A DNA stretch of 64,000 bases from positions 1-64,000 of the forward strand of contig NZ_KB903622.1 in NCBI RefSeq assembly GCF_000379725.1. Direction: 5' to 3'. Source of the stretch: Cytophaga aurantiaca DSM 3654. GTDB lineage: Bacteria; Bacteroidota; Bacteroidia; Cytophagales; Cytophagaceae. Positions 1-64,000 of this stretch are shown here, piece after piece. The notes beneath the pieces were generated by a model that was given only the letters and a program-made list of their open reading frames with translations, had not been told where the DNA came from and did no database searches. Each line of letters begins with the position of its first letter. Within the stretch, counting starts at the first letter, position 1. The translations under genes were made by a program, and so were the position numbers.

Positions 1-993
1 ACAAACGCAACGTATACTGCAGCTGCTTCTGGTTCCTATACGGTTGAAGTAACAAATGCAAATACGTGTAAAGCTACATCTGCTGCAACAACTGTTACGG
101 TGAATACTTTGCCAACAGCAACGATAAATTTAAGTCCAGGGTCGTCGTGTCAGAGTTATTTATTAACAGCGAGTGGAGGGGGGACATCCTATAAATGGTT
201 TAGCAATGGAAATGTGATCAGCGGAGCTACTAATTCTACTTTTGAAGCAGGGGCTGGCGGTTCATATTCGGTTGAAATAACAAATGCTGCTGGCTGTAAA
301 GCTACATCATCTATTGTGCCGACTCCGGTGACAACAATAATAGCACCTACAATTACACCTTCAGGATCAACATTATTATGCGGGGGTGGAAGTGTAGTAC
401 TAACTTCCAGTACAGGTTCTTATTACCAATGGAATCTGAATGGTTCTCCGATTGCAGGTGCAACAAATGCATCTTACGCAGCAAGTAATACTGGACAGTA
501 CTCTGTCACAGTAATAGCATCCGGATGTAGCAGTACATCAATAAATGTACAGGTTACTGTAACAGGTACATTAACCTGGTATGCAGATGCAGATGCAGAT
601 GGAAAAGGAGATGTATCGGTTTCTACACAATCATGTACCCAACCGAGTGGCTATGTTTCAATTGCAGGAGATGCCTGTCCAAATGATGCCAATAAAATTG
701 CACCTGGAAACTGTGGTTGCGGAGCGACTGAAAGCAGTTGTATCTCTACATCAACTCAATCTGCTTTGGCAACAAATATAAAAATGTATCCAAACCCGAC
801 TTCTGATAATTGTAAAATCGAATTAATCGGATTTGAATTTAGAGTTACCATCTATACAGCTTCCGGCATACAGCTTTCAAGTAATGAATATACAAACGAA
901 GCCATCATTGGAAACGGCTTGCCTCAAGGAATCTATTTGATCCGCATCGAACAGGATGGGAATGTGGAGTTGAGAAAGTTGATAAAACAATAG
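1..993 (+). CDS. Secreted Ig-like repeat protein with T9SS sorting domain (5' partial)
   Basis: The reading frame is open from the first base of the window, so the start and signal peptide lie upstream. The visible 330 residues hold roughly 80-residue Ig/PKD-like repeats marked by W-F/L-S/N-G-N and TNA-T-Y/F ... GSYSVEVTNA-CKATS. A short Cys-rich stretch rich in D-A-D-A-D-G-K-G-D follows, like a thrombospondin-type-3 calcium-binding turn. The last about 75 residues are a type IX secretion signal (MYPNPTSDN ... GLPQGIYLIRIEQ ... RKLIKQ). Such proteins are exported across the outer membrane and held on, or released from, the cell surface. Any catalytic domain would be upstream and cannot be seen. 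The stop codon directly abuts a heptad-repeat element. Confidence 0.85.
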   Translation, partial: TNATYTAAASGSYTVEVTNANTCKATSAATTVTVNTLPTATINLSPGSSCQSYLLTASGGGTSYKWFSNGNVISGATNSTFEAGAGGSYSVEITNAAGCKATSSIVPTPVTTIIAPTITPSGSTLLCGGGSVVLTSSTGSYYQWNLNGSPIAGATNASYAASNTGQYSVTVIASGCSSTSINVQVTVTGTLTWYADADADGKGDVSVSTQSCTQPSGYVSIAGDACPNDANKIAPGNCGCGATESSCISTSTQSALATNIKMYPNPTSDNCKIELIGFEFRVTIYTASGIQLSSNEYTNEAIIGNGLPQGIYLIRIEQDGNVELRKLIKQ

Positions 994-1159
994 GTAGTTT
1001 CCAGTTGCTAGGTACTAGTTTCTAGAAATGGAAATAGAATAGTAATGTATTTGACGACAAATAAATTAAACAAATACAAAAATAAAAAACGCAGTAGGGA
1101 TATGTCTCTATTGCGTTTTTTATTGTCTAGAAACTAGTGTCTAGCAACTGGAAACTACC
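993..1159. repeat. Heptad-unit inverted repeat enclosing a terminator
   Basis: The left arm at 993-1026 and the right arm at 1126-1159 are inverted copies with 32 of 34 bases matching. Each arm is a run of degenerate 7-bp units: agtttcc, agttgct, aggtact, agtttct from 996. The left arm begins at the stop codon of the upstream gene. The right arm contains the stop codon of the comM-like gene on the other strand. The terminator hairpin at 1084-1121 sits between the arms. Confidence 0.8.
1084..1121. terminator. Bidirectional rho-independent terminator
   Basis: A run of A, then gcagtaggga, a short loop, tctctattgc and a run of T form a stem paired throughout apart from G-U pairs. A/T runs on both sides let it serve the two convergent genes that end at 993 and 1155. 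Confidence 0.8.
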
Positions 1160-2693
1160 CCGCCCAGTTCTCTCTATCTAAGCTTCTGTATTGAATGGCT
1201 TCGGCGAGATGTTCGGTTAAAATAGTTTCTGAACCTGCTAAGTCAGCAATGGTTCTGGAGACTTTTAAGATGCGATCGTATGCGCGGGCAGATAAGCCTA
1301 AACGCTCCATCGCTGTTTTCAATAAAGCGTTTCCTGCACTACCGACTTCACAAATATCTTTTACCATTTGCGAAGGCATCATGGCATTGCAATGTACATC
1401 GTCAAACTTTTCAAAACGCTGCGTTTGTACTTCACGTGCCTGTATTACTCTGGCGCGTATTTGTTCACTGGTTTCGGTGCGGGTGTTCGCAACCATTTCA
1501 TCAAATTTTACAGGAGTTACTTCAACATGCAAATCGATGCGATCCAGTAATGGTCCGCTTATTTTATTGAGATAGCGCTGTACAATTCCCGGTCCGCATA
1601 CACATTCTTTTTCGGGATGATTGTAGTATCCGCACGGACACGGGTTCATGCTTGCAATAAGCATAAAGTTTGCTGGGTAGTCGATTGCAATTTTCGCACG
1701 ACTGATTGTGACTGTACGTTCTTCCAGAGGCTGGCGCATTACTTCCAACACCGCACGTTTAAATTCCGGCAGTTCGTCTAAAAATAAAACACCGTTATGT
1801 GCTAAAGAAATTTCACCCGGCTGCGGAAAACTTCCACCACCTACAAGTGCCACATCGCTGATCGTGTGGTGAGGCGATCTGAAAGGTCTGCGCGTGATCA
1901 AGGATGTTTTGGATCCGAGCTTACCTGCTACCGAATGAATCTTAGTTGTCTCTAGTGCTTCGTGTAAAGAGAGGGGAGGAAGAATGGATGAAAGCCGTTT
2001 CGCTAACATGGTTTTGCCGGCACCCGGCGGTCCGATCATGATCACATTGTGCCCGCCAGCAGCAGCGATCTCTAAGGCACGTTTGATATTTTCCTGGCCT
2101 TGCACATGCGCAAAATCTGCTTCATAGACGGCAACCTGCTGAAAGAACTGACTGCGGGTATCAATGGTCAATGGTTCAATGTGAAGACGGTTTTCAAAAA
2201 AATCAATTGCCTCCATGATGTTTGAAACACCGATCACATCTAAGTTGTTTACAATAGCAGCTTCCTGTTCATTTTCCTTCGGTAAGATGAATCCTTTAAA
2301 GCCTTGCTTGCGTGCTTCAATAGCAATTGGCAGAACGCCTTTAATAGGCTTTATATCTCCATCTAAGGATAGTTCACCCATGATCATGTATTCATCCAGA
2401 CGATCGCCGGAAATTTGCTCTGAAGCCGCCAGAATGCCTAAGGCAATAGGAAGGTCGTATGCAGATCCTTCTTTTTTAATATCTGCAGGAGCTAAATTGA
2501 CAACAACTTTTTGTCTGGGCATGAAATACCCAAAGTTTTTCAGAGCAGCGTCTACACGCTGCTCGCTTTCTTTGATGGCACTGTCGGGCAGGCCTACCAT
2601 ATAAAATTTGTTTCCTTGATTGACTACTGTTTCAATGGTAACAGTAAACGCATTCACGCCATGAACGGCGCTTCCAAAAGTTTTTGCGAGCAT
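1155..2693 (-). CDS. comM: ComM/YifB-family Mg chelatase-like AAA+ ATPase
   Basis: This 512-residue protein has the full ComM layout: an N-terminal Lon-substrate-like ChlI domain (1-170), an AAA+ module with Walker A GPPGAGKT at 221-228 and Walker B GVLFLDELPEF at 301-311, a CPCGYY ... CVCGPG cysteine cluster, and a C-terminal Mg-chelatase subdomain. Proteins of this family act as hexameric helicases that promote branch migration during natural transformation. No competence gene is near, so that role here rests on the family alone. It follows gmhA by 9 bp on the same strand and is probably co-transcribed. Its TAG stop lies inside a heptad-repeat arm. Confidence 0.93.
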   Translation of the reverse strand: MLAKTFGSAVHGVNAFTVTIETVVNQGNKFYMVGLPDSAIKESEQRVDAALKNFGYFMPRQKVVVNLAPADIKKEGSAYDLPIALGILAASEQISGDRLDEYMIMGELSLDGDIKPIKGVLPIAIEARKQGFKGFILPKENEQEAAIVNNLDVIGVSNIMEAIDFFENRLHIEPLTIDTRSQFFQQVAVYEADFAHVQGQENIKRALEIAAAGGHNVIMIGPPGAGKTMLAKRLSSILPPLSLHEALETTKIHSVAGKLGSKTSLITRRPFRSPHHTISDVALVGGGSFPQPGEISLAHNGVLFLDELPEFKRAVLEVMRQPLEERTVTISRAKIAIDYPANFMLIASMNPCPCGYYNHPEKECVCGPGIVQRYLNKISGPLLDRIDLHVEVTPVKFDEMVANTRTETSEQIRARVIQAREVQTQRFEKFDDVHCNAMMPSQMVKDICEVGSAGNALLKTAMERLGLSARAYDRILKVSRTIADLAGSETILTEHLAEAIQYRSLDRENWAG

Positions 2694-2702
2694 AGCTGAT
2701 TG

Positions 2703-3278
2703 TTAGAGCATAGATTGCTCAATCAGCAGAATTAGAATGTGAATGATTTTGATATGAACTTCCTGAACACGGTCGGCAAAACCAACATGCGGTACATTTA
2801 CACAAACATCCGCCAATGGTAAAAGTTTGCCTCCATCTTTTCCTGTTAATGCAACCACAAACATTCCTTTGTTTTTAGCTTCTTTAACAGCTTCTAAAAC
2901 ATTTTCAGAATTTCCTGAAGTGCTGATTGCAAGTAATACATCGCCTTTGTTACCTAGTGCTTCCAGGTAGCGTGAAAAAACGTATTTGTAGCCATAATCA
3001 TTTGCTACACACGACATGTGGCTTGAATCACTGATGGCAATTGCCGGCAGCGCTTTTCTGTTTTCTCTGTAGCGTCCTGTTAATTCTTCTGCAAAATGCA
3101 TGGCATCACATGAAGAACCTCCATTGCCGCAAGAAATAATTTTCCCTCCCTTTTTTAAGCTTGCAGCAATTAGTGTTGCAGCTTCAGCAATGGAGTTGTT
3201 TTTTTTTTCCTGTTCAATGAAATTTCTTAAGACAGCTGAAGATTCTTCAAGTTCTTTTAATATGGTTTGTTCAATCAT
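2703..3278 (-). CDS. gmhA: Phosphoheptose isomerase (SIS domain)
   Basis: GmhA converts sedoheptulose 7-phosphate to glycero-manno-heptose 7-phosphate, the first step to ADP-heptose for the lipopolysaccharide core. The 191-residue length is normal. The SIS motifs are clear: [21 protein letters not shown] near 50-70, [12 protein letters not shown] near 117-128, and a C-terminal [11 protein letters not shown] helix carrying the conserved E and H. It lies upstream of the comM-like gene in a two-gene unit; that pairing suggests shared transcription, not a shared function. Confidence 0.93.
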
Positions 3279-3323
3279 TATCTTTTCTTTTTCTGCTGGT
3301 TGAAGAATTAATAATACTACAAG

Positions 3324-3360
3324 TATAAAAAAAAAATGTCAGGATACAACCTGACATTTT
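3324..3360 (-). terminator. Rho-independent terminator of the acidic-protein gene
   Basis: Perfect 11-bp stem aaaatgtcagg / cctgacatttt with a 6-nt loop. On the minus strand it is followed by a long T run, 30 bp past the stop codon at 3390. Confidence 0.85.
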
Positions 3361-3389
3361 AAGTACTTATCTTATGTTAAAGATAGAGA

Positions 3390-3743
3390 TTAGAAATTAT
3401 CATCCCAACCGCCATCGTCGTCTGCATCTACATCAAGATCGTCATCTTCGAAATCATCGTCTTCCACTTCATCTTCTAAATCGTCCGGATCAATTTCCTC
3501 TATTTTATCCCAGTCTTCAATTTCATCCTCATTGAAGTCGTCTTCATCAAAGTCATTGTCAAGGTCATCATCTTCCTCCTCCTCTTCAGAGTCCTCATCT
3601 TCATCTTCGTCTTTGATCGAGCCTTTAGCCTTGGCCAATACGTCATGTAATGCAATACCGTCAATACCTGATAATAATTCCTCTAAAGAAATTTTTTCTT
3701 CGACTAACGTTTCATTTTGTAGAGCATCTAAAGTTGTTTTCAT
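3390..3743 (-). CDS. Small extremely acidic protein
   Basis: This 117-residue protein has an ordinary N-terminal third, with a predicted helix of type EEKISLEELLSGIDGIALHDVLAKAKG. From about residue 43 nearly every position is Asp or Glu, with scattered N, I, W and F, ending in GGWDDNF. It has no signal peptide or membrane segment. Low-complexity acidic tails like this occur in nucleic-acid mimics, chaperone-like proteins and RNA polymerase delta subunits, but no homologue is recognised and no function is claimed. It has its own terminator. The serine-rich frame on the opposite strand is a by-product of the GAT/GAA codon run. Confidence 0.75.
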   Translation of the reverse strand: MKTTLDALQNETLVEEKISLEELLSGIDGIALHDVLAKAKGSIKDEDEDEDSEEEEEDDDLDNDFDEDDFNEDEIEDWDKIEEIDPDDLEDEVEDDDFEDDDLDVDADDDGGWDDNF

Positions 3744-3859
3744 ATGTGCAACGATTCTTATTTTTTTATCTATTTATCAAATCTATAAATCGAAAAAGAA
3801 ATTTTATAGTGTCTAACGAAATATTTTTTCTTTTTTCGAATAAAGTTTAAAATTCTTGT

Positions 3860-4522
3860 TTATGAATAAAATTCAGCTATTACAGTTTTACCTCCAACAG
3901 TCATTTGATCCAGACTTACATGAACTTTTGCGTCAAGTGGAATAAACAAATCTACGCGAGAACCAAATTTAATAAATCCAAATTCCTCGCCTTGCGTAAC
4001 TTCAGAATTTTCTCCAATATACCACACAATTCTGCGAGCCAATGCACCAGCTATCTGACGCATTAATATTTGCTGATTGTTCTTTGTTTCAATAACGGTA
4101 GTAGTACGTTCGTTTTCCGTACTTGATTTTGGATGCCATGCAACCAGAAATTTCCCCGGATGGTATTTGAAAAACTTAACTACTCCAGATACGGGATTTC
4201 TATTGCTATGAACATTAAACGGAGACATGAAAATTGAAATCTGTCTTCTTTTTCCATTGAAATATTCAGATTCAACAACTTCTTCGATCACTACAACTTT
4301 ACCATCTGCCGGAGCAATAATTTGTTTATCGTTTATTTCAATAACCCGGTTTGGGCTACGGAAAAATTGCAGTACGATTATAAAGATTAATAGAGAAATA
4401 GTCAAGACAATCTTTTGTAGAAGAAATGCTTCAGGGAAAAAATAGGAGATACTTACATTTAACACGCTTAAAAAAATTAAAACGTAAAATAATGATCTGT
4501 ATCCTTCTTTGTGTATGGTCAT
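3860..4522 (-). CDS. psd: Phosphatidylserine decarboxylase proenzyme
   Basis: Psd decarboxylates phosphatidylserine to phosphatidylethanolamine at the inner membrane. At 220 residues it is the short, archaetidylserine-decarboxylase-like form common in Bacteroidota. Two hydrophobic segments (about 10-50) precede the catalytic domain, with APADGKVV near 70, FMSPFNVHSNRNP near 98-110 and the self-cleavage site FGS at 186-188. Cleavage before that Ser generates the pyruvoyl group. It lies 97 bp downstream of cdsA on the same strand, so two steps of one pathway are adjacent. Confidence 0.93.
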   Translation of the reverse strand: MTIHKEGYRSLFYVLIFLSVLNVSISYFFPEAFLLQKIVLTISLLIFIIVLQFFRSPNRVIEINDKQIIAPADGKVVVIEEVVESEYFNGKRRQISIFMSPFNVHSNRNPVSGVVKFFKYHPGKFLVAWHPKSSTENERTTTVIETKNNQQILMRQIAGALARRIVWYIGENSEVTQGEEFGFIKFGSRVDLFIPLDAKVHVSLDQMTVGGKTVIAEFYS

Positions 4523-4619
4523 GTTATTTTTAGGGGGTTATACCAACTGCAAATATAATAAAACAAAACAAACAGAACGAATGGATCAATTCTCTATTTG
4601 AAATATTTTTATATATGTT

Positions 4620-5468
4620 TTAAGCCACTATACTTAGATATAAATAGATGAATGGAATGGCGAAAATTAAGGCATCAAACCGATCTAAAAAACCGCCATG
4701 GCCTGGCAATAAGGTACCTGAATCTTTTACATTCAAGGTTCTTTTTATCATGGATTCTACCAAATCTCCCAAACTGCCTGATATGACAACAATCACACAT
4801 AAGCCCATCCAAACAGGAATGGAGTAAATGCCATAAAAATAAGACAATAGGTATGTGAAAATCATGGCAGTAACCAAACCACCGATTGAACCTTCCCATG
4901 TTTTTTTAGGAGAAATGCGCTCAAATAATTTATGTTTACCAAGAGATTTTCCTACAAAATAAGCACCTACATCGTTTGCCCAAATTAAAAATAGTATTGC
5001 AAAAACAATTTCAAACTGATAAAAGTGATTCGGGACTCCCCATCTTACGCATCCGTCAGCAATTGGAGCCCAAGGAATAAGAGTTAACAAACCAAATGGA
5101 ACAGCAACATACATAATTCCGAAAATGGTATATGCAACGCGGGCGAGAGGTTGTTCGTTCGTTGAAAATAATTCAATTAACATATAAACCATAAATAACA
5201 AGCATGGTGCCGCTATAAGTATTGGACTTAGATTGAAATTCAAGGCTTGAAGAACAAATAGCGTATATACCAAAATACTTCCTGCTATTCCTGCCGGAGC
5301 ATTATTGGGAATGCCGCTTTTGGTAAGTAGTTGATGATATTCATAGCTGCTTAATATTGTTACAAGAAAAAATACAGCAGCGAAACTATAAAAGCTGAAC
5401 CAAATTGCAATCAGCATAAATGCTGCGCCTATAACTCCTGTGATAATGCGTTGTAGTAAATTACTCAT
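4620..5468 (-). CDS. cdsA: Phosphatidate cytidylyltransferase
   Basis: CdsA makes CDP-diacylglycerol from phosphatidic acid and CTP, the branch point for membrane phospholipids. It is 282 residues with about eight hydrophobic segments. The family signature is at the C-terminal end: SISPKKTWEGSIGG-type (here RISPKKTWEGSIGG) followed by GDLVESMIKR and VKDSGTLLPGHGGFLDRFDA. The start overlaps the stop of the upstream CPBP protease gene by 8 bp, so translation is probably coupled. Confidence 0.95.
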   Translation of the reverse strand: MSNLLQRIITGVIGAAFMLIAIWFSFYSFAAVFFLVTILSSYEYHQLLTKSGIPNNAPAGIAGSILVYTLFVLQALNFNLSPILIAAPCLLFMVYMLIELFSTNEQPLARVAYTIFGIMYVAVPFGLLTLIPWAPIADGCVRWGVPNHFYQFEIVFAILFLIWANDVGAYFVGKSLGKHKLFERISPKKTWEGSIGGLVTAMIFTYLLSYFYGIYSIPVWMGLCVIVVISGSLGDLVESMIKRTLNVKDSGTLLPGHGGFLDRFDALIFAIPFIYLYLSIVA

Positions 5469-6381
5469 GGGTATTGGTTATGTAATTCGACAAATGGTTG
5501 TCGTATGTTTTTTTTCTATTGTATAAAATTGCAATACAAGCCGACAATGTTAAAAATACAAATACGTATGGAATTTCTTCACTTGATTCAGGATTGAAAT
5601 TGCTGTACCCCTTTTTATACGTCATTAACAAAATAAGGGTTAAGGCGTTATTCGTAAAATGCATCAATATCGGCACAAGTAAAGAACCAGACCAAACGTA
5701 CATATAGCCAAGTAAAGCACCTAATAATACTCTTGGGAAAAATCCCAAAAATTGAAAATGGATGAAGCTGAATATGCATGCAGTGATCCAAACGGAAAGG
5801 TGCACGTTCCTTGTTTGTTGAATCAATTCGCGCTGGCAGAAACCACGGAAAATAATTTCCTCTCCAATGGCAGGTATTATTGCAATGGCAACAAAACTCA
5901 GCGCAATGTCTGCAGGTGTATCAACACGTACAAATAACATGGTAAGTTCTCCTGCAAGTTTTTCGGTACTGCGCAACGATTTTTCAAGCGAACTTAACGA
6001 TTCAGGCAAATGAATATTCTGATTCAGTTCAGCAAGAAGTGTGATGGATGGAAGGCTTAAGAGTAGTGCTGTGATGCCGAGTATAATGCTTAGACTGTCA
6101 AAAGGAATTCGTTTGTCCTGTATAAACGGGTTTGTATTTTCCTGTTTTGAAACTTTTAAATAGACTAGCGGTAAAAGAATAAAGCCAATTATTTTACCGA
6201 TCATATCGCTGAATGCAACCGTACGGAATAAGTCGGGTAGCGTCTGTATAGATGTGATATTTGAATACGTTGAAATCGGGTGATTTCCAATTAATGGCAA
6301 TAGTATTGCTGTGATTCCTTGTGCCAATATAAAATATGCAAATAATCTTAAAATGGTACCTAATGGTTGAATTGCCTGCAT
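5461..6381 (-). CDS. CPBP-family intramembrane metalloprotease
   Basis: This is a polytopic membrane protein with the CPBP (Rce1/Abi-like) motifs: EEIIFRGF (Glu pair and Arg of motif 1) and, about 40 residues later, FSFIHFQFLGF with the motif-2 His. The frame could begin further up at 6504, but that start would overlap dusB by 55 bp. The ATG at 6381 gives a normal N-terminus (MQAIQPLGTILRLFAYF) and leaves a 68-bp divergent promoter gap, so it is preferred (306 residues). Family members cleave prenylated or membrane substrates; the target here is unknown. Overlap with cdsA suggests a membrane-biogenesis role. Confidence 0.85.
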   Translation of the reverse strand: MQAIQPLGTILRLFAYFILAQGITAILLPLIGNHPISTYSNITSIQTLPDLFRTVAFSDMIGKIIGFILLPLVYLKVSKQENTNPFIQDKRIPFDSLSIILGITALLLSLPSITLLAELNQNIHLPESLSSLEKSLRSTEKLAGELTMLFVRVDTPADIALSFVAIAIIPAIGEEIIFRGFCQRELIQQTRNVHLSVWITACIFSFIHFQFLGFFPRVLLGALLGYMYVWSGSLLVPILMHFTNNALTLILLMTYKKGYSNFNPESSEEIPYVFVFLTLSACIAILYNRKKTYDNHLSNYITNTHE

Positions 6382-6449
6382 TCTGTTTAATTCAAATAGT
6401 TTTCTTAGCGATAAAGATGTAAATTTATGGAAAATAATCAGATACCAAG

Positions 6450-7439
6450 GTGGTAAAGATAGGCGATATTGAATTAGGTGAATTTCCGTTGCTTTTAGCT
6501 CCAATGGAGGATGTTAGTGATCCGCCGTTTCGTGCGCTTTGTAAGCAGCAGGGAGCCGATATGATGTATACGGAATTCATTGCTGCAGAAGGCTTGATCC
6601 GGGATGCAGCTAAAAGCGTTCACAAGCTTGATATCTTTGATTATGAACGCCCTATGGGTATTCAGATTTTTGGTGATAAGATTGATGTGATGTGCGATGC
6701 AGCAGCTATTGCTGAAGAAGCAGGTCCGGAGTTGGTGGACATCAATTTTGGTTGTCCGGTTAAAAAAGTTGCTTGTAAGGGCGCTGGATCAGGTGCCTTG
6801 CTGGATATACCTAAAATGGTGAAAATGACAGAAGAGATCGTGAAACGTTGTACGCTTCCGGTTACTGTTAAAACACGTTTGGGCTGGGATCACGATTCAA
6901 TTCATATTGTTGATATAGCAAGAAGGCTGCAGGATGTTGGGATCAAGGCACTAACTATTCACGGACGTACGCGTCAGCAGATGTACAAAGGCGAAGCCGA
7001 TTGGAGCTGGATCGCTAAAGTAAAAGAACAACAGGATATACATATTCCGATCTTTGGAAATGGTGATATTGATTCACCTGAAAAAGCATTGGAATATAAA
7101 AACAGATACGGCGTTGATGGCATCATGATCGGTCGCGCTGCAATCGGTTATCCATGGATCTTTAAAGAAGTAAAACATTTTTTTGCAACTGGCGAAAAAC
7201 TTGGTCCGCCGGATATACGTGAACGTGTAGATGTATGCAAAAGACACTTGGCTTTTTCTGTAGAATGGAAAGGACCGAAAGAAGGGATTTTTGAAATGCG
7301 CATGCATTACACCAATTATTTCAGAGGTATACAGAATTTTAAACCATACCGCCAGCGCTTGGTTGAGGCAGGTTCGTACGAAGAGACGCTTGCAATATTA
7401 GATGAAGTAGCAGAGAATTTGTCGGAGTATGTGTTTTAG
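6450..7439 (+). CDS. dusB: tRNA-dihydrouridine synthase, DusB type
   Basis: This flavoenzyme reduces uridine to dihydrouridine in tRNA D-loops. It is 329 residues, with the FMN-binding TIM barrel start LLLAPMEDVSDPPFR, the active-site motif INFGCPVKKVACKGAGS (catalytic Cys), TVKTRLGWD, LTIHGRTRQQMYKGEADW and MIGRAAIGYPWIF. It is transcribed divergently from the CPBP-cdsA-psd operon. Nothing is unusual in the sequence. Confidence 0.94.
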   Translation: MVKIGDIELGEFPLLLAPMEDVSDPPFRALCKQQGADMMYTEFIAAEGLIRDAAKSVHKLDIFDYERPMGIQIFGDKIDVMCDAAAIAEEAGPELVDINFGCPVKKVACKGAGSGALLDIPKMVKMTEEIVKRCTLPVTVKTRLGWDHDSIHIVDIARRLQDVGIKALTIHGRTRQQMYKGEADWSWIAKVKEQQDIHIPIFGNGDIDSPEKALEYKNRYGVDGIMIGRAAIGYPWIFKEVKHFFATGEKLGPPDIRERVDVCKRHLAFSVEWKGPKEGIFEMRMHYTNYFRGIQNFKPYRQRLVEAGSYEETLAILDEVAENLSEYVF

Positions 7440-7501
7440 ATGTATGAAAATTCTTTTTTAATATAAGCTTCATTTGATAAAAATCTGCCATTGAGACAGG
7501 C

Positions 7502-8893
7502 TTAAATAGGAGATTTTTTTGCTGCCAGCTTTTGATATAAGTCAAGACATTCCTGCTGTAGTACTTGATTTAACTCACCTTTATAAGAAGGAGTATTTTC
7601 GAATCTTTCCACCTTACTGATTGGGATTTTCAAACCAGTGAATTCTGATATTGCAGCAATAACCTTAACTGGGGTGTGTAGAAAATCTTCATATTGCACC
7701 AACATGCGGTTTGGATCATCTTCCAGATTCAAAATTACTTTAGAGTAATTGATCCATACATGGATCCAGTATTCTATGGTCTCAGGATTTGCATCAGCTG
7801 GAATATTCGTTGTAGCGAATTGGAAATACTTCAGGTTCATTCCAAATTCATGATGCGCCAGCCAGTTCATATATTCCAGCGTGAAAGGATCTTCCTGATG
7901 CAGTTTTGAAAAACGTTGGTGTTGTTTGAATAAGGAATAGGCGTGTTCTATCGGATGTCTGAAAAGGAAAACAACTTTAAAGTCTTTATTAAATGATCGA
8001 AGAGAACGATAGCGAAGAATAAAGTTGTTGTTTTTAGCAAGGTAAGTCGTTTCAGAATCTCTTTTTAATAATTGTTGATAGTGTAAATAGTTGTTATATG
8101 TTTTTTCATCTATGTTGTGTTCACTCAATGTTTTTTCCTGAATAAAGCCATCGTGTAAAAACGTTTTAAAATAAACTTCTTCTAATGCTTCAATTGTTGA
8201 ATAACCGAATAGTACCTTATCGCCGTGTGCTCTTTCTTTAAGGTTTTTGTTGGTAGGGGAATATAGTTTACTCCATGCATTCGGGCTTAATGTAAAAGGC
8301 ATGTTGGCATAACTCAACGAATGAAAAATTCCAGACTCATGCAACAAGGTTGTAAGCGCACTGGTTCCTGATCTGGCAAGGCCGGAGATGATAATAAAGT
8401 GCGGGTTGTTTTTTTGTTTTTTTGAAGAGAAGATTTTTTTTTCAAGAAAAAAAAGTTGTTTGGAGATATTTCCATTGTCTAAGATCATACGGTGCAATAA
8501 CATGGATGTCTCTGTGTAATCTCCTTTGGTCTTAACAACAGAAAGTAATAGGAAAGGGGCTGTGCTTCCGATCAACATGGCTATGTAAGAGAGATAAGAA
8601 AAATCTAATTGTTCTAACTTTGCCCAATTAAAGTTGGTGTAGATTAAAAAAGGAAGTAAGGAGCAGGTGGAGATAATAAGGATAAGACTGAAGAAAATAA
8701 ATAGAGAGAATAGAAGGTTTCCCAGATTTCGAATGAGTAACGATTGTTTCTGTTCATCAGTTGAGTGATTATCTAGAATGGTGTTGAGCATCGCCATCGT
8801 ATGGAGTATCATACGAAAAATGAATGTTCTTCCTAGAACTAATCCAGTTGAAAGGATCAGTGAAGATAGAAAAACAAGTAGTAGTAAAATCAT
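7502..8893 (-). CDS. Membrane-anchored sulfotransferase
   Basis: The 463-residue protein starts with an N-terminal hydrophobic helix (1-25) and two more membrane segments (about 55-85 and 100-120). A cytoplasmic P-loop domain follows, with SGLARSGTSALTTLL at 170-184, the PAPS 5'-phosphosulfate loop of the sulfotransferase superfamily, and further on VVFLFRHPIEHAYSLF, the 3'-phosphate site (Arg and Ser). The acceptor is unknown. Membrane anchoring is unusual for bacterial sulfotransferases, which are often soluble, and suggests a lipid-linked or exported acceptor. Its ATG overlaps the TGA of the 53-residue gene (ATGA), so it is the third gene of a tight operon. Confidence 0.82.
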   Translation of the reverse strand: MILLLLVFLSSLILSTGLVLGRTFIFRMILHTMAMLNTILDNHSTDEQKQSLLIRNLGNLLFSLFIFFSLILIISTCSLLPFLIYTNFNWAKLEQLDFSYLSYIAMLIGSTAPFLLLSVVKTKGDYTETSMLLHRMILDNGNISKQLFFLEKKIFSSKKQKNNPHFIIISGLARSGTSALTTLLHESGIFHSLSYANMPFTLSPNAWSKLYSPTNKNLKERAHGDKVLFGYSTIEALEEVYFKTFLHDGFIQEKTLSEHNIDEKTYNNYLHYQQLLKRDSETTYLAKNNNFILRYRSLRSFNKDFKVVFLFRHPIEHAYSLFKQHQRFSKLHQEDPFTLEYMNWLAHHEFGMNLKYFQFATTNIPADANPETIEYWIHVWINYSKVILNLEDDPNRMLVQYEDFLHTPVKVIAAISEFTGLKIPISKVERFENTPSYKGELNQVLQQECLDLYQKLAAKKSPI

Positions 8894-9051
8894 TTGTTTG
8901 ATTTGCTAGAAAACAACCATCGGAAGAAATTTTTAATAGGTATCCATAAGATTAAACCGAAACTCAGGATAACAATTAAAAGGATGATGAGAACTAGAAG
9001 TATTGTTCCGATACCCAAGCCTGGTCCGATGTATAATAATGTACTTAGCAT
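8890..9051 (-). CDS. 53-residue membrane protein in the sulfotransferase operon
   Basis: Reading the reverse strand from ATG at 9051 gives a 53-residue protein. It begins MLSTLLYIGPGLGIG, continues with one long hydrophobic helix of about 25 residues, and ends in a basic tail IPIKNFFRWLFSSKSNK. It starts 4 bp after the stop of the arylsulfotransferase-like gene and its TGA overlaps the sulfotransferase ATG. That packing between two related genes is the main evidence that it is real. It may be a small accessory subunit that holds the two enzymes together; this is inference. Confidence 0.72.
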   Translation of the reverse strand: MLSTLLYIGPGLGIGTILLVLIILLIVILSFGLILWIPIKNFFRWLFSSKSNK

Positions 9052-9055
9052 GTTA

Positions 9056-10399
9056 TTAATAAGGTAATTGTTCGTAAATTCTTATCCAATTGAGTTGATA
9101 GATAAATGGTGAAGAAGGTACGTGCAGTATTTTTTTGAGCACAACCCCTGAATCATTTACTATAAATAGCTTTCCCTGATTTTGAGATTCAACAAAAATA
9201 TTGTTGTTTTTCAGAAAAGTAAATCCGCCCTGGGTTTTGGTCTGGATTTTTTCGTTAATAAAATGATCTTTTAATAAGGTTTTAAATGTCGAATCCTTAA
9301 AGTTGTAAACGACAATTTCAGAACTGTTCATTGTATTGGATATACGAAAAGTGTCCTCAGGAGCATCGGGTTTATCTTTTACACGTTGTATGAAATTGTT
9401 ATTAAAGATGGCAATTTCAGAGTCGGATATCACATCAACATCGTGTTGATTGATAAATTCACCAAAAATTAAACGGATAATTTTATTGGTAGATGGTCTG
9501 TATAAAAATACCAGAGAGCGATGTCTGATACTTATGAATACATCGCCCTTTTTCCAGTATGGAGAATCAGTTAGTACTGGCTGTATGTCATTTAGGTGAA
9601 TAGGATCATTTGCGAATGCATTTGGATTGCTAAAACCGAATACGAAATTAGAGTAATGATTATCCCGTAAAATTTCTGTAATTCCTTTTTGAAATAATAT
9701 TTTTCCGGTTTTAGAGTCGATTTGAATGATATAGTTTTCCTTGTATTTAAAGATAATCGATTCGAAGTTTTTAACGGCTTGTAACGTTATCTTGCCATTA
9801 GTATTGAGAGCAGAACCGCAGACCCAAACATTACTATCTGCGTCGAGTTCAAGTGAGTGATGATAGATGAACTCGTGATTTGACCAAAGTATATGCGAAT
9901 TAGAATCAAGACGCACTAAGTTTGCGGATTCATCAGCGCTGACAAGGAGTGATTTGTTCGGAAGTATGATGCAATTTCTTGGACTGGTATTAGGGAAAAA
10001 CCAAGACGTAGTTGACATGTCCAGATTTTTTTGGGAAAGTCTCCATTGAAAAGATGTAGAATCATTTTTTAGATTAAAAAGTCTGATTTCCCACTCTTCT
10101 TTAGCTGCATCCCAAAACGAGTTAAGCGCGTAAACAGGGTAAGTAAGTTTGTTTACTTCCTGAAAAGAGGAGTCAGCTTTTGTATATGTTGGAGGTATTC
10201 CTGCTAACTCGTCTGATGTAAGTGTTTTTGTTATAAGATCAGGGAATTGGGAAAAATCAGTTAGATATCCGGCTAGTAAACCAGACTTTCTACCATCAAT
10301 TGCCGCATTATATACCATATTACTGAAGTAAGATAGTGCAAAGAGGCAGACAACTACCAGGCTGGCTCTTTGCACTATCTTATTTATTGATGATTTCAT
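9056..10399 (-). CDS. Arylsulfotransferase (ASST)-like membrane-anchored beta-propeller
   Basis: The 447-residue protein has an N-terminal membrane anchor or uncleaved signal (about 10-30) and then a beta-propeller. Recognisable ASST-family marks are YHHSLELDADSNVWV (a conserved His in the PAPS-independent arylsulfotransferase family) and, later, INQHDVDVISDSEIAIFNNN. The propeller should sit outside the cytoplasmic membrane. In true ASST a transient sulfo-His forms during transfer between phenolic sulfates; whether this one is active is not shown. It is the first gene of a three-gene operon with a membrane sulfotransferase. Confidence 0.72.
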   Translation of the reverse strand: MKSSINKIVQRASLVVVCLFALSYFSNMVYNAAIDGRKSGLLAGYLTDFSQFPDLITKTLTSDELAGIPPTYTKADSSFQEVNKLTYPVYALNSFWDAAKEEWEIRLFNLKNDSTSFQWRLSQKNLDMSTTSWFFPNTSPRNCIILPNKSLLVSADESANLVRLDSNSHILWSNHEFIYHHSLELDADSNVWVCGSALNTNGKITLQAVKNFESIIFKYKENYIIQIDSKTGKILFQKGITEILRDNHYSNFVFGFSNPNAFANDPIHLNDIQPVLTDSPYWKKGDVFISIRHRSLVFLYRPSTNKIIRLIFGEFINQHDVDVISDSEIAIFNNNFIQRVKDKPDAPEDTFRISNTMNSSEIVVYNFKDSTFKTLLKDHFINEKIQTKTQGGFTFLKNNNIFVESQNQGKLFIVNDSGVVLKKILHVPSSPFIYQLNWIRIYEQLPY

Positions 10400-10482
10400 T
10401 AGATCTACTTAATAGTACAGATTAAACGTAATTTTAAAACTACTAAATTTATTTAAAATGTGTTCTTTAATTAGACGATCTC

Positions 10483-10515
10483 AACACGAAAATTGTAGAA
10501 TTTTCGTGTTTTTCC
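10483..10515 (+). terminator. Terminator-like hairpin with no gene in front
   Basis: Perfect 12-bp stem aacacgaaaatt / aattttcgtgtt with loop gtag, followed by a T run and cccc on the plus strand. No plus-strand gene ends here, so it may end a small RNA or an antisense leader transcript. Confidence 0.45.
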
Positions 10516-10597
10516 CCTTGGCGATTCAATTTATTGTTTTTAAACGTATCTGTTTTAAAAAAATGTCCTATGAATTGTATTATGCACATATATTGTT

Positions 10598-10640
10598 TTA
10601 TAAAAAAGGAAGTGGCTAATTTCACTCCCCCTTTTTTATA
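10598..10640. terminator. Imperfect A/T-flanked hairpin
   Basis: A run of A, then ggaagtg, a loop, cactcccccc-like bases and a run of T. The stem has an internal mismatch, so it is a weaker terminator candidate than the hairpin at 10483. Confidence 0.35.
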
Positions 10641-10872
10641 TGAGTATGTCCCGTCCTAGGATGGAACAGTAACGCCTAAGTGAAAGATTGAATGCTTAAA
10701 GTTTGATTTAATAACAATATCTTTTTTAATAATCAGAATTTCCTGTATGTAAGGTAACTCCAGCGTTTGTATCTGTAGTATATTAAGTATCTCCGCCTCC
10801 TGAATGTTAGCTTTTAACTATATTCTTCGATATATTGTATATAGAAGAATATAGAATATACCTCACATTATT

Positions 10873-12183
10873 TTGGAAAAGATACTAATCATAGAAGACG
10901 ATATTTCGTTACGGAACATTCTTGAAAATTTCCTTCATAAAAATAAATTTGAGGTAATTACAACCGATAGAGGTAAAGCCGGACTGGAAATAGTAACTTC
11001 TCAGGACATCGATTTTGTACTCCTGGATTTGAGATTACCGGATAGTAATGGAATTGAAATTCTGCAAGCCATTAAAAAAGTACATGCGCATATTCCTATT
11101 GTTATCATGACTTTTTATGATGATGTGCGTTCTGCAGTAATGGCAATAAAATCCGGTGCACGGGATTATCTGACTAAACCGATTAATCCTGAAGAATTAC
11201 TTAGCTTATTGAAGCCTGCTGCAATACTCAATAAAAATACAGAGATCTGTAAAGAAGAATTTGTTAAAGGTAAAAGCCATTTATTTGAATCCGTACTTGA
11301 ACATGCGTCTCTGGTAGCTCCTACAATGCTTTCTGTATTGATTACCGGTGAAAGCGGGACGGGAAAAGAAGAGCTGGCAAAATATATTCACTCAAACAGT
11401 TTACGCAAACATAAGTCATTTGTAACAGTCGATTGCGGCTCTATTTCAGAAGAATTATTCGGTAGTGAATTTTTTGGACATATAAAAGGGGCGTTTACAG
11501 GAGCAATAAACGATAAGCCTGGACTACTAGAATCTGCAAATGGCGGAACCTTGTTTCTGGATGAACTTGGAAACCTGACGTATGAAAATCAGATCAAATT
11601 ATTAAGGGTATTGCAAGAAAGGAAGGTAAAGCGTATTGGCGCTACGAAAGAAATTGAACTCGATATCCGATTGATTGCAGCAACGAATGAAGAAATCATT
11701 TTGTCCGTACAGAAAGAAAAATTCAGAGAAGATTTATATCACAGGCTAAATGAGTTTAAAATTCATGTGCCAGCGTTAAGAGATCGTAAAGAAGACTTAA
11801 AAGAATTGACACAGCATTTTATATCAAAATCCAATACGGAGTTTAATAAGCATGTCAAACAATTTTCTGATACTTGTTTTAGAGTGTTGGCCCATTATGC
11901 TTTTCCCGGTAATATTCGTGAGTTGAAAAATGTAGTTCGTCGTGCCGTACTTCTTGCCAAATCGGATGTTATTGGTACGGAAGAACTACCGCAGGAGATG
12001 TTTCAGGCGCAATCAGTTTCTGCAGACACTGTAGATCTTAAATCATTACAGGAACAGCAGGAAAAGGATACAATTATTAAAGCATTAAAAAAGACCGGAA
12101 ACAATAAGAGTGAGGCTGCACGTATTTTAAATATTGACCGCAAAACACTTTACAATAAATTGAAATTATATCAACTCGAATAA
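10873..12183 (+). CDS. NtrC-family sigma-54-dependent response regulator
   Basis: The 436-residue protein has three domains. A receiver (1-120) carries the acidic pair, phospho-acceptor D52 and K102. A sigma-54 AAA+ domain (about 130-365) has Walker A GESGTGKE at 159-166, the sigma-54 contact loop GAFTGA at 206-211 and Walker B GTLFLDELG at 225-233. A Fis-type helix-turn-helix is at about 395-436 (NNKSEAARILNIDRKTLYNKL). All activation motifs are intact. The start is TTG at 10873, because it is in register with the MEKILIIEDD opening of such receivers. It converges with the hybrid kinase gene, overlapping its end by 13 bp; the pair is probably a phosphorelay. Confidence 0.93.
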   Translation: MEKILIIEDDISLRNILENFLHKNKFEVITTDRGKAGLEIVTSQDIDFVLLDLRLPDSNGIEILQAIKKVHAHIPIVIMTFYDDVRSAVMAIKSGARDYLTKPINPEELLSLLKPAAILNKNTEICKEEFVKGKSHLFESVLEHASLVAPTMLSVLITGESGTGKEELAKYIHSNSLRKHKSFVTVDCGSISEELFGSEFFGHIKGAFTGAINDKPGLLESANGGTLFLDELGNLTYENQIKLLRVLQERKVKRIGATKEIELDIRLIAATNEEIILSVQKEKFREDLYHRLNEFKIHVPALRDRKEDLKELTQHFISKSNTEFNKHVKQFSDTCFRVLAHYAFPGNIRELKNVVRRAVLLAKSDVIGTEELPQEMFQAQSVSADTVDLKSLQEQQEKDTIIKALKKTGNNKSEAARILNIDRKTLYNKLKLYQLE

Positions 12184-14585
12184 AACGTTTTCCAGTGTTT
12201 ATATAAGTCGGTGGTACTAAGATAAAGTGTTTCATTGTTTTTATGCACGGAGTAGGTACTTTCTATTTTTTGAATCTGTTTGATCTCATCCCATTGAGCC
12301 AGATATCCGAATGCAGTTTTTATCTGATGTAGAAGCGATTCTATATTTACATAATCCTTATTCTGAAGTGCAATTTTCAATAAATGCAATTTGTCAATTA
12401 ACGATTTCCTATGAATATCTTCAGATGCATCATGGAATTTGGTAGCATTAGTTGTTCTAATTCCAGAATCAGAAATAATAGATAGAATTTCTTCAATTGA
12501 ATATGGTTTTGCAAGTGTAGCATAATTTAACTCTTTAAGCTGTGCTAAACGATCATGATCTGCACTCATAAAAATAATTTTTGTATTGGCTGCCACAAAC
12601 GGAATGATTTCTGTGCCCATGGATTCATGAATATATAAATCGCATAAGACAATATCGGGTATTGTTTGCTCTAAAATTGTTTGTGTTTCTTCTAATGATC
12701 CTGCTACATATACATGTGTAACATATCTGGATAATAGTTGATGTGTATAAAGTAAATTATAATTATCATCATCAACCAGTAAAATAGAGACATTCAGATG
12801 TTTATATACATGAGGTGATTTTTCCTGTATGTGGGGTGATTTTTCAAACAGAATATCGAATGAAAAAGAAGTTCCTTTGTTTTCTTGCGAAAGAATAATG
12901 AACTCAGAAGAAAAAAGTGCAAGTGTTTTTTTCGTAATCACCAATCCCAAACCCGTTCCTCCAAATAGTCGACCAGTTGCTGTGCTGAGCTGGTTATATT
13001 CATCAAATAGTTGATCTAACTTATTGGCAGGAATGCCGATGCCGGTATCCGATATTTCAAAACGGATCTGTATGTATTTTTCGGTATCTAGAAAGGTTGA
13101 AACGGTTAAACGTACATCACCGTTTTCAGTAAACTTGATTGCATTACTTAATAAATTATACAAAATCTGTTTTAATCTAAAACCATCTGATAGGACAAAC
13201 AGATCATCAGGCAGGTCTGAGTTGTGCAAGTAATTTATTTTTTTATCCTGAGCCTGCATGCTTAAACTCTCAAATACATCCTCTATACATACCTTCAGAT
13301 TAAATGAAATGTGTTCAAGTTCTAATTTTCCGGAATCAATTTTACTTCTGTCAAGCAGCAGATTAATTGTTTGAAGCAAATGAGTCGATGATTTTTTTAT
13401 TATTTCACTATAATGATGTGTTTTATCAGGCGCAGATTTATTTTGTTGATACAGCAAATCTGAAAATCCAATAATGGATTGCAATGGAGTTCTTAGCTCA
13501 TGTGCCATCATGGATAAGAATTGAGATCGATTATTTGCCAGATTCTGATAATTCTGTTTTTCCAGAATGAGCTTTTCCTCATAGCGTTTGATGCGATATG
13601 TGTCCATGATCAATAATATGTACAAACAAATACAGGTAAATAAAATAAATAGAAAAATCCAGAATATCTGGTTGATGGTTTCATTGCTGATATTTTGAAT
13701 AGCAGTAATGTTGATCAATGCATCTGCCTGCTCTTGTTTCTGTATGTTTTTAATTTGGTTGAAAATTCGATTCCGAATGAAAAAATCTTTTTCTATAACT
13801 GCAAGCCTTTTTAAATTAACGATGGTGTCATGTTGCATCTTTTCCTGCAGTACATTTTTTACTTGCGCCTTATCCACTTTGTTGAACGCCTCTAGTTTTA
13901 CAAGAGTGTCTGTAAATACGGTGTCCTGTTCTTTATATGTGTAGGAATAAAGTTGCAAGGCCATATTTTCAGACGAGTCTACAACCAAATCTACTTCTTC
14001 TTTTTTGTCAAACATTTTTTTGACTTTGGATACCAATCCCCGGCGCTGCTCATTATTGAAAGGGATTTTCTTTATAATAACCAATGAGTCGTGAATAATT
14101 TTTTCATTATGAATCTGAGTAGAATAAAGTGTGGTATCCTTTGATTGATCTACTAGTTTGCTGATGACCAAAATATCAGGCTTATCGTTGTTTAATTTGA
14201 TAAGCTCTTTATTTTCCTCTAGTTTTTTATTCCACCATATTTGAATGGTATCTATCTGCCGTGTTTTAAAAGTATCTCCGGAAATATAATTTCGATACAT
14301 TTTAAAAAGCTGATTAACACTGTCTGCAGATTTATTGTATTTGTGAATGTATGCTTTCTGTTTGGTAATGGTATATAATCGTAAAAACTGGTCTGTATTG
14401 TTAGTCTGATCGGAGAGGTTGCTTAATAATTTTATTTTTTGATCCGGATATTGAAATTCTTTTACACTTTCACGCAGAGATGTGAATGCATTATGCCCAA
14501 AAAAACAAATAGAACAAATACCAATAATCCCGATAATTAATAGCAACGTTAATTTTATTTGAACTTGATTTTCTCTCCACTTCAT
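12171..14585 (-). CDS. Hybrid histidine kinase with receiver and HPt-like domain
   Basis: The 804-residue sensor has a membrane helix (about 9-30), a long periplasmic, mainly helical sensor region rich in K, D and N, and a second helix near 305-325. DHp with MMAHELRTPLQSIIGF (phospho-His), HATPase with NLLSNAIKF, DTGIGIP and GGTGLGL boxes, and a receiver with LLVDDD ... IVLCDL (Asp) and a LAKP Lys follow. The last about 70 residues contain LLHQIKTAFGYL, like the His helix of HPt domains. This gives a complete His-Asp-His relay in one chain, whose final acceptor is probably the NtrC-type regulator encoded convergently. The sensed signal is unknown. Confidence 0.88.
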   Translation of the reverse strand: MKWRENQVQIKLTLLLIIGIIGICSICFFGHNAFTSLRESVKEFQYPDQKIKLLSNLSDQTNNTDQFLRLYTITKQKAYIHKYNKSADSVNQLFKMYRNYISGDTFKTRQIDTIQIWWNKKLEENKELIKLNNDKPDILVISKLVDQSKDTTLYSTQIHNEKIIHDSLVIIKKIPFNNEQRRGLVSKVKKMFDKKEEVDLVVDSSENMALQLYSYTYKEQDTVFTDTLVKLEAFNKVDKAQVKNVLQEKMQHDTIVNLKRLAVIEKDFFIRNRIFNQIKNIQKQEQADALINITAIQNISNETINQIFWIFLFILFTCICLYILLIMDTYRIKRYEEKLILEKQNYQNLANNRSQFLSMMAHELRTPLQSIIGFSDLLYQQNKSAPDKTHHYSEIIKKSSTHLLQTINLLLDRSKIDSGKLELEHISFNLKVCIEDVFESLSMQAQDKKINYLHNSDLPDDLFVLSDGFRLKQILYNLLSNAIKFTENGDVRLTVSTFLDTEKYIQIRFEISDTGIGIPANKLDQLFDEYNQLSTATGRLFGGTGLGLVITKKTLALFSSEFIILSQENKGTSFSFDILFEKSPHIQEKSPHVYKHLNVSILLVDDDNYNLLYTHQLLSRYVTHVYVAGSLEETQTILEQTIPDIVLCDLYIHESMGTEIIPFVAANTKIIFMSADHDRLAQLKELNYATLAKPYSIEEILSIISDSGIRTTNATKFHDASEDIHRKSLIDKLHLLKIALQNKDYVNIESLLHQIKTAFGYLAQWDEIKQIQKIESTYSVHKNNETLYLSTTDLYKHWKTFYSS

Positions 14586-14644
14586 CGCATTAAAATATAG
14601 AAATAAAATGTAAATGTATTTACGACTTTTTTAGTTTGTGTAAC

Positions 14645-14688
14645 ATGTGTAGCATGTTTCTACAGGTCTGTAGAATTTTTCTACACAT
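14645..14688. promoter_or_regulatory. Tandem TGTAG-N7-CTACA operator (probable enhancer site)
   Basis: Two 17-bp dyads, each TGTAG, seven bases, CTACA, lie at 14648-14664 and 14669-14685. Their centres are 21 bp apart, two helical turns. Together they form a larger palindrome with matching arms at 14645-14652/14681-14688 and 14658-14665/14668-14675. It lies in the divergent gap between the hybrid kinase and the small secreted protein. Fis-HTH activators of the NtrC family typically bind such paired sites about 100 bp upstream of a sigma-54 promoter. Confidence 0.65.
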
Positions 14689-14737
14689 ATTTACAATGGT
14701 ATTTTTGTAATGCGTTGGTTGTGATATTTTTAAATAC

Positions 14738-14755
14738 TTGGCACCATTTTGATTG
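14738..14755 (+). promoter_or_regulatory. Possible sigma-54 promoter, -24 box clear, -12 box weak
   Basis: TTGGCAC matches the -24 element fully. The -12 element should have GC ten bases after GG; here TTGAT follows one base too early and lacks the C. The position, about 75 bp downstream of the paired operator centre and about 50 bp before the ATG at 14789, is as expected. Confidence 0.35.
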
Positions 14756-14788
14756 TAATGGAAACATATTAACTAAAACAATTTAAGT

Positions 14789-15301
14789 ATGATCAAGACA
14801 TTATTTACAATTGCAGTAGCAGTATTAAGCACGAGTGCTATGGCACAAACGGATTCTGCTAAAATTAAAATAAAACAAGACACAATCAAATCAAAAGAAA
14901 CCGGAGCATTCATAATGAATGGAAAAATGATGGCTTTTGGTCCGCAAGCTGACAGTACGAAAGCAAAAACAAAATCAAAACCTGCTGCGAAACCGGATAC
15001 ATTAAAGACGGGTTCGTTGAAATCATCCGCTTTATTTTATGCAATGAGTCCGCAAACAGATTCGTTGAAAGCAAAACCAAATTCAGTGGATACTGTCAAA
15101 ACAGGATCAAAATATGCAACTGTATTGGATGCGAACGCATTTGTTGCGTACAATTCAGAAGATGGCCCGCAGACGGATTCTACAAAAACGAAACCCGCAT
15201 CTATTAAGCCGGATACTTCTACAACAAAGCCTGTAGATAAAAGAACTGGTGCAATTCAGATTGACAGATCTTTATTGAAAAATGAAATCTTAAAAGCTTA
15301 A
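14789..15301 (+). CDS. Small secreted protein with PQ-DS-K repeats
   Basis: The 170-residue protein has a clean signal peptide (about 1-20, ending AMAQ) and a mature chain of low complexity. Three copies of a G/SPQ(T/A)DS(T/L)K(A/T)K motif are spaced through it, each followed by a PDT/VDT-K-(T)G unit. A basic-rich end reads RTGAIQIDRSLLKNEILKA. No family is recognised. It is Lys, Thr and Ser rich and probably unstructured and periplasmic or surface-bound. It is preceded by the paired TGTAG operator and a -24-like box, so it is the likely target of the neighbouring NtrC-type regulator. A strong hairpin follows. Confidence 0.75.
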   Translation: MIKTLFTIAVAVLSTSAMAQTDSAKIKIKQDTIKSKETGAFIMNGKMMAFGPQADSTKAKTKSKPAAKPDTLKTGSLKSSALFYAMSPQTDSLKAKPNSVDTVKTGSKYATVLDANAFVAYNSEDGPQTDSTKTKPASIKPDTSTTKPVDKRTGAIQIDRSLLKNEILKA

Positions 15302-15326
15302 ATAAATATATTTCTAACCCAAGTTT

Positions 15327-15382
15327 CCTTATACTAAAAAGCCTTTCTGAAAGTGATTTCAGAAAGGCTTTTTAGTATAAGG
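15327..15382. terminator. Bidirectional terminator, 26-bp perfect stem
   Basis: Arms 15327-15352 and 15357-15382 are perfectly complementary with a gtga loop. A run of A/T inside the stem serves the two convergent genes ending at 15301 and 15399. Confidence 0.88.
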
Positions 15383-15398
15383 GTTTAAATAAGGAGCA

Positions 15399-16016
15399 TT
15401 AATGATCTTGCTCCTTTCTTTTTTGTTTGTAGATTATATATGCATCTATGATTGTTAGAGAACTTATGCATAGTATGCAGATCCAATAGCCCCATAATAT
15501 TTCATAAGCAAATAGTGCATACGGACTTGCAATGAATAAAAATCCCGTTGCACAAATTTCCAGAAGTAAAAATATTTTTACAGCATTCTTATCTATTAAT
15601 TTTGCCAACAACCCAAGTAGTAATAGTATGAAGGTTATGGTTGTAGCAAAAAGGGAAACAAATTGAATTGTATTAACAATGGTAGCAAGGCCAGTATACG
15701 TGCTAGATGCAGGCATTAATAGCGGTTTCAATATAGGGTATTTTTTAATGATTTTTTTAGAGGAGAATTCTTCTTCATCACTTGTAGATGTCTCTGTAAT
15801 GGTATCGGCTGAAATTATTTTTACAGTGTCCAAAGAGTAGCTTTTTTGTGAAATAGAATCTTCTTTTTTAGGAACAATAGGAACAACTACAGCAGTACTA
15901 TCTACATATGCATTCTGGGGTTTTTTATCGCTACAGCTGTCGTAAAAAAACGGCAATAAGAAACAGCACATTGTAATCCAATGCAGATGAAAAGAGCAGT
16001 TCTGAATTTTTTTCAT
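15399..16016 (-). CDS. Membrane protein of unknown function
   Basis: The 205-residue protein begins with a hydrophobic signal-like segment ending FFYDSCSDKK. The Cys could be a lipidation site, though the preceding residues are not a classical lipobox. A polar Ser/Thr/Val-rich linker (about 35-85) follows, then three hydrophobic helices (about 100-185) and a basic tail KQKRKEQDH. No family was recognised. It shares a strong terminator with the small secreted protein and is preceded by the heptad element at 16059. Confidence 0.65.
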   Translation of the reverse strand: MKKIQNCSFHLHWITMCCFLLPFFYDSCSDKKPQNAYVDSTAVVVPIVPKKEDSISQKSYSLDTVKIISADTITETSTSDEEEFSSKKIIKKYPILKPLLMPASSTYTGLATIVNTIQFVSLFATTITFILLLLGLLAKLIDKNAVKIFLLLEICATGFLFIASPYALFAYEILWGYWICILCISSLTIIDAYIIYKQKRKEQDH

Positions 16017-16058
16017 GTGATTGAAAATTTTGGATAGAACGTAGTGTCGTTTTAAAAA

Positions 16059-16190
16059 GTATTAAGTACAGAGTATAGAGTACTCAGTACAAAAAAGGGA
16101 AAGAGACTTTTACACCTCTTTCCCTTTTAATATGAATGACCAGTTAGATAATTTTATAGTCTAAGTACTCTATACTCCGTACTTAATACT
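16059..16190. repeat. Heptad-unit inverted repeat enclosing a terminator
   Basis: Arms 16059-16085 and 16164-16190 are inverted copies with 26 of 27 bases matching. The left arm continues as 7-bp units: agtatta, agtacag, agtatag, agtactc, agtac. The right arm abuts the stop codon of nfu at 16194. The terminator hairpin at 16091-16130 lies between, the same arrangement as at 993-1159 although the unit sequence differs. Confidence 0.8.
16091..16130 (-). terminator. Terminator of the nfu gene
   Basis: Stem aaaagggaaagag / ctctttccctttt (13 bp, 10-nt loop). On the minus strand it is followed by a T run, about 65 bp past the nfu stop. Confidence 0.82.
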
Positions 16191-16193
16191 CCC

Positions 16194-16775
16194 TTACACT
16201 CCTTCTGCAACCACTTCGGTTACTTCCGGAACCATGCGTTTCAATAGATTTTCAATACCTGATTTCAATGTAACGGTAGAAGAAGGGCAGCCGCTGCAAG
16301 AACCTTGCAACTGAACTTTCACCACACCATCAATGAATGATTCAAAATTGATTGCTCCGCCATCCTGTTCAACAGCCGGACGGATGTATTCATCTAATAC
16401 TACTTTTATTTTTGTTACCACTTCAGGCTCGCCTTCTACCGGTGCAGTATGGGATACAGGTTTATGCGTTTCTTTGAACAAAGGTTTTCCTTCTTCGATA
16501 TATCCTTTGATTAGGGATTTGATCATGCCGCTTACTTCATCCCATCCCATGCCTTCAGACTTTGTAACAGTAATAAAGTTTGCAGCCATGAATACACGTT
16601 TTACAAAATCAAAACGGAACAGATCCAACACCAACGGGCAGGATTCTGCTGTAGATGCCGAAGGGAAATCTACGCTTCCTTCTTCAATCAGTGTTTTATC
16701 TGTAATGAATTTTAATGTATTTGGGTTGGGTGTATATTCTGTATAGATTTCTACAGTTGTGTGTTTATTTTCCAT
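16194..16775 (-). CDS. nfuA: NfuA-type Fe-S scaffold/carrier protein
   Basis: This protein binds a transient [4Fe-4S] cluster and passes it to apo-proteins. The N-terminal Nfu_N domain is marked by YTEYTPNPNTLKFI, then F-AS. The C-terminal NifU-like domain has RPAVEQDGGAINF and the cluster-binding CSGC. The start at 16775 (MENKHTTVEIYTEYTPNP) is preferred over an upstream ATG at 16808 because family members begin just before YTExTPNP; it gives 193 residues. Its stop abuts a heptad-repeat arm. Confidence 0.92.
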   Translation of the reverse strand: MENKHTTVEIYTEYTPNPNTLKFITDKTLIEEGSVDFPSASTAESCPLVLDLFRFDFVKRVFMAANFITVTKSEGMGWDEVSGMIKSLIKGYIEEGKPLFKETHKPVSHTAPVEGEPEVVTKIKVVLDEYIRPAVEQDGGAINFESFIDGVVKVQLQGSCSGCPSSTVTLKSGIENLLKRMVPEVTEVVAEGV

Positions 16776-16845
16776 GATATTCAATTCTTTAGTCTCTAAA
16801 CACCTCATTTTGCAAAGAGGTTCTGTAAAGGTACAAATTTTAGTT

Positions 16846-16867
16846 GCGAGTTGCTAGTTTCTAGCGG
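16846..16867. repeat. Short heptad-unit element
   Basis: The units agttgcg, agttgct, agtttct, ag follow each other at exact 7-bp spacing. It is close in sequence to the arms at 993-1159 and lies between nfuA and the GntR gene. Confidence 0.6.
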
Positions 16868-16937
16868 TAAGACAAAAAGTGCTCAAAAAGACCATATTGT
16901 AATTGTAGATATTAAAATTAAAACCTACCTTTAAAAT

Positions 16938-16960
16938 TCATCAGATGATATTATGAATTA
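16938..16960 (+). promoter_or_regulatory. GntR operator, copy 1 (over the start of its own gene)
   Basis: The core TCATC-A-GATGA is a perfect dyad at 16938-16948, and a 23-bp block to 16960 is repeated 21/23 at 17638-17660. Copy 1 overlaps the ATG at 16953, which fits autorepression by the FadR-type regulator. Confidence 0.65.
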
Positions 16961-17621
16961 TTCCTCCGAAAAAATAGAAGTCGTAAAGTTAGCGGATCAG
17001 GTTGCTGCTAAGCTGCAACAGCTTATTGCTTCGGGCGAGTATAAGAAAGGCGATAAAATACCAACCGAACCGGAATTGATGGCGCGTTTTGGTGTTGGTC
17101 GTTCAACCGTAAGGGAGTCGGTGAGGATACTGGCAAATGCCGGTCTGGTGACTGTACAGCAAGGGAAGGGAACATTTGTTCAGGATGCGAATGTGGTGAC
17201 GGAGCCGCTACATCAGCGACTGCGAAGAGCAAATACCAAAGAATTGAATGAAGTTCGGCATATGCTTGAGATAACAATGGTTCAGAAGGCAGCTGAAAAC
17301 CGAACGGAGAAAGAAGTAAAACAAATGCGTACGTTGTTAAGTCAACGTAAGAAAGCAATCGAAGAACAGGTTCAGGAAGAATGCTTAAGCGCAGATATTG
17401 CATTCCACGTTGTGATTGCAGAAGCTTCTAAAAATCCCGTACTGATTGATCTGTATAAAACCTTTGCAAAAGTGATCAGCGATTATTTCCAAACGGAATA
17501 TCCCGACACCAAAGCATACAAGCGGTCGCAGGGATTACACGAAAAACTCTGTGAAGCGATTGCAAACAAAGAATCAAAGAAGGCCGGAGAATATATGTCT
17601 CAGATCTTGAGTCTGGATTAA
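16953..17621 (+). CDS. FadR-subfamily GntR transcriptional regulator
   Basis: The 222-residue protein has a winged HTH (about 10-75: GDKIPTEPELMARFGVGRSTVRESVRILANAGLVTVQQGKGTFV) and a helical FCD ligand domain (about 90-222). The latter keeps the metal-binding His in CLSADIAFHVVIAEAS and a second in QGLHEKLCEAI. FadR-type members usually respond to organic acids or sugar acids and repress a nearby transporter or catabolic gene. It lies upstream of an MFS transporter on the same strand, and both carry the same operator, so it probably controls itself and the transporter. The effector is unknown. Confidence 0.9.
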   Translation: MNYSSEKIEVVKLADQVAAKLQQLIASGEYKKGDKIPTEPELMARFGVGRSTVRESVRILANAGLVTVQQGKGTFVQDANVVTEPLHQRLRRANTKELNEVRHMLEITMVQKAAENRTEKEVKQMRTLLSQRKKAIEEQVQEECLSADIAFHVVIAEASKNPVLIDLYKTFAKVISDYFQTEYPDTKAYKRSQGLHEKLCEAIANKESKKAGEYMSQILSLD

Positions 17622-17637
17622 AAAAATTTCAATTAAA

Positions 17638-17660
17638 TCATCAGATGATAGGATGAATTA
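17638..17660 (+). promoter_or_regulatory. GntR operator, copy 2 (upstream of the MFS gene)
   Basis: Second copy of the TCATCAGATGATA-N2-ATGAATTA block, 23 bp before the ATG at 17683. It is exactly 700 bp from copy 1. Confidence 0.65.
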
Positions 17661-17682
17661 AATCAATAAAACAAATACAATT

Positions 17683-18921
17683 ATGGAAAATGAAAATGAA
17701 GTAGCAGAACGGGAGATAGGCCAAACGATTCAAACAACGGTATATCCCATCCTTTTTGCAATCAGTGGTGCACATTTATTAAACGATCTGATTCAACAGT
17801 CGATCCCGATGATGTATCCGGTATTTAAAGAATCGTTACAACTCAGTTTTACACAAATCGGGTTGATTACGTTTGTGTTAAACGTTACTGCGTCGCTGCT
17901 TCAGCCAGCAATTGGTTTGTATACGGATGTAAAACCTAAACCGTATTCGTTGCCGATCGGTATGTGTTTTACCTTGGTCGGAATTATTTCGTTGTCGTAC
18001 GCAACGAATTTCTATCTGGTCCTGGCGTCGGTGTGTGTGGTTGGTATCGGTTCTGCAGTATTACACCCGGAATCTTCACGCGTTGCTTATATGGCATCCG
18101 GAGGTTCGAAGAAAAGAGGGCTTGCGCAATCCATCTTCCAGATCGGCGGAAACACCGGTAGTGCGATAGCACCGTTGGTTGTAGCATGGTTGATTGCGCC
18201 TCAAGGGCAGCATGGAATTATTTATTTAACGGCATTTGCGGTACTTGCAATTGTTATTCAATCGCGGGTATCGATATGGTATAAAAACTATTTAACAAAC
18301 AGAAGTAAAAAGAAGGCAGCATCTTCTGATGAACATAATTTATCCAGAAAAAGAGTGATTGGTGCATTAACGATCTTAGTGGTATTGATCTTTTCGAAGT
18401 TTGTATATGTATCAAGCATCACAAGTTATTACACCTTCTACTTGAATAAAACGTTTGGTTTAACAGTAGAACAATCGCAATTCTATTTGTTTATCTTCCT
18501 TTTGTCTATGGCCATAGGTACTTTCCTTGGTGGACCGATCAGCGATCGTTTCAACAGAAAGCATGTGATCTGGTTTTCTATCTTAGGAACTGCACCGTTT
18601 GCCTTATTATTGCCGTTTGCAAATTTATTCTGGTCGGGAATATTGTGCGTAATGATCGGCTTGATCTTGTCTTCAGCCTTTTCGGTAATACTTGTGTATG
18701 CACAGGAATTAATGCCGGGCAAGATTGGTATGGTGTCGGGCTTGTTCTTCGGACTGGCTTTTGGTATGGGCGGGATCGGTTCTGCAATCTTAGGATTTGT
18801 AGCAGACAAAACGTCGATTGAATATGCATTTCAGATTGCATCCGTACTTCCTTTGTTGGGGCTGGTTGCAGGGTTTTTGCCGAATCTTAAAAAGGAAATG
18901 GAAGCAGGGAAGTCAATGTAG
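17683..18921 (+). CDS. MFS transporter of the fosmidomycin-resistance (Fsr) type
   Basis: The 412-residue, 12-helix transporter has Fsr-family marks: ISGAHLLNDLIQQSIPMMYP in helix 1, QIGLITFVLNVTASLLQPAIGLYTD in helix 2 and the D-K-P-K-P loop. HPESSR-A-MASGGSKKRGLAQSIFQIGGNTGSAIAP follows in helices 4-5. Homologues export fosmidomycin and other small compounds; the native substrate is not known. It follows the GntR regulator by 61 bp and has an operator copy in that gap, so expression is probably ligand-induced. Confidence 0.87.
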   Translation: MENENEVAEREIGQTIQTTVYPILFAISGAHLLNDLIQQSIPMMYPVFKESLQLSFTQIGLITFVLNVTASLLQPAIGLYTDVKPKPYSLPIGMCFTLVGIISLSYATNFYLVLASVCVVGIGSAVLHPESSRVAYMASGGSKKRGLAQSIFQIGGNTGSAIAPLVVAWLIAPQGQHGIIYLTAFAVLAIVIQSRVSIWYKNYLTNRSKKKAASSDEHNLSRKRVIGALTILVVLIFSKFVYVSSITSYYTFYLNKTFGLTVEQSQFYLFIFLLSMAIGTFLGGPISDRFNRKHVIWFSILGTAPFALLLPFANLFWSGILCVMIGLILSSAFSVILVYAQELMPGKIGMVSGLFFGLAFGMGGIGSAILGFVADKTSIEYAFQIASVLPLLGLVAGFLPNLKKEMEAGKSM

Positions 18922-18940
18922 TTGTAGTTTAGTTTAGATT

Positions 18941-18978
18941 TTAAGCTCACTCTTATTTAGGGTGGGCTTTTTTTATTT
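18941..18978 (+). terminator. Terminator of the MFS gene
   Basis: Stem aagctcactc / gggtgggctt with G-U pairs, followed by ttttttta, about 20 bp past the stop codon. Confidence 0.7.
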
Positions 18979-18986
18979 ATAAAATT

Positions 18987-19078
18987 TAACCGCAAAGGAC
19001 GCAAAAGGAAATATTAAAAATGAGTTGTAAGTATAGAAACTCATACTGACAACTGACCACTGTTTACTGGCCACGCTT
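18987..19078. repeat. Heptad-unit element at the gltP stop, with a 9-bp unit tract
   Basis: From 19045 the units actgaca, actgacc, actgttt, actggcc, ac run at exact 7-bp spacing. They overlap the last codons and the TAA (19064-19066) of the minus-strand symporter. Just before lies accgcaaag, gacgcaaaa, gg, two 9-bp units of another simple pattern. Confidence 0.6.
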
Positions 19079-20335
19079 ATCCTCCATCCCCGAAACGGCA
19101 ATCGCGCCACAGGCATCACCCGCAACATTGATAACCGTGCGGAACATATCCAATAAACGGTCCGGAGCCATAATGAGTGCGATGGCTTCAATCGGAACAT
19201 GGATGGCATCTAATACAATGATCAGCGTAATCATGCCTGCGCCAGGAATGCCAGCAGCACCTACAGCAGATAACGTTGCAGTTAACGCAATGATCACCAT
19301 TTGTCCGACTGTAAGATCAATACCTGTAGCCTGTGCAATAAATACGGCTGCAATGCTTTGATATAAAGCAGTGCCGTCCATATTGATGGTTGTGCCAAGA
19401 GAAAGAACAAAATCAGAAATTTCTTTTTTAATGTTAAAGCCGTTGGAAACACGCTCCATGGTAACGGGTAACGTTGCGGCACTTGAACTCGTAGAGAATG
19501 CCATTAAAAATACCGGCTGCATGGTTTTGAAAAATCTTCCGTAGGTAATTTTTGAAAACAAGCGAATGATAAACGGGTACAGAATAAATAAGATCACCGC
19601 TAAACCAGCAATTACAGTAAGCATATAATAAAGTAAGGATAAAAATACACTTACATTGAAACTGATGGATGCGATCAATGCAAATACACCAATAGGTGCG
19701 ATGAGCATAACCAGCATTACCAATTTCATAAATGTTTCATTTAAGCCTTCTATAAACTGTATAACGATGTCTGATTTGGATACATCTACTTTAGATAAGG
19801 CGATACCGAATAAAATAGAAAATATTACAACCTGCAGCATCATGCCGTTGTTGCTCATGGCATGGAAAATATTATTCGGGACCATTTCCGTTATCATATC
19901 CATTGCACCGCCTACACTTTGCTGTGCTTTGTCTATCAGTCCGGTTGTTTTTTCCTGATAGGATGAAAGTAATTCTGTTTTTGTTTTTTCGGGAATAGCA
20001 GATCCTGGTTTGAACACACTGGCAAGCGTCACACCAAGAAGGGTAGAAGTTAGGCAGGTAATAGTAAACAAGGCAAGTGTGCGTCCGCCGATGCGGCCAA
20101 GTTTATTGATATCCCTTAAACCGGCAATTCCACTGATAATCGATGTGATGATCAGTGGAATTGCCAGCATTTGAAGTGATTTAATAAAGACCGTTCCGAA
20201 TGGTTTGATGTAACTTTGTGTCCATGCTGCACCTTCCGTAGTATAACTCGCAGCAATGCTCCATGCTATACCCAGCACCATACCTGCAAGTATTTTAACA
20301 TGCATGGGAATCTTTTTATTTTCCTTTTCAGTCAA
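19064..20335 (-). CDS. gltP: Dicarboxylate/amino-acid:cation symporter (DAACS)
   Basis: The 423-residue protein belongs to the glutamate/aspartate/C4-dicarboxylate symporter family. Marks are the Ser-rich hairpin HP1 ([17 protein letters not shown]), [18 protein letters not shown] in TM7 and the HP2 region [22 protein letters not shown]. It takes up dicarboxylates or acidic amino acids with Na+ or H+; the exact substrate is open. Its ATG overlaps the aroC stop by 8 bp, so it is the last gene of a three-gene operon. The final codons (RGQ-stop) derive from a heptad-repeat element. Confidence 0.92.
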
Positions 20336-21410
20336 AACGTATGGCTTTGTTTCTTAAATAAAAATCAACCATAACGATTGCTGCCATTGCTTCCACAATT
20401 GGCACTGCACGAGGTACCACGCATGGATCGTGTCTGCCTTTGCCACTTACAGTAACCGTTTCGCCTTTATCGTTGATGCTTTCCTGGTCGATCATAATGG
20501 TTGCAACCGGCTTGAATGCAACGCGGAAATAAATATCTTCTCCGTTGCTGATACCGCCTTGTATACCACCTGAATGGTTTGTTTGTGTGCGTACCGTGCC
20601 ATCTTCGTCTGCATAGAATTTATCGTTGTGTTGTGAGCCGAATAGTTCCACACCTTCAAATCCGCTGCCGTATTCAAAACCTTTTACAGCATTGATGCTT
20701 AACATGGCTTTGCCAAGTTCTGCATGCAATTTATCAAATACCGGTTCGCCTAAACCTACGGGAGATCCTTCAATCACGCAGCTTACAACGCCACCAACCG
20801 TATCTTTATTCTTACGCGTTTCATCGATGAAGGCAATCATTTTTTCAGCAACTTCATCATCCGGACAACGAATGATGTTTGTTTCTGCATTCGGAATGTT
20901 TAATGCTTTGTAATCTGTTGTCAATTTCAACGGACCTACCTGCGAAACGTATGCCTGAATTTTAATATTTGCTTTTGCTAAAATTATTTTCGCTAATGCT
21001 CCTGCAGCTACACGTGCAAGGGTTTCACGGGCAGAGCTTCTGCCGCCGCCACGGTAATCACGGAAACCATATTTTTCCTGATAGGTATAATCTGCATGTG
21101 ATGGACGATAGCGATCTGCAATGTGCGAATAATCTTTGCTGCGCTGATCTGCATTGCGCACCATCATAGCGATCGGGGTACCTGTAGATTTACCTTCAAA
21201 CACACCGGATAAAATTTCTATCACATCGTCTTCCTGACGTTGTGTAACAATTTTAGATTGTCCCGGTTTTCTGCGAGCCATTTCTGATTGAATAAATGCT
21301 TCGTCGATTTCGATATTAGGCGGACAGCCATCTACTATAACTCCGACAGCATTACCATGAGATTCTCCAAAGGTGGTAATGCGAAATATTGTGCCGTATG
21401 TATTGCTCAT
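20328..21410 (-). CDS. aroC: Chorismate synthase
   Basis: AroC makes chorismate from EPSP in the last common step of aromatic biosynthesis and needs reduced FMN. It is 360 residues with all signatures: [24 protein letters not shown] at the N-terminus, [29 protein letters not shown] in the middle and [24 protein letters not shown] near the end. Its start overlaps the stop of the BatD-like gene (ATGA) and its stop overlaps the start of the symporter gene. Confidence 0.97.
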
Positions 21411-22825
21411 TTTTTTATTACAAGAATTGCGGTAACTACTAACATAATCAAAATAATCAGGTTCGCCAAGTAGTTGAACAAATCATTCTGATTGGTTTTA
21501 AATAAGGTATTGTTCGTTTGATAATTATATCGATTATAAAATTCGTCGTTGGTCAGCATGGCATTGCTTTCCGTGATGCGGTCTCCATAAACAGTCAGTA
21601 CAGATTTGGGATGTATCGTATCGTATTTTTGTTTTGAAGGATTGAAATATACATATCGAAATGCATCTGCTAACTCATATTGTCCGCTGCGTAAGGGATT
21701 GATCTGAAACTTAAATTCTTTACGCACACGCCACTGGTCAGTATCAATCACGCGCAACGAAACAATTTCTTCTCCCATCAATTCAATATCGGAAGAAACA
21801 AATTCAAAATTGCCTATGGAAGTAAGGTCTGTATTGGTTTCCAGCACAATCGATAAATACGTTGCCTGTCCATTGCGGATACGTTTCGTATCGAGATAGT
21901 CTTTGATGTAAAACAATCCAACAGGAACTATTTTTGTAGAAGTTGTAGCGGGCAAAGCTTTTACTTTTATTGAAATGCTTTTTTCTTTTAGAAGTATTTT
22001 TTCAGGAAGCCGAACAATGCCTTCCTCATTTGTTCCCCTTTTATACCCATAAACATACCATTCGGTAGCAGGAATAATGATTTCGCCCGACTTTTGAGGA
22101 AAGAGAAATTGATCAATGACTGTGAGTTTTAGAAATTCAATATTGTCTTTGGTAATGGTGTCACGTTCGAATGTATTTGATAAATCCTGGTCCTGTATAA
22201 GGCAATTATTATTTTTGATTTTCTTTTTAAGCAGTTCTTTTTGCTCATGACTATTGACGAAGGTAAACGGAATCGTATTGTCGATAGGTATTAGCAGGTA
22301 GCCCTTGATATGAATAGGCTGCATGGGATACAATTCTTTTGTTGAACTTGTTACATGCCATTCAATAGAAGGAGCATCAAATTGTAATTTTGTTTTTCCG
22401 ATCCACGGCTCTGCAGGTGGTTCTGTTGGGTTGTCCGAAAGTTCAGACAATACCGAAACGGTAAAAGAAGGATTGGTAAACGTTTTATTTTTAGTTTGAA
22501 TACTTATTGCGGGAACATTTTTGGTTCCGGGTTTTATGGGTTCATACCATTGAGTGATCGTATGAGATTTATCTACACCTTCTTTATCGTCAAAGTAGGT
22601 ATGAGACTTCACCATATCTGCGATATCCGGGAATTGATAACTTTTATAGGCGTTGTATTCTTTCTTTGCATCCTTTGAGAATGTAATAGATATACTTAAA
22701 AAATCATTTTTATGTAAGGTGGTATTATTGCATTTAAAAGAAATAGTTTGACTATTTGAAGAATAGCAAATTGCCAGTCCAACAAATAAGGCCAAAGCCA
22801 GTCTATTTATTTGATTTAAATTCAA
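21407..22825 (-). CDS. BatD-like secreted/membrane protein
   Basis: The 472-residue protein has a signal peptide (about 1-26), a long beta-rich periplasmic part (Ig-like, with [15 protein letters not shown] and [11 protein letters not shown] marks) and a single C-terminal membrane helix (about 448-469) with two Lys at the end. This is the layout of BatD/oxygen-tolerance proteins of Bacteroidota, but no BatA/B/C/E gene is next to it. The assignment is therefore to a general family. It is the first gene of the operon with aroC and the symporter (4-bp overlap). Confidence 0.6.
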
Positions 22826-22956
22826 TATCTGATGATTTAGAGGTGATTTTATACAAAAATGACAAATAAACCGGATAAATAGTTGAGAGGTTACAACCTT
22901 TCATGTAATATTAGCGTAATAATTTAAAGTTTTCACCAAAACACCTATTGGGCTAT

Positions 22957-23136
22957 ATGTTAAATTATGCAAAATTTATTCTTGAGAAAGTAAGCTTTGA
23001 TCAGCAGCTTTTTGAGAAGGAATTGATTAAACATTTGAGTGAATTGATTGTAGAAGAAGTTGTAGAGCTAAGAAATTGGTGCTACGAACATTTTGGGCAT
23101 AAGCACGAATTGGTTTTGAAGCGTTGTTTTGCTTAA
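22957..23136 (+). CDS. Small conserved-looking protein, 59 residues
   Basis: The ATG at 22957 gives [15 protein letters not shown] ... ending KRCFA. It is preferred over an in-frame TTG three codons upstream. It is mostly helical and acidic in the middle ([19 protein letters not shown]) and carries two Cys. Similar short proteins with an ILEKVSFD start are, from memory, common in Cytophagales, with no known function. Its stop overlaps the queG stop by 4 bp on the other strand. Confidence 0.68.
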
Positions 23137-24077
23137 GAATCTTTTTTTATAAATGTCAGATTTCTGGAGAGCCCTTCGATTTTGGTTCTTTTTATTGCTG
23201 AGTCTTTAAAAAGGATATTGAATACTTCTTTAGTGATTTCTTTTAAAGGCATTTCAAAATATTTTTTGAGTTCTTCCGAAGGGGAGAACTCATTTTTTTT
23301 GATAGGGGTGGCAAAACTGTTCCAGGGACAAACTTCCTGACAGATATCACAGCCAAAAGCCCAGCCTTGCATCTGCTCTTTAAACTCAGGCGGAATCTGC
23401 TCCTTCAATTCAATGGTTAAATAAGAAATGCATTTGCTACCATCTACCTGATACGGCTCTGTAATGGCGTTAGTCGGACAGGCGTCAATACAGCGTGTAC
23501 AGGTTCCGCAATAATCTTTGATCGGTCCGTCGACATCCAGCTCCAGATCAATGATCAGTTCGCCGATGAAAAAGTAGCTGCCGGAATCTTTCGTAATAAT
23601 GTTGCTATGCTTGCCAACCCAGCCTAAACCGCTTTGTTTGGCCCAGGCTTTATCCATCACCGGTGCGGAGTCAACGAATGCTCTGCCGTTCACTTCACCT
23701 ATATGTTTGGTAATGTACTGCAACATTATTTTAAATTTATCTTTCAAGACATGATGATAATCTTTGCCATATGCATAACGGGAAATTTTTACATCGCCTT
23801 CTGAAAGGGTAGTATCTTCCGGAGCTGGAGTATAATTCAGCAATACCGATACAACGGATTTTGCTCCGTCTACTAATTTCCGGGGATCTAACCGTTTGTC
23901 GAAATAATTTTCCATCCACGACATGGTGCCGTGTTGGTTGCGGTTGAGCCAGGATTCAAGGCGCGGTGCTTCTTCTTCTAAAAATCGGGCTGTAGAAATG
24001 CCGCAGTAATCAAAGCCCGCTAGTTTTGCAGCTTCTTTAACAATACGCGTGTTGTGCGATGTCTGCAAAGAAGCCAT
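23133..24077 (-). CDS. queG: Epoxyqueuosine reductase
   Basis: QueG reduces epoxyqueuosine to queuosine in tRNA, using cobalamin and two [4Fe-4S] clusters. It is 314 residues. The N-terminal flavin/cobalamin domain has [15 protein letters not shown] and the conserved [24 protein letters not shown]. The ferredoxin-like part has [13 protein letters not shown] and [13 protein letters not shown]. Its start is 3 bp after the ruvB stop, so the two are co-transcribed. The C-terminus stops soon after the ferredoxin domain, so the HEAT-repeat tail seen in some homologues is short or absent. Confidence 0.94.
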
Positions 24078-24080
24078 TTC

Positions 24081-25109
24081 TTATTCAAATAAAGTACCTG
24101 ATTGTGCCGGCGGTGTGCGTTGCAAATGCTTGTATGCAAGTGGTGTAACCTCTCTGCCTCTGGATGTACGTTTCATGTATCCTTCCTGAATTAAAAAAGG
24201 TTCGTACACTTCTTCAATGGTTTCGGCTTCTTCGCCTACAGCAGTAGCAATCGTTGACAGACCAACCGGTCCGCCTTTGAATTTATCAACGATGGTTGTA
24301 AGGATGCGGATATCCATATCATCCAAACCGTTGTGATCTACATTCAATGCATTAAGCGCCATACGTGCAATCTCCAGCGTAATGGTGCCATCGCCTTTGA
24401 TCTGAGCAAAGTCTCTTGTACGTCTTAATAAATTATTTGCAATACGAGGAGTACCTCTGCTTCGGCGGGCAATCTCGTATGCTGCTGTTTCAAGAATCGG
24501 TGTATTTAAGAGATCTGAAGAGCGTTGAACAATCTGAGTAAGTAATTTTGCGTCGTAATATTCTAAGCGTGCATTGATGCCAAAACGTGCACGCAGGGGA
24601 GAGGTAAGCAAACCCGCACGTGTAGTAGCACCGATGAGAGTAAACGGATTCAAGCCGATCTGAATGCTTCGGGCATTAGCACCCGAATCCAGCATGATAT
24701 CAATTTTATAATCTTCCATAGCAGAGTATAAATACTCTTCTACCACAGAATTCAAGCGGTGAATTTCATCGATAAACAACACGTCGTTTGTTTGCAGATT
24801 GGTAAGCAAACCTGCCAGATCGCCCGGTTTTTCCAATACAGGGCCCGAAGTGATCTTTATATTCGAATTTAATTCGTTTGAAATAATATTTGAAAGTGTT
24901 GTTTTGCCCAGTCCCGGAGGTCCATGTAGCAATACGTGATCCAAGGGTTCGCCGCGTTGTTTAGCCGCACTGACAAAAACTTTTAGATTTTCGAGTATTT
25001 TATCCTGTCCGGCAAAATCATCAAAAGAAAGCGGCCGCAATGCCCTTTCAATCTCCTTCTCACCGGGAGTAAACTGTTCGTCGTCTGATTTTAAATAGTC
25101 TTCACGCAT
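24081..25109 (-). CDS. ruvB: Holliday junction branch-migration helicase RuvB
   Basis: RuvB is the hexameric motor of the RuvAB complex. The 342-residue length is normal. Walker A GPPGLGKT is at 63-70, Walker B is [10 protein letters not shown], sensor 1 is IGATTRAG and the arginine finger region is LRARFGI. A winged-helix end carries [12 protein letters not shown] and [14 protein letters not shown]. It leads a two-gene operon with queG. ruvA is not in the window. Confidence 0.97.
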
Positions 25110-25112
25110 TGG

Positions 25113-25121
25113 TACAAAGAT
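25113..25121 (-). promoter_or_regulatory. Possible Bacteroidota -7 box before ruvB
   Basis: The minus strand reads TATCTTTG just upstream of the ruvB ATG, an exact match to TAnnTTTG. No clear TTTG -33 box is seen at the right distance and the leader would be only a few bases, so this is tentative. Confidence 0.3.
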
Positions 25122-25133
25122 AATGAGTTTTAG

Positions 25134-25205
25134 GTGTAAAGTTTTAAGTTCTAAGATGATTCTCTTAAAACTTATTACATAGAACTTAAAACATAGATTC
25201 TTAAA
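25134..25205. repeat. Heptad-unit inverted repeat
   Basis: The 13-bp arms at 25141-25153 (gttttaagttcta) and 25180-25192 are perfectly inverted. The left side runs as 7-bp units aagtttt, aagttct, aagatga. It lies in the divergent gap between ruvB and the methyltransferase gene, without a terminator inside. Confidence 0.6.
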
Positions 25206-25265
25206 TGAACTTCCTTTTGATTAATATTGTATATAATTTCCAATAGCCTGTTTAAAAGAACAAAT

Positions 25266-26003
25266 ATGCCTCAGTTACAGAAAGAATGGTTTGATACCTG
25301 GTTTGATACGCCGTATTACCATATTTTGTATAGCAACCGCAATGAATCTGAAGCGGAAGTGTTTTTAACCAATCTGATGGATCATATGGCTGTTCCAAAA
25401 GGGGCGAGCATACTTGATCTGCCGTGCGGAAAGGGAAGACATACATTATTTCTTGCTGAAAAGGGGTATACATTAACGGGTGCTGATCTTTCTACCGCAA
25501 GTATTTCGCTGGCTAAATCCTATGCACCGAAGGGGGTTACGTTTTTGGTACATGATCTGCGTAAGCCTGCATGGAATGAAGCCTTTGATTATGTATTGAA
25601 TTTGTTTACCAGTTTCGGATATTTTGAAACGGAAGCAGAAGATAAGGCTGCGTTTACAACGCTTTCAAGAGCTTTGAAAGTAGGAGGTTCGCTGGTGATT
25701 GATTTTATGAATGTAACGCATGCCGTGAATTTGTTGAAGGAAGAAGAAACGAAAGTAATGGAAGGCATTGAGTTTTATCTAAAACGATATGTGAAGGATG
25801 GATACATTCATAAAGAAATTCGTTTTGAAGCAGATAATACACCATACTTCTTTACTGAGCGTGTGAAAGCATTGACCTTAGAAGATTTTAAAGAATTCTT
25901 TACCTTTGCCGGACTGACACTGGTTGATACTTTTGGTAGCTACAGGCTAGATGCTTATGATGCTGCAGAATCGGATCGATTAATAATGATTGCTAAAAAA
26001 TAA
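25266..26003 (+). CDS. Class I SAM-dependent methyltransferase
   Basis: The 245-residue protein has a Rossmann methyltransferase core with motif I ILDLPCGKGRHTLFLAEKGY near 48-67, GADLS as the acidic loop and GGSLVIDFMN as post-II. It opens with WFDTWFDTPYYHILYSNRNESEAE, as in a Bacteroidota group of uncharacterised methyltransferases. The ATG at 25266 is preferred to one at 25227, which would add an atypical tail. The substrate is unknown. It precedes the ZIP transporter gene by 5 bp, so they are one operon. Confidence 0.85.
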   Translation: MPQLQKEWFDTWFDTPYYHILYSNRNESEAEVFLTNLMDHMAVPKGASILDLPCGKGRHTLFLAEKGYTLTGADLSTASISLAKSYAPKGVTFLVHDLRKPAWNEAFDYVLNLFTSFGYFETEAEDKAAFTTLSRALKVGGSLVIDFMNVTHAVNLLKEEETKVMEGIEFYLKRYVKDGYIHKEIRFEADNTPYFFTERVKALTLEDFKEFFTFAGLTLVDTFGSYRLDAYDAAESDRLIMIAKK

Positions 26004-26008
26004 CCGAA

Positions 26009-26746
26009 ATGTTACTGAGTGCTATAATTTTATTTTTAGTTGCGTTTATTCCCGCTTTGCTGGTTTATTTTACTTCCGCAAGAGGAACAGAAAACTTCAA
26101 ATTTATTTTGTCGTTTAGCGGAGCGTATTTATTCTCTATCACGGTGATTCATATTTTACCTGAAGCAGTTACGGAATCGGGTAATTTTAAATTGGCAGGA
26201 ATCTTCGTATTGGTAGGATACTTTTTACAAATGCTTATTGAGTATTTTTCTACAGGTGTTGAACACGGACACATACATTTACATCACGATCACAATGGTT
26301 CTCAAAAATATTTCATCATGCTTGCTATGTGTGTGCATGGTTTATTGGAAGGGACTTTGTTGATGCATCCTTCACACATGCATGCGGAAGGCGAACACAA
26401 TACATTACTTATAGGATTGGTGTTACATAAATTACCTGAAGCATTTGCTTTGGCAGCCGTATTGATCGGCTTGATGAAAACACGCACATCGATCTTTGGT
26501 TGGCAGCTGGTATTTGCGCTGGCATCTCCGCTTGGTTTATTTGTAAGTGATTACTTATCCGATCAGGGAATTCTGAATGCCGAAGGTATGGGATTATTAT
26601 TCGCGTTGCTTGCAGGTAATTTCTTGTATATCTCAACAACGATCTTTTTTGAATCAAATCCACAACACAAATTTAAAGCAAACCGATTGGTGATGTCGCT
26701 GCTGGGTGCCGCTACTGCTGTGGTTGTGGAGTATGTATTGGGGTAG
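26009..26746 (+). CDS. ZIP-family metal permease
   Basis: The 245-residue, about 8-helix protein belongs to the ZIP family of Zn2+/divalent metal transporters. It has the His-rich loop HGHIHLHHDHNGSQK near 90-104, a metal-site helix HGLLEGTLLMHPSHMHAEGEH and the second site LHKLPEAFALAAVLIG. Direction is normally import into the cytoplasm; the metal cannot be deduced. It is co-transcribed with the methyltransferase gene. Confidence 0.85.
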   Translation: MLLSAIILFLVAFIPALLVYFTSARGTENFKFILSFSGAYLFSITVIHILPEAVTESGNFKLAGIFVLVGYFLQMLIEYFSTGVEHGHIHLHHDHNGSQKYFIMLAMCVHGLLEGTLLMHPSHMHAEGEHNTLLIGLVLHKLPEAFALAAVLIGLMKTRTSIFGWQLVFALASPLGLFVSDYLSDQGILNAEGMGLLFALLAGNFLYISTTIFFESNPQHKFKANRLVMSLLGAATAVVVEYVLG

Positions 26747-26779
26747 TAGAGACGCAATTTATTGCGTCTTATGTGTATT

Positions 26780-27700
26780 TTATTTCTCTTCAATCAACTC
26801 TTTAGATAGCTTTTGAGTGACCTTGTCCAGATCTGAAATATTTTCTACGATTTTAGATTCGCAAAATTCTTTTTCTTCCTGAGAAATATCATGTTTAACG
26901 ATATTTGACAAGCCTATTATTCGAGCAATGTAAGATCGTATTTCATGCGCATTGGTATAAGCAAGATTTTTGATACGTTCGTTTTGTAAAGATAATTTAG
27001 CGGTACGTTCAGCTACTTTATTTTCCAGAGAGGCATTAAGTGTGTTGAGTGCTTCATTTTTTTGATTTAATTCTTCTGTAGTCCTCAATAATTTTACACG
27101 ATTATTATGATACATTAATTTAAACATTAAAAAAGTGGTATAAAGAAAAACGGTAATTGCTATTTTGGCAAAGAGATAATACAAATAATATTTTTTTATG
27201 AAAGCAAGGTCAGGTAATTGATCAAAATGAGACAGTAAGAATTCATCAAATCCCACAACTAATAAAACATATAATCCGATTACGCTCAGCATGAGTATTT
27301 TCTCTTCTTCAAAGGAAAAAATAAAAAATGGAACAACACCCAGAGCCATTATCGCATAAGGGATCCAAAGAAACATGCCGGCATGAATAAAATGACTTAT
27401 GAATATAGGATAGACTATCAATGCAAAAACAGGGGTTATGCACGTTACAATTTTAGCAAGTCTGTTTAAATGAAACCTATTCATTAGAAGACAACATATA
27501 CTACATGCGATTAATAAAATGAATCGTCCATAGCTATTTATGGTATCGTTTGTCAGAGAAGTTATTGCAATAATCAACGGGATTGAAACAACAAAAATAA
27601 AAAGCAAATTGATCGAGTTCGTAATGCGGATGTATTGTTGGTTCAACGGCTTTGTTTCGGGCGAAATTCCGAGATTTATAATTTTTTGAAAAAGGTTCAT
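26780..27700 (-). CDS. Membrane protein with orphan HisKA-like dimerisation helix
   Basis: The 306-residue protein has six hydrophobic helices (about 25-205), a coiled coil rich in E, L, N and K (about 215-245), and then NLAYTNAHEIRSYIARIIGL, which resembles the phospho-acceptor H-box of histidine kinases. The chain ends about 45 residues later, so the whole HATPase domain is missing. The frame ends in a clean stop and no kinase remnant was noticed downstream (26747-26779). It may be a truncated kinase or a signalling scaffold. Confidence 0.65.
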   Translation of the reverse strand: MNLFQKIINLGISPETKPLNQQYIRITNSINLLFIFVVSIPLIIAITSLTNDTINSYGRFILLIACSICCLLMNRFHLNRLAKIVTCITPVFALIVYPIFISHFIHAGMFLWIPYAIMALGVVPFFIFSFEEEKILMLSVIGLYVLLVVGFDEFLLSHFDQLPDLAFIKKYYLYYLFAKIAITVFLYTTFLMFKLMYHNNRVKLLRTTEELNQKNEALNTLNASLENKVAERTAKLSLQNERIKNLAYTNAHEIRSYIARIIGLSNIVKHDISQEEKEFCESKIVENISDLDKVTQKLSKELIEEK

Positions 27701-27844
27701 ACAGCAGGTATTTTAATAAAGTAGATTCTAAAAGTATTCCTGAAAAATGTATTGGAATATACGTATTAAAGTACGTAAAGGATAGGGCATGTGAAAATAT
27801 CGCCTGTAAGCTAAACTAGGGCAATTTAAAATACTGAAACAAGT

Positions 27845-28564
27845 TTAATATTTCAAATTCCCATCACCCATTACTGCAATTTCTGAGCCTTCAGCCAGAA
27901 AAATAGAAGTAGGCTTGGTTTCCAAATAGGGTACAAAAGCCTCTCCGAATAATTCTTTGGTACTGAAAGAGAAATTCAGATTGTGCATGCGGTATACTTT
28001 CCAGCGTGGGTGTACAACTTCATACACAGAAGTTTTTGTCTCCGAACGTTTGGTGTATCCCCAATAATGTTCGGTGATGAATTCTGCCTCACTGCCTTCT
28101 TTGATATCTACAGGCTCCAGACCTGTTTTAACCCGCAGGTAATTCCATTTATTATTTACTTTCCATTCGTATTCGATACGCTGCTCATTGTCCAGAATAT
28201 CCCATTGATGGCGCATTGGAAGTGTTTGATACTTTTCGCCATAAATTGTATTTGCAACAATTGTGATCATTCTTTTGGGTACAATTTCCTTAATAAATAC
28301 CACACCTCTTTTCCATTCTCCATCTTCAAAGCGACGTACATAAAAACGAAGGTTCACTTCAGGAAAAGATTTATGTCCAAAAATAGAAAAGCCTTTCACT
28401 TTCACCTCATCAAATAAAAATCCAACGACAGAAACATAGCAGGTATCGTTCCATAGGTCAAGCTCTGTACCGGCAGGCACATATGGTTTTAAAACTTCAG
28501 GATCTATGGCATAGTTCGCTAAAATTAATTTCTTCCATTGAGCGGTAAGGAACGGTGTTGGCAT
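27845..28564 (-). CDS. DUF2071 (YqjF-like) protein
   Basis: The 239-residue soluble protein has the family marks MPTPFLTAQWKKLILANY, YVPAGTELDLWNDTCYVSVVGFLF and PEVNLRFYVRR, and the later EHYWGYTKR. DUF2071 proteins share the acetoacetate decarboxylase-like fold; no reaction is established for this branch. It stands alone on the minus strand with no operon partner. Confidence 0.85.
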   Translation of the reverse strand: MPTPFLTAQWKKLILANYAIDPEVLKPYVPAGTELDLWNDTCYVSVVGFLFDEVKVKGFSIFGHKSFPEVNLRFYVRRFEDGEWKRGVVFIKEIVPKRMITIVANTIYGEKYQTLPMRHQWDILDNEQRIEYEWKVNNKWNYLRVKTGLEPVDIKEGSEAEFITEHYWGYTKRSETKTSVYEVVHPRWKVYRMHNLNFSFSTKELFGEAFVPYLETKPTSIFLAEGSEIAVMGDGNLKY

Positions 28565-28620
28565 AAGTCGGGTGGTTTATAAGGTAAATATAAAAAGAAT
28601 CTTTGGACCGTCGATGTTTC

Positions 28621-28767
28621 TATCCTTAGAGTTAGCGAAGCGCTCTAAGGATCAGCAAATAAACAAGAGTCTTTGACTCGTTTTAAATTCTCATCAAATA
28701 CTTAATTCGAGTCAAAAACTCTCTTCTATTAAAACATCCTTAGAGCGCTGTGCTAACTCTAAGGATA
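28621..28767. repeat. Nested inverted-repeat element A
   Basis: The outer arms 28621-28652 and 28736-28767 are inverted copies with 30 of 32 bases matching. Each arm is itself a near-palindrome (atccttagag ... ctctaaggat). An inner inverted repeat (about 28665-28680 with 28708-28725, gagtc...gactcg type) lies between. The order is hairpin, inner hairpin, inverted hairpin. It has the same design as element B at 30777-30933, but no shared sequence. Confidence 0.75.
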
Positions 28768-28847
28768 GAGATGGGGGCGGCCGACAAACTATCTCTGCGG
28801 CTGATAATAATGCTGAATTGTAAGTGAGGTAAGTTCTGCTTTCATTG

Positions 28848-28867
28848 CCGTTGGCTTTAGCCAACGG
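28848..28867. repeat. REP-like hairpin ccgttggc/gccaacgg
   Basis: Perfect 8-bp stem with ttta loop. Together with the hairpin at 28879 it stands in the same gap as nested element A. Confidence 0.55.
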
Positions 28868-28878
28868 GACAAATAAAA

Positions 28879-28900
28879 AGTCCCGCTCAAGGGCGGGACT
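28879..28900. terminator. Hairpin agtcccgc/gcgggact before an A run
   Basis: Perfect 8-bp stem with a 6-nt loop. On the plus strand it is followed by aaaaaat, on the minus strand by ttttatttg, so it may end the minus-strand gene at 28939-29394. Confidence 0.5.
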
Positions 28901-28938
28901 AAAAAATATGTATAATCACTTGACTAAAGTGGACAGCT

Positions 28939-29394
28939 TTAGATGGTAATATCGAGATTACCTGCGAGTAAGTCCTGGTCAGTTGGCAACGGTATGTTTT
29001 TTTCAAGTAGCTCTTTGTCCATGACCGTAACTTCAGGCAATGGAGACACCATCATTTTTTCTTCGGTTGTAAATGTTGCATCACTTGTAGGTTTCGCTTT
29101 ATTTGCAACCAGTGATGCGATTGAAAATTCTCTTGAACGATAGCTGAATTGTGCCGCCTTCTTATATTCTTTTGCAAGATATAATTGCTTCGCATAACGT
29201 TCGTATTGTATGGCTTTGCCAAAATCGCCTGTATATGTTTTACCATTTTTAACAGCCATATGATTCATGCCCAATAAACGATTCGTCTTTAGAATAAGAT
29301 ATTTTGTTTTTGTCGGATCAGGCTGAACAGGTGATTGAGATTGTAAAATAAATGTTAACAGAACAAATACGATCAGGGATAACTGCTTTTTCAT
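28939..29394 (-). CDS. Secreted protein of unknown function
   Basis: The 151-residue protein has a signal peptide (about 1-20, MKKQLSLIVFVLLTFILQSQS). A Tyr/Lys/Ala-rich helical region with the look of a TPR or repeat-free helical bundle follows (FGKAIQYERYAKQLYLAKEYKKAAQFSYRSREFSIASLVANKAK). It ends in a hydrophobic-polar tail MDKELLEKNIPLPTDQDLLAGNLDITI. No family recognised. The periplasm is the likely location. Confidence 0.7.
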   Translation of the reverse strand: MKKQLSLIVFVLLTFILQSQSPVQPDPTKTKYLILKTNRLLGMNHMAVKNGKTYTGDFGKAIQYERYAKQLYLAKEYKKAAQFSYRSREFSIASLVANKAKPTSDATFTTEEKMMVSPLPEVTVMDKELLEKNIPLPTDQDLLAGNLDITI

Positions 29395-29517
29395 GGATTA
29401 AGAATTAGTCTACTAAATCAAGTTAAATCATTTCTAATAAACAAGCAATTCGCATTCTTGAATTCTTTGTTTTAACTCAGTACGTGTGAATAACTTATTG
29501 GTTGTGTTTATAACCGA

Positions 29518-29919
29518 TTATCTAAAAACGACGATCTGAGCGCTATCCGTTGTCATGCTGCGTTTAACAGGGGCAACGGATAGTTCCGGACAATCGCATT
29601 GCGTAAGCAGAATGGTATCTCTTTTTTCGTCTTTTATTTCAAATGCAATCTTACAATTTTCCCGAACATGTGTAAAATGCTTTCCATCTGCAGATGCAGC
29701 ATGACTCATATAGCTATCTAATGTGTCATGATATTTATTTTCTACACGTAAAACAAATTGTGCCGTAGAATCTCCTAATGAAAACACTTCAAGAGACTGT
29801 TCTATGCTATCGTTTGAAAGATGGTAATTGTGTTTTAATATATCTGCTGCGGGTAGTGTGGATGAGCCACAAGAGCTGAGTAGTAAGCAGGCGCTAAAAT
29901 AAGCAATGTATTTTTTCAT
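29518..29919 (-). CDS. Small lipoprotein of unknown function
   Basis: The 133-residue protein has a type II signal with lipobox LLLSSCGSS, so the mature protein starts at Cys17 or so and is lipid-anchored. The mature part is beta-rich (VLRVENKYHDTLDSYMSHAASADGKHF) with a CDC pair in TQCDCPELS. No relative is recognised. Confidence 0.72.
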   Translation of the reverse strand: MKKYIAYFSACLLLSSCGSSTLPAADILKHNYHLSNDSIEQSLEVFSLGDSTAQFVLRVENKYHDTLDSYMSHAASADGKHFTHVRENCKIAFEIKDEKRDTILLTQCDCPELSVAPVKRSMTTDSAQIVVFR

Positions 29920-30098
29920 GCAAATTGAATGATATCAATGAATTATTTCAGTTGAATATCTGTTAAAAGTATAAAAAAAAGTTTAGATGGCCTTCACATA
30001 CATGGATAATAAGAACGTTAGATATTGGCCTTATTCTTGTGTATGTTCAAACATCTATGTAAATTATATATAATCAAACCGTAATACACGTAATACAT

Positions 30099-30632
30099 AT
30101 GAGAACTAGCGCAAAAATAATTGGCTTCGCCGCAATCGCACTCCTTGCTTTGGCAAGCATGTCTTTTTTATTAAAACCTGACTACACGAAAAGTTCGGTA
30201 GCATTTAAAATAAAAAATGCCGGAATAGGTGTGGACGGATCTTTTAAATCATTTGAAGCACATATCGATTACAATGAATCTGCCCAGGCTCCAAGTTCAA
30301 TAAAAGCAACCATAAATGTAGAATCCATTGATACAGGCATTGAAGGTCGTGACAAGCACTTGCGTAAAGAAGATTTTTTCAATGTTGCCACCTATCCTAA
30401 AATAACATTTGAAAGTACTCAGATTCTTAAAACCAGCGGAGGCGGTCTTATTGCAGAAGGTAAACTTACAATCAAAGGTGTAACGAAGGATATCAAAATT
30501 CCTTTTACACATACCAATGGTATTTTTGAAGGTACTGTAACGCTTAATCGCTTGGACTATGGTGTAGGAGGAAACAGCGTGACAATGAGCAATGAGGTAG
30601 ATGTTTCTATAAAAATAACTGCTTCAAAATAA
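30099..30632 (+). CDS. YceI-family periplasmic lipid-binding-like protein
   Basis: The 177-residue protein has a signal or anchor helix (about 8-28) and the YceI lipocalin-like barrel: YTKSSVAFKIKNAGIGVDGSF, HLRKEDFFNVATYPKITFES, GKLTIKGVTKDIKIPF and NRLDYGVGGN-V. YceI proteins bind polyisoprenoid-type lipids in a hydrophobic tunnel; roles differ between organisms. It stands alone. Confidence 0.9.
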   Translation: MRTSAKIIGFAAIALLALASMSFLLKPDYTKSSVAFKIKNAGIGVDGSFKSFEAHIDYNESAQAPSSIKATINVESIDTGIEGRDKHLRKEDFFNVATYPKITFESTQILKTSGGGLIAEGKLTIKGVTKDIKIPFTHTNGIFEGTVTLNRLDYGVGGNSVTMSNEVDVSIKITASK

Positions 30633-31030
30633 TAAATAGTTAAGCAGCACAGTTTAATATTTAATAGCGTGAATGTAATTATTTAGACCTACCCTGATAC
30701 ATACTATTTTTAAAATGCGGTAAAAATAAATTCATGCAAATTCGTTTTAAAGAACACTCGCAGCTGATAGTAGGGTTATGACCCCAGTCGGGGTCATATG
30801 TTTATAGAGGATCAAATTCAAAACAAAATACGCACAATACCGAAGGTATTATTTTCCAATAAAATACCTTCGGTATTGTGCGTAAAAAAACTATTATAAT
30901 ATATGCTATAAACATGCGACCCCGCTGGGGTCGTCCTTTAAAACACTTTTAATTGATTTAAGTTATTTTTTCTGAACGTTACTTGGGGCATTTAATCATT
31001 CAAAGGATGAGGTGTGGAAATATTTTTTTG
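30633..31030. other. 398-bp gap with nested repeat element B
   Basis: No gene was found. Element B (30777-30933) fills its centre. The rest is AT-rich and holds the ends of the two convergent genes. Confidence 0.6.
30777..30933. repeat. Nested inverted-repeat element B with GACCCC hairpins
   Basis: The left hairpin tatgacccc/ggggtcata is at 30777-30798. A perfect 22-bp inner stem with arms 30829-30850 and 30863-30884 (cgcacaataccgaaggtatt core) follows. The right hairpin cgacccc/ggggtcg is at 30917-30933. The flanks tgtttatag (left) and ctataaaca (right) make the two outer hairpins inverted copies of about 28 bp. A solitary copy of the right arm occurs at 52388-52418. Confidence 0.75.
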
Positions 31031-32260
31031 TTAAATCAATTGAGACGCAACTGTAAAAGAAAGATAGTTGTTGTCCATTTTATGTATTGAAATATCTCCA
31101 TGAAGTTTGTCCATAATTCTTCTGCAAATGTAGGGCTCACTTGTAAGGTTGTATAAGTAACTAAGGTCTTTTTGATACGGTGCAAAAAAGACAGATAAAT
31201 ATTTATCGTCAAGTTGAATCGCTTCAAAAGTAATTGTAAAAGAAAAAATTACTCCTGTAATATTAAGTGTCAATTGAGGTTTAGTGTGTGGAGTTAGTCT
31301 TAGTTTTTTAAAGATGGAATATAAATTATTCATTCCTTCTGTAAGCAAGGTGACATCGGCAAGGGTATTGTATACAGAAAGATTTTTTTCGACAATTTCA
31401 ATATCACTGGTTTTGTAATAATCAGCAGCAAATTGATATAAGTTAACCGGTTCTAATGTTATAATATGTTGGTTGATCTTAAATATCTGAGAGGTGATCG
31501 ATAATTCTTCATCCAGCTTAATGGCACTTTCATTTACCAGCTGAATTAATTCTTTTAATTTTTCAGAGTTGTGCTCTAAGATACTGATGTTGTATAGCCC
31601 CATTATAGATCGTATGGGGCCTTGAAGATTGTGAGATGCTCTGTAAATAAAAGTCTCTAAATTTACTTGTGCATTTTCAATTACTTTATTTTTAGTGTTG
31701 ATTCGTTTATGCATTAAGATCAGATAATTTTCTTTGGCAATATTTTCTTCAACATAGGTATAGAACAAATACATACTTGCTATTACTGCAAGAACAATAT
31801 TTACGTTACCCATGATCATGATGGCGTCATTTTCGGTAACGAAGAGTTTGTAATTGTAAAAATTCAAAAACTGAGCTGCTAGTATAGAAAAACCGATATG
31901 GACGTGGTTTATGATCAGATAAAATTTATTTCGTGTGTCAATTACAAGTAGCAGCATGATGTATTCTGCAATGTAGTAATAACTGTTATTGGCCTCCATG
32001 CCATAAAACATATTGGAAATGAAAATGGAGCAGGTGATGTACAGCAAGAGTAATGTTCCGGCTACGTCGGTACGTTTTTTATTGAAATAATATGCGGCTA
32101 ATAAAATTGGGGAGAGAATGCCGATACAGATCACGGCTGGATATACACCTAAAATAAGATCCGGTATTGAACCCAATGCAATTATAGTGGATGTAATAAA
32201 TACATATTGCTTGATTCGGCCTTCCCGCCTGATTAATTCGTTTTTGTAAAAATTATTCAT
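31031..32260 (-). CDS. Membrane histidine-kinase-like protein with degenerate ATPase domain
   Basis: The 409-residue protein has about six membrane helices (15-185), then a DHp-like helix pair with FIYRASHNLQGPIRSIMGLYN, where the His stands at the phospho-site. The C-terminal about 150 residues have the spacing of a HATPase domain, but the N-box (usually NLxxNAxK) reads NNLYSIFKKLR and no DxGxG or GxGLG box is visible. It may not bind ATP, or may be a very divergent kinase. It lies alone on the minus strand. Confidence 0.65.
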   Translation of the reverse strand: MNNFYKNELIRREGRIKQYVFITSTIIALGSIPDLILGVYPAVICIGILSPILLAAYYFNKKRTDVAGTLLLLYITCSIFISNMFYGMEANNSYYYIAEYIMLLLVIDTRNKFYLIINHVHIGFSILAAQFLNFYNYKLFVTENDAIMIMGNVNIVLAVIASMYLFYTYVEENIAKENYLILMHKRINTKNKVIENAQVNLETFIYRASHNLQGPIRSIMGLYNISILEHNSEKLKELIQLVNESAIKLDEELSITSQIFKINQHIITLEPVNLYQFAADYYKTSDIEIVEKNLSVYNTLADVTLLTEGMNNLYSIFKKLRLTPHTKPQLTLNITGVIFSFTITFEAIQLDDKYLSVFFAPYQKDLSYLYNLTSEPYICRRIMDKLHGDISIHKMDNNYLSFTVASQLI

Positions 32261-32458
32261 CTGTTAAAAAAAGTCACTCGTATATTAAAAGCCACGTTAA
32301 ATATTATCATTTAATTATTCATTATCAAGAAGATATACGCAAATTAATAACCAGTAGAGGTAAATTCGAAACAAATTATCCGCTTTTTGTCAACATCCAT
32401 AGTAACAGTGCCGCTGATTAGAACGTATCAGGATATATTAAGTTTGATTAAATAGAGC

Positions 32459-33142
32459 ATGAAAGTTATATCCATTCTGTTTTTGTATCTGTATTTGGGA
32501 TTATTGGGCAAATATGCAACTCATTACGAAGTAGAATGCGGTGAAAAGGCACTATGGCTGAATGGGAAGAAAAGTTGCAGTATTTACGATGACCCTGTTT
32601 TTTTAAGTATCTACGATGAAGCGAACCATGATGGATTTACCGTTTTCAGACTTAAAATTCAGAATATTGGAAATGATACGATAACAATCAATCCTAAAGA
32701 TTGCAGCATCAGTCGTGTATACGCGAATGGGAACATGGATTCTGTAGCGATCTGTAATCCTGAAATACATATTGCAAAAGCAGATGCGGAGATTGCCCGA
32801 TCTGAAAAAGAAATCAATACCCTTGTAAAAAGCCGAAACACAGGGAATACGGCTGTAAGCATTGCTAAAGTTACGCCTTGGGCCAACAAGATCAATACTA
32901 CTACGCAGACTAGCACAACCATTTATAATGAAAAACTGAAATCGGAACAAAATAATCTGCTGGATGCAAAAGCTCAAAAAGCTTTTTGGGAATCACAGGC
33001 CTTACGTGCGAATACCATATATCCATTGAGCTATGTAGAAGGAAATATTTTTTTTGAAACGAAAGAGTGCATAAAAGTTATTCTGCATATTAAACTGAAT
33101 GGGAAACAATATGCTTTTTTGATCAATCAGGTAACAGAGTAA
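32459..33142 (+). CDS. Unknown protein with signal-like start and coiled coil
   Basis: The 227-residue protein has a hydrophobic N-terminus (MKVISILFLYLYLGLLG) that could be a signal peptide. A beta-rich domain with C27- and C-rich positions (about 25-100) follows, then a helical middle (DAEIARSEKEINTLVKS ... KLKSEQNNLLDAKAQKAFWESQA) and a short beta end. No family was recognised. A MFS exporter gene follows 50 bp downstream on the same strand. Confidence 0.68.
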   Translation: MKVISILFLYLYLGLLGKYATHYEVECGEKALWLNGKKSCSIYDDPVFLSIYDEANHDGFTVFRLKIQNIGNDTITINPKDCSISRVYANGNMDSVAICNPEIHIAKADAEIARSEKEINTLVKSRNTGNTAVSIAKVTPWANKINTTTQTSTTIYNEKLKSEQNNLLDAKAQKAFWESQALRANTIYPLSYVEGNIFFETKECIKVILHIKLNGKQYAFLINQVTE

Positions 33143-33192
33143 ATTTTCTTTTCCTATCTTTAGATGAGTAGGCCGGCAAGCGCGATTTAGAT

Positions 33193-34509
33193 ATGGATAG
33201 CGGAATAAATTCTGAAGAAAATTTTATTGTTAATTCGAATCCGGAAGTACCTGGTGGGCAAAATCGGGTGTGGGTAGATAAGGTACAGAAAGCATTTCCT
33301 GCTTTTCAAAGCACAAATTATAAACTCTATTTTTCCGGACAGCTTGTTTCTATGATCGGAACATGGATGCAAATTGTCGCGCAAAGTTGGTTAGTGCTGC
33401 AATTAACTGAATCTGTTTTTTTGATTGGTCTGGTAATGGCCTTGTCTACGCTTCCTACACTTCTTTTTACATTGTATGGCGGTGTAATTGTGGACCGTTT
33501 TCCTAAAAAAGAAATTTTATTTTTTACACAAATCTGTGCCATGGTACTGGCCTTGTTGCTGGGCATATTGACTGTTTTTGACTGGATCACCATCTGGGAA
33601 ATATGTGTGATTGCATTTCTGTTAGGTACAGTGAATGCCATTGATGCACCGGCACGACAAGCATTTGTTTCTGAACTTGTAAATAAAGAACAGCTGCCAT
33701 CTGCTATTGCTTTGAACTCCGGAGTATTTAATAGCGCACGTGTTATTGGCCCCACTGTTGCCGGACTGATGATTGCAATCATTGGTACCGGAGGTGCATT
33801 TATTCTGAATGCACTGAGTTACGTTGCCGTATTGCTTGCATTGCGGAAAATAAAAATGGAACACGTAAAGCCTGCTCATCTGCCGGATCCGATAAAGGCA
33901 ATTAAAGAAGGAATACATTATTCGGCGACGCATCCGATCATCCGTACATTGTTTATTGTGATCGCGATTGTTTCTGTATTTGGCTGGTCGTACACAACGG
34001 TGTTGTCTATTATGGCAAAAAATACTTTTCATGTTGGTGCAGCGGGGCTGGGTTATCTGTATGCATCGTCGGGTCTGGGATCTCTCTTGGCAACACTTGT
34101 GATAGCCTTGTATTCAAAAAAAATATCTCCTATGTATTTTATTTTCGGAGGCACACTGGTGTTTTCGATCAGTATCTTTTTATTCAGTTATACAACCGAT
34201 GTGAATACCGCATCTATACTATTGTTCTTTAGTGGTTTTGGATTGTTGTCGTTTGCATCCCAATCCAATACTACGATACAGACGCTTGTTAAAAGTGAAT
34301 TCAGAGGAAGAGTGATGAGTATTTATGTACTGATGTTTATCGGGCTGACACCACTCGGAAATTTTCAGATTGGTTTGGTGTCGGAGTATATGGGCACAGC
34401 CTTTGCTTTAAGAGCCGGTGCTGTTGTTGTAGTATTGGCCGGACTTACCGTATTTATTCTTCGCAATAGAATTATAGAAAAGTATCGGGGGTATAAGAAA
34501 GAACATTGA
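33193..34509 (+). CDS. MFS exporter, EntS-like
   Basis: The 438-residue, 12-helix transporter resembles the EntS/MFS_3 group that exports siderophores and other small metabolites. Marks are NYKLYFSGQLVSMIGTWMQIVAQSWLV in helix 1, GGVIVDRFPKKEIL in loop 2-3 and NAIDAPARQAFVSELVNKEQLPSAIALNSG in loop 4-5. No siderophore-synthesis gene is near, so the substrate is unknown. Confidence 0.87.
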   Translation: MDSGINSEENFIVNSNPEVPGGQNRVWVDKVQKAFPAFQSTNYKLYFSGQLVSMIGTWMQIVAQSWLVLQLTESVFLIGLVMALSTLPTLLFTLYGGVIVDRFPKKEILFFTQICAMVLALLLGILTVFDWITIWEICVIAFLLGTVNAIDAPARQAFVSELVNKEQLPSAIALNSGVFNSARVIGPTVAGLMIAIIGTGGAFILNALSYVAVLLALRKIKMEHVKPAHLPDPIKAIKEGIHYSATHPIIRTLFIVIAIVSVFGWSYTTVLSIMAKNTFHVGAAGLGYLYASSGLGSLLATLVIALYSKKISPMYFIFGGTLVFSISIFLFSYTTDVNTASILLFFSGFGLLSFASQSNTTIQTLVKSEFRGRVMSIYVLMFIGLTPLGNFQIGLVSEYMGTAFALRAGAVVVVLAGLTVFILRNRIIEKYRGYKKEH

Positions 34510-34518
34510 ATGTTCTAT

Positions 34519-35271
34519 CTAAAAATTTAATTTTTCTTTTAATAAACTATATCCGGTTCTGCTGATTGGCAGTGTAGTATTGTCTTTTAAAATGACCTGG
34601 TACGAAGATTTTTCATACGGTTCAATACGCAAGATTTCGCGAACATTAATTAAATACGAACGATGAATGCGAATGAAAAAAGCTGGATCAAGCGCATGTT
34701 CAAAATACTTCATGGTTTGCTGTTTTAGGAATTTACCTTCATGCGTATAGATCATTACATAATCGTCCTGTGCTTCCAGATATTTGATTTCAGAAGCAGG
34801 AATTATTTTGATCGAATTAATAGTTTTAACTACGATTCGATCGATCGTGCCATGTGGCAACGGCGGTTCCTTAATAAAATCTTTGATGATATTCGGATCA
34901 ACTGTTTTTGATTCAATACGTGTCACGATTTTATCAATGGCTTTTTTGAACCGATCTTTTGAAAACGGTTTTAATAAATAATCCAGGGCATTCAGATCGA
35001 ATGCTTTTATCGCGTGTTCCTGATAGGCTGTTGTGAAAATGACCACCGGCGGCTGATCAAGCAGTTCAAGCATTTCCAGACCTGTTACCTTCGGCATTTC
35101 AATATCTAAAAAAATAACATCCGGCTTCAGTTCCTGGATCGCTTTTAATCCTTCAAATCCATTGGCACATTCTTCGATGATCTGAAAGGATGTATAGTCT
35201 TTCAGATACAAACGGATCAGATCTCTGGCAAGAGGTTCGTCGTCTATGATTATAGTGCGTATTGTATTCAA
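34519..35271 (-). CDS. LytTR-family response regulator
   Basis: The 250-residue regulator has a receiver (1-120; DDEP acidic pair, phospho-Asp in DVIFLDIEMPKVTGLEML, Lys in LLKPFSKDRF) and a LytTR DNA-binding domain (about 145-250) with KYLEAQDDYVMIYTHEGKFL and FIRIHRSYLIN. It is the last gene of a tight module; the start is 1 bp from the stop of its cognate kinase gene. It converges with the exporter gene (9 bp apart). Confidence 0.94.
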   Translation of the reverse strand: MNTIRTIIIDDEPLARDLIRLYLKDYTSFQIIEECANGFEGLKAIQELKPDVIFLDIEMPKVTGLEMLELLDQPPVVIFTTAYQEHAIKAFDLNALDYLLKPFSKDRFKKAIDKIVTRIESKTVDPNIIKDFIKEPPLPHGTIDRIVVKTINSIKIIPASEIKYLEAQDDYVMIYTHEGKFLKQQTMKYFEHALDPAFFIRIHRSYLINVREILRIEPYEKSSYQVILKDNTTLPISRTGYSLLKEKLNF

Positions 35272-35272
35272 A

Positions 35273-36319
35273 TCAATATTGAGGAATAATAAGTTCTACC
35301 TGAAAGATACCGTTTTCATCTTTAATTTTCACCAGATTTTTTCTTCCGAATGATAAAGCGAAGCGATGTTGTACATGCGTTAGTCCCAGACCATTTCCGT
35401 TTTGTTTGTGTACAGACGGATCGTGATTGTTTTTTATAAGTATGTGCAGCGCATTGTCTTCAACAAAGCTGACGATTTCAATCTTAACCATTCCAATGAA
35501 TCCAAACAAGCCATGTTTGATGGCATTCTCAAGAAGCGGCTGTAGGATCATAAAGGGAGCCTGACATGAAAGAGAATCTTCTGAAATCGTTGTTTCAATA
35601 TCCAATCTGTTCCCGAAACGGATTTTTTCTATAGAGCAATACAATAAGCCATTTTGAAGTTCTTCCGAAAACGGAACCGATTTTTCTTTATTCTTTTCGA
35701 TTGATAAACGCAGGTAAGAAGATAAGTTTGTAAGCATCTCCTGCGCTTTTTCCATATCCTGATACATCAATGCATGAATGGAATTTAAGCTGTTGAAGAT
35801 GAAGTGCGGTTGCAGCTGTGATTTTAATAAATTCAGTTCGCCTTCCTTTACCAGCGTTTTCCATTCGGCTTCTCTTTCTATTCGTGCCTTATACGAGCTG
35901 TAATATTTATACAGGTAATACGATAAAGCGAGTATGCAATAGAAGAACAATGCGATGACAATTCGGAATGGTGTTGTGGTTTGAATGAAATTCAGAAAAT
36001 AAAAATCGTTGCTTAGGATTTTTAAAATTGAATTCGAAATAAAAAACCACAGCGTAATAAAGAGCAGTGCAGCAATAAAATGATTTAATATAGTAAAGAG
36101 GATTTTTGTATTGTCAATACTTATAAAACGTACGGTGTACCAGGAAAGCATGCCGATCATGGCAAAGATACCAGTAGATATACCTGCATCGATGACGCTT
36201 AACGTGGTAGGTATTTTATAAATGTATATATCAATGAATGCATGAATGCCTAATACGGGCATCCATGCAAAGATATAGGTGTATAGTTTTCTTTTAGATA
36301 CAAATAAAGGATGCTGCAT
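35273..36319 (-). CDS. LytS-type sensor histidine kinase
   Basis: The 348-residue kinase has four membrane helices (about 10-140) and a His_kinase domain with QLQPHFIFNSLNSIHALMYQD carrying the phospho-His. An ATPase end with MILQPLLENAIKHGLFG and GNGLGLTHVQHRF follows. All catalytic boxes are present. It is the partner of the LytTR regulator just downstream, and 2 bp separate it from the LiaF-like gene upstream. The sensor part has no extracytoplasmic domain, so it may sense the membrane or act through its neighbour. Confidence 0.93.
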   Translation of the reverse strand: MQHPLFVSKRKLYTYIFAWMPVLGIHAFIDIYIYKIPTTLSVIDAGISTGIFAMIGMLSWYTVRFISIDNTKILFTILNHFIAALLFITLWFFISNSILKILSNDFYFLNFIQTTTPFRIVIALFFYCILALSYYLYKYYSSYKARIEREAEWKTLVKEGELNLLKSQLQPHFIFNSLNSIHALMYQDMEKAQEMLTNLSSYLRLSIEKNKEKSVPFSEELQNGLLYCSIEKIRFGNRLDIETTISEDSLSCQAPFMILQPLLENAIKHGLFGFIGMVKIEIVSFVEDNALHILIKNNHDPSVHKQNGNGLGLTHVQHRFALSFGRKNLVKIKDENGIFQVELIIPQY

Positions 36320-36321
36320 TG

Positions 36322-37023
36322 TTATGCTCTTTTAATTTCAATTCCACCCATTACCACACTGCCACGTAATATAATTGTTGCAGCCGGATCAATATGTACA
36401 TTGTTCGCATATTGACCTTCATCTTCAATGCCACTCATGATCGGTGTAATTTCAGATTGAATGTTCCATTCGCGTGATATCTTAAGACTTACACCGCCCA
36501 TTACAACAGACAGGTCAATGATGCAACCTTCTTTTGATAAATAGCAATTGGTTAAGTCCAGTTCTACACCACCCATAACGGCAGTGATTGTACCTCCTTT
36601 GAAATCGTATGAACTGATCTGACGTGTATTGCCGCTCATGATGGCGGTGATATCAAACAATTCTTCATTTACAGTATGTGTAGTTGACATAGGTTTTGGT
36701 TTATGGTTTTTCTTAGATCCGAATAGAACAATGATGCCGAGCAGAATAATAAGTGCCGGCCACATTTTTTCAATCTCAATAGGTTGAATAAATCCTGTTA
36801 AGGGTAAGATGAAATACGTTCCGATACCGATTAAGATCACTCCTTTGGTGATGGATCTGTAAAGCAGATAAACACCTACAAGGATCAACAGCATCTGCCA
36901 GGAGAATACATAGGCAGGAACTGCAAAGGGGAGTGCATTGAAATTATGTAAGAGGTAGAATGTACCGGTTAAGAGCAGCAGTGTACCTGCCCAGATTCTT
37001 TTGCCTGAAAATGATTGTGCCAT
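36322..37023 (-). CDS. LiaF-like membrane protein with YvqF/DUF2154-type C-terminal domain
   Basis: The 233-residue protein has four membrane helices (about 8-105). A cytosolic beta-rich domain with repeated VMGG-V/MSG units follows: AIMSGNTRQISS, AVMGGVELDLTNC, VMGGVSLKI, SVMGGIEIKRA. This is the cell-wall-active antibiotics response domain of LiaF/VraT-like proteins, which restrain or assist a kinase next to them. The gene is first in the operon with LytS and LytTR genes, which supports the role of a kinase modulator. Confidence 0.85.
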   Translation of the reverse strand: MAQSFSGKRIWAGTLLLLTGTFYLLHNFNALPFAVPAYVFSWQMLLILVGVYLLYRSITKGVILIGIGTYFILPLTGFIQPIEIEKMWPALIILLGIIVLFGSKKNHKPKPMSTTHTVNEELFDITAIMSGNTRQISSYDFKGGTITAVMGGVELDLTNCYLSKEGCIIDLSVVMGGVSLKISREWNIQSEITPIMSGIEDEGQYANNVHIDPAATIILRGSVVMGGIEIKRA

Positions 37024-37179
37024 AATGTTTGTTTTTATTATGGATCAAACTTACGCAATTCGAAAAAACGGAAAAACAAGGAATCGGTAAGCGGTAAAAA
37101 ATAGGAGGTGAACGGTAAAAAACGAAAGGCATTCTTACTAATAAGAATGCCTTAACGATTGAATAGAATTAATGAATTT

Positions 37180-37563
37180 TCATTGCACCAATGCAATATT
37201 CACATATTCTGTTAACTGAATGGCAAATGTAAAGATCGAAACAACAGCCATTAAACTGATAATTAAAAAGGCAATTGCTTTTGAATTTGTTTCCGGACTT
37301 TTTTCTGAGATCAGTTCGATCAGTTTTAAAAGAGTTTTTGTTGAACGCCAGGAAAAAATACAAAACAGTGCAAGTGGAATGATGATCGCTATAATTACCA
37401 GTGGTATGTTATGCAGTGTATAGAAATATCCAACGAGTATGGAAATAAGTCCGGAGGAACTGCCGGAGATCAAAGCCGTTTTAGCTTTCATGCCAATGAA
37501 TATAACTGAGCCAATGCCGCAGCTGATCAGAAAAAAACCGTAGAAAATAAGAATGATATTCAT
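37180..37563 (-). CDS. Small four-helix membrane protein
   Basis: The 127-residue protein has four hydrophobic helices spread along its length (about 4-24, 30-55, 56-72 and 98-120) and a polar loop near 75-95. It resembles DUF4870- or TMEM14-like small membrane proteins, with no definite family. It is 156 bp upstream of the LiaF-like module on the same strand. Confidence 0.65.
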   Translation of the reverse strand: MNIILIFYGFFLISCGIGSVIFIGMKAKTALISGSSSGLISILVGYFYTLHNIPLVIIAIIIPLALFCIFSWRSTKTLLKLIELISEKSPETNSKAIAFLIISLMAVVSIFTFAIQLTEYVNIALVQ

Positions 37564-37721
37564 GTTTGTTTATTTAATTGGTTGATGTTAATTATTCTTA
37601 AATAGCATACGAATATACGATAAACAGCCTGAATGGGTAAAGAAAATGTAATAAATACCAGTATTACGTCTCTTTAAATATTCTTACTTAACGGATTATT
37701 CGCTTTCTTTTTAATTGAAAG

Positions 37722-38508
37722 CTACTCTTTATTTTCTTTAGGGTTTGTATTATGTATGTTCACATTAAAAACCGGAGATTTATAATCCTCAGAAAGATAG
37801 CTTGGAGGAATGGTTGAGGTATTACCATCGCGACCAGCTCTATAATGCGGCGACATGATTTCTATACCTCTTTCATTATATTCATCCTGAATTTTTTGAT
37901 GCAAATCTGAATATATCGTTGCTTGCTTGTTTGCTTCCCGAGTGTATGCATTGATCTGACACGAAACATAAAAGTCTTCCATGCTGGTTTGTAATACAAA
38001 TGTCTTCGGATCTTCCAGTTTTTAACGCAGCATCAATAAGTGACTGGTGCATATCTCTCCATGGCAAGTCATAACCAATCTTAACCGTTGTATGAATAAT
38101 GAGTCCGTTGTTAGGTGCATCACTGGTATAGTTTACAGTATGGCTATTCATAATGGTTGAATTCGGAATAGACACAATTTTATTTTTGATTGTCCGTACG
38201 CGTGTTACCAGTAATGATTTTTCTATTACATCGCCGGTTACATCACTGATCTTTACTCTGTCGCCTATTTTGAATAAACGCATATAGGTGAGAATAATTC
38301 CTGCAATGATATTGGATAAAGAACACGCAGATCCGAACGTGAATAAAAAACCTAAGAATACAGATACTCCCTGAAAGACATGGGAGTCACTACCTGGCAG
38401 ATAGGGAAAAATAACAACGATTAAAGGATCTATTGAAGATCGTACACGGCTATTTATATGAAATGAAATTTCAACACAATACGTATCATTAAAAATAATT
38501 TTATATTC
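37722..38508 (-). pseudogene. Mechanosensitive channel (MscS family) pseudogene
   Basis: Reading the minus strand from 38508, with no start codon, gives a recognisable MscS pore and beta domain: FPYLPGSDSHVFQGVSVFLG, SNIIAGIILTYMRLFKIGDR, VIEKSLLVTRVRTIKNKIVS and IPNSTIMNSHTVNY. At 38019-38023 a run of five T (A on the coding strand) puts the frame off by one; removing one base joins ALK to LEDPKTFVLQTS and on to EDFYVSCQINAYT-type sequence, then a family-like end (GIEIMSPHYRAGRDGNTSTIPPSYL). The N-terminal membrane helices are missing and a stop closes the frame at 38509. So it is truncated and frameshifted. Confidence 0.8.
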
Positions 38509-38680
38509 TCATACTTTCTTTTTTCATTATTTATGAGTCTTACAGGAAAATAATATTCATTATTATTTTTAATAATATGCTGGTATCATCTTTCAGATTT
38601 CATTTATAGATATATTTTTCTTATATTAATAATAAGTCATTTTTTCGTTTTTATTTTATTTAACCTTAAAATCAAAAAGC
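38509..38680. other. 172-bp leader region of the trehalose operon
   Basis: Very AT-rich with no gene. It should contain the promoter of the GH15-otsAB operon, but no confident -33/-7 pair was found. Confidence 0.4.
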
Positions 38681-40462
38681 ATGGAGGTGCCACACAAGTA
38701 TGATATGGGTGTTATAGGCAATTGTTCTTTTATTGCATACGTAAACAAAAACACAAATATTGATTGGTTGTGTTTGCCAAGATTTGATTCTGACTTTATG
38801 TTCGGAGGATTGCTGGACAAAAAAAAAGGGGGACAATTTTCTATTAAACCTGCAGATGAAAATTTAGCAGAATACGAACAGGCCTATTTAGAAAACACAA
38901 ACATTCTGGTTACTATTTGCCATACGCCAGATGGAAGTTATAAGGTAACAGATTTTGCACCACGCTTCCAACAGCATAACAGAAACTTCAGACCACTCAT
39001 GTTGGTTCGGAAAATAGAAGTGATGCATGGAAAGCCACGTATAAAAGTTACCTGTATACCTGGCAATATGAGAGGCAATAGAGATACAGCTACATCGTAT
39101 GGAAGTAACCACATTCGGTTTTTACATTTGGATGCAGATGTTCGGCTTAGTACGAATATTCCGATTACGTATATCATAGATGAAAAGGAATTTTCCTTAA
39201 CAGAAACGAAATATATATTTTTTACTTATGGTCCTCCGCTTGAAGCGGCAATAGATTATACGGCTGAGGAGTTTCTTCAAAAGACACGTCAATACTGGAA
39301 CAGCTGGGTAAAGACCACTTATATTGTAAATTTTTATCAGGCACAAATTATCCGATCCGCACTGGCTTTAAAGTTACATCAATTTGAAGATACAGGCGGC
39401 ATTATTGCAGCGGGTACAATGAGTTTGCCTGAGAGCAATGGCTCAACCCGGAATTGGGATTACCGCTATTGCTGGATGCGTGACACCTATTATACGCTTC
39501 AGGCATTTAATACAATTGGTCACTTTGAAGAATCCGAAAAATATTTTCATTTTATAGAAAATATTGTGCAAAGTGAAATAGATCGCATACAGCCACTTTA
39601 TGGAATTGATTGTTCAAAAAAAATCGAAGAAATAGAATTAGATCTTGAAGGATATTTAGGTAATAAACCTGTACGTGTTGGGAACGATGCATATACGCAT
39701 ATTCAAAACGATGTGTATGGGCAAATACTGGCAAGCATTACACCGCTATTTACAGATCTTCGTTTAATAAGAACAAACCGTTTTTCAACAGATATAATTT
39801 ATAAGTTACTTTCATTCATTGATAAAACAATGGATGAAAAGGATGCAGGCTTATGGGAATTCAGACATCTTAGACAATATCACTGTTATACATTTTTATT
39901 CCATTGGGTAGGTGCAAAATCTGCATTAAAAATTGGCGAGTTATATAAAGATGAAGAGTTGATTGAAAAATCAAAATCAACAATTAAAAAGGCAGCTGAA
40001 ATGATCGAGCGATGCTATGATCCGGAACGAAAGGTATATACACAAGCTGCGGGATCGAAATATTTAGATGCTAGTTGTATCCAATTAATTAGTATGCATT
40101 ATCTGGATCCATCTTCTGAGCGTGCACGATTGCATTTAAAAGCTATCGAAGAAGATTTAATGGTTCAAGATGGTTTGCTTTTTCGCTACAAACACGAAGA
40201 TGATTTTGGAAAACCTGAAGTGACATTTCTGGTATGTGCATTTTGGTATGTAGACGCCTTGGCGTCGGTAGGCCGTATAGATGATGCTGTTTGTGCATTT
40301 GAATCGCTGATGAAATATTCCAATCATCTCGGCTTGTTGAGCGAAGATGTTGGATTAGATGGAAGTCAATGGGGTAATTTTCCACAAACATATAGTCATG
40401 TGGGTTTAATGAATTCGGCTTATAGAATTGCTAAAAAATTAGATAAGCCATCTTACATTTAA
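38681..40462 (+). CDS. GH15 family glycoside hydrolase (glucoamylase/trehalase type)
   Basis: The 593-residue protein has an N-terminal beta-sandwich (1-205) and an (alpha/alpha)6 barrel. GH15 marks are MSLPESNGSTRNWDYRYCWMRD in barrel helix 1, GLWEFRHLRQY with the probable general-acid Glu and NHLGLLSEDVGLDGSQWGNFPQTYSHVG with the probable base Glu. It probably cleaves alpha-1,4-glucosides or trehalose; bacterial GH15 trehalases have this form. No signal peptide, so it acts in the cytoplasm. Its stop overlaps the start of the otsAB-like gene (TAATG), so one transcript would hold both making and breaking of trehalose. Confidence 0.9.
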   Translation: MEVPHKYDMGVIGNCSFIAYVNKNTNIDWLCLPRFDSDFMFGGLLDKKKGGQFSIKPADENLAEYEQAYLENTNILVTICHTPDGSYKVTDFAPRFQQHNRNFRPLMLVRKIEVMHGKPRIKVTCIPGNMRGNRDTATSYGSNHIRFLHLDADVRLSTNIPITYIIDEKEFSLTETKYIFFTYGPPLEAAIDYTAEEFLQKTRQYWNSWVKTTYIVNFYQAQIIRSALALKLHQFEDTGGIIAAGTMSLPESNGSTRNWDYRYCWMRDTYYTLQAFNTIGHFEESEKYFHFIENIVQSEIDRIQPLYGIDCSKKIEEIELDLEGYLGNKPVRVGNDAYTHIQNDVYGQILASITPLFTDLRLIRTNRFSTDIIYKLLSFIDKTMDEKDAGLWEFRHLRQYHCYTFLFHWVGAKSALKIGELYKDEELIEKSKSTIKKAAEMIERCYDPERKVYTQAAGSKYLDASCIQLISMHYLDPSSERARLHLKAIEEDLMVQDGLLFRYKHEDDFGKPEVTFLVCAFWYVDALASVGRIDDAVCAFESLMKYSNHLGLLSEDVGLDGSQWGNFPQTYSHVGLMNSAYRIAKKLDKPSYI

Positions 40463-42678
40463 TGAAAGGAGAGGAAATGAATGATGAAAAAAGATTAATA
40501 ATTGTTGCATATAGAATTCCATTTAAAGTTACATTTCAGGAATCAGGTGAACGTACCTTACAACAAAATTCAGGAGGACTTGTTTCTGCGATATTATCGT
40601 TAGCTGAAAAGGGCGAGGCTATTTCTGACAAACAAAAAATACATTGGTTTGGTTATTCTACACCTGATATTTTACAGGAAGGAGAGACAAAAGTTGAAAA
40701 TGAAAATTTTATTGTCCATCCTGTTTTGCTAGACGATGAGTTAAACGAAGCATATTACGAAGGTTTTTGTAATAGTACTATCTGGCCGATATCACATTAC
40801 TATCCGTACCTTACCAGTTTTGATGAAGATCATTATGAAGCCTATGTAAAAGCAAATAAAATTTTTGCTGATAAAATAAATGCGTTTATCCGTCCGGGTG
40901 ATATTGTCTGGATACAGGATTATCAGCTCATGTTGTTGCCTGCTATGATACGTGCAGAGCATCCAGAGGCATCTATAGGTTATTTTCATCACATACCTTT
41001 TGCAACGTTTGAAATATTTCGCTTGCTTCCGAAACAATGGCAGTCAGATTTGTTAAAGGGATTGATTGGTGCGGATTTAATTGGGTTTCATACAAATGAT
41101 TATAGTCAATATTTTTTAAGAAGTGTACAACGTATACTCGGTTATGATACTACAGTACGTGATATAAGTATAGGTAATCGCATTGTTCGTGTAGATACAT
41201 TTCCAATCAGTATTGATTACAATAAATTTCAAAGTCTTTATGACAATCCTCAGGTAATGGAAAAGCGAAAAGAATTTCTAAAAGACTTGGGCCGGGAAAA
41301 AAATATTTTTTCTGTAGATCGATTGGATTATTCTAAAGGCTTAATACATCGCTTAAATGGTTTTGAATATTTTCTGGATCAGCATCCGGAATGGCATAGC
41401 AGGGTTGTTTTTACAATGATTGTTGTTCCATCCAGAGAAACGATTTTAAAATATGCTGAAATGAAGCATGAACTGGAAGAAGCAGTTGGCAGGATTAATG
41501 GGAAATATGGAACGCTTGGATGGCGGCCTGTAGTATATTTATATCGTTCATTAAGTTTTGATGAATTAGGAGCATTATACACGCTTGCAGATGTAGCATT
41601 AATTACACCTATTCGTGATGGGATGAATTTGGTTGCAAAGGAATTTGTTGCAACGCGTACAGATAAAAAGGGAGTTTTAATATTAAGTGAAATGGCCGGA
41701 GCTTCGTTGGAATTGACCGGTGCAATTTTAATTAACCCGACTGATAGGAAAAAATTATCTGATGCAATCGTTCAGGCATTAACAATGGATGAGCAGGAAC
41801 AAGCACAGCGTATGCAATTGATGCAAGACCGCGTTAAAGTTTATGACATATTTAAATGGACTGAAGATTACATGGATCAGTTAGATATAATAAAAACCAA
41901 ACAATTAAAATTCGAAGAGAAAATTATAAATCAACATGTACTGGCTAATTTTAAACAGATATTTGATGAATCAAGCAGACGTTTATTTTTATTGGATTAT
42001 GATGGTACATTGTCGCCAATCGTAGCGGATCCTTCAAGTTCTAAACCAAGTGTTGGAATTGTTGAGTTGTTGAAAAAAATAAGCAGCGATTTTAATGTCA
42101 ATGTTGCTATAATCAGCGGTAGAGATAAAGAATTTCTAAACTACATCTTTGATGCAAGTACAATTTTATCTGCTGAGCATGGAGCCTTTCTGCGCATACC
42201 CGGGCAAGATTGGGAGTTACAATATCAATACGACGATCAATGGAAGCATATGGTATTGCCAATATTTCAAAAATATACAGATAGATGTGCAGGATCCTTC
42301 ATTGAAAATAAATCTACTTCGTTAGCATGGCATTATAGAAATACTGAAACGGAATATGCACATATCCGATCAAGAGAATTTATTGAAGAGTTGGAGAATA
42401 AAATTGGGGCGAAATCAAATTTAACAATTATAGATGGCGACAAGGTTGTGGAAATGAAACCATCAGATGCTGATAAAGGAATAGCTGCAAGAAAAATTTG
42501 CGATTTGTATCAACCGGATTTTATACTTTCTATTGGTGATGACCGGACGGATGAAGACATGTTTAAGGCATTGCCGGATAATGCACTTACTATTAAAGTA
42601 GGCGTTAAAAATAGCTACGCGAAATTTACAATTAAGACCCAGGAAGAAGTGAATACTATTTTACAAACATTTCTGTAA
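40462..42678 (+). CDS. Bifunctional trehalose-6-phosphate synthase/phosphatase
   Basis: The 738-residue fusion has an N-terminal GT20 synthase (OtsA-like, about 10-490) with NSGGLVSAILSL, WIQDYQLMLLPAMIR, SIGYFHHIPFATFEIFRLLP and RDGMNLVAKEFVA. A HAD-type phosphatase (OtsB-like, about 500-738) has LLDYDGTLSPIV (catalytic Asp pair), IISGRD and DRTDEDMF. It makes trehalose from UDP-glucose (or another NDP-glucose) and glucose 6-phosphate. The ATG at 40462 is coupled to the GH15 stop, but the ATG at 40477 has a better ribosome site (aaaggagagg) and may be the true start. Confidence 0.93.
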   Translation: MKGEEMNDEKRLIIVAYRIPFKVTFQESGERTLQQNSGGLVSAILSLAEKGEAISDKQKIHWFGYSTPDILQEGETKVENENFIVHPVLLDDELNEAYYEGFCNSTIWPISHYYPYLTSFDEDHYEAYVKANKIFADKINAFIRPGDIVWIQDYQLMLLPAMIRAEHPEASIGYFHHIPFATFEIFRLLPKQWQSDLLKGLIGADLIGFHTNDYSQYFLRSVQRILGYDTTVRDISIGNRIVRVDTFPISIDYNKFQSLYDNPQVMEKRKEFLKDLGREKNIFSVDRLDYSKGLIHRLNGFEYFLDQHPEWHSRVVFTMIVVPSRETILKYAEMKHELEEAVGRINGKYGTLGWRPVVYLYRSLSFDELGALYTLADVALITPIRDGMNLVAKEFVATRTDKKGVLILSEMAGASLELTGAILINPTDRKKLSDAIVQALTMDEQEQAQRMQLMQDRVKVYDIFKWTEDYMDQLDIIKTKQLKFEEKIINQHVLANFKQIFDESSRRLFLLDYDGTLSPIVADPSSSKPSVGIVELLKKISSDFNVNVAIISGRDKEFLNYIFDASTILSAEHGAFLRIPGQDWELQYQYDDQWKHMVLPIFQKYTDRCAGSFIENKSTSLAWHYRNTETEYAHIRSREFIEELENKIGAKSNLTIIDGDKVVEMKPSDADKGIAARKICDLYQPDFILSIGDDRTDEDMFKALPDNALTIKVGVKNSYAKFTIKTQEEVNTILQTFL

Positions 42679-42692
42679 AGGTTATTTACCAG

Positions 42693-42836
42693 CATAGGCT
42701 CATAACAAAGCAATATACTTCCACTCTTAAATACTTTTGTTTTGATAAGCTGAAGATACAAGTCTTGTTTCTTATTGTGAAATAAAGGAATGCCTATGCC
42801 AACGGATGTCGTTAGAAGCATCTTTGTGAACTCCAT
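42693..42836 (-). pseudogene. Remnant of a dihydrofolate-reductase-like (RibD-C) gene
   Basis: The minus strand encodes, within a 73-residue frame, VGIGIPLFHNKKQDLYLQLI and then KTKVFKSGSILLCYEPM. This matches the C-terminal end of the RibD-C/DHFR-like proteins, and the gene at 51760-52311 has the same TKVFKSGSVLLCYKK end. The N-terminal four-fifths are absent from the region up to 42913. The frame is thus a gene relic, not a complete gene. Confidence 0.65.
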
Positions 42837-42913
42837 TCAATGTAAATGAAATTAAATGCAATTAGTTTTCCCATATAATTACGGGTTTTAAAAATCTATT
42901 AAAATATACAGAT

Positions 42914-43585
42914 TTACGCATCATATCTTTCCGGTTTTTCACCGGGTTTTAACAATTCAAATCCATCGCGATTAATATCTTTTAATGGTACTTGATTCAA
43001 ACTAATACTTGTTTTGTATTCTTTACCTTTTTCGAGGGTAGATGTTACAAGCAACGGTAGAATTTTTTTGTTCAAATAAAAAGCAACAAGGTCGTTGGTG
43101 GGTGAAAAAATAAAGAATACTTGCTGACCTTTTTCAAAAGCATCAAAAATGTATTCGTAAACAATAAAATGTTTTGCAATGGTATCTGTAGTATATTTTT
43201 TCAAACCGGCTTCAGAAATTGTGTAAGAAGTATAATGGCTTGGATCAGGAATGAATAAATAAAATGTGTAACTGTCGTCTAAAGATTCCGGATCGTCTTT
43301 ATAAAAGGGCGATCTTGGACGGTTCCAGCATTCCTTTCTTAATAACGCAAATGATATCCCAATGGGTAGTTTTTTTTTACTTGTATGCGTAGCGTACCAA
43401 AAATAAGCTGCAGCCGGGAGTGCAATAATAAGTGCAATCTGAAAAACAAAAAGTAAAATGAGAGCGCAAGCAACGCATGTATACATAAGTATGCGATACA
43501 TGTGCAGATCTTTCGAAAGTAATGCTTGTAAAGAAGCATATTCTTTTTTCCAATCCAAATTTGAAAGTTCTTTTTCGAAAGACAT
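42914..43585 (-). CDS. Membrane protein of unknown function
   Basis: The 223-residue protein has a short charged N-terminus, then two close hydrophobic helices (about 30-50 and 50-66). A long soluble C-terminal domain follows with FYLFIPDPSHYTSYTISEAGLKKYTTDTIAKHFIVYEYIFDAFEKGQQVFFIFSPTNDLVAFYLNKK, likely alpha/beta. No family recognised. It follows the lipoprotein gene at 43608 by 22 bp on the same strand. Confidence 0.68.
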   Translation of the reverse strand: MSFEKELSNLDWKKEYASLQALLSKDLHMYRILMYTCVACALILLFVFQIALIIALPAAAYFWYATHTSKKKLPIGISFALLRKECWNRPRSPFYKDDPESLDDSYTFYLFIPDPSHYTSYTISEAGLKKYTTDTIAKHFIVYEYIFDAFEKGQQVFFIFSPTNDLVAFYLNKKILPLLVTSTLEKGKEYKTSISLNQVPLKDINRDGFELLKPGEKPERYDA

Positions 43586-43607
43586 GTCTTTTCAATTCAA
43601 TAATGTA

Positions 43608-44210
43608 TCAATAACTGCTGCTGTACACAATGTCATAATAGCCCGCATCATTTTTCTCAAGCGAATAATACGAACCGGCTTTTTCTGATAACGGTGCATA
43701 TTTTGTAGAGTCTGTGTTCCAATCATTTATGGGATTGTAAAACAACATGTCGATTAGCCGTATCAATGTTTTTTTATCATTGCTTTTTGTATTGATCACA
43801 TAATTTGTCCCGCTTTCCTGGCAGGTAGATTTATTATAGATAATACCGGATTTAAATTTTTGTTTCCACGAACAAGGTGTTCCTTCACTTGGTTCTTTAT
43901 CAGTAGAATTTTTATAAGATAATGAATCAAAGCTGTTCGATATATACATATACCCCGGATCTTTTTTCGGCTGATGTTGAAGCATCGCAGGCGTAGGCAA
44001 AGGGAAATAACTCCCGTCCCAATCTTTGGCATATTCTTTCAGCTTTGTTATTTTAAAAGAATCCAGATCAGACGGTACGATCACAGGACGGCTTGCATCC
44101 ATCGTATCGATTATGCTATTTGTAGAATCTATTGCATTCGTTTCTTCGCTTTGCAGATACGAACAATTAAAAAATAAAAGCACAGAAAATAAAGATGCGT
44201 ATTTCAACAT
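43608..44210 (-). CDS. Lipoprotein of unknown function
   Basis: The 200-residue protein begins with a signal with a lipobox-like LLFFNCSYL. A Ser/Asn/Glu-rich linker and a mature domain rich in Tyr, Lys and Asp follow, with single features such as CSWKQKFKSGIIYNKSTCQESGTNYVI (two Cys). It lies directly upstream of the membrane protein gene, so the two may form a unit. No family recognised. Confidence 0.65.
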   Translation of the reverse strand: MLKYASLFSVLLFFNCSYLQSEETNAIDSTNSIIDTMDASRPVIVPSDLDSFKITKLKEYAKDWDGSYFPLPTPAMLQHQPKKDPGYMYISNSFDSLSYKNSTDKEPSEGTPCSWKQKFKSGIIYNKSTCQESGTNYVINTKSNDKKTLIRLIDMLFYNPINDWNTDSTKYAPLSEKAGSYYSLEKNDAGYYDIVYSSSY

Positions 44211-44307
44211 AGCTTAGAGGATTTTATTCAATATAAATAAAAACGGATAATAAGAAAATCATTTGACGAGTGTATTTGATATTTTGCAACGAAATGGGTT
44301 TCGATAT

Positions 44308-44346
44308 AAAACAAAAGGTCACGCCATTAGCGTGACCTTTTGTTTT
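44308..44346. terminator. Bidirectional terminator, 17-bp stem
   Basis: Arms 44308-44324 and 44330-44346 are perfectly complementary with a 5-nt loop (aaaacaaaaggtcacgc / gcgtgaccttttgtttt). It ends the minus-strand gene at 44369. Confidence 0.85.
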
Positions 44347-44368
44347 AGTATTATGAAATTAATTCAAA

Positions 44369-47179
44369 TTAATATTTAATTACTTTAGAAGTATACACTT
44401 CGTCTGCAGATGTTACCTGAAGAATGTAAATACCGGCAGCAATTTTTTCAATATCCAATGTAACAGTTGAAGTACTTAGATCAACCTGTTGTTGTAGTTG
44501 AACAACACCCGCCTGATTCAGTAATTTAACTGTGCCAGTAACATTGCTGCTTACAAGATCAAAAGAGATTCTTGTAGTTGCCGGGTTTGGATAGGTATTT
44601 AGATTTAATGTCTTGGCATATAGTACACCTGTTGAAGAAGAAGTTCTTTCTTCAATGTTTATAGAAGCATCTTCTACGGTTGAAGAACTACCATCTGTAA
44701 CAACTTGTACATAACCCTGTGTTCCTGAAATTGCAGTGCCACCTAGTTCAGGTACAGCTCTGTATTTTCCTGCCACAACATCTGTAAATTCGTATTTGCC
44801 TTCAGAATCAGTTAACGTATATGCAACGGTTGCTCCGCTTGCATTTGTTAAGTAGACTGTTGTATTGGCAGCAGGCACTTGATTTGCAGTAGCTGTTGTA
44901 CGCAAAAGAACTTGTCCTGATCCACTTAAATAAACAATACCTGCAATAACGTCGTTACCTGTATCCCATGTAGGATCAGCACTTGTATAAGCAGTTAATG
45001 GAATATTTTTAGTTGTATTAGAAGTCAAAGAGAATACTTGTGCCTGATCCCATTTCTGAACGCCGCCAGAATAGGTTGGTAAAAACGTATTTGCGAAAGT
45101 TGAAGTACGTGTTGGTGTGGCAAAAACAATATAATTTCCTGCAGGAAGATTTTCTGCACTATAAGCACCTGCATCGGAAGCAGCAAGATCTATTTTTTGA
45201 ATAAGTCTGACTGTAGTATTTTCTTTTTTGTAGATCAATACTACACCTTCGTCAAGCGCATTGGTAGCGGCTTGTATCACACCGGAAAGTGTAAAGGTAT
45301 TTCCGATTGTTACATACATATTATCAGATGCGGCAGCGCATACACCGTTACCTGTGCTTGTTAGTGTTAGTTTTACTAAACCATTTACGATATCCTGTGC
45401 AGAAGGGGTATATGTTGCAGATAAAGAAGTTGCAGAACTGAATGTTCCTGTTCCGCTTGAAGTCCATAGTGCACCACTTGCGCTGGATACAGCCCCGCTT
45501 AAAGATACTGTTGTACCTGTTATTACCTGATCTAAACCTGCATAAACGTTTGGAGAAGTTGCACTTGCAACTGTTACCGTTACCTGATCGGAAACACTTG
45601 TACCACATGTACCGGTAGTAGTAAGCGTAAAGGTTACAGAACCAATATTCGCATCTGAATTTGAAAAAGAATAAGTAGTGTTCAGGTATTGAGCAGAAGG
45701 AGCAAATGTACCCGTACCGGTTGTAGTCCAGATGCCGCCAGTTGCATTCGTTACAGTTCCATTCAAATTGACATAAGATTTACATGTTGTTACATCGAGA
45801 CCTGCATTTGCAGCTGCTGTTGCACCTGTGAATGTTACAGCTACTGTTCCGGATTCTGAAGGACAAGAACCGTTTGTGCTGGATGTTACATTTAGCGTTA
45901 CTTGTCCGGCTGTGTAATCCGCTGCAGAAGGAACATAGGTTGGTGTTAGCGAAGTTGCATTTGTGAATGAACCGGTGCCGGATGAAGTCCATGTTACAGT
46001 ACCTGCGTCTACAGCTACTGTTGGGAATGCCGGAGCATTCGGACAAACAGTAATTGCTGGACCTGCGATCAATCGAACCCGAGCGTTAATGGTTACAATA
46101 AGCTGATCGGATGCAGCAGGGCATGAGCCGTTGCTTGTTGTAGTTGCCGTTAAGGTAGCTATTCCGGCAGTACGTTCTGCTTGAGAAGGAGAGTATGTAG
46201 GGTTTGCAATGGTTGTGCTTGAGAATGTTCCTGAACCTGATGAAGTCCAGACAACGCCACCTGCACCGGAGAACGTAGCATTCAATTGAACGCTGTTGCC
46301 GCACATGGATTGATCTGCTCCGGCATTTACAGATGCGCCGCTGTTTATGATCGATACTGTAAGAGCATCTGAAGCTGTACATCCGCCGCTGCTTGTAGCC
46401 GTAAGTGTTAAGACAACATTACTTGCTGTAATATCTGCAGCGGAAGGTTGATAGGTTGGATGTAAAACAGTAGTACTTGAAAATGTACCTGTTCCGGAAG
46501 TGCTCCATAGATAGGTTGTAGCATTTGTAACTGTTGCGTTTATTAAACTCACGGGTGAATTCAGACAGCTTGTAAGATCTAAGCCCGCATTAACAGATGG
46601 GGAAGCAATGAACGTAATTACAACCTGGTCCGATGAAGTACATGCACCGGCACTCGTAGCCGTTGCTGTCAATGTAACAGAGCCGTTTGTTAGATCTGCT
46701 TGACTTGGATAATATAATGAATTCGCTGAAGAAGGATTTGTAAATGTACCTGAACCGCTAGCTGTGCTCCATGCTAATGTGGCGCCGCCTGAAATGCTGG
46801 CAGTCATCTGTACATTGCTGCAGCTTGTTTGATCCGCACCGGCACTGATGCTTGGCACCGGATTGATTGTGATCAACACTGTAGCTGTTTTAGCAGTACA
46901 CGATCCGCCGCTGCCTGATAGGCTAAGTGTAACAGAGCCTGCTGTGATATCTGCTGGAGAAGGTGAGTACACCGTACCCAGATTTGTTGTTGTCATAAAT
47001 GACCCTGTGCCACTGGTTGACCATAGGTAGGTGGTAAACTGTGTGGCTGTCCCTTGAATGGGGAATGAGCTTTGAGTAGAGCAGATCGTAAGATCAGAGC
47101 CTGCGCTAATTACGCATTGTGCATTACTTAGCAAAGGTATTAATCCAATGGCTAGTAGTAAAAGTAGAATTTTTTTCAT
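44369..47179 (-). CDS. Seven-repeat Ig-like secreted protein with T9SS sorting domain
   Basis: The 936-residue protein has a signal peptide (about 1-20, ending SNA). Seven tandem repeats of about 86 residues (about 21-625) follow, each with AG-D-T-C, W-T/S-SSGTGTF, PTY-PS-AD and V-LT-T. Next come two prealbumin-like or Cna-B/carboxypeptidase regulatory modules (about 630-850; YLTNASGATVAYTLTDSEGKYEFTDVVAGKYRAVPELG). A type-A sorting tail ends it (TYPNPATTR ... EKIAAGIYILQVTSADEVYTSKVIKY). It is a surface or adhesin-like protein with no visible enzyme domain. Repeats share DNA-level similarity, so repeat number may vary between strains. Confidence 0.9.
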   Translation of the reverse strand: MKKILLLLLAIGLIPLLSNAQCVISAGSDLTICSTQSSFPIQGTATQFTTYLWSTSGTGSFMTTTNLGTVYSPSPADITAGSVTLSLSGSGGSCTAKTATVLITINPVPSISAGADQTSCSNVQMTASISGGATLAWSTASGSGTFTNPSSANSLYYPSQADLTNGSVTLTATATSAGACTSSDQVVITFIASPSVNAGLDLTSCLNSPVSLINATVTNATTYLWSTSGTGTFSSTTVLHPTYQPSAADITASNVVLTLTATSSGGCTASDALTVSIINSGASVNAGADQSMCGNSVQLNATFSGAGGVVWTSSGSGTFSSTTIANPTYSPSQAERTAGIATLTATTTSNGSCPAASDQLIVTINARVRLIAGPAITVCPNAPAFPTVAVDAGTVTWTSSGTGSFTNATSLTPTYVPSAADYTAGQVTLNVTSSTNGSCPSESGTVAVTFTGATAAANAGLDVTTCKSYVNLNGTVTNATGGIWTTTGTGTFAPSAQYLNTTYSFSNSDANIGSVTFTLTTTGTCGTSVSDQVTVTVASATSPNVYAGLDQVITGTTVSLSGAVSSASGALWTSSGTGTFSSATSLSATYTPSAQDIVNGLVKLTLTSTGNGVCAAASDNMYVTIGNTFTLSGVIQAATNALDEGVVLIYKKENTTVRLIQKIDLAASDAGAYSAENLPAGNYIVFATPTRTSTFANTFLPTYSGGVQKWDQAQVFSLTSNTTKNIPLTAYTSADPTWDTGNDVIAGIVYLSGSGQVLLRTTATANQVPAANTTVYLTNASGATVAYTLTDSEGKYEFTDVVAGKYRAVPELGGTAISGTQGYVQVVTDGSSSTVEDASINIEERTSSSTGVLYAKTLNLNTYPNPATTRISFDLVSSNVTGTVKLLNQAGVVQLQQQVDLSTSTVTLDIEKIAAGIYILQVTSADEVYTSKVIKY

Positions 47180-47331
47180 GATGTGATTAATGTAAAATAT
47201 AGATTGATTTTCAAAAAGATAGATAGATAAAGGTATTCAAAACAATTTGAAATGATGGTATTTGAGATGTAATTTTTACATAATTCCACATACGATGTAA
47301 TCTATTGTTCCATTCGCTCATTTTGTGGTTT

Positions 47332-49845
47332 TTATTGGCTCCTATACTTTTTAAAGAACCATACTTTCAATAAATCAGCCGTAAGGATGTAACAAGCAAC
47401 AATAAACAACATCAGTCCCAGATTTAACATAGGGAGTGGCGCTAAACCGATGTCTGATGCAAAAGGCATATAAGGTAAACCTAGTGTTAAAATAAGGCCA
47501 AGAACGCTTAAAAGAAATAAATATTTACCAGGCTGACTTTTGAAAAAATTCTTGTGTGTGCGGATGATAAATAAAATAAATAATTCAGTAAGAACTGATT
47601 CAACAAACCAGCCTGTTTGAAATGCAGATTCTTTTACTTTTAATACAAATAATAGAGTTATGAAGGTAATAACATCGAAGATGGAACTATGAATACCAAA
47701 TATGACCATGTAGCTTCGAATGAATTTAAGATCCCATTTACCGGGCTTGGCCAATTGTTCCTCATCTACATTGTCAGATGCAATAGTTAAGTATGGAAAG
47801 TCTGTAATAAAGTTTGTAAGCAAGATCTGCTTGGGCAGCATAGGTAAAAAAGGCAAAAGCAAAGAAGCGATTGCAACACTAAACATATTGCCAAATGTAG
47901 AGCCAGTATTTATGAAAATATATTTGAGTGTATTGGAAAATGTTTTTCTTCCTTCTTTAATTCCATCAATCAATACCATTAAATTTTTTTCTATTAGAAC
48001 AAAATCCGCCGCTTCTCTTGCAACATCTACAGCATTCTCAACAGATATCCCAACATCTGCTGCTGTAATAGCTGATACATCGTTAATGCCATCACCCATA
48101 TATGCTACTGTATAGGATCTTCGGAGCGCCTGAATAATACGTTCTTTTTGCTGCGGTTCAACTTCAGAGAAAATATGTGTTTCCTGTACACGTTTATTTA
48201 AAGCTTCTGTGCTTGTTTCAAGCAAATCCTGACCCGTTAATATGACCGGATTGGTTATGCCAATGCTTAAAGCAATGGAGGTTGCTATGTTTCTATTGTC
48301 ACCGGTTATGATTTTTAAATCAACATGCAATTTTTTCAGTTCAGTAATTGTTTCAATAATGCCAGCCTTAATTGGATCATGTAATAAAACAAATCCGGCA
48401 AAGATCATTTCATTTTCTAATTCTTTCGAAATGGTTTGTACATCTATATTTTTATAGCATACAGCAATTGCACGCAAACCGTTTTTTCCATAGGTTTCAA
48501 ACTGTTGTTTGATGAATTGTTGTTGTGTAGAGAGTTCGACAATGCTTCCGTCACTTAAGCGCGCTTTGTTGCATAATGCTAAGATCTGAATAAATGCCCC
48601 TTTACTGATCAGCATTTTATCACTGCTCGTTTGAATAGCTATGCTTAAACATTTTCGGATAAAATCATACGGAACTTCACCAATTTTTTCAGGTAATGGT
48701 TGAGCATCCATATTTTTCAACGCCTCATCAATCGGGTTGGAGTAGCCGCTTTCAAGCATTGCATTCCAATATGCAATTTCTTTAACGAAGCTACTGCTTG
48801 AGCCGAGTGTATCAACAATATCCGCTACGTTAATCGAGCCTTCCGTAATGGTCCCTGTTTTGTCAGTGCATAATAAATTAACCTCACCTAAGTTTTGTAT
48901 CGACGATAGTTTTTTAACAATTACTTTTTTTGCTAATAATCTTTTTGCACCAGCGCTCATAGCAATAGTAGTAATTGCAGGCAGTAATTCAGGTGCCATT
49001 CCTACAGCAAGAGCCAACGCAAATAGTACCGATTCCAGAGGACTTTTGTGGTTTAATAAATTAACAACAAGGATAAAAATGGAAAGTATTAATGTTATTT
49101 TCATTAGGAAAAAACCGAAGTCTTTAATCCCTTTTTCAAAAGAAGTCTCAACTTTTTTTAAACTGCCTTGAGCAATATTTCCAAAAATTGTTTCATCACC
49201 TGTATGAATGACAAGTGCTCTTGCTGTACCGCTAACAATGCTGGTTCCTTCCCACAAACAATTTGTTCGTTGAGCCAGTGCAGTTTGTTCGTTCAGAATT
49301 CCGACCTGTTTTACAACAGGATAGGATTCGCCGGTTAAGCTCGCTTCGTTTGCATGTACTTCATTTGCTTCAATCAGTAAACAGTCAGCCGGGATCATGT
49401 CGCCAGCTTTTAATAACAATACGTCACCCGGTACGATATTCGTTGAAATGACTTCCAGTGCTTTCCCATCGCGTAGTACAACGCTTTTCAAGGCAATCAT
49501 AGATTGTAGTTTCTCTACGACTTTCCCGGCATTACGTTCCTGGAAAAAACTCAGCAAGCCGGTGGATACTACAATGAAAAGAATGATAAATACATCTGAA
49601 GTGTCGCCAAGAAAAGCAGATAGAATAACAGCACCGATCAAAAGCAACATGAGCGGACTTTTAAACTGACTAATAAATAGCTGTATGTCTTTTTCTAAAC
49701 CCGATTTGGTTCTTTTGCTTACCAGGTATTGTTTACCTATGGTTTCAGCATTATTTTGAGTAAGTCCTTTTTCAGAACTGTTTAACTGCTGAAACCAGTG
49801 AGCACTATCAGATGTCCAAAAAAATTTAGGTTGTTGATTTTCCAT
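47332..49845 (-). CDS. mgtA: MgtA-type P-type ATPase (magnesium transport)
   Basis: The 837-residue P-type ATPase of the P3B/magnesium-import group has an N-terminal cation ATPase domain, an actuator motif ASLTGESYPV, a phosphorylation site CTDKTGTITEG and a nucleotide-binding part. GDGINDVSAITAADVGIS is the hinge, and a ten-helix membrane part with NTGSTFGNMFSVAIASLLLPFLPMLPKQILLTNFITDFPYL follows. These marks fit Mg2+ import. No riboswitch-like leader was recognised in the 278 bp before it. It stands alone. Confidence 0.92.
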   Translation of the reverse strand: MENQQPKFFWTSDSAHWFQQLNSSEKGLTQNNAETIGKQYLVSKRTKSGLEKDIQLFISQFKSPLMLLLIGAVILSAFLGDTSDVFIILFIVVSTGLLSFFQERNAGKVVEKLQSMIALKSVVLRDGKALEVISTNIVPGDVLLLKAGDMIPADCLLIEANEVHANEASLTGESYPVVKQVGILNEQTALAQRTNCLWEGTSIVSGTARALVIHTGDETIFGNIAQGSLKKVETSFEKGIKDFGFFLMKITLILSIFILVVNLLNHKSPLESVLFALALAVGMAPELLPAITTIAMSAGAKRLLAKKVIVKKLSSIQNLGEVNLLCTDKTGTITEGSINVADIVDTLGSSSSFVKEIAYWNAMLESGYSNPIDEALKNMDAQPLPEKIGEVPYDFIRKCLSIAIQTSSDKMLISKGAFIQILALCNKARLSDGSIVELSTQQQFIKQQFETYGKNGLRAIAVCYKNIDVQTISKELENEMIFAGFVLLHDPIKAGIIETITELKKLHVDLKIITGDNRNIATSIALSIGITNPVILTGQDLLETSTEALNKRVQETHIFSEVEPQQKERIIQALRRSYTVAYMGDGINDVSAITAADVGISVENAVDVAREAADFVLIEKNLMVLIDGIKEGRKTFSNTLKYIFINTGSTFGNMFSVAIASLLLPFLPMLPKQILLTNFITDFPYLTIASDNVDEEQLAKPGKWDLKFIRSYMVIFGIHSSIFDVITFITLLFVLKVKESAFQTGWFVESVLTELFILFIIRTHKNFFKSQPGKYLFLLSVLGLILTLGLPYMPFASDIGLAPLPMLNLGLMLFIVACYILTADLLKVWFFKKYRSQ

Positions 49846-50123
49846 ATATATCTAAAATAGATTCAGCTAATAAAAACCAAACATTGACAATTGGATCTAT
49901 TTCGCATATAAGCTACTATATACACTATTTTATTGTAGACAACCTGTAGTTTGATTTATTTTATCCCTAATATCAACATATTAAAAAACTATAGCCAACT
50001 CTTAGCTATATTCTCGGGTCAAAGGAGGTATATCTGTGATTACTGGATTTTTTGTATTGTAGCTTATGTTTGAATATTGTAAGTCCGTATTCAAATCAAA
50101 AGATCAAATGCTTGGTGAGGCTT
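49846..50123. other. 278-bp gap upstream of mgtA and downstream of a barrel gene
   Basis: AT-rich, no credible coding frame. A short dyad tatagccaactcttagctata lies near 49989-50010. No known magnesium-responsive leader was recognised. Confidence 0.4.
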
Positions 50124-50810
50124 CTAATAACACGTATTGGATGTGTGCTTATTAAAAAAGAAATAATATAGATTGAATGAAAGGACAGAATACCTGGTGT
50201 GTAAGGTTTGTGTTCCCTGATCTGTTTTTAGATCGAACGTATAGTTTCCATTCAATGAATACTGATACTCCAGACCATATTCTATTCTTCCGTATTTGCC
50301 CCGCGGGTTTTTGATCCGTGCGCCAAAGAGAATACTTGAAACCATTGCAGGATTTTCCTGTTTCTTTAAAAAGCCTTGCGTGTGCCAGTCCATTGCAATG
50401 CCTCCTGTTAGTTTGAAACGCATATTGGGTTTGCTGTTCATGCGAAACATATACATAAATTGAATTGGAATCTGATAGCTGTTCACGCCGATATTCGCAT
50501 CCCAGCCAAGTGATTGCAGCAGGGAAGGGTCGGTAAGATCTTTTCTGGAATACGATTGATAGGTATTTAGTATTCCGGTTTCTATTCCGATCGTGTTTCC
50601 CAAAACATATTGTCCTAACATACCGCCTGTATAAAATGCATGTGTACGCAAGGAATAAGATTGTCCGTTTATATCAAGCGAGGAATTCGGATCGGGGAGT
50701 GAGGCACCAATACCTCCTTTGATGCCAATACTGAACACGCTTTGTGCACTGCTGTATGCACTGTAAAGAACGGTAGCGCAGCTGAAAAATAAAATGTAAA
50801 GCGATCTCAT
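50124..50810 (-). CDS. PorT/OmpW-like outer-membrane beta-barrel protein
   Basis: The 228-residue protein from ATG at 50810 has a signal peptide (ending SSAQS) and alternating beta-strands of an 8-stranded barrel (FSIGIKGGIGASL, YSLRTHAFYTGGMLGQYV, NTIGIETGILNTY, IQFMYMFRMN, MRFKLTGGIAMDW, RIEYGLEYQYSL). The last segment is aromatic-rich (YSVLSFNLYYFFF). The frame could begin 4 codons earlier, but the chosen start gives a cleaner signal. Exact family is unclear; a PorT-type barrel is likely. Confidence 0.72.
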   Translation of the reverse strand: MRSLYILFFSCATVLYSAYSSAQSVFSIGIKGGIGASLPDPNSSLDINGQSYSLRTHAFYTGGMLGQYVLGNTIGIETGILNTYQSYSRKDLTDPSLLQSLGWDANIGVNSYQIPIQFMYMFRMNSKPNMRFKLTGGIAMDWHTQGFLKKQENPAMVSSILFGARIKNPRGKYGRIEYGLEYQYSLNGNYTFDLKTDQGTQTLHTRYSVLSFNLYYFFFNKHTSNTCY

Positions 50811-50885
50811 GTATATGTCCAAAATATATGAGCATAACGGACAAATAGTAGAGGATAGTATGTAGCTGCTTGTAGTATTAAAGAG

Positions 50886-51146
50886 TTAAATATTATTCGG
50901 ATAGGTAGTTTTTAACCAGATGTTAAGAATTTCAAGAGAATCAAATAGATGCTCCGTTTCTTCGCCGGTTATATGTTTGCCATCAAATTCTTCAGTATAT
51001 ATTTCAACGTCACAATTACGTTCTTTTACATGTTCCTGCATGCTTGTAACCAAACTGTTGAACAATGAATGATTGAATGTTGCTGCATTCGTTAAGATCG
51101 AGTGATTGATCTTAAGAACTTTTGCTTGAGAAGTTGCTTGTTCCAT
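50886..51146 (-). CDS. Small acidic protein of unknown function
   Basis: The 86-residue soluble protein has an N-terminal helix and an acidic C-terminal half (EIYTEEFDGKHITGEETEHLFDSLEILNIWLKTTYPNNI). The overall style suggests a small immunity- or chaperone-like helix-hairpin, but no relative is recognised. Confidence 0.6.
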   Translation of the reverse strand: MEQATSQAKVLKINHSILTNAATFNHSLFNSLVTSMQEHVKERNCDVEIYTEEFDGKHITGEETEHLFDSLEILNIWLKTTYPNNI

Positions 51147-51224
51147 AGCTTATGTATTTTGGTGTTTACATAAGATACAGAGATTTTATACAAAATACTA
51201 CAAAAGGATGTTGTGATTTTGAAT

Positions 51225-51713
51225 CTAAGGTAAGGCTATTGGAGGATCATATATTGGTACAGGTCTCGAAGAAGATTCAATATAAATTAAAATAGAATCG
51301 ATTTCTGCTTTTGTGAATGATGGAAAACTCGTCATTATATTTTTGTTGTATTTATTATACAGATTAACTGCCATTGTATCGCCTTTATTTATTAGGGCTG
51401 AAGAATTTTTGATAAAAGCATAAATCCATTTTCTTGGACGTCTTTCGGTAACTCCCAATAATGCCGGGCCAACAGATACTTCGTGTATTTTGTGACAGCT
51501 TTTGCAATTTTCTTTAAATAATTGTTCTCCTGCCTCATGGCGTGGCTCAAAATCAATTTGTTCGGAAACATGTTGCTCTATAATTGGGGGATCGATTACA
51601 CCGCAATAAAAACGATTTGGCATCTGATCATTAAACAACTCAATCGTTAAAATACATATCAATAAAAAAACAATAATAAAAAACAGAAACTTAAGTTTGG
51701 TAGCGTGTTTCAT
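51225..51713 (-). CDS. Membrane-anchored c-type cytochrome
   Basis: The 162-residue protein has an N-terminal membrane helix (about 8-26) and a class I cytochrome c domain with haem motif CKSCH at 70-74. A possible Met axial ligand lies in KNIMTSFPSFTKAEID. It should carry electrons at the periplasmic face of the inner membrane. No oxidase gene is close. Confidence 0.87.
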   Translation of the reverse strand: MKHATKLKFLFFIIVFLLICILTIELFNDQMPNRFYCGVIDPPIIEQHVSEQIDFEPRHEAGEQLFKENCKSCHKIHEVSVGPALLGVTERRPRKWIYAFIKNSSALINKGDTMAVNLYNKYNKNIMTSFPSFTKAEIDSILIYIESSSRPVPIYDPPIALP

Positions 51714-51759
51714 CTGGTTTAAAATTTATGAAATATAAAAAATGGAGTCATAGTAATCA

Positions 51760-52311
51760 TTATTTTTTATAACACAGAAGTACGCTTCCGCTTTTAAATA
51801 CTTTTGTCTCTGTGAGTGTAAAATTCAAATCTTCTTTTAAACCGCTAAAAAGGGAAGTACCTTTACCAATAGCCGTGGGGTCGATCATGAATTGAAACGT
51901 GTCGATTAAACCTGCTTCTGCAAATTGAGCTACAATGCTTCCGCTTCCTAAAATAGTCAAATCTTTTTTCGATGTTTTTTTCAGTTGACGGATTTCTGAA
52001 ACAACGTCATTTTTTATAATTGTCGTATTCTTCCATTCGGCCTTTTTTAATGTGTTAGAAAAAACGATCTTCTCTGCATTGTTCATTCCCTTTGCTACTT
52101 CAGGCATAGAAGAGAGAGCCATTTCTGTTGGCCAGAAGCTGTACATCATTTCATAGGTAGTTCGTCCGAAAAGAAGAATGTTGTTTTGCTTCAGCATCTC
52201 TCCGGAAAACTCGCCTTCTTCTTTTCCATGCTGGTGCCAATGGATGTCATTGGAAGCATCCTTATAAAAACCATTCAAGGTAATAAAATTAAATACGCTG
52301 AGTTTGCCCAT
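51760..52311 (-). CDS. DHFR-like RibD C-terminal domain reductase
   Basis: The 183-residue protein has the RibD-C/dihydrofolate-reductase-like fold: KLSVFNFITLNGFYKDASNDIHWH, LLFGRTTYEMM-FWPT, LTILGSGSIVAQFAEAGLIDTFQFMIDPTAIGKGTSLFSGL and a terminal TKVFKSGSVLLCYKK. Such proteins (YyaP-like) reduce unknown pteridine or pyrimidine substrates using NADPH. A relic of a related gene is at 42693-42836. Confidence 0.85.
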   Translation of the reverse strand: MGKLSVFNFITLNGFYKDASNDIHWHQHGKEEGEFSGEMLKQNNILLFGRTTYEMMYSFWPTEMALSSMPEVAKGMNNAEKIVFSNTLKKAEWKNTTIIKNDVVSEIRQLKKTSKKDLTILGSGSIVAQFAEAGLIDTFQFMIDPTAIGKGTSLFSGLKEDLNFTLTETKVFKSGSVLLCYKK

Positions 52312-52387
52312 AAAATCTTGAATTAACGTTTATGAAATATAAAAAATAATGCTTGAATAATGACCTTTGAACCTATTTGTTTTTTTT

Positions 52388-52418
52388 GCTATAAAGATCT
52401 GACCCCTGCCGGGGTCAG
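52388..52418. repeat. Solitary GACCCC hairpin (copy of an element B arm)
   Basis: gctataaagat then ctgacccc/ggggtcag with loop tgcc. It aligns over about 28 bp with the right arm of nested element B at 30905-30933, with changes mainly in the loop and flank. Confidence 0.6.
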
Positions 52419-52495
52419 TGCAGAGATAGAAAACACAATTTCATAAAAGGTTTTTATTTGAACCAAATTCATAATTCACTAAATTGACTGCATCT

Positions 52496-55400
52496 ATGAA
52501 TTCTTCAAAAAAGCTACTAGCATTTATTATAATTCTTTTTTATCTGTGCGAAAACACACCTGTTTTCGCACAGCAGCTTACCTTGTTTAATATAGATACC
52601 AGTCGCTATCCGACAGTGAAAGCTGATTTTTTTGCCATAGATCAAAACGAAAGTCAAGTAACAACTTTAACAGCAGCAGATGTTTTTATTACAGAAAATG
52701 CAAGTGCACAAGAGGTTGTTAAAGTTGTTAATCCAACAGCATTAAAACCGAAGCAGATTTCTCTTGTATTGACTATTGATGTTTCGAGTTCGATGGAAGG
52801 CGCGTATATACAGTTAGCTAAAAATGCAGCAAATGCAATTGTCAATAAACTTCCTTTAGATCTGTCCGAATGTGCCATAACAAGTTTTGATGATATCAGT
52901 TTTGTGAACACAGATTTTACGAGAGATAAACTGAGATTGCAGCAGTCGATACAGACATTGACTCCACATGGCGGAACGGATTACGATAAGGGTTTTACAA
53001 AATCAAATGCGGGCGGACTGGATATTTTAAGAAACGGTTTGCATGAAAAGGTATTGATTTTTCTAACAGATGGATATGGAAATGTAAATCCGCCGGAGAT
53101 CATACAGAAAGCAAAAGCCATGGGTGCAAAGGTATACGTCATTACCTTAGGTATGAATACGCCGGAAGAGTTGAAAAGAATTGTGCAGGCAACCAATGGA
53201 TATTATTATGAAAATGTTATTTCAGAACAGGAGATCAATGCGGCCTATCTTAGTATTCTGTATCGCATTCAGGGATTGACACCTTCTACGGTTGAGTGGG
53301 TTAGTACTGCTGCCTGCGGCTATTCTAAAAATGTTTTGTTTGGAGATAAACGGAATGCGTTCAAGGCTGCAGCAATGAAGTATGAAGCACCGCTTAAACA
53401 TGTTGTTCGTCTTGTTTTGGATGTAAATAATATAACGTTTAATGCAACTACATCTGAAATTCCTGTTTCAATAAAAGCGGTAAATGGAAATTTTTCCATC
53501 ACATCTTTTAATTCTTCCAAACCTTATTTCTCAATTGTTACTCCATCTATACCGCATACAATAAAAAAAGATGCAACAGATACATTCGTTATAAAATATA
53601 CCGGCTCTTCAACCGAATTTATTTCAGGCAGAATTGAATTGGTTTCCGCTGGCTGTCAATCCACATTTATTTATTATCAATATCAGCCGAATTCAACTAA
53701 GCCTGCAATCAATCTGATTGCGCCGGATGGGAAGGAAGCATTTTATGCAGGTACGGATACATTGATCCGATGGAATCTGCAAAACACGTATGCACCTGTT
53801 AAGATTTCATTCAGTTCAAATGCAGGTAAAGACTGGAAAATTGTAAAGGATAGTTGTACCGTAGATCATTTTAATTGGAGAATTCCGAATAAGCCGGGTG
53901 CAACGAATCTGATAAAAGTAGAAACGATCGTAACAGAACAAAAAGCTACCGCTGAATCAAAAATTGTATACGATCGTTTTGCAGGCATCATGAATGCGTA
54001 TAATTTAAGTCCGGATGGGTCAAGATATATTTCACAGACTCCCACGGAATTATTGCTGATGGATACATATACCAATACCACCATTTTTAAAATAAACAAT
54101 ACGATCCAAAACGGGTATTTTATTTTTTCTCCGGATGATAAATATATTTTTATTTACGACGAAGGAAAACCAACGAAAGTATACGATGCGCATACATTTC
54201 AATACATAGAAGAATGGGGCGTATTTAAGAAAACGTTGAGCAGTTTTATTGAACCGTACATCAACAACGATCTTACACAATATGTTGCTCTTGATGCAGA
54301 CGGTACGCTAGGTATTTTTAATTTTAAAACAGGAGCAAAGGTTAAAAGTGTTGCCTTTGTGAAAGGCAAAGAAGTAACAGACTTCACAAGAAATTATATT
54401 GTATCGCTGGAAGAATCAAATCATCAGGTTTGGGTATGGGATTATAAAAAAGGAAGTAAGCTGTTAAGCATTTCGATTCCTAAGGAACGAATTGTAAATG
54501 CAGAATTCAATAAAGATGAAACGGTATTGTTTGTATACACCTGGGGGGCGGATGGAACGAAACAGGATTTTACAGCCTATGATCTAAGCGGAAAAGAGTT
54601 GTATCGATTTCAAAATTCAGCAAAGTCATTCATGTCTTTAGATACGTATCAGAATTATGCGATCTGCTCTGTTGACAATTATCCTGCGCTGGTAGATATG
54701 AATACAGGAAAAGTAATACATATCTATACATTACCGGGTGCGGTGAAGTTTGGGTGGTTTGTGCCTTTTAGTAATGGGACTTATATTCTGTTCACAAACG
54801 CCGCATCTAAAAATGTATACATGGTTACATCTGGTATTGAAAATAATAAAGGCGGACTTCTTTCAGATCAGTCTTCGTCGACATTTACTATTGTATCTAC
54901 AAAACCTGAAGTGAAGAAAATTAATTTTCCATTGGTATATGTAGGAAGTAATAAAGATAGCATTGTTACTGCATTCATGAAAAATAATGTACCAATTGAA
55001 ATACCCGTAAAGTCTATTTCAATTGAAGGAGCTGGAGTAGCATCTTTTAAACTGTTAAATCCGATTTCGTCTTTTACGTTAAACGCTTCATCCAAACAAA
55101 ATCTTGAAATCCGGTTTGCACCTGTGAAATCAGGTTTGCAGGAAGCTGTATTGAAAGTAATAACCGCATACGATACGGTGCGTGTTACCATTTCAGGAAC
55201 AGGTATTGTTAAACCATATGCATTAAAAAATACAGAATTGAATATCGGTCGTATTCAGGTTGGAAAAACTATTGATACATCTTTTATAAATGTATTTACC
55301 AATACAAGTAAGAACACTCTATACATTACTGGCATTGAATTGGCGGGTCCGGACAAAACACAATTCAGTTTATCTTCTCCGTCAACATATACCTTAGCTG

Positions 55401-56431
55401 CCGGAGCATCTGCATCCATTCAGATAAAATTTACGGCAACACAACGCGGAAGAACTTCTACGAGTTTGGTAGTTCATTTGAAAAATACTCCTGATGCTGT
55501 TCTGATTCCGGTATATGCAGAAGGACACCTTCCGCGTCAATACGATGTTCAATTTAATTTTACAGACGAAGTAACTAAAAAACCGATCACTGCAACTATT
55601 ACCTGTGTAGATGCTCAATCCAATAAGTCTATGTTGCCTGTATATATAAACAATGGACAAGGTATACAAACGGAATTGTATGCTGATCGCATGTATATTT
55701 TTTCAATACAGAGAAAAGGATATAAAACGATTACAGATACCATAAATCTGTTGGATATAAATATCAGTAGTAAAATTGTTCAAACATACGAACTCATTCC
55801 GGACGGCACTGCAGAACCAGTAATGCAAACGCTTTCAGGACGTGTTGTTAATAAAACAACTCAGTCACCGCTTGAAGCAAACATTTTATTTTTTAAAACG
55901 GATAGCAAAGTGCTTATTAAAAAAGTGACAAGTGCTGCAGATGGTTCGTACAGTATTATATTGCCTGTTGCTTTATACAGTGTTCAGGTTGAAAAAGATG
56001 ATTATGTAAATGAAAATACTTCTGTTGAAGTTGTGGAAGGTAATCAAAAACAGACTGCATATTTTCAATTGATACCGATCAAAGTAGGAGAGACTCTTCA
56101 ATTACCAAATGTATATTTTGCGCGTGGCGGTGTTGATTTGCTTGAAAGCAGCAATGAATCGCTGGATCAGTTGTATACCTTGCTGTTGGATAATCCTACC
56201 ATGCGTATAGAATTGCTGGGGTACACCGATAATCAGGGTGATCCTGCGTTGAATATTCAGTTGTCTGAAAAGCGTGTGGCTGCGATCAAAGACTATCTTG
56301 TTGCGAAAGGAATTTCTTCTGCGCGAATTACAGGAAAAGGCTATGGCGGTGCAAAACCTATTGCAAGCAATGCCACCGAAGAAACACGTCAATTAAACAG
56401 ACGTGTTGAATTTAAAATCGTGAGTAAGTAA
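52496..56431 (+). CDS. Large VWA / beta-propeller / OmpA-domain surface protein
   Basis: The 1311-residue protein from ATG at 52496 has a signal peptide (ending VFAQ). A VWA domain with intact MIDAS follows (LTIDVSSSMEGAYIQLAK, GGTDYDKG, FLTDGYG; about 86-256). Then come a WD40/YVTN-like propeller (about 500-780, FSPDDKYIFIYDEGK), two choice-of-anchor or HYDIN-type beta domains (about 810-1010), two carboxypeptidase regulatory-like folds (about 1010-1190) and a C-terminal OmpA peptidoglycan-binding domain (LLGYTDNQGDPALNIQLSEKRVAAIKDYL). A TTG start four codons upstream is possible. The OmpA end tethers it to peptidoglycan; VWA suggests protein binding. Confidence 0.85.
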   Translation: MNSSKKLLAFIIILFYLCENTPVFAQQLTLFNIDTSRYPTVKADFFAIDQNESQVTTLTAADVFITENASAQEVVKVVNPTALKPKQISLVLTIDVSSSMEGAYIQLAKNAANAIVNKLPLDLSECAITSFDDISFVNTDFTRDKLRLQQSIQTLTPHGGTDYDKGFTKSNAGGLDILRNGLHEKVLIFLTDGYGNVNPPEIIQKAKAMGAKVYVITLGMNTPEELKRIVQATNGYYYENVISEQEINAAYLSILYRIQGLTPSTVEWVSTAACGYSKNVLFGDKRNAFKAAAMKYEAPLKHVVRLVLDVNNITFNATTSEIPVSIKAVNGNFSITSFNSSKPYFSIVTPSIPHTIKKDATDTFVIKYTGSSTEFISGRIELVSAGCQSTFIYYQYQPNSTKPAINLIAPDGKEAFYAGTDTLIRWNLQNTYAPVKISFSSNAGKDWKIVKDSCTVDHFNWRIPNKPGATNLIKVETIVTEQKATAESKIVYDRFAGIMNAYNLSPDGSRYISQTPTELLLMDTYTNTTIFKINNTIQNGYFIFSPDDKYIFIYDEGKPTKVYDAHTFQYIEEWGVFKKTLSSFIEPYINNDLTQYVALDADGTLGIFNFKTGAKVKSVAFVKGKEVTDFTRNYIVSLEESNHQVWVWDYKKGSKLLSISIPKERIVNAEFNKDETVLFVYTWGADGTKQDFTAYDLSGKELYRFQNSAKSFMSLDTYQNYAICSVDNYPALVDMNTGKVIHIYTLPGAVKFGWFVPFSNGTYILFTNAASKNVYMVTSGIENNKGGLLSDQSSSTFTIVSTKPEVKKINFPLVYVGSNKDSIVTAFMKNNVPIEIPVKSISIEGAGVASFKLLNPISSFTLNASSKQNLEIRFAPVKSGLQEAVLKVITAYDTVRVTISGTGIVKPYALKNTELNIGRIQVGKTIDTSFINVFTNTSKNTLYITGIELAGPDKTQFSLSSPSTYTLAAGASASIQIKFTATQRGRTSTSLVVHLKNTPDAVLIPVYAEGHLPRQYDVQFNFTDEVTKKPITATITCVDAQSNKSMLPVYINNGQGIQTELYADRMYIFSIQRKGYKTITDTINLLDINISSKIVQTYELIPDGTAEPVMQTLSGRVVNKTTQSPLEANILFFKTDSKVLIKKVTSAADGSYSIILPVALYSVQVEKDDYVNENTSVEVVEGNQKQTAYFQLIPIKVGETLQLPNVYFARGGVDLLESSNESLDQLYTLLLDNPTMRIELLGYTDNQGDPALNIQLSEKRVAAIKDYLVAKGISSARITGKGYGGAKPIASNATEETRQLNRRVEFKIVSK

Positions 56432-56618
56432 TGGTAATAAAACAATATAATCTGTAATTATTTTATAAATATAAAGCAGATTATTTTCATGATTTTTTTT
56501 AAATAAATAAAAATAATAGATTCGTAGCGCTATGGAAATTTAATTCTTAATAGATTACTAGGTGAATTTTTTCATTACATAGTTTTTAATTTTTAATCAA
56601 TTAAACCAACTAACCTTT

Positions 56619-59600
56619 ATGTTATTTTCAAAACAGCTCTTTGTAGTAGCCATGATGTTGTGTGGTATTTTGAGTTATGCTCAGAGTGGCACCACAAAAT
56701 CTTTAACAGCGTCTAAAACATATCCGGATACGTATCAGGATTGGGAACAGACATTTACTTCTTTGTACAGTTTTAATCTTCCGCAGCGTCTCCCTGTTAC
56801 TTCAGGGAATGCAGGTACGGGAACAATTTCATTTGCGTTTAATTATAGTACCAGCGGTATCGTTACCAGTACGTATACTGCATCTGCAGATGGTTTGTAT
56901 TATGAATTAAGTTCTGCACCTCAAGGGTTGGCAGCACAAAGCATCGTTACAACAGATTATATTAAACTCCATTTAAATGATGGAAATGCTGCAGCAGGAC
57001 AAACAACTGTCTCTGTAGTTCTGCAGGGCGTTACAGTTTCTAAATCGCAACTGGTAGCTCCTTTCCCAAGAAAGTTTCCTTCAGCTCAGGGACAATCGAA
57101 CCTACGAGTTGGGCCGGAGCAAAACTGCATTACGGCTACTTCACTTTGTTACCTGACAGCTATAAATACATATGATGCATATTCTCTTCAAGGGAATACA
57201 ATAAATAGCGCAACGAGTTGTTTAAGAGCAGGTGAATTAAATGGTGTGTGGTATAAATTTACAGCTGCAGTTAATGGGGTACTTAATTTTACATTATCTC
57301 CTGTAATCTCTGCAGATGATTATGATTGGGCTGTGTTTGATTTGACGAATGCAAGTTGTACGGATATTGCAACAAATCCATCTTTGCAGATAGCTTGCAA
57401 TTCTTCAAGTACAGTTGGTCAAACAGGAGCGAATGGATTGTCTGGCAACCAGAACAATGCACCTATTACAGTGGTACAAGGAAATACATATTATATTTTT
57501 GTAAGCTATTATAATGGTGGTGTAGCTTTGACAGCAACTCAAGGAGCCGGGCATGGATTCGTATTGAATATGAGCGCTTCAACAGCAAATTTATTTAATC
57601 AACCTGTTGTTACAATGAATGTTTCTCAACAAAGCATCTGTCAGGGAGCATCTTCTGTATTGACTGCAATTGGCGCCGGACCAGGAGCTACGTACACATG
57701 GAAACCGGCTGCGAGTTTAAGCAGTACATCAGGTGCTGTTGTAACAGCTACTCCTCAGGCATTTACTTATTATGAAGTTACCGGACAAACAGCAGGAGGA
57801 TGTCCTTTTTGGGCAGGTAATTATGTAAATGCAAATTCTTCGCCAAATCTTGTTGTTACACCTACTTCAATATCTTCATGCACACCCTCTCCTAAAACAA
57901 TAACTGCATCAGGAGCATGGAATTATTCATGGAGCAATTCGTCAGGTGTAGTTTCATCAAATAATTATAATTCCATTACGGTGAATCCATCTGTAACTAC
58001 TACCTATACAGTAACCGGAATGAATGGGCCGTGTACGCAAACCAAAAGTGTGACAGTTACAGTTGGTGCACCGGTAATTACAATCACTCCTTCTGCAACA
58101 TCTATTTGCACGGGAGCATCTGCTACACTTACTGCAAGTGGAGCTTCAACATACACATGGTCACCTGCAGCAAGCTTAAACACTACAACGGGAGCTACAG
58201 TTACAGCAACACCAACAACTCCTACTACCTATACAGTTACAGGTTTGGCTGGTGCTTGTTCTGCTACAAAATCGGTAACGATTACACCGGCATCTTGTTC
58301 CGGTTGTCAGAGTTCGCCTATATCACGCTATTCTAAAATTTCTGCTACGCAAGGAAATTTAAATACAAGCAATTTCACATATTCCGGAGGCGTTAATTAC
58401 ATTGGTCGCGATGTAACACCTATTGGTGATTTTGATGGAGATGGAATTGAAGATATTCTTGTAAGTGCTGCCTATAATTATGGTGGCTTTGCACAAGGAA
58501 GTGTACACATTCTTTTACTGAACACAAATGGTAGTGTTAAGAGTCAGGTTAATATTACAGAAGGGTTAAATGGGTTTGTAGATTCGAAACCACATACAGA
58601 ATATAATTTTCATCCATTCAGTTTTGGTGCAGCTACAACCTGGTTGGGAGATATTGATGGTCCGGGTGGATCTGCTGGAGCAATGGTAGTAGGTGTTCCA
58701 AAGGATGATGACGGAAGTCAGAATTATTATAATGTTGCTTTTGGTGCTGTGTATGTTGTCTTTCTGAACGCAAACGGAACGGTTATGAAGTCACAGAAAA
58801 TATCTTCAACGCAGGGTAATTTCACAGGAGTAATTCACGGATCTGTTTCAGGTAACGGAGCGTACATGTATGGTATTGATGGTGACTCATTCGGAGAGTC
58901 GATAGAATATTTAGGTGACCTTGATGGTACGGGTCCTTCTGTAGCAGCCATTGCTGTTGGTGCAGATGGTTCTGAAGGTACAGTATATAACACAGGTCCA
59001 AATTACAGATACAGTAATAATGGCGCTGTGTTTATTCTTTATCTTGGTATTGATGGAAAAGTGTTGTACAACACAGTAATAAATTCAGACATTGCTCCAC
59101 TAAAAGATATCTTCCGTTTTGGAATGGATATTCAAAATTTAGGTGATTTGGATGGTTCAGGCCCCGGTGCGCTTACACTGGCTGTTACTGCTTCCCGCGA
59201 TATTTATTTAGTAACCATTGACAATACAGGAAATTATTTGAGCCATACATCGTTCAATCTCTCATTGCCGGCATTGGGTGGTATACAGTACACAAATTAT
59301 CACCACGGACTTGCAACGCTAGGTGATATTGATGGCTCTGGACCCGGCATTACAACCGTTTTATTTGGATATGGTGAAATTGTATATCTGGTTAATGTTG
59401 GTGTAGGTAATACAATTCTTGGCCATTATAAAATCGGTAATGGATATTTAGGTTTGAGCCTTGATCCGAATACGATTAATCTAGGTATGGCTATTTCTGC
59501 TGTTGGTGATTTAAATAATGATAATATACCTGAACTGGCAGTGACAGCTGCATATGATGCAGACGGATTGGCTTCGGGTACATATGATTATCCCGGAGCC

Positions 59601-59900
59601 GTATATTTGCTGTCAATTTGTTCTGATTTATTTACACAGCCATATATGCGTGAAACAGATAATACAGATCTTGCTGCAGTATCAACAGTTACTGTTTCAC
59701 CAAACCCTTCGTCTTCGGATTTTAGAATTCAGTTACCAGAAAATGAAACGCTGGTAGAAGTTGAAGTAACGAATTTGGCAGGTCAAAAAGTACAAACAAT
59801 AAAAGAACTTACTATAGGTATTGACTTGCGTACAGGTATGTACATCCTTACAATTAAAACAACTAAAGGAACATACTTCCAGAAGATCATTAAAGAGTAG
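56619..59900 (+). CDS. FG-GAP/integrin-alpha-like secreted protein with T9SS sorting domain
   Basis: The 1093-residue protein has a signal peptide (about 1-22), a beta-rich N-terminal domain, a PPC-like domain (about 165-330, YYIFVSYYNGGVALTATQGAGHGFVLN), three Ig-like units of ITPSATSICTGASATLTASG type and a propeller with FG-GAP calcium loops (IGDFDGDGIEDILV, LGDLDGTGPSVAAIA, LGDLDGSGPGALTLA, LGDIDGSGPGITTV, VGDLNNDNIPELAV; about 620-1010). It ends in a T9SS type-A tail (VSPNPSSSDFRIQL ... RTGMYILTIKTTKGTYFQKIIKE). It probably acts in adhesion or surface binding. Terminator at 59940. Confidence 0.9.
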   Translation: MLFSKQLFVVAMMLCGILSYAQSGTTKSLTASKTYPDTYQDWEQTFTSLYSFNLPQRLPVTSGNAGTGTISFAFNYSTSGIVTSTYTASADGLYYELSSAPQGLAAQSIVTTDYIKLHLNDGNAAAGQTTVSVVLQGVTVSKSQLVAPFPRKFPSAQGQSNLRVGPEQNCITATSLCYLTAINTYDAYSLQGNTINSATSCLRAGELNGVWYKFTAAVNGVLNFTLSPVISADDYDWAVFDLTNASCTDIATNPSLQIACNSSSTVGQTGANGLSGNQNNAPITVVQGNTYYIFVSYYNGGVALTATQGAGHGFVLNMSASTANLFNQPVVTMNVSQQSICQGASSVLTAIGAGPGATYTWKPAASLSSTSGAVVTATPQAFTYYEVTGQTAGGCPFWAGNYVNANSSPNLVVTPTSISSCTPSPKTITASGAWNYSWSNSSGVVSSNNYNSITVNPSVTTTYTVTGMNGPCTQTKSVTVTVGAPVITITPSATSICTGASATLTASGASTYTWSPAASLNTTTGATVTATPTTPTTYTVTGLAGACSATKSVTITPASCSGCQSSPISRYSKISATQGNLNTSNFTYSGGVNYIGRDVTPIGDFDGDGIEDILVSAAYNYGGFAQGSVHILLLNTNGSVKSQVNITEGLNGFVDSKPHTEYNFHPFSFGAATTWLGDIDGPGGSAGAMVVGVPKDDDGSQNYYNVAFGAVYVVFLNANGTVMKSQKISSTQGNFTGVIHGSVSGNGAYMYGIDGDSFGESIEYLGDLDGTGPSVAAIAVGADGSEGTVYNTGPNYRYSNNGAVFILYLGIDGKVLYNTVINSDIAPLKDIFRFGMDIQNLGDLDGSGPGALTLAVTASRDIYLVTIDNTGNYLSHTSFNLSLPALGGIQYTNYHHGLATLGDIDGSGPGITTVLFGYGEIVYLVNVGVGNTILGHYKIGNGYLGLSLDPNTINLGMAISAVGDLNNDNIPELAVTAAYDADGLASGTYDYPGAVYLLSICSDLFTQPYMRETDNTDLAAVSTVTVSPNPSSSDFRIQLPENETLVEVEVTNLAGQKVQTIKELTIGIDLRTGMYILTIKTTKGTYFQKIIKE

Positions 59901-59939
59901 TTATCTGTTGTTCTGAAAAGATTTACAGTTTTAATATTG

Positions 59940-59971
59940 ATCCCGGTTGCATAAAGCAACCGGGATTTTTT
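59940..59971 (+). terminator. Terminator of the FG-GAP gene
   Basis: Stem atcccggttgc / gcaaccgggat, 5-nt loop, then tttttata, 40 bp past the stop. Confidence 0.88.
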
Positions 59972-60008
59972 ATATAATGATCTTCTAGTATGAATTTGGA
60001 ACTGTAAA

Positions 60009-60042
60009 TAAAAAGCCTTCAAGGTTTTAAATCCTGAAGGCC
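60009..60042 (-). terminator. Terminator of the RDD gene
   Basis: Stem gccttcaagg / tcctgaaggc, one mismatch. On the minus strand a T run follows, about 30 bp past the stop. Confidence 0.75.
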
Positions 60043-60069
60043 TCTTAATCTTAAAATGTGGTATGCAAT

Positions 60070-60501
60070 TTATGCATATATCGTAACTGTACCTGAAACG
60101 ATATCGTGTATGGCTCTGCGTTTTTTATTGCTGTTGATGGTAAAGAAAGATACCCACCCTAATAATGTTTTTACACTAAAACGAAGATACGCCTGGGCAA
60201 TGTTAATTTTTTCCTGTGGTGCAGATAATTTTCGTACACGGATTCCCATCAGATAATTTCCCAATGTAAAACCAAAAGTATGAGCTAAGGGTTCATATAC
60301 AAAAAACAAAAAGATAAACAGACCGGCTCGGAGTCCATCAGGTACATCAATGAAATTGTCCATTGCAACTGCTATGCACGACATCAGAAATAAAATAAAT
60401 ATAACATCAATCATGGAAGACTTAATACGATCGGTAAGTGAAGGATATTGAATGATGTTAACGTCCGGATTAATTTCTTTATTCTGAATTGCTTCTTCCA
60501 T
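60070..60501 (-). CDS. RDD-family membrane protein
   Basis: The 143-residue protein has the RDD layout: YPSLTDRIKSSMIDVIFI in helix 1, a second helix, and FGFTLGNYLMGIRVRKL before the last helix. It ends with KKRRAIHDIVSGTVTIYA. The start at 60501 is preferred over an upstream ATG at 60618, which would overlap the Nudix gene on the other strand. Function is unknown; some RDD proteins act as Na+ exporters. Confidence 0.83.
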   Translation of the reverse strand: MEEAIQNKEINPDVNIIQYPSLTDRIKSSMIDVIFILFLMSCIAVAMDNFIDVPDGLRAGLFIFLFFVYEPLAHTFGFTLGNYLMGIRVRKLSAPQEKINIAQAYLRFSVKTLLGWVSFFTINSNKKRRAIHDIVSGTVTIYA

Positions 60502-60602
60502 ACCTGAATTATTTTTAACATTTCTATTACTGCCGAATTTAAGAATTTCCTCCGTATAACAGTATTTTTTCAGTACCTTATTCTGAAATTTAAACAACGA
60601 AT

Positions 60603-61181
60603 ATGAATCGTTCAGCAAACATTATTGATACCAAAGTTTTATCAAACAATCGCTTTTTGTTAAAAGAAGTAACAGTAAACTATACCGGTTTGGATGGAGA
60701 GATTCATTCGACCAAACGCGAAGTGTATGAACGTGGCGATGCCGCATCTGCTGCGCTGTACAATCAGCAAACAGGTAAAGTTATTTTAATAAACCAGTTT
60801 CGTTTGCCGACATTTTTAAACGGAAATCCGGGTGGGATGTTAAAAGAAGTATGCGCCGGTATGCTGGATGGAGATACACCTGAAACATGCGTTCGCAGAG
60901 AGATCATGGAAGAGACAGGATATAAGATCGATGCCGTTGCAGCAGCGGGAGAGATCTATGTTTCACCGGCAGGCTGTACGGAACGAATTTATTTGTTTAC
61001 CGCACCCTATACAGCAGACATGAGGACAAGTAGTGGAGGCGGACTGGTAGAAGAACAGGAATACATTGAAATTGAAGAAATACCTTTTGAAGAAGCATTG
61101 CAGCTGATTGCACGGGGCGAGATCCGCGATGCAAAAACGATCGTATTGTTATATCATCTGCGGATTCAGGGATTGATGTAA
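60603..61181 (+). CDS. nudK: Nudix hydrolase, GDP-mannose pyrophosphatase (NudK-like)
   Basis: The 192-residue protein has a Nudix box GMLDGDTPETCVRREIMEETGY (REIMEE core) and the NudK-type end SPAGCTERIYLFTAPYTADMRTSSGGGLVEEQEYIEIEEIPFEEAL with EIRDAKTIVLLYHL. NudK hydrolyses GDP-mannose and similar nucleotide sugars. It stands alone on the plus strand. Confidence 0.88.
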   Translation: MNRSANIIDTKVLSNNRFLLKEVTVNYTGLDGEIHSTKREVYERGDAASAALYNQQTGKVILINQFRLPTFLNGNPGGMLKEVCAGMLDGDTPETCVRREIMEETGYKIDAVAAAGEIYVSPAGCTERIYLFTAPYTADMRTSSGGGLVEEQEYIEIEEIPFEEALQLIARGEIRDAKTIVLLYHLRIQGLM

Positions 61182-61273
61182 TTGAGTTGCAGTAGATAAA
61201 ACTTTTTAATATGAGGTACGTAATTATTGCAACCGTATTTTTTAAAAGATCGATTCAATTAAATGAATGTTGC

Positions 61274-62443
61274 ATGATTAAAAAAATCTCTACACTACTA
61301 TTGATGTTTGCATCTGTGCAGATAAGTTTCAGTCAATGTCCTACAGATGTTTTTGGCGTTGCAAAATTTTATCCAACACTTACTTCCACACGAGAATGGA
61401 ATTCCGCTCATTGGAACAACGGGATTGCACGTACTGTGAAGTATGCTTCCGATACCTATGATCCTACCGATTGGACAGAGGATCACAGCGGAAGTACCAA
61501 TGGATTTTATATTGATGGCGCAGGTGTTATGAATATGTCAGGCGGCAGTCCGCGGTTTCATATTAATTCCACACGTACCACAAAAGGTTCCGCACAATTC
61601 TTTCTGAATATTGAATTCACTGCATACTACCGCAGGATTGGCACAACAGGTGCTGACTACGGCGGGATGATCGTAGGAGCCAGAAGCGCACCCTTAGGGC
61701 ACGCATCCTCCGGAGGAAATGATTGCGATGCTTCAACGTACTATTCACGATTCCGGCACGATGGGAAGTGGGACTTCGAAAAAGAATTGAAACATCCAAC
61801 AAGCGATTACTGGTCGGGATCCGGATTTCATACACAGGATCCATTGTGGTCGGGTGGCAGAAGATTGCCTGAAAACAGATGGATCGGAATGAAGTACATC
61901 ATAACCAACATCGAGAATAATACGAAAGTAAAACTGGAAGTATACATTGACTCTACTTCAAACGGAAATCCGGTTAATGGAGGCGAGTGGAAAAAAGTAG
62001 GAGAGGTGATCGATGCGGGCAACTGGCCAGCTGCTGCATCTGCAATAACAGGCTGCAGTTATACCGATCAGAAAATGATCATTCTTCAAGGGCATGGAAC
62101 ATTGTTGCTGCGTACCGATGGAGATCAGGCAGAATATAAAATGGTAAGTATACGTGAGATCGATCCGACACAACCCTATACATATCCTTGCATTACAACA
62201 GCGATACAAAAATCATCTGCAGTTTCGTATGTAAAATCATATCCCAACCCTTCAAAAGAAAATATAACACTTGAAGCTGCAGGGGAATTTACCTATTCAG
62301 TTTATTCCGTATCCGGAAATGTAGTAGTCACGGGCAAAGCAAACGATGCATGTACGATTGGAAACGAATTGCAACCAGGTATATATGTGATCTCTGTACG
62401 AATGAATAAAGGCGTGGAGCAAATTAAGTTTATTAAGGAATAA
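61274..62443 (+). CDS. Secreted protein of unknown fold with T9SS sorting domain
   Basis: The 389-residue protein from ATG at 61274 has a signal peptide (ISFSQ) and a large beta-rich domain. That domain has Trp- and Gly-rich segments (DWTEDHSGSTNGFYIDGAGVMNMSGGSPRFHI, GADYGGMIVGARSAPLGHASSGGNDCDASTYYSRFRHDGKWDFEKEL) and looks like a jelly-roll carbohydrate-active or lectin domain. A T9SS tail follows (SYPNPSKENITL ... ELQPGIYVISVRMNKGVEQIKFIKE). No enzyme motif is named. The ATG at 61274 gives a clean signal; an ATG at 61211 adds an unusual basic extension. Its two Cys are placed as in a disulfide-bonded secreted domain. Confidence 0.75.
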   Translation: MIKKISTLLLMFASVQISFSQCPTDVFGVAKFYPTLTSTREWNSAHWNNGIARTVKYASDTYDPTDWTEDHSGSTNGFYIDGAGVMNMSGGSPRFHINSTRTTKGSAQFFLNIEFTAYYRRIGTTGADYGGMIVGARSAPLGHASSGGNDCDASTYYSRFRHDGKWDFEKELKHPTSDYWSGSGFHTQDPLWSGGRRLPENRWIGMKYIITNIENNTKVKLEVYIDSTSNGNPVNGGEWKKVGEVIDAGNWPAAASAITGCSYTDQKMIILQGHGTLLLRTDGDQAEYKMVSIREIDPTQPYTYPCITTAIQKSSAVSYVKSYPNPSKENITLEAAGEFTYSVYSVSGNVVVTGKANDACTIGNELQPGIYVISVRMNKGVEQIKFIKE

Positions 62444-62475
62444 AGCGAACGTCTTGAGCTGATAAAACAAGAAGT

Positions 62476-62533
62476 ATATTAACCTAAAATCCGATAGATC
62501 AATAAAATGATCTATCGGATTTTAGGTTAATAT
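62476..62533. terminator. Bidirectional terminator, 26-bp perfect stem
   Basis: Arms 62476-62501 and 62508-62533 are perfectly complementary with a 6-nt loop. It separates the convergent genes ending at 62443 and 62557. Confidence 0.88.
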
Positions 62534-62556
62534 TAGTTTGGATAAAAATATTCTTC

Positions 62557-62730
62557 TTATTTATTATCTCCTTTAAAAGGCTGCGGCTTCATACGAATCT
62601 TGTCGCTTCTTGTTTCTTCAAACTCATTTGGACCAACATGAGTTGATTTTTTAGGTGGTTGATCGTAATCATCCGCACCTGTTGACTTCTTCACTTTTTG
62701 AATGGTCTTAGCATTTTTCATTTTCCCCAT
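62557..62730 (-). CDS. 57-residue basic protein downstream of the SRPBCC gene
   Basis: Reading the minus strand from ATG at 62730 gives a 57-residue, hydrophilic, Lys-rich protein (MGKMKNAKTIQKVKKSTGAD ... RMKPQPFKGDNK). It follows the SRPBCC gene stop by 7 bp and ends before a strong terminator. No family recognised; it is probably a short soluble or nucleic-acid-binding protein. Confidence 0.6.
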   Translation of the reverse strand: MGKMKNAKTIQKVKKSTGADDYDQPPKKSTHVGPNEFEETRSDKIRMKPQPFKGDNK

Positions 62731-62737
62731 AGTATTA

Positions 62738-63442
62738 TTAATTATAAATATGTGGCTGATTATTTTTATGCTTCAGTTTTTTATCTGCAGGAAGTTTTCC
62801 TGTTTCAATATATTCTTTGAAATTTAGAATATCATCCTGTATCATTTTCTCGAATGTAGATGTAAATAATGACAGTGCTTTTTCACCTGCTGCCCCAAGA
62901 GGTGCCTGATAGCTAATTACTACATGTATCGTGGTTGCTTGCTCTCCCGCATGTTCGAAGATAACTTTACCTGCATTGTTGATTGTAGAACCTTCAATAG
63001 AGTTCCAGGAAAGTTGTTTGCCGGGTTCCTCTTTTACGATCTCTGCTTCCCAACTAATACTGGTGCCAAGGCCTCCGGGAATATAAGCTTGCCATTCAGA
63101 CCTTCCATTTTCCAGCTGAGTAACAGATTTTAGATGTGTCATGAACAAAGGAAGATTTTCTAATCTTCTCCAGAATGCATACACCGTATCTGTCGGCTTG
63201 TTAACAGTGACAGATGTTTCGATGTTTATATTGTGTGCCGTATCAGGCAACCTGCTTTTTCCGATAGCGGCATAAGCCGGACAATGTCCTGTTACACCTC
63301 TGTATACAAGAAGTGCAGCTGGAGCAAGTATTCCGTATTGCTTAGGATCGCGTGCCAATGCACGGTAGATAAAGTATGAGCCGGCTAATACTGAAATAAT
63401 GCGTTCGGTATTTGAAACATTAATGTTTGATTCTCTTTCCAT
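62738..63442 (-). CDS. SRPBCC-domain protein with N-terminal DUF2892-like part
   Basis: The 234-residue protein from ATG at 63442 has an N-terminal DUF2892-like segment (NTERIISVLAGSYFIYRALARD ... GHCPAYAAIG) and a cytoplasmic SRPBCC/polyketide-cyclase domain (ETSVTVNKPTDTVYAFWRRLENLPLFMTHLKSVTQL ... EKMIQDDILNFKEYIE). Such proteins bind hydrophobic ligands; the ligand is unknown. The 63442 start is preferred over 63505, because the upstream part is unlike family members. Confidence 0.8.
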   Translation of the reverse strand: MERESNINVSNTERIISVLAGSYFIYRALARDPKQYGILAPAALLVYRGVTGHCPAYAAIGKSRLPDTAHNINIETSVTVNKPTDTVYAFWRRLENLPLFMTHLKSVTQLENGRSEWQAYIPGGLGTSISWEAEIVKEEPGKQLSWNSIEGSTINNAGKVIFEHAGEQATTIHVVISYQAPLGAAGEKALSLFTSTFEKMIQDDILNFKEYIETGKLPADKKLKHKNNQPHIYN

Positions 63443-63704
63443 AGCTGTAGAAATTATGAGTGAATAATTGATTTCAGAATTAATGTAGTACTTCTGAAAA
63501 TACAAGCCAAACTTCTATGGAGAACATGTAAGCATTCGTGAAAATGATGTAAGCTGCTGCTTAGCTAGCTATCGTGTTAATGCGGATTAATCGAACGTAT
63601 TTTAAACGTTAAAGCAGTAATTTTGGGTTTATTTCTTTATTTTTCTTTAAAAAATTTAGAGATTGTATCAATGGAATAAATCTTTCTCTTTTAATTTTTA
63701 CGGC

Positions 63705-64000
63705 ATGGCAAATGAAGAATTTTTAAACGATCGGATACGACCCATTTTGAAGTTACTTGAAGATGGTACGGATGCACATGATCTTTGTCGGAAGTATGAT
63801 ATAAGTCTGGATACGCTTTATAAATGGAAGGCACGTTATGGAGGCACAGAAAATTTATTAAGTCGTTTGCAAGAGCTGGAAGAAGAAAATTATACTTTAA
63901 AAAGCATGCTTTCAGATGTGCGCATTCAGCGTGACGCAAACAATACAGGAGATATCGATCGCATCTACCGCATTCTTGCTGCAAATATTCCCGGAACTGC
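63705..64000 (+). CDS. IS3-type OrfA-like HTH protein (3' partial)
   Basis: The frame runs off the end of the window. The 98 visible residues look like the OrfA part of IS3-family transposases: DLCRKYDISLDTLYKWKARYGGTENLLSRL as the HTH, followed by a leucine-zipper-like QELEEENYTLKSML. Terminal inverted repeats were not seen in the 260 bp before it. It may be the left part of an insertion sequence, or a domesticated regulator. Confidence 0.65.
   Translation, partial: MANEEFLNDRIRPILKLLEDGTDAHDLCRKYDISLDTLYKWKARYGGTENLLSRLQELEEENYTLKSMLSDVRIQRDANNTGDIDRIYRILAANIPGT

Follow-up and report, generated by a model that had tools for sequence, protein, structure and literature searches.

The nearest described counterparts of the locus analysed here are two sigma-54-dependent systems of Escherichia coli and a set of promoters mapped within the Bacteroidota. 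In the available part of its description, the E. coli NtrC box (TGCACCAnnnTGGTGCA) is a 17-bp palindrome (PMC8743547). E. coli ZraPSR, as far as the available portions of two accounts describe it, has a sigma-54 response regulator with few direct targets, among them the system's own small periplasmic protein, and it has links with envelope stress and with repression of the system itself (PMC7657598, PMC10848872). For Flavobacterium psychrophilum, the corresponding part of a third account maps sigma-54 (SM4) promoters with -24/-12 elements, some of them before exported proteins of unknown function, and proposes that clusters of these promoters may answer to distinct activators (PMC9723704).

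The window, the whole 64,000-nt stretch of Cytophaga aurantiaca DNA that was analysed, carries a pair of TGTAG-N7-CTACA dyads (14648–14664 and 14669–14685) inside a 203-bp gap between a leftward kinase gene and a rightward 170-aa open reading frame. As in the NtrC enhancers, in the part of their description available (PMC8743547), the dyads are 17-bp TG...CA palindromes upstream of a sigma-54 promoter, with binding here predicted; unlike those enhancers, they have a TGTRG half-site, a tandem spacing of 20–21 bp and another regulator. No nitrogen genes are found among the neighbours examined. Judged by the sequence features tested, the gap site is of the NtrC-type enhancer kind, except for its -12 box. 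The resemblance to ZraPSR as partly described lies in a small exported ORF behind TGGCAY beside sigma-54 two-component genes, found at 17 of the 23 loci with a convergent kinase. Unlike in ZraPSR, the kinase is a hybrid with a receiver and an Hpt-like end and is convergent with the regulator, and the small protein, referred to here as cargo, is PepSY-like or of low complexity rather than ZraP. The regulator scores 368.7 bits against a ZraR family cut-off of 760, so the system is not ZraPSR. Identity of the cargo with ZraP was likewise rejected: Pfam and NCBIfam searches with the 170-aa protein gave no match, and the joint profile of 11 relatives is PepSY-like. By analogy, the system would work like NtrC enhancers and ZraPSR. 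It shares its phylum with the SM4 promoters, some of which also precede exported proteins; the account of these promoters, in the part available, contains no enhancer sequence and pairs no activator with a target, both of which are proposed here (PMC9723704). No description of the site or the module was found in the titles and abstract openings of the best-matching open-licence papers, which is weak evidence of novelty.

The tandem dyads and their neighbours

The features of the locus are as follows.

10873..12183, plus strand: NtrC-type response regulator gene (REC, sigma-54 AAA+ with GAFTGA, Fis HTH); candidate dyad binder
12171..14585, minus strand: hybrid histidine kinase gene (HisKA, HATPase and REC over cut-offs; CHASE3 match below cut-off)
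14648..14664, no strand: upstream dyad TGTAG-CATGTTT-CTACA; candidate site for a first regulator dimer, its centre preceding the -24 box by 83 bp
14658..14675, no strand: inner palindrome TTCTACA-GGTC-TGTAGAA, common to both dyads
14669..14685, no strand: downstream dyad TGTAG-AATTTTT-CTACA; candidate site for a second regulator dimer, its centre preceding the -24 box by 62 bp
14739..14744, plus strand: sigma-54-like -24 element TGGCAC, part of a 10-bp stretch (TGGCACCATT) that is unchanged in the sister species
14749..14753, plus strand: weak -12-like stretch TTGAT; canonical TTGC absent
14789..15301, plus strand: proposed target, a 170-aa exported protein with a signal-peptide-like start and low-complexity QTDSTKAK-like and DTVKTG-like repeats

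The first-pass annotation of this DNA had placed the two dyads, and both their coordinates and the identity of their half-sites are confirmed. Their centres (14656 and 14677) are 21 bp apart, the two helical turns that it had reported, and the large palindrome it described is present, with a TGTAG/CTACA pair outside and a TTCTACA/TGTAGAA pair inside. It had also called a doubled dyad very unlikely by chance. A first-order Markov model of the window agrees: 50 Mb of sequence generated from it had single dyads at 0.54 per Mb and no pair spaced 15–60 bp, and the number of pairs expected is about 6e-5 for a genome and 9e-7 for a window. Across the 4.42-Mb genome the strict pattern has seven sites, compared with three for the reversed-pattern control, and the only close pair among the seven is the one in the gap. 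The locus matched nothing in a plasmid collection.

The -24 element at 14739 is a good match to TGGCAY and is kept in the sister species, and sigma-54 is encoded in 9 of the 9 genomes searched. At the fixed spacing of the -12 TTGC, the window has TGAT and the sister species (G002) TTCT; the canonical TTGC is present at the correct spacing in the promoter of another genome (G125, locus L181). Genome-wide, the canonical -12 motif TGGCAY-N4-TTTGCA or its variant TTTCTA has few matches, and a -24-plus-TTGC motif with two mismatches allowed is uninformative by itself. Measured from the composite's centre (14666.5), the -24 box is about 72 bp downstream and the start that we place near 14764 would be about 97 bp downstream, close to the earlier figure of about 98 bp.

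Of 58 other genomes searched, only G002 encodes a relative of the 170-aa protein. In the window, the gene for this protein is followed by a perfect inverted repeat (15327–15382; 26-bp arms, 4-base loop), probably a strong terminator, though a simple terminator scan did not list it. Further downstream is a 205-aa ORF with hydrophobic stretches (15399–16016), in a place where G002 has no ORF of at least 120 aa between the small exported gene and a NifU-like gene.

The regulator is of NtrC type (REC-AAA-Fis), with Pfam Response_reg, Sigma54_activat and HTH_8 over their cut-offs, a GAFTGA loop that is intact in the alignment and the recognition helix DRKTLYNKL in its Fis HTH. Its gene is convergent with the kinase gene and the ends of the two overlap. 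The Hpt-like end of the window kinase becomes apparent only by C-terminal alignment to the Hpt ends of relatives; this alignment, together with residues H362, D649 and H753, invariant in seven aligned kinases, suggests a four-step phosphorelay. Among kinases of relatives, those of L064, L095 and L098 score over the CHASE3 cut-off and those of L103 and L114 lack the domain; for Hpt, L064 and L114 pass the cut-off, L095 and L098 score under it, and neither L103 nor the window has a call. Autoregulation of the regulator gene was considered and rejected: besides the two gap dyads, the only dyad in the window is at 45229, in a scan whose looser pattern TGYNG-N7-CNRCA gave four matches. An inverted repeat, TATTCTTC-N15-GAAGAATA (10821–10851), stands directly before the regulator gene and is not kept in G002.

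In G002 (one contig, 4,433,218 bases) the same three genes are present, and its gap aligns indel-free with that of the window all the way from dyads to -24 box. The half-sites there read TGCTG, CCACA, TGTGG and CAGCA; three arm positions have changed on both sides and the nested composite palindrome is retained. Conservation in orthologous gaps, proposed earlier as a check, thus holds for the composite palindrome and fails for the half-sites, which have drifted so that the strict pattern misses the orthologous place. The inner palindrome, written TTCYACA-N4-TGTRGAA, is perfectly matched just once in the window's own genome and once in G002, both times at the gap site, and nowhere in the ten other family genomes searched; with one mismatch it does not rise above the reversed control in most of the 12.

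Recurrence with promoter and cargo across the Bacteroidota

In four genomes of a second genus of the family (G008, G013, G016 and G018) the regulator is 49–50% identical and the kinase 29%, and their genes are again convergent. A 62-aa exported protein containing TDTTKK, DSTKSKK or DTTKSKK is encoded ahead of the kinase on the same strand. Between its gene and the kinase is a perfect dyad followed 62 bp on by TGGCAY (4/4 genomes); the dyad ahead of the 62-aa gene is weaker, with two to three mismatches. These loci (L064–L067) have a second sigma-54-like promoter, 199–331 bp upstream of the kinase start, from which the kinase or another very short ORF may be transcribed.

A search of genome contigs with the regulator alignment returned 592 loci, of which the best 80 were taken, 31 of them Bacteroidota by record title and the other 49 serving as controls. 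Within this set, dyads of at most one mismatch with TGGCAY 50–140 bp downstream numbered 12 in the Bacteroidota loci (reversed control, 3) and 4 in the control loci. Perfect dyads numbered 5 in 578 kb and 3 in 745 kb, respectively, which per kilobase is only a twofold or so excess for the long Bacteroidota loci over the controls. All five in the Bacteroidota lie within about 1 kb of the regulator with TGGCAY downstream, and all three in the controls at least 3 kb from it; it is closeness to the regulator together with TGGCAY, not raw density, that tells the two groups of these best 80 loci apart. Searching 149 genomes of the class yielded 23 loci beyond the window's own genome, 20 of which were fetched at length. 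The 23 gave six perfect dyads against none for the reversed control, and seven against none with TGGCAY; one of the six (L188) is inside the regulator's own coding sequence, and one-mismatch dyads (10) are hardly above the reversed control (8).

The kinase gene is convergent with the regulator gene at 23 of the 59 regulator loci analysed; these 23 are from Bacteroidota and include the window. At these 23, candidate promoters were chosen without reference to the dyad, by a crude rule that asks for TGGCAY and then a small ORF with a signal-peptide-like start, yielding 21 candidates in 17 loci. The best dyad 150 to 30 bp upstream is perfect in 6/21 and within one mismatch in 9/21, counts that include four promoters later set aside, before the geometry analysis, as not being cargo promoters (L114 9471, L215 5143, L215 13205 and L224 4739). 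Over 500 dinucleotide shuffles the means for perfect dyads and for dyads within one mismatch were 0.008 and 0.196, with maxima of 1 and 3. Without the window and G002 the counts are 5/19 and 8/19; some of the loci are near relatives, namely the four second-genus (g7) genomes and L097 and L214, whose cargo is almost identical. At L066 and L101 even the best dyad has three and four mismatches, respectively. At six of the 23 loci (L094, L099, L100, L105, L112 and L116) no candidate promoter was found; L094 and L099 have a similar-looking small exported ORF without TGGCAY, and L116 is missing the sequence upstream of the regulator. In Algoriphagus (L118, 9501–9518), an 18-bp dyad TGTAG-N8-CTACA before TGGCAT and the start of a receiver-domain gene is possibly a related site with one extra base between its arms.

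Geometry was analysed on 25 promoters, comprising 17 cargo promoters, the 4 second promoters of the g7 genomes and 4 from loci without a convergent kinase that were chosen for having a perfect dyad and TGGCAY. The spacing test used the 23 whose dyad has at most two mismatches, skipping L066 and L101. A partner dyad fits best at 20 bp, with a mean mismatch of 3.4 against 5.2–7.2 at other offsets of 14–40 bp, and the figures are 3.6 against 5.25–7.1 when Cytophaga and near-duplicates are removed (16 promoters). Within 16–26 bp the best partner is 20 or 21 bp away in 19/23, the exceptions being L215, L103, L111 and L222; the 21-bp spacing is that of the window, G002 and L114, and 3 or 4 bp separate the members of a pair. 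Between dyad centre and -24 box the distances are 62–63, 74, 83–85, 96–98, 104–109 and 116 bp. For 18 distances, from which near-duplicate g7 promoters were omitted, phasing at 10.5 bp has R=0.70, a value reached by 0 of 20,000 random draws; thinned sets give p of 0.0009–0.004 at 10.5 bp, the best-fitting period is 11.0 bp, and shared descent may inflate the statistic.

The cargo itself varies. In Cytophaga, the second genus and G088/G125 it is a low-complexity exported protein rich in D-S/T-T/K. Small proteins of 11 relatives align with one another, and their joint profile matches PepSY-like 3u1w (E 1.9e-12); Pfam PepSY_like matches 2 of the 11. The predicted cargo fold (mean pLDDT 71) resembles DUF2874/BLIP-like structures with a probability of 1.00 and an E value no better than 3.5e-3.

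Readings of the palindrome

The recurrence of matching sites in related bacteria suggests that the dyads are where the product of the adjacent sigma-54 activator gene binds. Tandem dyads about two turns apart, 60–150 bp before a -24 element and linked to an activator gene, are what the sequence of an enhancer (upstream activating sequence) should contain, and the gap site has them. The NtrC-type arrangement that the first-pass annotation had recognised is borne out by the adjacent NtrC-type regulator, the presence of rpoN and the downstream -24 box, and by its recurrence before small exported genes in other Bacteroidota with 20–21-bp tandem spacing and helical phasing. On these grounds the dyads are, with high probability, enhancers of the neighbouring regulator (10873–12183) that would activate the sigma-54 promoter of the small exported gene (14789–15301).

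An unlikely alternative partner is another sigma-54 activator, or several activators sharing the DRKTLYNKL helix. Whether or not the kinase is convergent, the regulators have nearly the same recognition helix, and some loci that lack a convergent kinase (L103, L111, L221 and L222) also have dyads nearby. Against this stand the linkage of dyad, small gene, regulator and kinase, and the lack of a perfect dyad in 20 loci (80 kb) of less similar regulators in genomes of the family.

Somewhat less probable still is an operator for a different kind of regulator, for example a repressor on TTCTACA-N4-TGTAGAA controlling both kinase and small gene, a reading favoured by the single perfect genome-wide match of the inner palindrome in both Cytophaga-group genomes. 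The unit that recurs elsewhere, however, is TGTRG-N7-CYACA, only 5 of 17 cargo promoters having the inner palindrome, and the space between paired dyads varies by a base pair. The proximity of the Bacteroidota perfect dyads to the regulator in the best 80 of 592 loci, and the lack of such dyads at the 20 less-similar-regulator loci, also argue against it.

We give yet a little less credence to the idea that the palindrome acts as RNA, forming a hairpin (attenuator or stability element) in the kinase's 5' leader, instead of as a protein site on DNA. Both strands of the window fold well (z -5.0 and -6.1), as do G002 (-3.5), L095 (-3.2) and L215 (-3.4), and the paired changes between window and G002 would fit RNA too. 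Folding is weak or absent, however, at L098 (-1.0), L068 (-1.1), L114 (-2.3), L111 (-1.8), L097 (+0.1) and L222 (-1.0), and the source of the strong hairpin, the inner palindrome CYACA-N3/4-TGTRG, is confined to the five cargo promoters just mentioned. In most relatives the site precedes the small gene upstream of the regulator, distant from the kinase start, and a hairpin would leave unexplained the phasing to the -24 box, upstream of which the site sits.

Chance or a dispersed palindromic repeat is hardly credible, for although certain of the remaining strict sites form part of an intergenic palindrome TGTAGTC-N3-GACTACA, the cores of both gap dyads differ from it, and chance, at about 6e-5 expected pairs per genome, is contradicted by conservation and by recurrence in relatives. 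That palindrome, with small variants, occurs at C13:5902, C42:228593 and C46:155122 of the window's own genome and at 527050, 527252 and 3620494 of G002, where two copies are about 200 bp apart; it resembles REP-type repeats and seems to have no connection with the enhancer.

Reach of the site and the proposed circuit

A regulon defined by a genome-wide scan for the dyad, as had been envisaged, did not emerge. TGTRG-N7-CYACA has 10 sites in the window's own genome against 17 for the control and is not enriched in G002 either (20 against 17), so that the gap site looks like a dedicated local switch rather than part of a regulon. Five of the 10 own-genome sites are intergenic, and only the two in the gap have TGGCAY 40–160 bp downstream; in G002, none of the 15 examined out of 20 is intergenic with TGGCAY at that distance.

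With the neighbouring regulator as the predicted dyad binder, the membrane hybrid kinase (12171–14585) would sense an envelope or external signal and relay phosphate to the regulator, probably via its own receiver and Hpt-like end. Once phosphorylated, dimers of the regulator would occupy both 17-bp dyads on one face of the DNA and oligomerise; by DNA looping the oligomer would reach sigma-54 RNA polymerase at the -24 box (14739) and bring about opening of the small gene's promoter. We infer regulator binding, sigma-54 use, the signal and the function of the product alike from sequence. By analogy with ZraP, which plays such a part for ZraSR, the small exported protein would most likely serve envelope protection or feedback on the sensor.

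A broader reading, offered tentatively and held to be rather less probable than not, is that the locus represents a Bacteroidota-wide envelope-sensing phosphorelay in which a dedicated activator acts through twin phased enhancers on essentially one feedback gene, the cargo being swapped between lineages and the enhancer code kept. The single PepSY-like domain of the cargo in many lineages, and its low-complexity counterpart in Cytophaga, the second genus and G088/G125, bear on the proposed swap.

One activator subfamily would thereby gain a predicted binding code, promoter geometry and target, and a likely target and binding code could be assigned to an uncharacterised signalling system. The family libraries searched assign no function to the small PepSY-like or low-complexity exported proteins, around which these findings suggest a ZraP-like circuit.
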